IMG/VR virus record: IMGVR_UViG_3300010149_000243
Span: 1 to 20,300 of that record
Length of the DNA: 20,300 nt
Direction: 5' to 3' (one strand)
Origin: a virus
This document shows, piece by piece, positions 1 through 20,300 of the stretch. Both the position numbers and the translations under genes were made by a program. Numbering within the stretch: position 1 is the stretch's first letter; every line of letters begins with the position of its first letter. The notes beneath the pieces are model-generated. The model was not told the DNA's origin. It was given only the letters and a program-made list of their open reading frames with translations, and ran no database searches.

Positions 1-32
1 ACTTACACCATGAGGAGCGTGGGGAGTTATAA
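1..32 (+). CDS. Possible 3' end of an upstream gene (partial)
   Basis: Three frames enter from the left edge. Frame 3 reads LHHEERGEL and stops with TAA at 30-32, frame 2 stops at 11-13, and frame 1 stops at 82-84, inside the next gene. Frame 3 is the most protein-like and leaves a 41-base gap before the ATG at 74. In T4-like cyanophages the gene before this block is usually the clamp-loader large subunit gp44, but nine residues cannot establish that. Very tentative. Confidence 0.25.
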   Translation, partial: LHHEERGEL

Positions 33-73
33 TACAGATCAAGCGTCTCGCAAGGAACTCGTCCTTACCAACT

Positions 74-214
74 ATGAAATGTGAAGTCAGACTCTACGTA
101 GCAGGTCGCCTCTTTGCTGAGGAAGTCTATGCTCGCAACTATGAGGAAGCAAAGGAAGTTGCTCTTGCTCGCAACCCCAATGCTAAGGTAGTTGGTGTCA
201 CTGCTAAATTCTGA
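74..214 (+). CDS. Small conserved-looking protein of unknown function, 46 aa
   Basis: The frame runs from ATG at 74 to TGA at 212-214 and encodes 46 residues (MKCEVRLYVAGRLFAEEVYA at the N-terminus, then a helix rich in Ala, Glu and Lys, ending VVGVTAKF). The pattern strand-strand-helix-strand suggests a tiny alpha/beta fold. The stop overlaps the next ATG (TGATG), so the two genes are probably translationally coupled. Small proteins of this kind sit next to the clamp-loader genes in marine T4-like phages, as I recall; no function can be assigned. There is no strong Shine-Dalgarno: AAGGAA at 51-56 is too far upstream. Confidence 0.7.
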   Translation: MKCEVRLYVAGRLFAEEVYARNYEEAKEVALARNPNAKVVGVTAKF

Positions 215-414
215 TGATACCTAAAGAATATCAGCATGGTGGTAGGGAAGTATCCCCCACCAATATTTTATTGCTTATCAGTGATCTTGAAGGTACGTAT
301 CAATATCTCAAGTGGATGGGATTTGATGAAGATATGAAAGTCCTTGAGGAAATGAAAGGACGATATTATAAATTGTATTTCAAAACAAAAAAAGAATGGA
401 AAGTTACCAACTGA
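214..414 (+). CDS. Small hypothetical protein, 66 aa
   Basis: The ATG at 214 shares its A with the TGA of the preceding gene, and the end overlaps the gp62 start by 19 bases, so the gene fits snugly in the early gene string. The 66-residue product has a predicted helical core (ISDLEGTYQYLKWMGFDEDM) and a lysine-rich, aromatic C-terminus. No signal peptide, membrane segment or catalytic motif is visible. Its position before gp62 and regA suggests early expression with replication genes. Function unknown. Confidence 0.65.
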   Translation: MIPKEYQHGGREVSPTNILLLISDLEGTYQYLKWMGFDEDMKVLEEMKGRYYKLYFKTKKEWKVTN

Positions 415-785
415 AAGATTATTTGTATACAATTAATCAATCTAAACATAATTTACTGAGACAAGATTCTGAAGCTGTTAAAGGTTATCCGCCATTCATT
501 ATAAACAAGTGTCTATCTGGATTTACTGATAGCATTTTATTTGCCAATGAGATGAATATCCATAATCATTTGGACAAACAGATGCAATATGATTTTTATC
601 TAAATAGTTTGAAGCCGAGGAAACGATTTTCTCCCTGGTTGCGTAAAGGTGAATTAGAGAACCTTGAATTGGTGAAGCAATATTATGGATACAACCATAG
701 TAAAGCAGTTGCCGCCCTTAGAATTCTTACTAATTCTGAACTTGAGCAGATTAAAAAATTATTAGATAAAGGCGGTAACAGATGA
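396..785 (+). CDS. 62: Clamp-loader small subunit gp62
   Basis: This 129-residue protein is the small subunit of the phage sliding-clamp loader, which with gp44 ATPase loads the gp45 clamp for DNA polymerase gp43. The signature is the central block from YPPFIINKCLSGFTDSILFA (about residues 31-50) to the basic segment KPRKRFSPWLRK (about 73-84). It corresponds to the 'KFMVENALSQF...GKRYGKWAKL' region of T4 gp62. It is shorter than T4 gp62 (187 aa), as is usual in cyanophages. It lacks a Walker motif, as expected, because ATPase activity is in gp44. The ATG at 396 overlaps the preceding gene; the stop overlaps the regA start as ATGA (782-785), matching T4 order 44-62-regA. Confidence 0.85.
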   Translation: MESYQLKDYLYTINQSKHNLLRQDSEAVKGYPPFIINKCLSGFTDSILFANEMNIHNHLDKQMQYDFYLNSLKPRKRFSPWLRKGELENLELVKQYYGYNHSKAVAALRILTNSELEQIKKLLDKGGNR

Positions 786-1201
786 ATGAAATTGAAATTC
801 AGTGGCAACCATCGGATATGGTTGAGGTGTTGTTAAATGAACCAGATGATTTTCTGAAGGTTCGTGAAACACTCACTCGTATTGGTGTTGCTTCTAGACG
901 AGATAGAAAACTATATCAGTCTTGTCATATCCTACACAAGCAAGGTAAGTATTATATTGTTCACTTTAAAGAGTTGTTTGCTCTTGATGGTAAAAATACT
1001 AACTTGTCTTTGAATGATGTGCAGCGTCGTAATCGTATTGCACAACTTCTATCGGACTGGGGACTGATTGGTATTGTTGATAAAACTCAAATTGAAGACG
1101 TAGCAGCACTCAACCAAATTAAAGTTCTCTCCTATAAAGATAAAGGAGAGTGGACACTGGAGTCCAAATATAATATTGGTCGTAAAAAACCAGAAGCATA
1201 A
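782..1201 (+). CDS. regA: RegA translational repressor
   Basis: RegA binds the translation-initiation regions of phage early mRNAs and represses them; in T4 it also represses itself and other replication genes. The match to T4 RegA is clear by eye: DDFLKVRETLTRIGVASRRD (residues about 21-40), LYQSCHILHKQGKYYIVHFK (about 44-63) and the RR.RIAQLLSDWGLIGIV block. The protein is 139 aa, with an N-terminal extension of about ten residues over T4 RegA (122 aa). The start ATG at 782 overlaps the gp62 stop (ATGA), with AAGGCGG at 767-773 as the ribosome site. The TAA stop lies inside a late-promoter-like CATAAATA. Confidence 0.95.
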   Translation: MNEIEIQWQPSDMVEVLLNEPDDFLKVRETLTRIGVASRRDRKLYQSCHILHKQGKYYIVHFKELFALDGKNTNLSLNDVQRRNRIAQLLSDWGLIGIVDKTQIEDVAALNQIKVLSYKDKGEWTLESKYNIGRKKPEA

Positions 1202-1204
1202 ATA
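1197..1204 (+). promoter_or_regulatory. Late-promoter-like motif CATAAATA
   Basis: It matches the cyanophage/T4 late -10 element NATAAATA and overlaps the regA TAA stop (1199-1201). An intrinsic terminator at 1252-1285 separates it from hsp20, so any transcript would have to read through. It may be a chance match. Confidence 0.35.
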
Positions 1205-1209
1205 AATTT

Positions 1210-1229
1210 GAGACCTTTCGTGCGGTCTC
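1210..1229 (+). other. Hairpin downstream of regA
   Basis: The arms GAGACC (1210-1215) and GGTCTC (1224-1229) pair perfectly around an 8-base loop TTTCGTGC. No T-run follows, so it is not a standard terminator. It could protect the 3' end of the regA mRNA or act together with the true terminator just downstream. Confidence 0.5.
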
Positions 1230-1251
1230 TACAAAAGTCGGAAACCCTTAT

Positions 1252-1285
1252 AAAGTGATGCGGTGAACACTACATCACTTTTTTT
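1252..1285 (+). terminator. Intrinsic terminator after regA
   Basis: The arms AAAGTGATG (1252-1260) and CATCACTTT (1273-1281) form a 9-bp stem with a 12-base loop, followed by an uninterrupted T-run through 1285. This closes the gp62-regA transcription unit ahead of hsp20. Confidence 0.8.
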
Positions 1286-1302
1286 GTGTCTTGATTAAAT
1301 AG

Positions 1303-1328
1303 TGTTGGATGCCTTCGGGGTCCATACA
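1303..1328 (+). promoter_or_regulatory. UUCG-capped hairpin in the hsp20 leader
   Basis: GGAT-CC (1307-1313, one bulged G) pairs with GG-GTCC (1318-1323) around a TTCG tetraloop. The stem can be extended by TGTT/A(T)ACA. It sits about 20 bases upstream of the hsp20 Shine-Dalgarno (AAGGAGA, 1345-1351) and leaves that site unpaired. It may stabilise the 5' end or regulate translation; no function is demonstrated. Confidence 0.45.
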
Positions 1329-1357
1329 AACATCTCGCTTATCTAAGGAGAACACTA

Positions 1358-1765
1358 ATGACACATACATGGGATCTATACCTACCTCATGCCGTAGGTT
1401 TAAATGATATGTTTCATCGATTAGATTCGATGACCAATCATAATAAAAACTACCCCCCGTATAATTTAATCAAACATGACGCCAGTAATTACGAAATTCA
1501 AATTGCTCTCGCAGGATTTAAAAGAGAGGAGATTGAAGTATCTACTGAATCAAACATTCTCAAGGTTACCAGCAACACTACAAGACAGGATCCTGAAACA
1601 GAATACTTACACAAAGGAGTCTCGCGAAGATCATTTGCGAATACTTGGCAACTCGGTGACGATGTTAGAGTTGTGGACGTGACGTTTGAGGATGGTATGC
1701 TGGTCGTGAGTTTAGAAAAAATTATACCAGACCACATGAGACGAACGACTTACGAAGTCAAATAA
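1358..1765 (+). CDS. hsp20: Small heat-shock protein Hsp20 (IbpA-like, alpha-crystallin domain)
   Basis: This 135-residue ATP-independent chaperone holds unfolding proteins; cyanophages commonly carry it, presumably to protect phage or host proteins during infection. The alpha-crystallin domain spans about residues 34-122, beginning YPPYNLI as in IbpA/IbpB. It contains the conserved strand block EYLHKGVSRRSFANTWQL (83-100) and the 'DGMLVVSLEK' element (112-121) typical of A-x-x-x-x-G-x-L. The C-terminal tail contains IIP, where the family's I-x-I/V anchor lies, so the anchor is imperfect. The ATG at 1358 has AAGGAGA (1345-1351). The gene stands alone between two terminators, which suggests expression separate from the replication genes. 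Confidence 0.93.
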   Translation: MTHTWDLYLPHAVGLNDMFHRLDSMTNHNKNYPPYNLIKHDASNYEIQIALAGFKREEIEVSTESNILKVTSNTTRQDPETEYLHKGVSRRSFANTWQLGDDVRVVDVTFEDGMLVVSLEKIIPDHMRRTTYEVK

Positions 1766-1768
1766 ATA
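1761..1768 (+). promoter_or_regulatory. Late-promoter-like motif AATAAATA
   Basis: It matches NATAAATA and overlaps the hsp20 TAA stop (1763-1765). It precedes the terminator at 1778-1796 and the gene at 1835 by 66 bases. Weakly supported. Confidence 0.3.
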
Positions 1769-1777
1769 TCTGTCACA

Positions 1778-1796
1778 GGGGGCGGTTGCCCCCTTT
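1778..1796 (+). terminator. Intrinsic terminator after hsp20
   Basis: GGGGGC (1778-1783) pairs with GCCCCC (1788-1793) around a GGTT loop, extended by an A-T pair and followed by TTT, then GCAATTT. It is a strong GC stem with a short T-tract. Its 3' arm contains the -35 hexamer of the following promoter. Confidence 0.75.
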
Positions 1797-1814
1797 GCAA
1801 TTTCGTGCTATACT
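1786..1814 (+). promoter_or_regulatory. Sigma70-type promoter with extended -10, upstream of the Sm-like/gp43 block
   Basis: -35 TTGCCC (1786-1791), a 17-base spacer and -10 TATACT (1809-1814), with a TG at 1806-1807 giving TGCTATACT. The predicted start is near 1821, 14 bases upstream of the ATG at 1835. It is placed to drive the Sm-like genes, gp43, uvsX and gp41 by host RNA polymerase early in infection. Confidence 0.6.
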
Positions 1815-1834
1815 ACTAAAAAGATTGGAGAACT

Positions 1835-2338
1835 ATGTCTGAGTCTGATAAGATTATCGTTTTTAAAAATGGCGAACGTGTCATCTGTGAACTACAAGAA
1901 GCATTTGAAGGAGAAGGCGAGGAGCGCCGTGGCATCTGCCTCATCATGCGAAACCCTTATATTCTAGAATTGGTTCCTGCCGAGAACCCTACTGCTGAGA
2001 ATGACCTTCAAGTGAAGTTCAGCAAGTGGTGTCCTTACTCTATCGATTATCAATTCCGTGTGCCCTATGACAGCATTCTAGCAATCGGTATTCCTGATCA
2101 AGGTCTAGATGGTGCATACCGCCAGAAGATTGCTTCTCTGGTTGCTCAACAGGATAATGAACTTCCTAAGTGGGAAGAGGGTCAAACAAACCCTAACATG
2201 GAAGCACAACTAGCAGAGATCACTGAAGTTGTTGGTGTTGATGCTCCTACTGCTGGAGTTGCAGGAAATACTGATCAGCATCCTATTGCTACCCCGCTTG
2301 CACAGGAGGAATCGGATGCTGAAACTCCTGAAAATTGA
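1835..2338 (+). CDS. Sm-like (LSm-fold) phage protein, 167 aa
   Basis: The N-terminal 100 residues look like an Sm/LSm domain: IIVFKNGERVICELQEAFE (7-25, Sm1-like strand-strand with the G-x-x-V-x-x-x-L pattern), then GICLIMRNPYILEL (33-46), then CPYSIDYQFRVPYDSILAI (66-84, closing strands). A novel Sm-like protein of putative cyanophage origin has been structurally described from marine metagenome data, as I recall, and this protein has the same appearance. Sm proteins form rings that bind RNA; here the ligand is unknown. Residues about 105-167 are acidic, low in hydrophobics and probably disordered. TTGGAGA (1824-1830) is a good ribosome site. The gene overlaps the next one by 23 bases and is the first gene after the 1786-1814 promoter. 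Confidence 0.7.
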   Translation: MSESDKIIVFKNGERVICELQEAFEGEGEERRGICLIMRNPYILELVPAENPTAENDLQVKFSKWCPYSIDYQFRVPYDSILAIGIPDQGLDGAYRQKIASLVAQQDNELPKWEEGQTNPNMEAQLAEITEVVGVDAPTAGVAGNTDQHPIATPLAQEESDAETPEN

Positions 2339-2567
2339 TGGTCACTGGATCGTAGCAGAGGTTGATGAGATTCCTGATACAGAATTTGGTAATCCAGATT
2401 GTGTTCTGAAACATGCATGTGAGATTAATGAGGATGGGGCAGTGCCCTTTCCTCCTTACAGCGAAGATAGAGAACTGGTTATTCGTTCAGAAAATATTAC
2501 ATTTATTGCTGAACCATCACCAATGTTCTCTTCACTATACTATGATTTAAAAGCAAAAGAGGAATGA
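2316..2567 (+). CDS. Second small Sm-like candidate, 83 aa, directly before gp43
   Basis: The frame is open further upstream, but the ATG at 2316 is chosen because a perfect AGGAGGA (2304-2310) lies 5 bases before it; the extra upstream residues would be low-complexity Leu-rich shadow of the preceding gene. The 83-residue product parallels the upstream Sm-like protein segment by segment: LLKIDGHWIVAEVDEI against VFKNGERVICELQEA, CVLKHACEI against CLIMRNPYI, and PPYSEDRELVIRSENITFI against CPYSIDYQFRVPYDSILAI. It therefore looks like a divergent paralogue. The stop overlaps the gp43 start (ATGA, 2564-2567). It could instead be an unrelated beta-rich small protein; no biochemical role can be named. 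Confidence 0.75.
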   Translation: MLKLLKIDGHWIVAEVDEIPDTEFGNPDCVLKHACEINEDGAVPFPPYSEDRELVIRSENITFIAEPSPMFSSLYYDLKAKEE

Positions 2568-5053
2568 AGTTTTACACCAGCGTTCAGCAAGCAGGTAATA
2601 ATATCCAGGTTCGTGGATACCAAAACGGAAACCAGTTCAGCGATAAGGTCCCTTTTAACCCTACGTTGTATCTGCCCACCCAACAACCTTCTCGCTGGAA
2701 GACTCTGGATGGTAAGAATGTTCGTCCTGTACAGCAGGGAACTATTCGTGACGCAAGAAAGTTTGTGGATGATCATAAAGACATTCCTGACTTTGAGATC
2801 TGTGGTCAAACTCGCTACCTGAATCAATACATTGCAGAACAATATCCTGCAGATCAGATTGAGTTTGACTCTAGTCAGATTCGTGTGTTCACACTTGACA
2901 TCGAGACAGCAGCAGAGAATGGGTTCCCTGATATCGAAACTGCCGACCAAGAAATTCTTCTTATCTCTTTGAAGGATAGTCGCACAAGACGCATCCAGGT
3001 CTTCGGACGTTATGCGTTTGACAACACCCACAAGGACGTGGACTACATGCACTTCAGTACCGAGGTTGGTATGCTGCAGGCATTCATCCATTACTGGATG
3101 AGCAACTATCCTGATGTTATCACTGGATGGAACGTGCAGTTGTTCGACATGACTTACATAAGTAAGCGTATCGAACGTGTTATTGGTGAGCGTGACGCTA
3201 AGTTATTGTCACCATGGAAGTCTACTTATTGTCGTGAGATTTATATCAAAGGTCGTAAGCAAATTGCATATGACATCTCAGGTATTGCAACGCTTGACTA
3301 TCTTGAGTTGTATCGTAAATTCACATACACAAATCAATCATCTTATCGTCTAGATCATATTGCTAGTGTAGAACTAGATACAAAGAAACTAGATCATAGT
3401 GAGTATGACACCTTCAAAGAGTTCTACACCAAGGACTGGCAGAAGTTTGTAGAATACAATATCATTGACGTTCGTCTGGTTGACCAGTTGGATGATAAGA
3501 TGAAGTTGCTTGAACTTGCCTTCACTATGGCATATGATGCTAAGGTAAACTTTGAGGATGTATTTTCTCAGGTTCGTATGTGGGATAATTATATCTACGT
3601 CGAGTTGCTAAAGAGACACATTGCAATACCCCCCAAGAAGGAAGCAAGAAAAGACGCTAAGTATGCTGGTGCATATGTTAAAGAACCTAAACCAGGTTTT
3701 TATGACTGGGTTGTCAGCTTTGACCTTAATAGTCTGTACCCTCATCTTATCATGCAGTATAACCTCTCACCAGAGACCCTGCTCCCAAACAGACACCCTA
3801 CAGCAACTATTGATAAGTTGCTTGAGAAAGAGATAGACACATCTGGTATTACCGATTGTCTTGCTGCTAATGGTACTCTGTACAAGAAAGATGAGATGGG
3901 TTTCCTTCCTATGATGATGCAGAAGATGTATGACTCTCGCGTTATCTACAAGAAGAAGATGCTTGAAGCAAAGCAGCAGTATGAGAAGACTCCTACTATT
4001 GAATTGAAGAAAGAGATTGCTCGCTGTAATAACATTCAGATGGCAAAGAAGATCTCCCTCAACTCTGCTTATGGTGCTATTGGTAATGAACACTTTCGAT
4101 ACTTCCGACTAGAGATTGCTGAGGCAATCACTTGTTCTGGACAACTTTCCATTCGCTGGATCAGCAATAAAACAAACGCATACTTAAACAAAATTTTAAA
4201 AACAGATGATGTTGATTATGTTATTGCTTGTGATACCGATTCTATGTACCTCAACCTGGGTCCTTTGGTTGAAACTGTATTCGCCAACAGAGAGAAAACT
4301 GATGCGGGAGTTGTTTCTTTCCTTGACAAGGTGTGTAAGGTGGAATTTGAAAAGTATATTGAAAGTTCTTACCAAGAGCTCGCCACTTATATGAATGCAT
4401 ATGACCAGAAGATGGTCATGAAGAGAGAGAACATTGCTAATCGTGGTTTCTGGACTGCAAAGAAACGCTATGTTCTTAACGTATGGGATAGTGAAGGAGT
4501 TCGATATAAAGAACCTAAGATGAAAATCTGTGGTATGGAGACTGCTAGATCTTCTACACCACAATACTATCGTGATAAACTATATCATGCATTCAAATTA
4601 ATCTTGACACAAACCAATGAAGACTTGATTGAGTTTATTGAGTTTGTGAAAAAAGATACTAGAAACCAGGACTATGTAAATATTGCTTTCCCCCGTGGAT
4701 GCAATGGCATGACCAAATACAAATGTTCCCATGACATTTATCGTAAGGGAACACCTATCCATGTGAGAGGATCTTTACTTTATAATTACTATGTTCGCAA
4801 GAACAAGATAACTAATAAGTATCCTATTATTCAGGAAGGAGAAAAAATTAAATTTATTTATCTGAAGACACCAAATCCAATGATGCAAAACTGCATTAGT
4901 TTCTTCAGTGACATTCCTAAAGAATTTAATTTAGACAAGTACATTGATTATCAATTACAATTTGAGAAGTCATTCCTAGAACCTTTGAAGAATGTGCTAG
5001 GATGTATTGATTGGGATTACGAAAAAAAAGTTTCACTATTATCATTTTTATAA
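2564..5053 (+). CDS. 43: Family B DNA polymerase gp43 (replicative, with 3'-5' exonuclease)
   Basis: This 829-residue enzyme is the phage replicative polymerase (T4 gp43, 898 aa). Exonuclease motifs: Exo I FTLDIETA with D112 and E114, the same residue numbers as in T4; Exo II GWNVQLFD (188-195); Exo III YNIIDVRLVDQL with D302. Polymerase motifs: A SFDLNSLYPHLI with catalytic D387; B KKISLNSAYGAIGN (495-508); C ACDTDSMY with D557 and D559. All catalytic residues are present, so both activities should be intact. The C-terminus should bind the gp45 clamp. The ATG at 2564 overlaps the preceding stop, indicating translational coupling, and uvsX follows after two bases. No intein or split is present. 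Confidence 0.98.
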   Translation: MKFYTSVQQAGNNIQVRGYQNGNQFSDKVPFNPTLYLPTQQPSRWKTLDGKNVRPVQQGTIRDARKFVDDHKDIPDFEICGQTRYLNQYIAEQYPADQIEFDSSQIRVFTLDIETAAENGFPDIETADQEILLISLKDSRTRRIQVFGRYAFDNTHKDVDYMHFSTEVGMLQAFIHYWMSNYPDVITGWNVQLFDMTYISKRIERVIGERDAKLLSPWKSTYCREIYIKGRKQIAYDISGIATLDYLELYRKFTYTNQSSYRLDHIASVELDTKKLDHSEYDTFKEFYTKDWQKFVEYNIIDVRLVDQLDDKMKLLELAFTMAYDAKVNFEDVFSQVRMWDNYIYVELLKRHIAIPPKKEARKDAKYAGAYVKEPKPGFYDWVVSFDLNSLYPHLIMQYNLSPETLLPNRHPTATIDKLLEKEIDTSGITDCLAANGTLYKKDEMGFLPMMMQKMYDSRVIYKKKMLEAKQQYEKTPTIELKKEIARCNNIQMAKKISLNSAYGAIGNEHFRYFRLEIAEAITCSGQLSIRWISNKTNAYLNKILKTDDVDYVIACDTDSMYLNLGPLVETVFANREKTDAGVVSFLDKVCKVEFEKYIESSYQELATYMNAYDQKMVMKRENIANRGFWTAKKRYVLNVWDSEGVRYKEPKMKICGMETARSSTPQYYRDKLYHAFKLILTQTNEDLIEFIEFVKKDTRNQDYVNIAFPRGCNGMTKYKCSHDIYRKGTPIHVRGSLLYNYYVRKNKITNKYPIIQEGEKIKFIYLKTPNPMMQNCISFFSDIPKEFNLDKYIDYQLQFEKSFLEPLKNVLGCIDWDYEKKVSLLSFL

Positions 5054-5055
5054 CC

Positions 5056-6078
5056 ATGGGATTTCTAGATACAGTCATTAAGGACAGCAAGAATGAGTAT
5101 GCTAGTCTTGTTAGCGAAGGGGTTGCTGCTGGCGATATTGAATCTTTTGTTGATACTGGGAGTTACGTTGTTAACGCCCTGGTTAGTGGTTCGATTTTTG
5201 GAGGTTTTCCTTCCAATAAGATTACTGCCGTGGCAGGAGAATCAGGCACGGGTAAGACTTTCTTTTGTCTTTCTGTCGTTAAGCATTTCCTCGATACTGA
5301 TCCTGGCGCTGGAGTTATCTATTTTGAAACTGAGTCTGCCATTTCTAAAGACATGATCGAGAGTCGTAACATTGACTCCGATCGCATGGTAATTTTTCCA
5401 ATCAATACCATTGAAGAGTTCCGTACACAAGCAGTAAGAATTGTAGACAAATTCATGGAACAACCTGAAGAAGACCGCAAACCACTCATGTTTGTGCTAG
5501 ACTCTTTGGGTAACCTTGCCACCAACAAAGAGGTTCAGGATGCAGCAGACGACAAGAACGTCCGCGATATGACAAAAGCACAACTGGTCAAATCTGCCTT
5601 TCGCATCTTGACACTGAAGCTTGGCAAGGCTAATATACCAATGATCGTTACCAACCACACCTATGATGTCATCGGCGCTTATCATCCTGCAAAAGAAATG
5701 GGGGGAGGCAGTGGACTCAAGTATTCTGCTAGCACAATCGTTTATCTCGGAAAGAAAAAAGAGAAAGATGGAACAGATCTCATCGGAAACATTATCAAAT
5801 GCGAGGCTAAGAAGTCTCGTTTGACACGTGAGGGTTCCAAAGTAGAGACTAGACTTTACTTTGATGCTAGAGGTTTGGAGAAGCACTATGGATTACTTGA
5901 GATTGGCGAGCGAGCAGGGTTGTGGAAAAATGTTGCTGGACGCTATGAAATTAATGGAAAGAAGATCTATGCGAAAGCAATCCTCAAAGACCCAGAACAA
6001 TACTTCACCCCCGAAATCCTAGAAGCAATAGATAAGCAGGCACAAAAAGAATTTTTATATGGTACAGAAGATGAGTGA
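5056..6078 (+). CDS. uvsX: UvsX RecA-like recombinase
   Basis: UvsX polymerises on single-stranded DNA and drives strand exchange, which in T4 initiates recombination-dependent replication and repair. The ATG at 5056 (MGFLDTVIKD) is preferred over an in-frame upstream start at 5011, because the extra 15 residues overlap gp43 and look like shadow sequence. The gene then begins 2 bases after the gp43 stop. The product is 340 aa. Walker A is GESGTGKT (61-68), a more RecA-like P-loop than T4's. Walker B is LMFVLDSLG (144-152). Loop regions include NKEVQDAADDKNVRDMTKAQ (157-176) and the glycine-rich MGGGSGLKYS (215-224). The 3' end overlaps gp41. No Shine-Dalgarno is evident, so coupling to gp43 is likely. 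Confidence 0.95.
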   Translation: MGFLDTVIKDSKNEYASLVSEGVAAGDIESFVDTGSYVVNALVSGSIFGGFPSNKITAVAGESGTGKTFFCLSVVKHFLDTDPGAGVIYFETESAISKDMIESRNIDSDRMVIFPINTIEEFRTQAVRIVDKFMEQPEEDRKPLMFVLDSLGNLATNKEVQDAADDKNVRDMTKAQLVKSAFRILTLKLGKANIPMIVTNHTYDVIGAYHPAKEMGGGSGLKYSASTIVYLGKKKEKDGTDLIGNIIKCEAKKSRLTREGSKVETRLYFDARGLEKHYGLLEIGERAGLWKNVAGRYEINGKKIYAKAILKDPEQYFTPEILEAIDKQAQKEFLYGTEDE

Positions 6079-7459
6079 GAAAATGGAAACAACTATTTTG
6101 CGTAACCTCCTTTCCACGGAGGAATTTTATCGCAAAGTAGTTCCCTTTCTCAAAGCAGAATACTTTGAAGATATTTCTGAACGTATTATTTTTGAAGAGA
6201 TTAATGACTTCTCGTCTAAGTATGATAAGATGCCAACTGCTGAAATTGTCATACTTCAACTACAACAACGCAATGATCTCAACGAAGACACGTATCAAAC
6301 ATCTGTTAAGCATATTAAGGAATTTCCCCAAGAGTTTACAGACACAGCATGGCTCGTTGACCGAACTGAAAAGTGGTGTCAAGAGCGAGCAATCTACAAT
6401 GCCCTCCTACATTCGATCAAGATCGCAGACGGAGGCGATAAAGAGATTTCGAGAGATGCGATACCCTCCATTCTCCAAGAAGCCTTGGCAGTATCGTTTG
6501 ATGAATATATCGGACACGACTACGTAGATAACGCTAGCGAGAGATATGATTTCTATCACAGAGATGAAGAGAAACTTCCTTTTGATCTTGATAAATTCAA
6601 TGCTATCACTAAAGGTGGTCTCCCCAATAAGACACTATCTATTGCCCTTGCTGGTACAGGTGTTGGTAAGTCTCTATTCATGTGTCATTGTGCCACTGCT
6701 GCTCTACAGCAAGGTAAGAATGTCTTGTACATCACTGCTGAGATGTCCGAAGAAAAAATTGCAGAGAGAATTGATGCCAATCTTTTAAACATAAACATTC
6801 GAGACATTTCTACATTACCCGAACAACTCTTTATATCTAGAGTTGCTGAGATTGGTAGAAAGACAGAAGGTAAACTTATTATCAAAGAGTATCCTACTGC
6901 TAGCGCACATGCTGGTCACTTTAAGTCTTTATTAAATGAACTATCTTTGAAGAAATCATTCAAACCAGATATCATTTTTATTGATTACCTAAATATTTGT
7001 GCTTCTTCTAGATACAGAGGACACATTGTCAACTCATACACTTATGTAAAATCTATTGCTGAAGAGTTGCGTGGATTGGCGTGTGAGCATGATGTTCCTA
7101 TTGTGTCAGCAACACAAACTACTCGTAGTGGATTTGGTTCTACTGATGTAGAAATCACTGATACTTCTGAGTCATTTGGTTTACCTGCTACTGCTGATCT
7201 TATGTTTGCTCTAATCTCTACTGAGGAGTTAGAACAATCAGGTCGCATCATGGTAAAACAATTAAAGAATCGCTATGGCGATCCAACAATGCATCGACGC
7301 TTTACCGTAGGGGTTGACAGAGCGAAGATGAAATTGTATAATGTGGACGATGATCCAGCAGAACTTGCAATCACCGATCACGAAGAACCATCCGATGTGT
7401 TTGAAGACGTATCAAATCGTCAAAAACGCATCGATAAATTTAGTAACTTTATTATTTGA
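6071..7459 (+). CDS. 41: Replicative DNA helicase gp41 (DnaB family)
   Basis: gp41 is the hexameric 5'-3' helicase that unwinds the lagging strand and stimulates primase gp61. Numbering from the ATG at 6071 (462 aa): an N-terminal helical domain aligns with T4 gp41 (ETTILRNLL against VEIILSHLI), Walker A is AGTGVGKS (194-201), an ITAEMSEEKIAERIDANLL helicase block follows, and Walker B is IIFIDYLN (301-308). After it come SATQTTRSG and SESFGLPATADLMFALI (sensor and arginine-finger region). Candidate starts are 6059, 6071 and 6083; 6083 aligns best with the T4 N-terminus, while 6071 is kept because it gives the short 8-base overlap with uvsX typical of this operon. MazG follows 3 bases later. 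Confidence 0.95.
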   Translation: MSEKMETTILRNLLSTEEFYRKVVPFLKAEYFEDISERIIFEEINDFSSKYDKMPTAEIVILQLQQRNDLNEDTYQTSVKHIKEFPQEFTDTAWLVDRTEKWCQERAIYNALLHSIKIADGGDKEISRDAIPSILQEALAVSFDEYIGHDYVDNASERYDFYHRDEEKLPFDLDKFNAITKGGLPNKTLSIALAGTGVGKSLFMCHCATAALQQGKNVLYITAEMSEEKIAERIDANLLNINIRDISTLPEQLFISRVAEIGRKTEGKLIIKEYPTASAHAGHFKSLLNELSLKKSFKPDIIFIDYLNICASSRYRGHIVNSYTYVKSIAEELRGLACEHDVPIVSATQTTRSGFGSTDVEITDTSESFGLPATADLMFALISTEELEQSGRIMVKQLKNRYGDPTMHRRFTVGVDRAKMKLYNVDDDPAELAITDHEEPSDVFEDVSNRQKRIDKFSNFII

Positions 7460-7462
7460 AAC

Positions 7463-7870
7463 ATGTCAAAGGTTAATTTTGAACGCTATCAAGAATTTGT
7501 GGCAGAAGTCACTTCAGATTGTTCTACAAACTTTGTTGATTTCGCTGACCGTATTGGTGAGCTTGATAGACAAGGTGCCAATATTGAGAGACTGCTTACT
7601 GCTGGTGTTGGAATTAATGCTGAGGGTGGTGAGTTCCTTGAGATCATTAAGAAGATGGTCTTCCAAGGAAAACCATGGAACGAAGATAATCGTGAGCATC
7701 TTATCATTGAGTTGGGTGATATTATGTGGTACGTTGCTCAAGCAACAATGGCACTTGATATATCCTTCGATGAGGTAGTTGAGATTAATGTCAACAAACT
7801 GAAGAAGCGTTATCCAGGAGGAGAATTTGATGTATTCAAATCAGAAAACAGAGCAACAGGCGACAGATAA
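7463..7870 (+). CDS. mazG: MazG-like nucleoside triphosphate pyrophosphohydrolase
   Basis: MazG-family enzymes split NTPs or dNTPs into the monophosphate and pyrophosphate. Cyanophage versions have been proposed to alter ppGpp, but published biochemistry points instead to deoxynucleotide substrates, which would help recycle the host's DNA. The 135-aa protein has the metal-binding helix pair: EGGEFLEIIKK (E54, E57, E60) and ELGDIMWYVAQ (E83, D86). The intervening loop contains the family's GKPW element, and KKRYPGG lies near the C-terminus. It is a compact single-domain, four-helix type, not the tandem E. coli form. It starts 3 bases after gp41, so it is cotranscribed with replication genes, consistent with a nucleotide-supply role. 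Confidence 0.92.
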   Translation: MSKVNFERYQEFVAEVTSDCSTNFVDFADRIGELDRQGANIERLLTAGVGINAEGGEFLEIIKKMVFQGKPWNEDNREHLIIELGDIMWYVAQATMALDISFDEVVEINVNKLKKRYPGGEFDVFKSENRATGDR

Positions 7871-8009
7871 GATGTATCATATTTACGATCATAACGGAGT
7901 GGTAACCCACTCTTTATCTGAAGAAGATTTTGATCGTCTTTATGATGCAACTAATCAAGACTATGAAGAATGTATACTAGATAAATCTAGTGAGGAGCAC
8001 TCTTACTAA
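7830..8009 (+). CDS. Small acidic hypothetical protein
   Basis: Two starts are possible. The ATG at 7830 has AGGAGGAG at 7816-7823 with a 6-base gap, giving 59 aa and a 41-base overlap with mazG. The ATG at 7872 lies just after the mazG stop and gives 45 aa (MYHIYDHNGVVTHSLSEEDF at the N-terminus) but has no Shine-Dalgarno. I favour 7830 for its ribosome site, with the caution that the AGGAGG also encodes the conserved Gly-Gly of MazG and may be coincidental. The core is a short hairpin (YHIYDHNGVVTHSLS) followed by an acidic helix. The TAA overlaps the next ATG (TAATG). Function unknown. Confidence 0.6.
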   Translation: MYSNQKTEQQATDKMYHIYDHNGVVTHSLSEEDFDRLYDATNQDYEECILDKSSEEHSY

Positions 8010-8206
8010 TGTTCAGTCTCTGGATCCATCTACGAGCATTCTTTTCTGTTGTAGTGGTGAGTTGTGCTCACCCTGTCAATTGGGAGCAGTGTGTTCGTGT
8101 GGACCAGTGGCTCTTGCCAGAAGTCAAGCAAGGATATGAATTATGGACAGGACAAACACATCCCTATCAAAGTGAAAAAGATTATCTTAACCTCCCTTCT
8201 AAATAG
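8009..8206 (+). CDS. Small secreted or membrane-associated protein with a lipobox-like N-terminus, 65 aa
   Basis: The ATG at 8009 overlaps the preceding TAA, and GAGGAG lies at 7992-7997. The first 19 residues (MFSLWIHLRAFFSVVVVSC) are hydrophobic and end in VVSC, which fits a permissive lipobox ([LVI][ASTVI][GAS]C). This suggests a short lipoprotein signal or a membrane anchor, although the single Arg at position 9 makes the n-region atypical. The remainder is small and aromatic (WEQCVRVDQWLL, YELWTGQTHPY). The gene ends inside the terminator hairpin at 8189-8224. It could act at the host envelope, for example in lysis or superinfection exclusion, but nothing in the sequence proves this. Confidence 0.65.
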   Translation: MFSLWIHLRAFFSVVVVSCAHPVNWEQCVRVDQWLLPEVKQGYELWTGQTHPYQSEKDYLNLPSK

Positions 8207-8224
8207 TTAGACGGGGGGTTTTTT
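8189..8224 (+). terminator. Intrinsic terminator overlapping the next gene's ribosome site
   Basis: AACCTCCC (8189-8196) pairs with GGGGGGTT (8213-8220) as an 8-bp stem with one G-T pair, around a 16-base loop, followed by T's through 8224. It closes the replication-mazG unit. The ATG of the next gene is at 8226, and the only Shine-Dalgarno-like sequence available to it is the G-run in this stem. Confidence 0.75.
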
Positions 8225-8225
8225 A

Positions 8226-10007
8226 ATGGCAGATATAAAAACTATATACGAAGCTTTTGCAAAAGATATTGCCGAAGAATATGATATTGCGGGAATAATT
8301 CAAAGACATAATTCTTCATTAACAGCAGAGAGTCCTGCCTATACTGAACCTGTAGATAATGCAGCCTCTTTTGGTGTTCTTAAAGTTGTTGCCGATACCT
8401 CTAAATCTGGATACGGCACAATGATAACAGTGCAGAACACAAGTGAAAGAGATAACATACTTAATAAAATATATACTGCTCTAGACCCTGAAGCGATAAG
8501 AGATAAACTTGTCTTGAAATTATTGGAAAATGAAATCATGGCAGATGTTGAAGATCTAGTATTTACTAGAAGTACTAATTTTTCTAGTGGGTCTAAGACA
8601 ATTTACATGAATGTTGTTGAGATGAAAAAAGATGGCAAACCAAAAGCGTCTCCAACTCCTGCATTTGTAATTTTTGCTAAGGGACTTAAAGGCACAAAAG
8701 CTGACCCACATGAGTTAATGACTGGCACTCTTATTGCTATGGAAAGGATTGTTAATTATGCTCAGATTAATAGGATGAGTACAATTGAGCGAAATACTGC
8801 TCTTGAAAATTTGACCAATGAAGTACATTCAAATCACAGAATGGTTGATGGTCATAGCAGTAAGGATGCTTCTGTTATGCAAGGTGACATAGTTAACTTA
8901 GCAAAAGCAATATCCGTTTCTAATTATGTTGTTGGACTATGCAAAAGAAATGGAGCAACAATTGAAAAAGTTTATCAAACTGGTGCTGCTTGGAGTAAAG
9001 ATATAAGAAAAATTAAAGGTAAAGACCAACTTAAAGATCAATTAATTAAAGATTACAATTCATCAGATTTAATTGTCAAAATTAAACATAACAAAATTAT
9101 ACATTATTGGGCACTATCACTAAAGAAAAAATCTGGTATTAATGATGACCCAACTCTATTGAATAAACCATTGGTTGGTGAAGGATCTGATAATGGAAAG
9201 AAAAAAGCAGGATACTTATATCTTAGGGGCAATGCTGCACAAAAAACTGCGATGGCATCTGCCGAGGATAATTTTTGGAAACAAGTTTACATGGTAAAAT
9301 TTGGTCCAGACGCACCTGTTTTTCCATCAGGTAAAAAACTTGGAGACAATGTTTCTCCTACAAATTGGACTGACGTTAACAATTGGAAAAAAACTTTAAA
9401 TGATTCTTTGTCTGATGCTGATAAGAATGCAGCGTTAACTGGAAAAGAATATCGTAATGTAAAATATCCCAAAAACTTTTTCTTTGAAACACTAGATGAA
9501 GTCTTCAGAGACATCATGGAAGAACCAAGAAACTTTAGAGAGTTTTTGGATTTGGCATTTAGATTTGATATTGAAGACTATGTGAAACAAGAGCATTTTC
9601 ATTTCAGTTTGATTACTGGGTCTGGGAGAGTAAATCCAAATGGCACTCTAACTGTTAGACCTGCAGAAGATAAAAGTTCTGCGTTATTGAAAGAAGTATT
9701 TACTGCATTACTTAGTGGTGGCGTTAGGTCATTCAATCCTTCTAGGGCAACTAGAGCACCAAATTTAATTTTGGAAACCACAAGCGGGAAAATGCAAGCA
9801 TTCCAAAACGGAGCGACAGCTGCCAAACTGTACTACACGATGAAAATTGATACGCTTCCTGTGGTAAACTTAGAAGTAAGATACAAAGGTTCCATCACTG
9901 CCTCTCCTCAGTTTCAAGTTTTTATTACAGTGAATTTTAAAAGGTATTTACATACCATTAAAAGAAAACTTAGTACTAAAGGAATTCGCGCTTTCTTAAC
10001 CCGATGA
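8226..10007 (+). CDS. Large conserved-looking protein of unknown function, 593 aa
   Basis: First gene of a four-gene coupled cassette. I do not recognise a named family. N-terminal residues 1-90 are helical with a GYGTMITVQN segment. The middle includes FAKGLKGTKADPHELMTGTL (about 150-169) and a Lys-rich region. Near the C-terminus, MKIDTLPVVNLEVRYKGS (539-556) has an acidic residue followed by a hydrophobic strand with E-V-R-Y-K. That resembles the D...(D/E)-x-K spacing of PD-(D/E)XK nucleases, but this is only a hint. No signal peptide or membrane helix is visible. Codons look AT-rich (many AAA, AAT, ATT, ATA) compared with gp43 or nrdA. The stop overlaps the next ATG (10004-10007). It could be a nuclease or a virion protein. 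Confidence 0.85.
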   Translation: MADIKTIYEAFAKDIAEEYDIAGIIQRHNSSLTAESPAYTEPVDNAASFGVLKVVADTSKSGYGTMITVQNTSERDNILNKIYTALDPEAIRDKLVLKLLENEIMADVEDLVFTRSTNFSSGSKTIYMNVVEMKKDGKPKASPTPAFVIFAKGLKGTKADPHELMTGTLIAMERIVNYAQINRMSTIERNTALENLTNEVHSNHRMVDGHSSKDASVMQGDIVNLAKAISVSNYVVGLCKRNGATIEKVYQTGAAWSKDIRKIKGKDQLKDQLIKDYNSSDLIVKIKHNKIIHYWALSLKKKSGINDDPTLLNKPLVGEGSDNGKKKAGYLYLRGNAAQKTAMASAEDNFWKQVYMVKFGPDAPVFPSGKKLGDNVSPTNWTDVNNWKKTLNDSLSDADKNAALTGKEYRNVKYPKNFFFETLDEVFRDIMEEPRNFREFLDLAFRFDIEDYVKQEHFHFSLITGSGRVNPNGTLTVRPAEDKSSALLKEVFTALLSGGVRSFNPSRATRAPNLILETTSGKMQAFQNGATAAKLYYTMKIDTLPVVNLEVRYKGSITASPQFQVFITVNFKRYLHTIKRKLSTKGIRAFLTR

Positions 10008-11218
10008 GCAAAAACACTCACTTAGAGCACCTTGAAGATAGTATTTTATTTGATGGCAAGCAAGGTGCAGTTGATGCATTTAAGTTTTTAGATTTACTTG
10101 CTCAAACTTTTTCTGGAAAATCATCCAGTAATTTTAAGATTACTACTAAATGGGATGGAGCACCTGCTATCTTCTGTGGTCAGTATCCTGGCACGGGTAC
10201 ATTTTTTGTGGGTACAAAATCTGTCTTCAATAAAGAAGCAAAGGTTAATACCACACCTGAAGAGATTGATGTAAACCACGGACATGCTCCTGGTCTGGTT
10301 GCCAAGTTAAAAGATGCTTTAACTTATTTCCCTAAACTTAATATTAAGGGTGTAGCACAAGGAGACTTGCTTTTTACTGATGATAAAAAATTTGAGGTTA
10401 TTGATGGCAAGAGATGCATCACCTTCAAACCTAATACAATTACATATGCTATCCCAGAAGATAGTGACTTATATGAAAAAGCAAAACGTGCGAAGATTGG
10501 TGTAGTATTTCATACAACTTATAAAGGACAATCAATTGCAGGACTCTCTGCAACTTTTGGATATGATATTAGTAAATTAAAAACTAGTCCTGATGTATTG
10601 GTTTTGTCTGCAGAAACAGAGTCATTAGGGAAAGATGTTCTGTTGACTCAAGCAGAGCACTTACAACTTAAGAGAATGAAAAATGCTGGTTCTGCTTTAG
10701 TAAGAGCAACTGGTGGATTCCTTGACAAGGTTGCTGTACAGATTGCAGAAAACGACCAGTTGACTGTCGGTCCCAGATTAAAAATCTATTTCAATACTTA
10801 TGTCAGACAGGGACGCAAGGTCAATAATGCTAAGAAGTTTGTTGAAAACTTCAAGAAATACTTTGAAGGTGAAGTGCAGAAAGCAGTTGCTAAGGTGAAG
10901 ACACCTAAGGCAAAGGCATCCAAACTTGCAAAACTATATGCTGGTCTGGATTTTATCGAAGCAAACGAAGCAGAGATGATTAAGGCAGTTGGACTATATA
11001 CAACGTTGCAGAATGCCAAAACATTTTTTGTCCGTAAACTAGAAAGGGGCGAGAAGATTGGTACATATCTACAAACAGAAAATGGTTATGAGATAACAGC
11101 GCCAGAGGGATATGTTGCTATCAGTAAAGATAGTACTGCAGTCAAGTTGGTGGACAGATTGTCATTCAGTGTTGCAAACTTCAATGTATCTAAAGACTGG
11201 GTAGCAGGAGATAAATGA
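10004..11218 (+). CDS. Ligase-like covalent nucleotidyltransferase candidate (KxDG motif), 404 aa
   Basis: The key feature is FKITTKWDGAPAIFCG (residues 44-59), in which K49-W-D-G52 matches motif I (KxDG) of the ATP-grasp-like ligase/capping superfamily, where the Lys is adenylylated. Further compatible elements are GVAQGDLLF (116-124) near where motif III is expected, KIGVVFHTTYKG (164-175) as a IIIa/IV-like strand, and LKIYF at about 260 as a possible motif V. The arginine usual in DNA ligases after KxDG is absent, as it also is in T4 RNA ligase 1. A Lys/Ala-rich helical C-terminal region follows (from about 285). The substrate cannot be inferred. It is coupled to its neighbours by ATGA overlaps at both ends. 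I recall uncharacterised T4-like phage families of this type but could not check. Confidence 0.8.
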   Translation: MSKNTHLEHLEDSILFDGKQGAVDAFKFLDLLAQTFSGKSSSNFKITTKWDGAPAIFCGQYPGTGTFFVGTKSVFNKEAKVNTTPEEIDVNHGHAPGLVAKLKDALTYFPKLNIKGVAQGDLLFTDDKKFEVIDGKRCITFKPNTITYAIPEDSDLYEKAKRAKIGVVFHTTYKGQSIAGLSATFGYDISKLKTSPDVLVLSAETESLGKDVLLTQAEHLQLKRMKNAGSALVRATGGFLDKVAVQIAENDQLTVGPRLKIYFNTYVRQGRKVNNAKKFVENFKKYFEGEVQKAVAKVKTPKAKASKLAKLYAGLDFIEANEAEMIKAVGLYTTLQNAKTFFVRKLERGEKIGTYLQTENGYEITAPEGYVAISKDSTAVKLVDRLSFSVANFNVSKDWVAGDK

Positions 11219-11763
11219 GTAGAGTAGTAGTAGCGTGGGGTAGATTCAATCCTCCAACAATCGGACACCAGAAACTTATCGATGCAGTTGCTAAGATTGC
11301 CGATGGAGATGACTACTTCATCTACCCTACTCATACTCAAAAGAAACCAAAGGACCCACTACCATCTGACAGGAAGGTGGAGTATATGAAAAAAATGTTT
11401 CCATCTCACGCATCACATATTATTCATAACAGGGATGTAAACACCATTATTAAATTGTTACAAGAGTATCAGGGAACCTATTCTGATTTGACATTAGTTG
11501 CTGGATCTGATAGAATCTCTAGTTATAAAGTACTATTGGATAAGTATAATGGTGTAGAATATACATATAGGAATTTAGATGTAGTCTCTGCTGGCGAGAG
11601 GGATCCAGATGCAGATGGTGCTTCTGGTATGTCTGCAAGTAAAATGAGAGCTGCTGCTAAAGAGTTAGATACTGTTACCTTTAGAAAAGGTATTTCAGAA
11701 AATTTAAGTAATCAGGATACATCAAAATTAATGATAGAAGTGAGAAAAGGTATGGGGTTATGA
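11215..11763 (+). CDS. HxGH-type nucleotidylyltransferase (NMN adenylyl/cytidylyltransferase-like), 182 aa
   Basis: Alpha/beta nucleotidylyltransferases transfer NMP from NTP to a phosphorylated acceptor, as NadM, CoaD and TagD do. Here the N-terminal strand and loop VVVAWGRFNPPTIGHQKLI (4-22) contains the T-x-G-H version of the HxGH nucleotide-binding motif (T15, G17, H18) with the GRFNPP lead-in typical of NMN adenylyltransferases. LTLVAGSDR (92-100) is the central motif, and GMSASKMR (138-145) corresponds to ISSTxxR. The length is about that of stand-alone NadM. AGGAG at 11206-11210 serves the ATG at 11215. Cyanophage annotations often say cytidylyltransferase; the acceptor is not determined by sequence. 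Its coupling to the KxDG protein suggests a shared nucleotide-based reaction or NAD-related chemistry. Confidence 0.85.
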   Translation: MSRVVVAWGRFNPPTIGHQKLIDAVAKIADGDDYFIYPTHTQKKPKDPLPSDRKVEYMKKMFPSHASHIIHNRDVNTIIKLLQEYQGTYSDLTLVAGSDRISSYKVLLDKYNGVEYTYRNLDVVSAGERDPDADGASGMSASKMRAAAKELDTVTFRKGISENLSNQDTSKLMIEVRKGMGL

Positions 11764-12038
11764 GAAATTTTAAACATCTTAGAGAGCAAGCACTGCGTCA
11801 GCAACAAAGACATGAAGAATTTTTTCAAGAAGGTGACGCGGTTATGTCTGCATTAACTGGAGAAAAAGGAACAATTAAACGTGTAGGTGGTAACTATGCT
11901 ATAGTAATTTCCGAATCAGGTCAGATGTTTCGTTCGTGGATAAAAGATATCCGTCATGTCAATGTTATAGATTCTATAAATAAAGAGAGGAAAAGAAGTA
12001 TCTTCGACAATAATGGAACGTCAAAAACCAACGACTAG
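11760..12038 (+). CDS. Small KOW/SH3-like protein, 92 aa
   Basis: The last gene of the cassette, joined to the nucleotidylyltransferase by ATGA (11760-11763). Residues 1-22 form a basic, Gln-rich helix (REQALRQQQRHEEFF). Residues about 24-66 (EGDAVMSALTGEKGTIKRVG then NYAIVISESGQMFRSWIKDI) have the GDxV...GxxGxI...YxxV pattern of KOW/SH3-like nucleic-acid or protein-binding barrels. The tail is polar and probably disordered. It contains a perfect late promoter (11975-11982) and overlaps the next gene by 26 bases. Function unknown. Confidence 0.7.
   Translation: MRNFKHLREQALRQQQRHEEFFQEGDAVMSALTGEKGTIKRVGGNYAIVISESGQMFRSWIKDIRHVNVIDSINKERKRSIFDNNGTSKTND
11975..11982 (+). promoter_or_regulatory. 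T4-type late promoter TATAAATA
   Basis: A perfect match to the T4 late -10 consensus, located 30 bases before the ATG at 12013 and inside the 3' part of the KOW-like gene. The spacing equals that of the other late promoters here, so it probably drives the Zn-knuckle/EF-hand protein as a late gene. Confidence 0.65.
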
Positions 12039-12921
12039 TGTTCAGCATAATGACGAGTTCTCTAGAGCTCTAATTGAATCTTATGGTAAATGGACTCAGG
12101 GTGCAGGATTCGGATGGCATCTTCATGAAGAAGGTATTCCTGCCGAGCAGAAGCAAGGCGAGGAACAACCTACCCGTGAAGGCGGTGCTGATGCTTCCAC
12201 ATCAATCCCTGATCTTGCTGGTAGTGAAGAGAAGAGTGATGAAGGTGAAAAAGATATCAAAGCAAATGCAGGTGCTCCTGATCCTGCTACCGATTTACGT
12301 GTTGGTGCAGGCGTCAAACAATCTCACGGAGCAGAAATTCGCGACACCACGAAGGTGGTTGCGAAGGAGTCGTGTGATACCTGCTCTAATTGCGGAGGGA
12401 AAGGGTGCTCCAAGTGCCAGAAGGAAGATAAGAATAGTATGAAGAAAGAAAAAGCAGTGACTGAAGGCAAAGGTCTCTATGCAAATATTCATGCTAAGAG
12501 AAAAAGAGGTGGCACTCCTGCTAAACCAGGCAGCGATGCTTACCCCGCTAAGGATGCATTCAAGAAGTCTGCTAAGACTGCTAAGAAAGAAGCAGTATCG
12601 TTTGAACTTGATGGTGTTGAGTATGTCTTTGAAGAAGAAGTAATCGAAGAAGGCATGAAGACCGCACGTAAAAATGTCGGTGCTTCTACATGCTGGAAGG
12701 GATACAAAGCATCTGGCACCAAGAAAAAAGGTGGCAAAGAAGTTCCTAATTGTGTCAAGGAAGGAAAGAAACTTGATGCAGTAGGTAAGGAAGACAAGGA
12801 CATCGACAACGATGGTGATCACGATAAGTCTGACAAGTATCTCCTAGCACGTCGTAAGAAAGTATCCAAGATCATTGGTGCTAAGAAAAAAGGCATGAAG
12901 GAAGAAACCGAAAAAAAGTAA
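12013..12921 (+). CDS. Probable virion-associated protein with Zn-knuckle and EF-hand-like loop, 302 aa (possible -1 frameshift extension)
   Basis: Regions in order: a Glu/Gly-rich flexible segment (40-118); a cysteine cluster C121-x2-C124-x2-C127-x4-C132-x2-C135 with a CGGKGC core, like a zinc knuckle or DnaJ-type half-finger; the motif GLYANIHAKRKRGGTPAKPG (154-173) followed by AYPAKDAFKKSAKTAKKEA, which recurs in cyanophage virion proteins as I recall; CWKGYKASGTKKKGGKEVPN (227-246); and DIDNDGDHDKSD (263-274), a 12-residue EF-hand/dockerin-like calcium loop with acids at positions 1, 3, 5, 7, 9 and 12. The C-terminus is very Lys-rich. The late promoter at 11975 supports late expression. 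The UAA at 12919-12921 directly follows an A-AAA-AAG slippery heptamer; see the separate entry. Confidence 0.8.
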   Translation: MERQKPTTSVQHNDEFSRALIESYGKWTQGAGFGWHLHEEGIPAEQKQGEEQPTREGGADASTSIPDLAGSEEKSDEGEKDIKANAGAPDPATDLRVGAGVKQSHGAEIRDTTKVVAKESCDTCSNCGGKGCSKCQKEDKNSMKKEKAVTEGKGLYANIHAKRKRGGTPAKPGSDAYPAKDAFKKSAKTAKKEAVSFELDGVEYVFEEEVIEEGMKTARKNVGASTCWKGYKASGTKKKGGKEVPNCVKEGKKLDAVGKEDKDIDNDGDHDKSDKYLLARRKKVSKIIGAKKKGMKEETEKK

Positions 12922-13016
12922 AAAAGCCAGTGGTTGAGATCATGCCTGAACTAGATGACGGCGAACCAGATCCTAAACCAATGAAACCTGGCAAAAAAGA
13001 TAAAAAGGATAAATAA
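12898..13016 (+). other. Candidate programmed -1 frameshift site and extension of the 12013 gene
   Basis: SD-like AAGGAAG (12898-12904) is followed after 7 bases by the in-frame slippery heptamer A-AAA-AAG (12912-12918) and at once by UAA. Slipping back one base gives a -1 frame open to TAA at 13014-13016: VKKPVVEIMPELDDGEPDPK followed by PMKPGKKDKKDK, 32 residues, for a 334-aa product. The extension has the same Lys/acid/Pro character as the parent. The arrangement resembles the E. coli dnaX signal. Alternatives are an undercalled A in the 7-A run, a separate 24-codon ORF starting at ATG 12942, or a natural truncation. Confidence 0.5.
13008..13015 (+). promoter_or_regulatory. Late promoter GATAAATA
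   Basis: It matches NATAAATA and lies 24 bases upstream of the ATG at 13040. It overlaps the TAA (13014-13016) that ends the -1 frame extension. It probably serves the 66-aa gene. Confidence 0.5.
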
Positions 13017-13039
13017 TTCATGCCCTATGACATGAAACA

Positions 13040-13240
13040 ATGTTGTCTTTTCTACTCCCACTAGCATCAAAAATTATCAAAGATGCTGTCGATAAAATTC
13101 CTGACAATGAAGAACTTGGTGAGAAGATGGTTGAGATCTGTCTTGTTATTCTTGCTAAAGCAGTTAAGTTGACCAAGACTGATATGGACGATCAACTTCT
13201 TGAGGTTGTATCTGCCGCAATTAAGAACCGAGAAGAGTGA
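13040..13240 (+). CDS. Small helical protein of unknown function, 66 aa
   Basis: The protein starts MLSFLLPLASKIIKDAVDKI and continues as amphipathic helices (EEKMVEICLVILAKAVKL-like segment at about 27-43, then MDDQLLEVVSAAIKNREE). The N-terminal hydrophobic stretch is short and punctuated by Lys and Asp, so it is more likely an amphipathic helix than a membrane span. A late promoter upstream and a strong terminator downstream make this a one-gene unit among virion genes. No Shine-Dalgarno is obvious. It could be a small virion or chaperone-like helical bundle; I do not recognise a family. Confidence 0.7.
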   Translation: MLSFLLPLASKIIKDAVDKIPDNEELGEKMVEICLVILAKAVKLTKTDMDDQLLEVVSAAIKNREE

Positions 13241-13248
13241 TAATACGG

Positions 13249-13274
13249 GGAGAGGTTGTGCCTCTCCTTTTTTT
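13249..13274 (+). terminator. Intrinsic terminator
   Basis: GGAGAGG (13249-13255) and CCTCTCC (13261-13267) form a perfect 7-bp stem with a TTGTG loop, followed by seven T's (13268-13274). The last T is also the first base of the next late promoter. Confidence 0.88.
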
Positions 13275-13281
13275 ATAAATA
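13274..13281 (+). promoter_or_regulatory. T4-type late promoter TATAAATA
   Basis: A perfect consensus directly abutting the T-run of the terminator and 32 bases before the ATG at 13314. It insulates the Ig-like virion gene from upstream transcription and gives it its own late start. Confidence 0.75.
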
Positions 13282-13313
13282 ATATGAGAATCGAATAGTC
13301 TACTGGAGATCCA

Positions 13314-13892
13314 ATGTCCCTATACGGAAGAACGGACAGCAACGCTAACAAAGCCAAAGCAGGCATTGGAGCTGCTGCATCCGCACAAGCAAAGCAAACA
13401 ATTTTTCTTGACGACACAGAAGCAGCACTTGCTGAGAACAAAGCACGTGGTCTGAATGCTCCTGGTTGGTGGTCCTACTATACCTACACTGATTGTGAAG
13501 GTAACACCCGTCATAAGGCAGAGATGCTGGTAACCATTGCTGGTCCTGATCTTAATGCTAATGAGACTCAGGCAGATGATGCTGCTGCAGCAGACGTAAG
13601 TGTATTGATTGACATCCAGACACAACCAGCAGATACTGCTGTTGCTGTTGGTGCTGCTCTACAACTTGTTCTTGCCGCTACCGCTACTCCTCCTGGTGAT
13701 GCCTCTGTTCTCACCTTCCAATGGCAGAAGAAGTCTGGTAAGAAATGGGCAGATGTTTCTGGTGCTACCAATACAACGTTTGATGTTGCTTCTTATGCGG
13801 CAACTGATGCTGGTTCCTATCGTGTCAAGATTAACTCCACTAATGGTGCTACCGAGAAAATCTCTGCTGTTGCTGTTGTAACTACTGCCTGA
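13314..13892 (+). CDS. Probable virion protein with C-terminal Ig-like domain, 192 aa
   Basis: The N-terminal half (1-80) has an Ala-rich helix (KAGIGAAASAQAKQTIFLDD) and an aromatic patch with APGWWSYYTYTDCEGNTRHK (49-68), a pattern I associate with cyanophage structural proteins. Residues about 98-192 form an Ig-like domain: QPADTAVAVGAALQLVLAA, LTFQWQKKSGKKWADVSGA with the core Trp, and ATDAGSYRVKI containing the D-x-G-x-Y signature (D165, G167, Y169). The usual disulphide cysteines are absent, as is common in phage Ig domains. Such domains decorate capsids or tails and may bind cell-surface sugars. GGAG at 13304-13307 and a consensus late promoter precede the ATG. Which part of the particle it belongs to is unknown. 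Confidence 0.82.
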   Translation: MSLYGRTDSNANKAKAGIGAAASAQAKQTIFLDDTEAALAENKARGLNAPGWWSYYTYTDCEGNTRHKAEMLVTIAGPDLNANETQADDAAAADVSVLIDIQTQPADTAVAVGAALQLVLAATATPPGDASVLTFQWQKKSGKKWADVSGATNTTFDVASYAATDAGSYRVKINSTNGATEKISAVAVVTTA

Positions 13893-13898
13893 TAAGGA

Positions 13899-14255
13899 AT
13901 GATCTTCGATGAATTGACACCAGATAACTGGTTATTTTTTACTATCAAACATTATGATAATCCTCAATCAGTTACCTATGGTGATTTTGAAGAAGATCTA
14001 AATAGGATTAGGTATATTAAACGTTTATTCAAACGATATGAGACCACAGGTGAATTAAAAACTCACCTGATTTTAAATCATATTATCGTGATGTATAATG
14101 TATTTGATGACGCTGCTACGCCTCTACTTTTTTATAAAATAGAGGCTACGCATTGGGCATATTTAAAAGCATTCATGCTTTTTCTAAATAGATTACCACA
14201 AACTCTTAACACTAAAGTAGACCAAGAATGTCTGAAGCAATTGAATCTAATTTAA
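13899..14255 (+). CDS. Conserved phage protein of unknown function, 118 aa
   Basis: It starts 6 bases after the Ig-like gene, with AAGGA immediately before the ATG. The sequence pattern 'FFTIKHYDNPQSVTYGDFEE' then 'DLNRIRYIKRLFKRYETTGE' then 'LKTHLILNHIIVMYNVFDD' then 'AATPLLFYKIEATHWAYLKA' is one I recall in many T4-like and other large phages as a small uncharacterised family. It is all-helical and has no membrane span or catalytic motif. Late cotranscription with virion genes suggests a role in assembly, but none is demonstrated. It overlaps the next gene by 28 bases and carries a strong internal hairpin (14120-14146). Confidence 0.82.
   Translation: MIFDELTPDNWLFFTIKHYDNPQSVTYGDFEEDLNRIRYIKRLFKRYETTGELKTHLILNHIIVMYNVFDDAATPLLFYKIEATHWAYLKAFMLFLNRLPQTLNTKVDQECLKQLNLI
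14120..14146 (+). other. Strong intragenic hairpin flanked by direct repeats
   Basis: GCCTCTA (14120-14126) pairs with TAGAGGC (14140-14146), and inner TTTT/AAAA can extend the stem. The direct repeat GCTACGC occurs at 14115-14121 and 14145-14151. It lies inside the 118-aa gene and has no T-run after it. Confidence 0.6.
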
Positions 14256-14944
14256 ATGAAATGATGCTAGGTAATGGTAGTGGTCTTGCTATGCCTCCTG
14301 CATTTGTGTTTGTAAACACAAAAGGTCAACGTAAGTATAAAAAAAATAATCAAGACAAAGTAGATGGTCGCACTGCAGGTGCGAAAAATATGCTCTCTCG
14401 TATCAATACCCGTAAAAAAATGAAAGAACAAGTAGAAGAAACAATTATTTCTGAAGCAGTGCCCTCAGAAACTGAGAGAGCACAGAAGCAAATCCAGCAA
14501 GGCAAAAAACTTGGACGCCAGAAGGATATGCAGAAGAAGAAAAAGGAAGCAAAAGAAAAAATGCAGTCCAAGACATCAGAAATGGACACCCTGATGAAAG
14601 CACGTTTGTCTGACTTTAAAAAGAAAGCAAGCGATCAACAGAAAAAAGTCCAGAAAAACTCTTTTGAAATGACAGGTGATACTATGATTCATGAAAATAC
14701 TGATGCACTAGAAGTTGCTCTACAGGTTGCAACTCAGGAACTTAATCCTGCAGGCGAGACATCATTCGCTAAGATTGATTTTTCTGATGGCACTACGCAG
14801 AACCTAGATAGTTTCTCTGCCAAGCGTATTGCTGCTTGCTATGCACAACTAGATGAACCAAAGCAGCAACAGTTTAGATTCATGCTGAACAAAGATGCGT
14901 CTTCGTATCAGTCGGCATTGGATTTCGCTGTAAGAAATGTATAA
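14228..14944 (+). CDS. Lys-rich coiled-coil protein, probably virion or assembly related, 238 aa
   Basis: The N-terminus contains AMPPAFVFVNTKGQRKYKKN (21-40). Residues about 80-145 are strongly charged and helical (QKQIQQGKKLGRQKDMQKKK then KEAKEKMQSKTSE), a probable coiled coil. Residues about 158-238 form a compact domain: NTDALEVALQVATQELNPAG, then FAKIDFSDGTTQNLDSFSAK, then RIAACYAQLDEPKQQQFRFM. This is a two-part scaffold-like architecture. It overlaps the preceding gene by 28 bases with only a weak ribosome site, so coupling is likely. Its TAA stop lies within the next late promoter. Scaffolding, structural or DNA-binding roles are all possible. Confidence 0.78.
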   Translation: MSEAIESNLNEMMLGNGSGLAMPPAFVFVNTKGQRKYKKNNQDKVDGRTAGAKNMLSRINTRKKMKEQVEETIISEAVPSETERAQKQIQQGKKLGRQKDMQKKKKEAKEKMQSKTSEMDTLMKARLSDFKKKASDQQKKVQKNSFEMTGDTMIHENTDALEVALQVATQELNPAGETSFAKIDFSDGTTQNLDSFSAKRIAACYAQLDEPKQQQFRFMLNKDASSYQSALDFAVRNV

Positions 14945-14947
14945 ATA
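14940..14947 (+). promoter_or_regulatory. T4-type late promoter TATAAATA
   Basis: A perfect consensus overlapping the TAA stop (14942-14944) of the coiled-coil gene and 35 bases before the ATG at 14983. Confidence 0.65.
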
Positions 14948-14982
14948 ATAAGTATAATTACGCACACTGGCATGTAGCATAT

Positions 14983-15417
14983 ATGGCGTTTGGTCTTGGT
15001 AGATTAGCAGTTTTAGAATCAAAGCTTGACATTTATGAAGATCTCTCCAAAGAGATGCTTGACAAACTCGAAAGAGCAGTGGGAACAATCTCAGAAAACA
15101 GCAACAGAGTTGCTGTAATCTTGGAGCGCCATGAAAATCGTTTGGATGAATCCGAACGTGCCGATAAACTCATCATTAGTATGCTTGATGAGATGAAGGA
15201 AAGGCATGAGAAGGATCATCAACTGGTTCAAGAAAGGATCAGTAAGATCCAAAGGAAAGTGGATGTCAATGCAAAGTTTGTGATAGGTGCTGGTGCTGTG
15301 CTTGCTACCCTTGTGGCAGTGTTACAAGTGGTCCCACCTATCATTAAAATCTTGACACCTGGTTCCAACACTGCTATGATGGAAGGACCAAGACCTTTAG
15401 TACGTGAGTTATCTTGA
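14983..15417 (+). CDS. Coiled-coil protein with C-terminal membrane segment (XhlA-like layout), 144 aa
   Basis: Residues 1-97 are a long charged helix (RLAVLESKLDIYEDLSKEML then LDKLERAVGTISENSNRVAV, then ILERHENRLDESERADK) with heptad character. Residues about 99-121 (FVIGAGAVLATLVAVLQVVP) are a single membrane-spanning helix, followed by a short polar tail. This coiled-coil-then-membrane layout resembles the XhlA/hemolysin-type accessory lysis proteins and some small phage membrane proteins; the similarity is of layout, not demonstrated homology. A consensus late promoter fits a late lysis or membrane role. No Shine-Dalgarno is apparent. Its last 66 bases contain a near-perfect sigma70 promoter for the next gene, and it overlaps gp61 by 14 bases. 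Confidence 0.75.
   Translation: MAFGLGRLAVLESKLDIYEDLSKEMLDKLERAVGTISENSNRVAVILERHENRLDESERADKLIISMLDEMKERHEKDHQLVQERISKIQRKVDVNAKFVIGAGAVLATLVAVLQVVPPIIKILTPGSNTAMMEGPRPLVRELS
15352..15380 (+). promoter_or_regulatory. Near-consensus sigma70 promoter for gp61-nrdA-nrdB
   Basis: -35 TTGACA (15352-15357), a 17-base spacer and -10 TATGAT (15375-15380), with TG at 15372-15373 as an extended -10 (TGCTATGAT). The predicted start is near 15387, 17 bases before the gp61 GTG. It lies within the 3' end of the coiled-coil/membrane gene and would let host polymerase transcribe primase and ribonucleotide reductase early, independent of the late genes upstream. Confidence 0.7.
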
Positions 15418-16393
15418 TAGCAAGTATGTCAGTCTGATTTCTTCGCAACTTGATAAGTTCGTAAAGAAGAACGACAAGACATATAATTTTCGTTGTCCAT
15501 ATTGTGGCGACTCTCAAAAACATAAAAACAAAGCTCGTGGGTATCTTTTCAAAGTCAAGAATGACTTTGTGTTTAAGTGTCACAATTGTGGCATGGGCAG
15601 AACGTTTACTAATTTCTTAAAAGATCACTCATCTCATCTCCATGATCAGTATGTCATGGAAAGATATAGAGAGGGATTGACTGGCAGAAATAGTCAGACT
15701 GCAAAACCAAAACTTGATTTCAAGAAACCAGTCTTTAAAAAAACGAAAGAGACAGGATTACAACCAATCTCTGCGCTAAATAGTTCTCACCCAGCAAGAG
15801 AATATTTACAGAATCGAAAAATTGAAGACTTAAATAGTTTTTACTATTGCCCCAAGTTTAAAGCATGGACTAACGAACAGAAGAGAACGTTTGATACGTT
15901 ACGTCAGGATAGTCCAAGAATTATCATCCCATTGAGGGATAAAGATGGAACCATGTTTGGTTTCCAGGGAAGATCTCTTGCCCCTAAAGCTAAGATCAGA
16001 TACATTACAATTATGCTAGATGAGTCCATGCCTAAAGTGTATGGATTAGATCGTGTTGACTCCACCAAGGAAGTATATGTCACAGAAGGACCCTTCGACA
16101 GTCATTTCATTGACAACGCTATTGCTATGTGTGGTAGCGATGTTAACCTTAGCAGTTACGATTATCGATTCGTATACACCTACGACAACGAACCCAGATC
16201 TAGAGAAATTGTTAATAAGATTGCATCAACGATCAAGGCAGGGCACAAGGTAGTCATCTTCCCTAAGAGCATTAAAGAGAAAGACTTAAACGACATGGCA
16301 CTCGCTGGACATGACGTTCAATCTCTGGTAGAATCAAACACTTACAGCGGCTTAGAAGCAACACTTAAAATGAACGAATGGAAAAAGGTATGA
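15404..16393 (+). CDS. 61: DNA primase gp61
   Basis: gp61 synthesises RNA primers for lagging-strand synthesis in complex with helicase gp41. The 329-aa protein (T4: 342 aa) has the N-terminal zinc-binding domain FRCPYCGDSQKHKNKARGYL with C31, C34 and the partner pair C59, C62 in FKCHNCGMG. It then has a TOPRIM-like catalytic domain: PRIIIPLRDKDGTMFGFQGR (171-190), YVTEGPFDSHFI with E228 and D232, and VYTYDNEPRSREI with D261 and E263. The T4 equivalents (FRCPVCGDS, VLEGPIDSLFI, VLDNEPR) align directly. It starts with GTG at 15404, overlapping the upstream gene by 14 bases; no in-frame ATG lies near. The stop overlaps the nrdA start. Confidence 0.96.
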   Translation: MSYLDSKYVSLISSQLDKFVKKNDKTYNFRCPYCGDSQKHKNKARGYLFKVKNDFVFKCHNCGMGRTFTNFLKDHSSHLHDQYVMERYREGLTGRNSQTAKPKLDFKKPVFKKTKETGLQPISALNSSHPAREYLQNRKIEDLNSFYYCPKFKAWTNEQKRTFDTLRQDSPRIIIPLRDKDGTMFGFQGRSLAPKAKIRYITIMLDESMPKVYGLDRVDSTKEVYVTEGPFDSHFIDNAIAMCGSDVNLSSYDYRFVYTYDNEPRSREIVNKIASTIKAGHKVVIFPKSIKEKDLNDMALAGHDVQSLVESNTYSGLEATLKMNEWKKV

Positions 16394-18711
16394 GCACAAT
16401 CAACGTAGAGAAGCGCGACGGGTCCATTGAACCTCTCAACCTTGAAAAGATTCACAAGATGGTTGAAGAGGCGACAGAAGGTCTCTCAGGAGTCTCTGCA
16501 AGTCAAGTAGAAATGCATTCCAATATTCAATTTCATGATGGGATCACTACTGAGAACATTCAAGAGATTCTTATTAGATCTGCGAGTGATTTAATTAGTC
16601 TAGATAATCCAAACTATCAATACGTTGCTGCTCGACTTCTTCTCTTTGGTCTTCGCAAACAAGTATTTAATAAATCTGTTTGGAAAGATGGTATGCCATC
16701 AGCATATGATGTTGCACTATATAATGCTACCATCAACAAAGTTTATGATGAAGAGTTGCTAGATAAGTATAGCGACGATGACTGGGACAAAATTAATACT
16801 TGGGTAGATCATGGTAGAGACTATCTGTTTTCTTATGCAGGTCTACGCCAAGTTGTAGATAAGTATCTTGTCCAAGATCGAAGCAGCGGAGATGTGTACG
16901 AAACTCCTCAGTACATGTATCTGTTTATTGCAATGACATTGTTTGCGGAGTACCCTCTAGATACTAGACTCGATTATGTCCGAAGATACTACAACGCAAT
17001 CAGCAAGCACAAGATCAACATTCCCACACCTATCATGGCAGGGGTGCGAACTCCACTTCGACAGTTTGCTAGCTGTGTTCTTATTGATGCTAATGACACC
17101 CTCGATAGCATCTTTTCTAGTGACATGGCGATTGGCAAGTATGTTGCTCAACGTGCAGGAATCGGTATCAACGCAGGCAGAATCCGTGGGGTCAATGCTA
17201 AGATCCGAGGCGGAGAAGTCGCTCACACAGGTGTTATCCCATTCCTCAAAAAATTTGAAAGCACTGTCAGATGTTGTACGCAAAATGGCATCCGAGGTGG
17301 ATCAGCTACAGTACACTTCCCAATCTGGCACCAAGAAATAGAAGACATTATTGTTCTTAAAAATAATAAGGGCACAGAAGATAATCGTGTACGTAAACTA
17401 GATTATTCTATTCAAACATCCAAGTTATTCTATGAACGTTTCATTAAGAATGAAGAGATTAGCCTCTTCTCACCGCATGACGTACCAGGTCTCTATGATG
17501 CTTTTGGTACTGATGCATTTGACGCTCGCTATGTGGACTATGAATCAGATCAGTCTATTCCAAGAAAGACTGTCGGGGCGCAAGAACTAACTCTAGCTCT
17601 TCTAAAAGAAAGAGCAGAAACTGGTCGTCTATATATCATGAATATAGATCATTGCAACTCTCATTCTTCTTTCAAAGATAAGGTTAGTATGTCTAATCTT
17701 TGTCAAGAGATTACTCTTCCTACTAACCCAATTGAGCACATTGATGACCCATTTGGGGAGATTGCACTATGTATTCTCTCTGCAGTCAATGTTGGTAAAC
17801 TCAAATCACTAGATGAAATGGAAGAACTATGTGACTTAGCAGTCCGTGGTCTCGAAGAATTGATTGATTATCAAAACTACCCTGTTAAAGCAGCAGAAAT
17901 CTCAACACAGAATCGCCGTAGTCTAGGGGTAGGTTACATTGGTCTTGCTCATTACCTAGCACGTCAAGGAGTTAAATACGATGACCCAGCATCTTGGAAA
18001 CTTGTCCATGACCTGTCTGAATCTTTCCAATACAATCTACTCAGAGCCAGTAACGAGTTGGCAAAAGAAAAAGGAAAATGTGGTTATTACGATCGCACAA
18101 AATATTCCGATGGTGTCCTCCCAATCGACACTTACAAGCGTGAAGTTGACACAATCGCAGGAGGATTGAATTGTGATTGGGATAGTCTTCGCTCAGATAT
18201 CAAAGAGTTCGGATTGCGACACAGCACATTGTCCGCACAGATGCCTTCAGAAAGTAGTTCCGTTGTGTCAAATGAAACCAATGGAATCGAACCACCTAGA
18301 GATTACTTGTCCGTTAAAAAATCAAAGAAAGGACCTCTTAAGCAAATTGTTCCTCAGTACAATACCCTGAAGAACAACTACACTCTTCTATGGGACATGA
18401 AGAGCAATGAAGGATACATTAATATTGTTTCTGTAATGCAGAAATTCTTTGATCAAGCAATTTCTGGTAACTGGAGTTACAATCCAGAAAATTATCTAGA
18501 CAATAAAGTTCCAGTCTCTGTAATGGCAGGTGACTTTTTAAATACATATAAGTACGGTTGGAAGACTTCGTATTATCAAAATACGTATGACAGCAAAACC
18601 GATATTGATACTGATGATACTAATGAAGAACCAAAGTCTGCTGAAGACTTAGTACAAGACATTTTAAACCAAGAACAAGAAGGAGAAGCGTGTGACAGCT
18701 GTGCAATTTAA
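16390..18711 (+). CDS. nrdA: Class Ia ribonucleotide reductase, large subunit NrdA
   Basis: NrdA reduces ribonucleoside diphosphates to deoxy forms using a thiyl radical relayed from NrdB. From the ATG at 16390 (ATGA overlap with gp61) the product is 773 aa; an in-frame ATG at 16378 would add four residues. An N-terminal ATP-cone (INVEKRDGSIEPLNLEKIHK, 4-23) suggests allosteric regulation is kept. Active-site residues match E. coli: C229 (FASCVLI), N436/C438/E440 (SNLCQEITLPT), C461 (LCILSAVN), the radical-transfer YY in KTSYYQNTYD and the C-terminal redox pair C768-x2-C771 (EACDSCAI). All key residues are present, so the enzyme should be functional. It overlaps nrdB by 20 bases. Confidence 0.97.
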   Translation: MSTINVEKRDGSIEPLNLEKIHKMVEEATEGLSGVSASQVEMHSNIQFHDGITTENIQEILIRSASDLISLDNPNYQYVAARLLLFGLRKQVFNKSVWKDGMPSAYDVALYNATINKVYDEELLDKYSDDDWDKINTWVDHGRDYLFSYAGLRQVVDKYLVQDRSSGDVYETPQYMYLFIAMTLFAEYPLDTRLDYVRRYYNAISKHKINIPTPIMAGVRTPLRQFASCVLIDANDTLDSIFSSDMAIGKYVAQRAGIGINAGRIRGVNAKIRGGEVAHTGVIPFLKKFESTVRCCTQNGIRGGSATVHFPIWHQEIEDIIVLKNNKGTEDNRVRKLDYSIQTSKLFYERFIKNEEISLFSPHDVPGLYDAFGTDAFDARYVDYESDQSIPRKTVGAQELTLALLKERAETGRLYIMNIDHCNSHSSFKDKVSMSNLCQEITLPTNPIEHIDDPFGEIALCILSAVNVGKLKSLDEMEELCDLAVRGLEELIDYQNYPVKAAEISTQNRRSLGVGYIGLAHYLARQGVKYDDPASWKLVHDLSESFQYNLLRASNELAKEKGKCGYYDRTKYSDGVLPIDTYKREVDTIAGGLNCDWDSLRSDIKEFGLRHSTLSAQMPSESSSVVSNETNGIEPPRDYLSVKKSKKGPLKQIVPQYNTLKNNYTLLWDMKSNEGYINIVSVMQKFFDQAISGNWSYNPENYLDNKVPVSVMAGDFLNTYKYGWKTSYYQNTYDSKTDIDTDDTNEEPKSAEDLVQDILNQEQEGEACDSCAI

Positions 18712-19876
18712 AGTTAGTGATGCAGAATATAAAACAATTGAAGGCATGACCGTGTTTAATAAAAATCATGTGGACACCACTACACAGACAATGTTTTTTG
18801 GTGCCCCTCTTGGGGTTCAAAGATATGATAATTTCAAGTATCCAGTCTTTGATAAACTAACTCAGCAACAACTAGGTTTCTTCTGGAGACCAGAAGAAGT
18901 TTCACTACAAAAAGATCGTGCAGACTATCAACAACTCCGACCAGAACAGAAGCACATCTTCACGTCGAACCTCAAGTATCAGATCATGCTTGACTCCGTA
19001 CAAGGTCGTGGTCCTGGCATGGCTTTCATGCCTTATTGCAGCTTACCCGAACTTGAGTCAGCAATGAATATATGGCAGACCATGGAGATGATCCATAGTC
19101 GCTCGTATACTCATATTATCAAGAATATCTACCCTGATCCGTCTGAAATTTTTGATCAAATTATCACTGACGAAAAAATTCTGGAACGTGCTACCAGTGT
19201 CACTAAAGCATACGATGAGTTTCTACAAGCAGCACATCAGTATGATAGTGGTAACATGTGGCGTCCTGACTTTAAAGATTCCCCAAGTGCTCAGTGGGAA
19301 TTGAAAGATCTGAAACGTAAATTGTATCGTGCTGTAGCAAACGTTTATATTCTTGAAGGAATTAGATTCTATGTTTCGTTTGCTTGTTCTTTTGCGTTTG
19401 GCGAGAACAAACAGATGGAAGGTAATGCCAAGATTATTTCTCTTATTGCTAGAGATGAATCACAGCATATGACTATCACCCAAAACATCCTTAACAAATG
19501 GAAAGAGGGTGATGATCCTGATATGATTTCTATTGTCAAAGAAGAAGAAGAAAATGTTTATAACATGTTTAGAAAATGTGTGGAAGAAGAAGTAATCTGG
19601 GCTGATTATCTTTTCAAAGATGGATCGATGATTGGTCTTAATGCAAAACTTCTACAGAAGTATGTTGAGTGGACTGCCAATAGACGCATGAAAACTATTG
19701 GATTGAAACCAATCTTTGATGTTCCAGCAAATAACAATCCTTTGCCTTGGACACAACACTGGTTGAGTTCTAAAGGATTGCAAGTGGCACCACAGGAAAC
19801 AGAAGTTGAGTCATATGTAATTGGAGGTATCACACAAGATGTTGAAGAAAATACTTTTGCGGCTTTTGAATTGTGA
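18692..19876 (+). CDS. nrdB: Class Ia ribonucleotide reductase, small subunit NrdB
   Basis: NrdB houses the di-iron centre and stable tyrosyl radical used by NrdA. The start is GTG at 18692, supported by AGGAG (18681-18685) 6 bases before it; the product is 394 aa. Iron ligands align with E. coli NrdB: D101 (LDSVQGR), E132 and H135 (EMIHSRSY), E222 (LEGIRFYVSFACSFAFGE), E256 and H259 (RDESQHM). The radical tyrosine is Y139. The C-terminal Y in ESYVIGGIT corresponds to E. coli Y356 on the radical-transfer path, and the protein ends with a Phe-Glu-Leu tail for docking to NrdA. All residues are intact. It overlaps nrdA, giving a coupled nrdAB pair, and ends in a GTGA overlap with the next gene. 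Confidence 0.97.
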   Translation: MTAVQFKVSDAEYKTIEGMTVFNKNHVDTTTQTMFFGAPLGVQRYDNFKYPVFDKLTQQQLGFFWRPEEVSLQKDRADYQQLRPEQKHIFTSNLKYQIMLDSVQGRGPGMAFMPYCSLPELESAMNIWQTMEMIHSRSYTHIIKNIYPDPSEIFDQIITDEKILERATSVTKAYDEFLQAAHQYDSGNMWRPDFKDSPSAQWELKDLKRKLYRAVANVYILEGIRFYVSFACSFAFGENKQMEGNAKIISLIARDESQHMTITQNILNKWKEGDDPDMISIVKEEEENVYNMFRKCVEEEVIWADYLFKDGSMIGLNAKLLQKYVEWTANRRMKTIGLKPIFDVPANNNPLPWTQHWLSSKGLQVAPQETEVESYVIGGITQDVEENTFAAFEL

Positions 19877-20034
19877 TAAGATATTCTTTACCTGGATGGA
19901 GAGAAGATCTCCTACAGACAAACCTACTCAATCAGGAGGAGAGAGATCTCCTCTCGAAGGGTCCATCAAGTCTCGCTCAAGCATGGAGAATGCAGGCAAT
20001 AAAGTACAAATACGCGACCCGTGGGATTGATTAA
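19873..20034 (+). CDS. Short GTG-start hypothetical protein, 53 aa
   Basis: The GTG at 19873 overlaps the nrdB TGA as GTGA, and the TAA at 20032-20034 overlaps the next ATG as TAATG, so the frame exactly bridges nrdB and the nuclease gene. It reads (M)IRYSLPGWREDLLQTNLLN, then QEERDLLSKGPSSLAQAWRM, then QAIKYKYATRGID: balanced, protein-like and helix-rich, with two similar segments (REDLLQ and ERDLLS). A competing frame starting at 19896 is Ser/Arg/Pro-rich and less protein-like. No function can be assigned; cotranscription with nrdAB is likely. Confidence 0.65.
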   Translation: MIRYSLPGWREDLLQTNLLNQEERDLLSKGPSSLAQAWRMQAIKYKYATRGID

Positions 20035-20300
20035 TGAAAACACAAAGTGCTAAGGCGAAGGGACGTAACCTACAAAAATGGGTGCGTCAAATGTTGATCG
20101 AGATTCTAGATGTCCATCCTGAGGATATAGAGTCTCGGTCTATGGGTGCAGGCGGAGAAGATCTTATCATGGCAAGAGCAGCAAGACAAAAGTTTCCTCA
20201 TTCGATTGAATGTAAGAATGTGGAAAGGTTAAATGTATGGGATGCTTATGAACAGGCAGCATCAAATTGTGGTGACTATGAACCAATCGTAGTCATGAAG
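20034..20300 (+). CDS. PD-(D/E)XK-type nuclease, N-terminal part (runs off window)
   Basis: The frame is open from ATG 20034 to the window end (89 codons). GRNLQKWVRQMLIEIL (10-25) is an N-terminal helix. SMGAGGEDLIMARAARQKFP (36-55) contains the catalytic Asp candidate D43, and SIECKNVERLNVWDAYEQA (57-75) contains the E59-C-K61 pair followed by N, W and Q typical of the PD-(D/E)XK fold. This is the family used by many phage resolvases and endonucleases. It sits after nrdAB, the place where T4 has endonuclease genes. It could help degrade host DNA or resolve branched DNA. The C-terminus is missing, so a full assignment is not possible. Confidence 0.75.
   Translation, partial: MKTQSAKAKGRNLQKWVRQMLIEILDVHPEDIESRSMGAGGEDLIMARAARQKFPHSIECKNVERLNVWDAYEQAASNCGDYEPIVVMK

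Follow-up and report, generated by a model that had tools for sequence, protein, structure and literature searches.

The slippery heptamer A_AAA_AAG is the dnaX site of E. coli (PMC5009743). The locus described here shares with dnaX this heptamer, a Shine-Dalgarno (SD)-like site as candidate stimulator on its 5' side and a predicted stem-loop a few nucleotides downstream, but the gene is unrelated. The 0-frame stop also lies directly past the slip site, so that the shifted product would be the longer one here, unlike in E. coli dnaX; a few bacterial dnaX candidates have such a reversed layout (Atkins et al. 2016, PMC5009743). Among phages, lambda gpG/gpGT and other tail-chaperone frameshifts likewise add a C-terminal module by a -1 shift close to where a late gene ends, although the gene, the neighbourhood and the slippery heptamer are different. 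Gene 10A/10B of T7 also gains a short C-terminal extension by a -1 shift at the gene end; it encodes the major capsid protein and is not homologous to the gene discussed below. Closest in gene content are cyanophage loci such as that of ACG-2014i (type 2 hereafter), which have the same parent gene family, the same locus and the same VEVMP tail module. There, however, the tail is a separate ATG-started protein, mostly with an AUGA overlap, and neither the heptamer-plus-stop cassette nor the stem is found. We found no earlier report of frameshifting in cyanophages in the open-access papers searched, a scope outside which most subscription journals fall.

The window, i.e. the whole stretch of DNA that was analysed, is a 20,300-base IMG/VR record of a T4-like cyanophage. 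Over the region of the gene of interest (the parent gene) it is about 90% identical to the Vellamovirus phages S-RIM44 and Syn1. The features of the locus are the following:

11975-11982, + strand: T4-type late promoter motif TATAAATA (NATAAATA), shortly 5' of the parent ATG
12013-12921, + strand: parent gene, 0 frame, 302 aa, Lys/Glu-rich, homologue of Syn1_163 and S-PM2 p142
12799-12834, + strand: EF-hand-like loop D-I-D-N-D-G-D-H-D-K-S-D in the parent, columns invariant or nearly so
12898-12904, + strand: SD-like AAGGAAG, 7 nt 5' of the heptamer
12912-12918, + strand: slippery heptamer A_AAA_AAG in 0-frame phase, inside a seven-A run (12911-12917)
12919-12921, + strand: 0-frame stop UAA, directly 3' of the slip site
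12918-13016, + strand: -1-frame extension, 32 codons plus stop (TAA at 13014-13016), VKKPVVEIMPELDDGEPDPKPMKPGKKDKKDK
12926-12935, + strand: 5' arm of the predicted stem, GCCAG TGGTT (GCCAGTGGTT), 7 nt 3' of the heptamer
12933-12947, + strand: V-E-I-M-P, the motif that marks the extension, with an internal Met
12976-12980, + strand: 3' arm of the predicted stem, part 1, AACCA
12988-12992, + strand: 3' arm of the predicted stem, part 2, CTGGC
13009-13015, + strand: ATAAATA over the stop of the extension (38/49 loci)
13040-13240, + strand: conserved downstream gene of 66 aa, T4-like GC 424, phrog_402, used as neighbourhood anchor

The parent gene ends GAA AAA AAG TAA, and the frames give products of 302 aa (0 frame) and 334 aa (with the -1 extension). 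The original prediction had proposed these two forms, with the heptamer at 12912-12918, AAGGAAG at 12898-12904, the UAA and a -1 frame open to 13016; the positions all hold and the lengths of the frames agree. Our analysis indicates that a programmed -1 ribosomal frameshift of the dnaX type very probably yields the two proteins.

Over its full length the parent protein matches phrog_4359 (E 2.6e-113), a family with no assigned function, and its Syn1 counterpart belongs to T4-like GC 1080. It is predicted to be mostly disordered (AlphaFold pLDDT 48). The EF-hand-like loop ranks among its best-conserved stretches and, judged by its pattern, may bind calcium. The neighbours of the gene are cytidyltransferase-like genes on one side and, on the other, the GC 424 gene and the gene of a Hoc-like head protein. 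Just upstream, a 92-aa gene (11760-12038) carries the public name 'ribonucleotide reductase alpha subunit' and also matches a cytidyltransferase PHROG; the former name looks like a propagated misannotation. The original prediction had likened the arrangement to phage tail-assembly frameshifts. This likeness fails, given the neighbours and the phrog_4359 match: the parent had no match to a tail-chaperone family, there was no major-tail or tape-measure neighbourhood, and the protein is not a tail-assembly chaperone.

In each of the 37 genuine homologues whose upstream sequence is long enough, an ATAAATA starts 34-37 nt ahead of the parent ATG, so that the gene is probably late; the late promoter of S-PM2 is NATAAATA (PMC2984593). 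The ATAAATA over the stop of the extension is probably the late promoter of the next gene, and another copy of the motif (13275-13281) lies ahead of the gene for the Hoc-like head protein. A DUF3008-like domain forms the end of some extensions, and at the same locus of S-SCSM1 a gene of this module is labelled a virion protein, in a study that used mass spectrometry to identify virion proteins. The original description of the parent as a probable virion gene is thus plausible from the late-promoter motif and the S-SCSM1 module label, both indirect. Our best guess is a late protein, probably associated with the virion, that comes in two forms, one short and one with the tail.

Homologous loci were gathered without reference to the slippery site by several routes: the parent protein, the downstream 66-aa gene, a DNA pattern for the DKSDKYLxxRRKK stretch of the parent, and named phage records. 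They fell into two classes. Type 1 comprises 50 non-redundant loci (48 from an IMG/VR-led set that includes the window, plus S-PM2 and S-CAM3), with isolates from Vellamovirus, Yushanluvirus, Bristolvirus, Anaposvirus, Charybdisvirus and Nodensvirus and several unclassified Synechococcus phages. Their parents end in NNA AAA AAG, with the stop adjoining in 47/50 (TAA 23, TGA 23, TAG 1) and one codon further on in 3/50, and the -1 frame leads to a homologous V-E-V-M-P tail in 50/50. In the 65 type-2 loci the parent typically ends in Lys codons and a UGA overlapped by AUG (in a few, UAA stands just ahead of the AUG instead), and the module is an ATG-started protein, MKTFKQLREEC...VEVMP. As a locus counts as type 1 only if heptamer and tail occur together, what is informative is that no locus with a -1-frame tail and no ATG at the stop lacks the heptamer, and that a single type-2 locus (L225) has it, by chance. 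None of the fetched loci has parent and tail fused in frame. In a tree of 113 parent proteins, built on short and mosaic rows and with some long branches, the two types were strongly clustered, with about three changes between classes.

On its own, AAAAAAG is common in the window (15 observed vs 9 expected). The slip pair is nevertheless AAA-AAG in 50/50 type-1 loci vs NNA-AAA-AAG in 1/501 other Lys-Lys pairs of the same genes. The codons of the nearby conserved Lys pair of RRKK vary (26 AAG-AAA, 16 AAG-AAG, 5 AAA-AAA, 2 AAA-AAG). The codon ahead of the slip pair may be GAA, TCA, GGA or GCA and the A run 6 or 7 long; because this codon differs, it is the heptamer that is kept and not the seven-A run. 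It persists even where the stop sits one codon further (L079, L228, L261, P-HM2). Both slippery site and extension are thus retained in homologues, and by comparison of the loci the combination of in-phase heptamer, stop and homologous -1 tail is in excess of chance. In the window a second A_AAA_AAG (12920-12926) occurs in the -1 frame just past the first; among the type-1 loci checked it is found only here, relatives having mostly AAG AAG, and it could permit another slip by ribosomes already shifted.

An SD-like site lies 6-11 nt upstream of the heptamer in 45/50 type-1 loci, and its predicted pairing with the 16S anti-SD across the 50 loci is strongest at a distance of 6-9 nt between the end of the site and the heptamer (mean -7.7 kcal/mol). 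The usual forms are AAGGAGG at 7 nt, as in the closest relatives of the window, or AAGGAG at 11 nt, in another group; the AAGGAAG of the window is weaker than the AAGGAGG of its relatives. The spacing given for -1 stimulation is 9-14 nt (Atkins et al. review, PMC5009743), which puts the 7 nt of the window on the short side. Both the short spacing and the weaker site count against the frameshift.

No clear downstream stem had been seen in the original prediction, but one exists seven nucleotides past the heptamer (MFE -17.1 kcal/mol, z -2.8 against dinucleotide shuffles), enclosing a long loop. The proposed resemblance to the dnaX cassette is therefore not only supported but better than first thought. 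In most type-1 loci the stem starts 6-7 nt past the heptamer, and the 60 nt past the heptamer have a mean z of -2.4 vs about 0 to -1 at other offsets; the matching place in type-2 loci gives -0.57. Further on, 60-120 nt past the parent stop, the 65 type-2 loci fold somewhat better than shuffled sequence (mean z -1.7). Different groups build the stem from different sequence, e.g. GGAGCACC/GGTGCTCC in L025, GGAGTGTCC/GGACACTCC in L028, GCCAGTAGTC/GATTACTGGC in S-RIM32 and GCCAGTGATT/GGTCGCTGGC in S-PM2. In one group of 16 sequences (group 2), 93% of cells pair vs 32-62% when slid, and 14 changes affect both sides of a pair vs 5.6 in shuffles (0/500 reached this number); G-C to C-G and A-U to U-A are among them. 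Within the close group of the window RNAalifold recovered the stem but no two-sided covariation, which, like the long loop, counts against the frameshift. Twelve aligned relatives all keep the CTGGC arm unchanged, though the residue in whose codon it starts differs (P, A, S, T).

The alternative that survives best, while still improbable, is that parent and tail are two separate genes, the tail being made by re-initiation or from its own GTG or ATG past the 0-frame stop. This is how S-RIM44, Syn1, S-PM2, S-CAM1 and others are annotated, sister phages do use the AUGA overlap, and the TGA variants generate a GUG overlapping the stop. In the window, however, no start codon overlaps or adjoins the 0-frame stop, as one does in type-2 loci: the codon after the heptamer is GUA and the first in-frame GUG (12930-12932) is four codons into the extension. 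Eleven other type-1 loci have no ATG, GTG or TTG at all between slip site and motif, and reading of the sequences of P-HM1 and MED4-213 likewise revealed no start codon between heptamer and motif. The tail is retained with or without the GUG in a TAA/TGA sister pair (L019 vs L009), and the SD is at least 13 nt from any candidate GUG. Heptamer and stem would also be left unexplained by separate genes.

Against two genes there is, in addition, a protein-level constraint that reaches back to the slip site. Upstream of the motif ATG, most changes affect the third position of -1-frame codons and none the second: pairwise differences by codon position, as raw pair counts uncorrected for kinship, were 569/0/1863 over the three codons ahead of the motif ATG and, counted in the same uncorrected way, 88/0/244 over the eight codons ahead of it in the group of the window. 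S-CAM1 (TGA, which makes a GTG) and L019 (TAA, no GTG) have nearly equal 17-18 residues before the motif (VNEACGCDDKPAKKG...), and these resemble the EECGC...KKK stretch of type-2 proteins, where the residues upstream of the motif Met belong to the ATG-started frame. Since they are shared with or without the GTG and resemble type-2 proteins, the motif Met is internal. Judged from these substitution patterns, the -1 frame is under protein-level selection upstream of any ATG, and the annotated GTG or ATG starts of the tail are most likely choices of gene callers.

Transcriptional slippage on the A run, adding one A to some mRNAs, would also give the -1 frame, but we regard it as very improbable: the runs have just 6-7 A in the loci counted, compared to about 9 in documented bacterial cases (PMC5009743), ribosomes would suit both the SD-like site and the position of the stem on the 3' side, and this stem is still unmade when RNA polymerase crosses the run. 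Homopolymer errors do happen and the contig is an IMG/VR record, but the loss of one A from the run, offered as an alternative in the original prediction, is refuted by the homologues and can be set aside, as the same frame relation and heptamer recur in about 50 loci, among them many metagenomic contigs, and in isolates that were sequenced independently (S-RIM44, Syn1, S-PM2 in two records, two isolates of S-CAM1, S-CAM3, S-RIM32, S-H9-2, P-HM1/2 and MED4-213).

Under the favoured frameshift, most ribosomes would read ...GAA AAA AAG UAA and release the 302-aa protein. A fraction would be held on the heptamer by mRNA:anti-SD pairing behind and the stem entering ahead, the tRNA-Lys pair would slip from A_AAA_AAG to AAA_AAA, and, with the stop bypassed, 32 residues would be added (334 aa). 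Heptamer, adjacent stop, SD-like site, predicted stem and -1-frame coding constraint are established at the level of sequence; what we infer is the slippage itself, its efficiency and a service of both forms in or on the virion. There the VEVMP tail may supply this late and largely disordered protein with an additional module for binding or assembly. The mechanism is of a known kind; novelty appears to lie in the gene and its conservation, and in the alternation of frameshifting with start-stop coupling. This would be a dnaX-like cassette in a late gene of T4-like phages, carried by laboratory phages (S-PM2, Syn1, P-HM1), and a conserved frameshift of widespread marine cyanophages hidden by annotation, in which the extension is filed as tiny genes (phrog_11051, phrog_30268) or omitted. 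A natural comparison of two routes to a two-part product is offered by the sister phages, in which the module is expressed through start-stop coupling.

Heptamer and tail also occur behind another parent. Eurybiavirus phages of Prochlorococcus (P-HM1, P-HM2 and MED4-213, i.e. L310, L309 and L311), reached via weaker tblastn hits and not by a systematic survey, have A_AAA_AAG and a V[EV][IV]MP tail after a different parent C-terminus (...EFSEWRAIAEKK in P-HM1), also with a predicted hairpin. Slip cassette and VEVMP tail might form a modular recoding unit found on different late proteins (the phrog_4359 type, the Eurybiavirus GC 534 type and possibly that of L166) and exchanged in evolution with the AUGA-coupled separate gene, a tentative reading to which we give somewhat less than even chances. 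If true, cyanophages would make the module in two ways, joined to a parent by frameshifting or as a protein on its own.

Two further sites were noticed. In L166 (2571-2577) the end of a different parent gene reads A_AAA_AAG TAG, directly followed by a 7-bp G+C-rich hairpin, with a -1 extension of 130 aa; its relatives S-BM1 and S-RIM2 have the extension module in frame within one gene, and this is either a third cassette or an indel. In L118 (462-468) a further A_AAA_AAG plus stop precedes a -1 frame that stays open for 300 codons, the limit of the scan, but an ATG shortly downstream suggests that this is simply the gene that follows.
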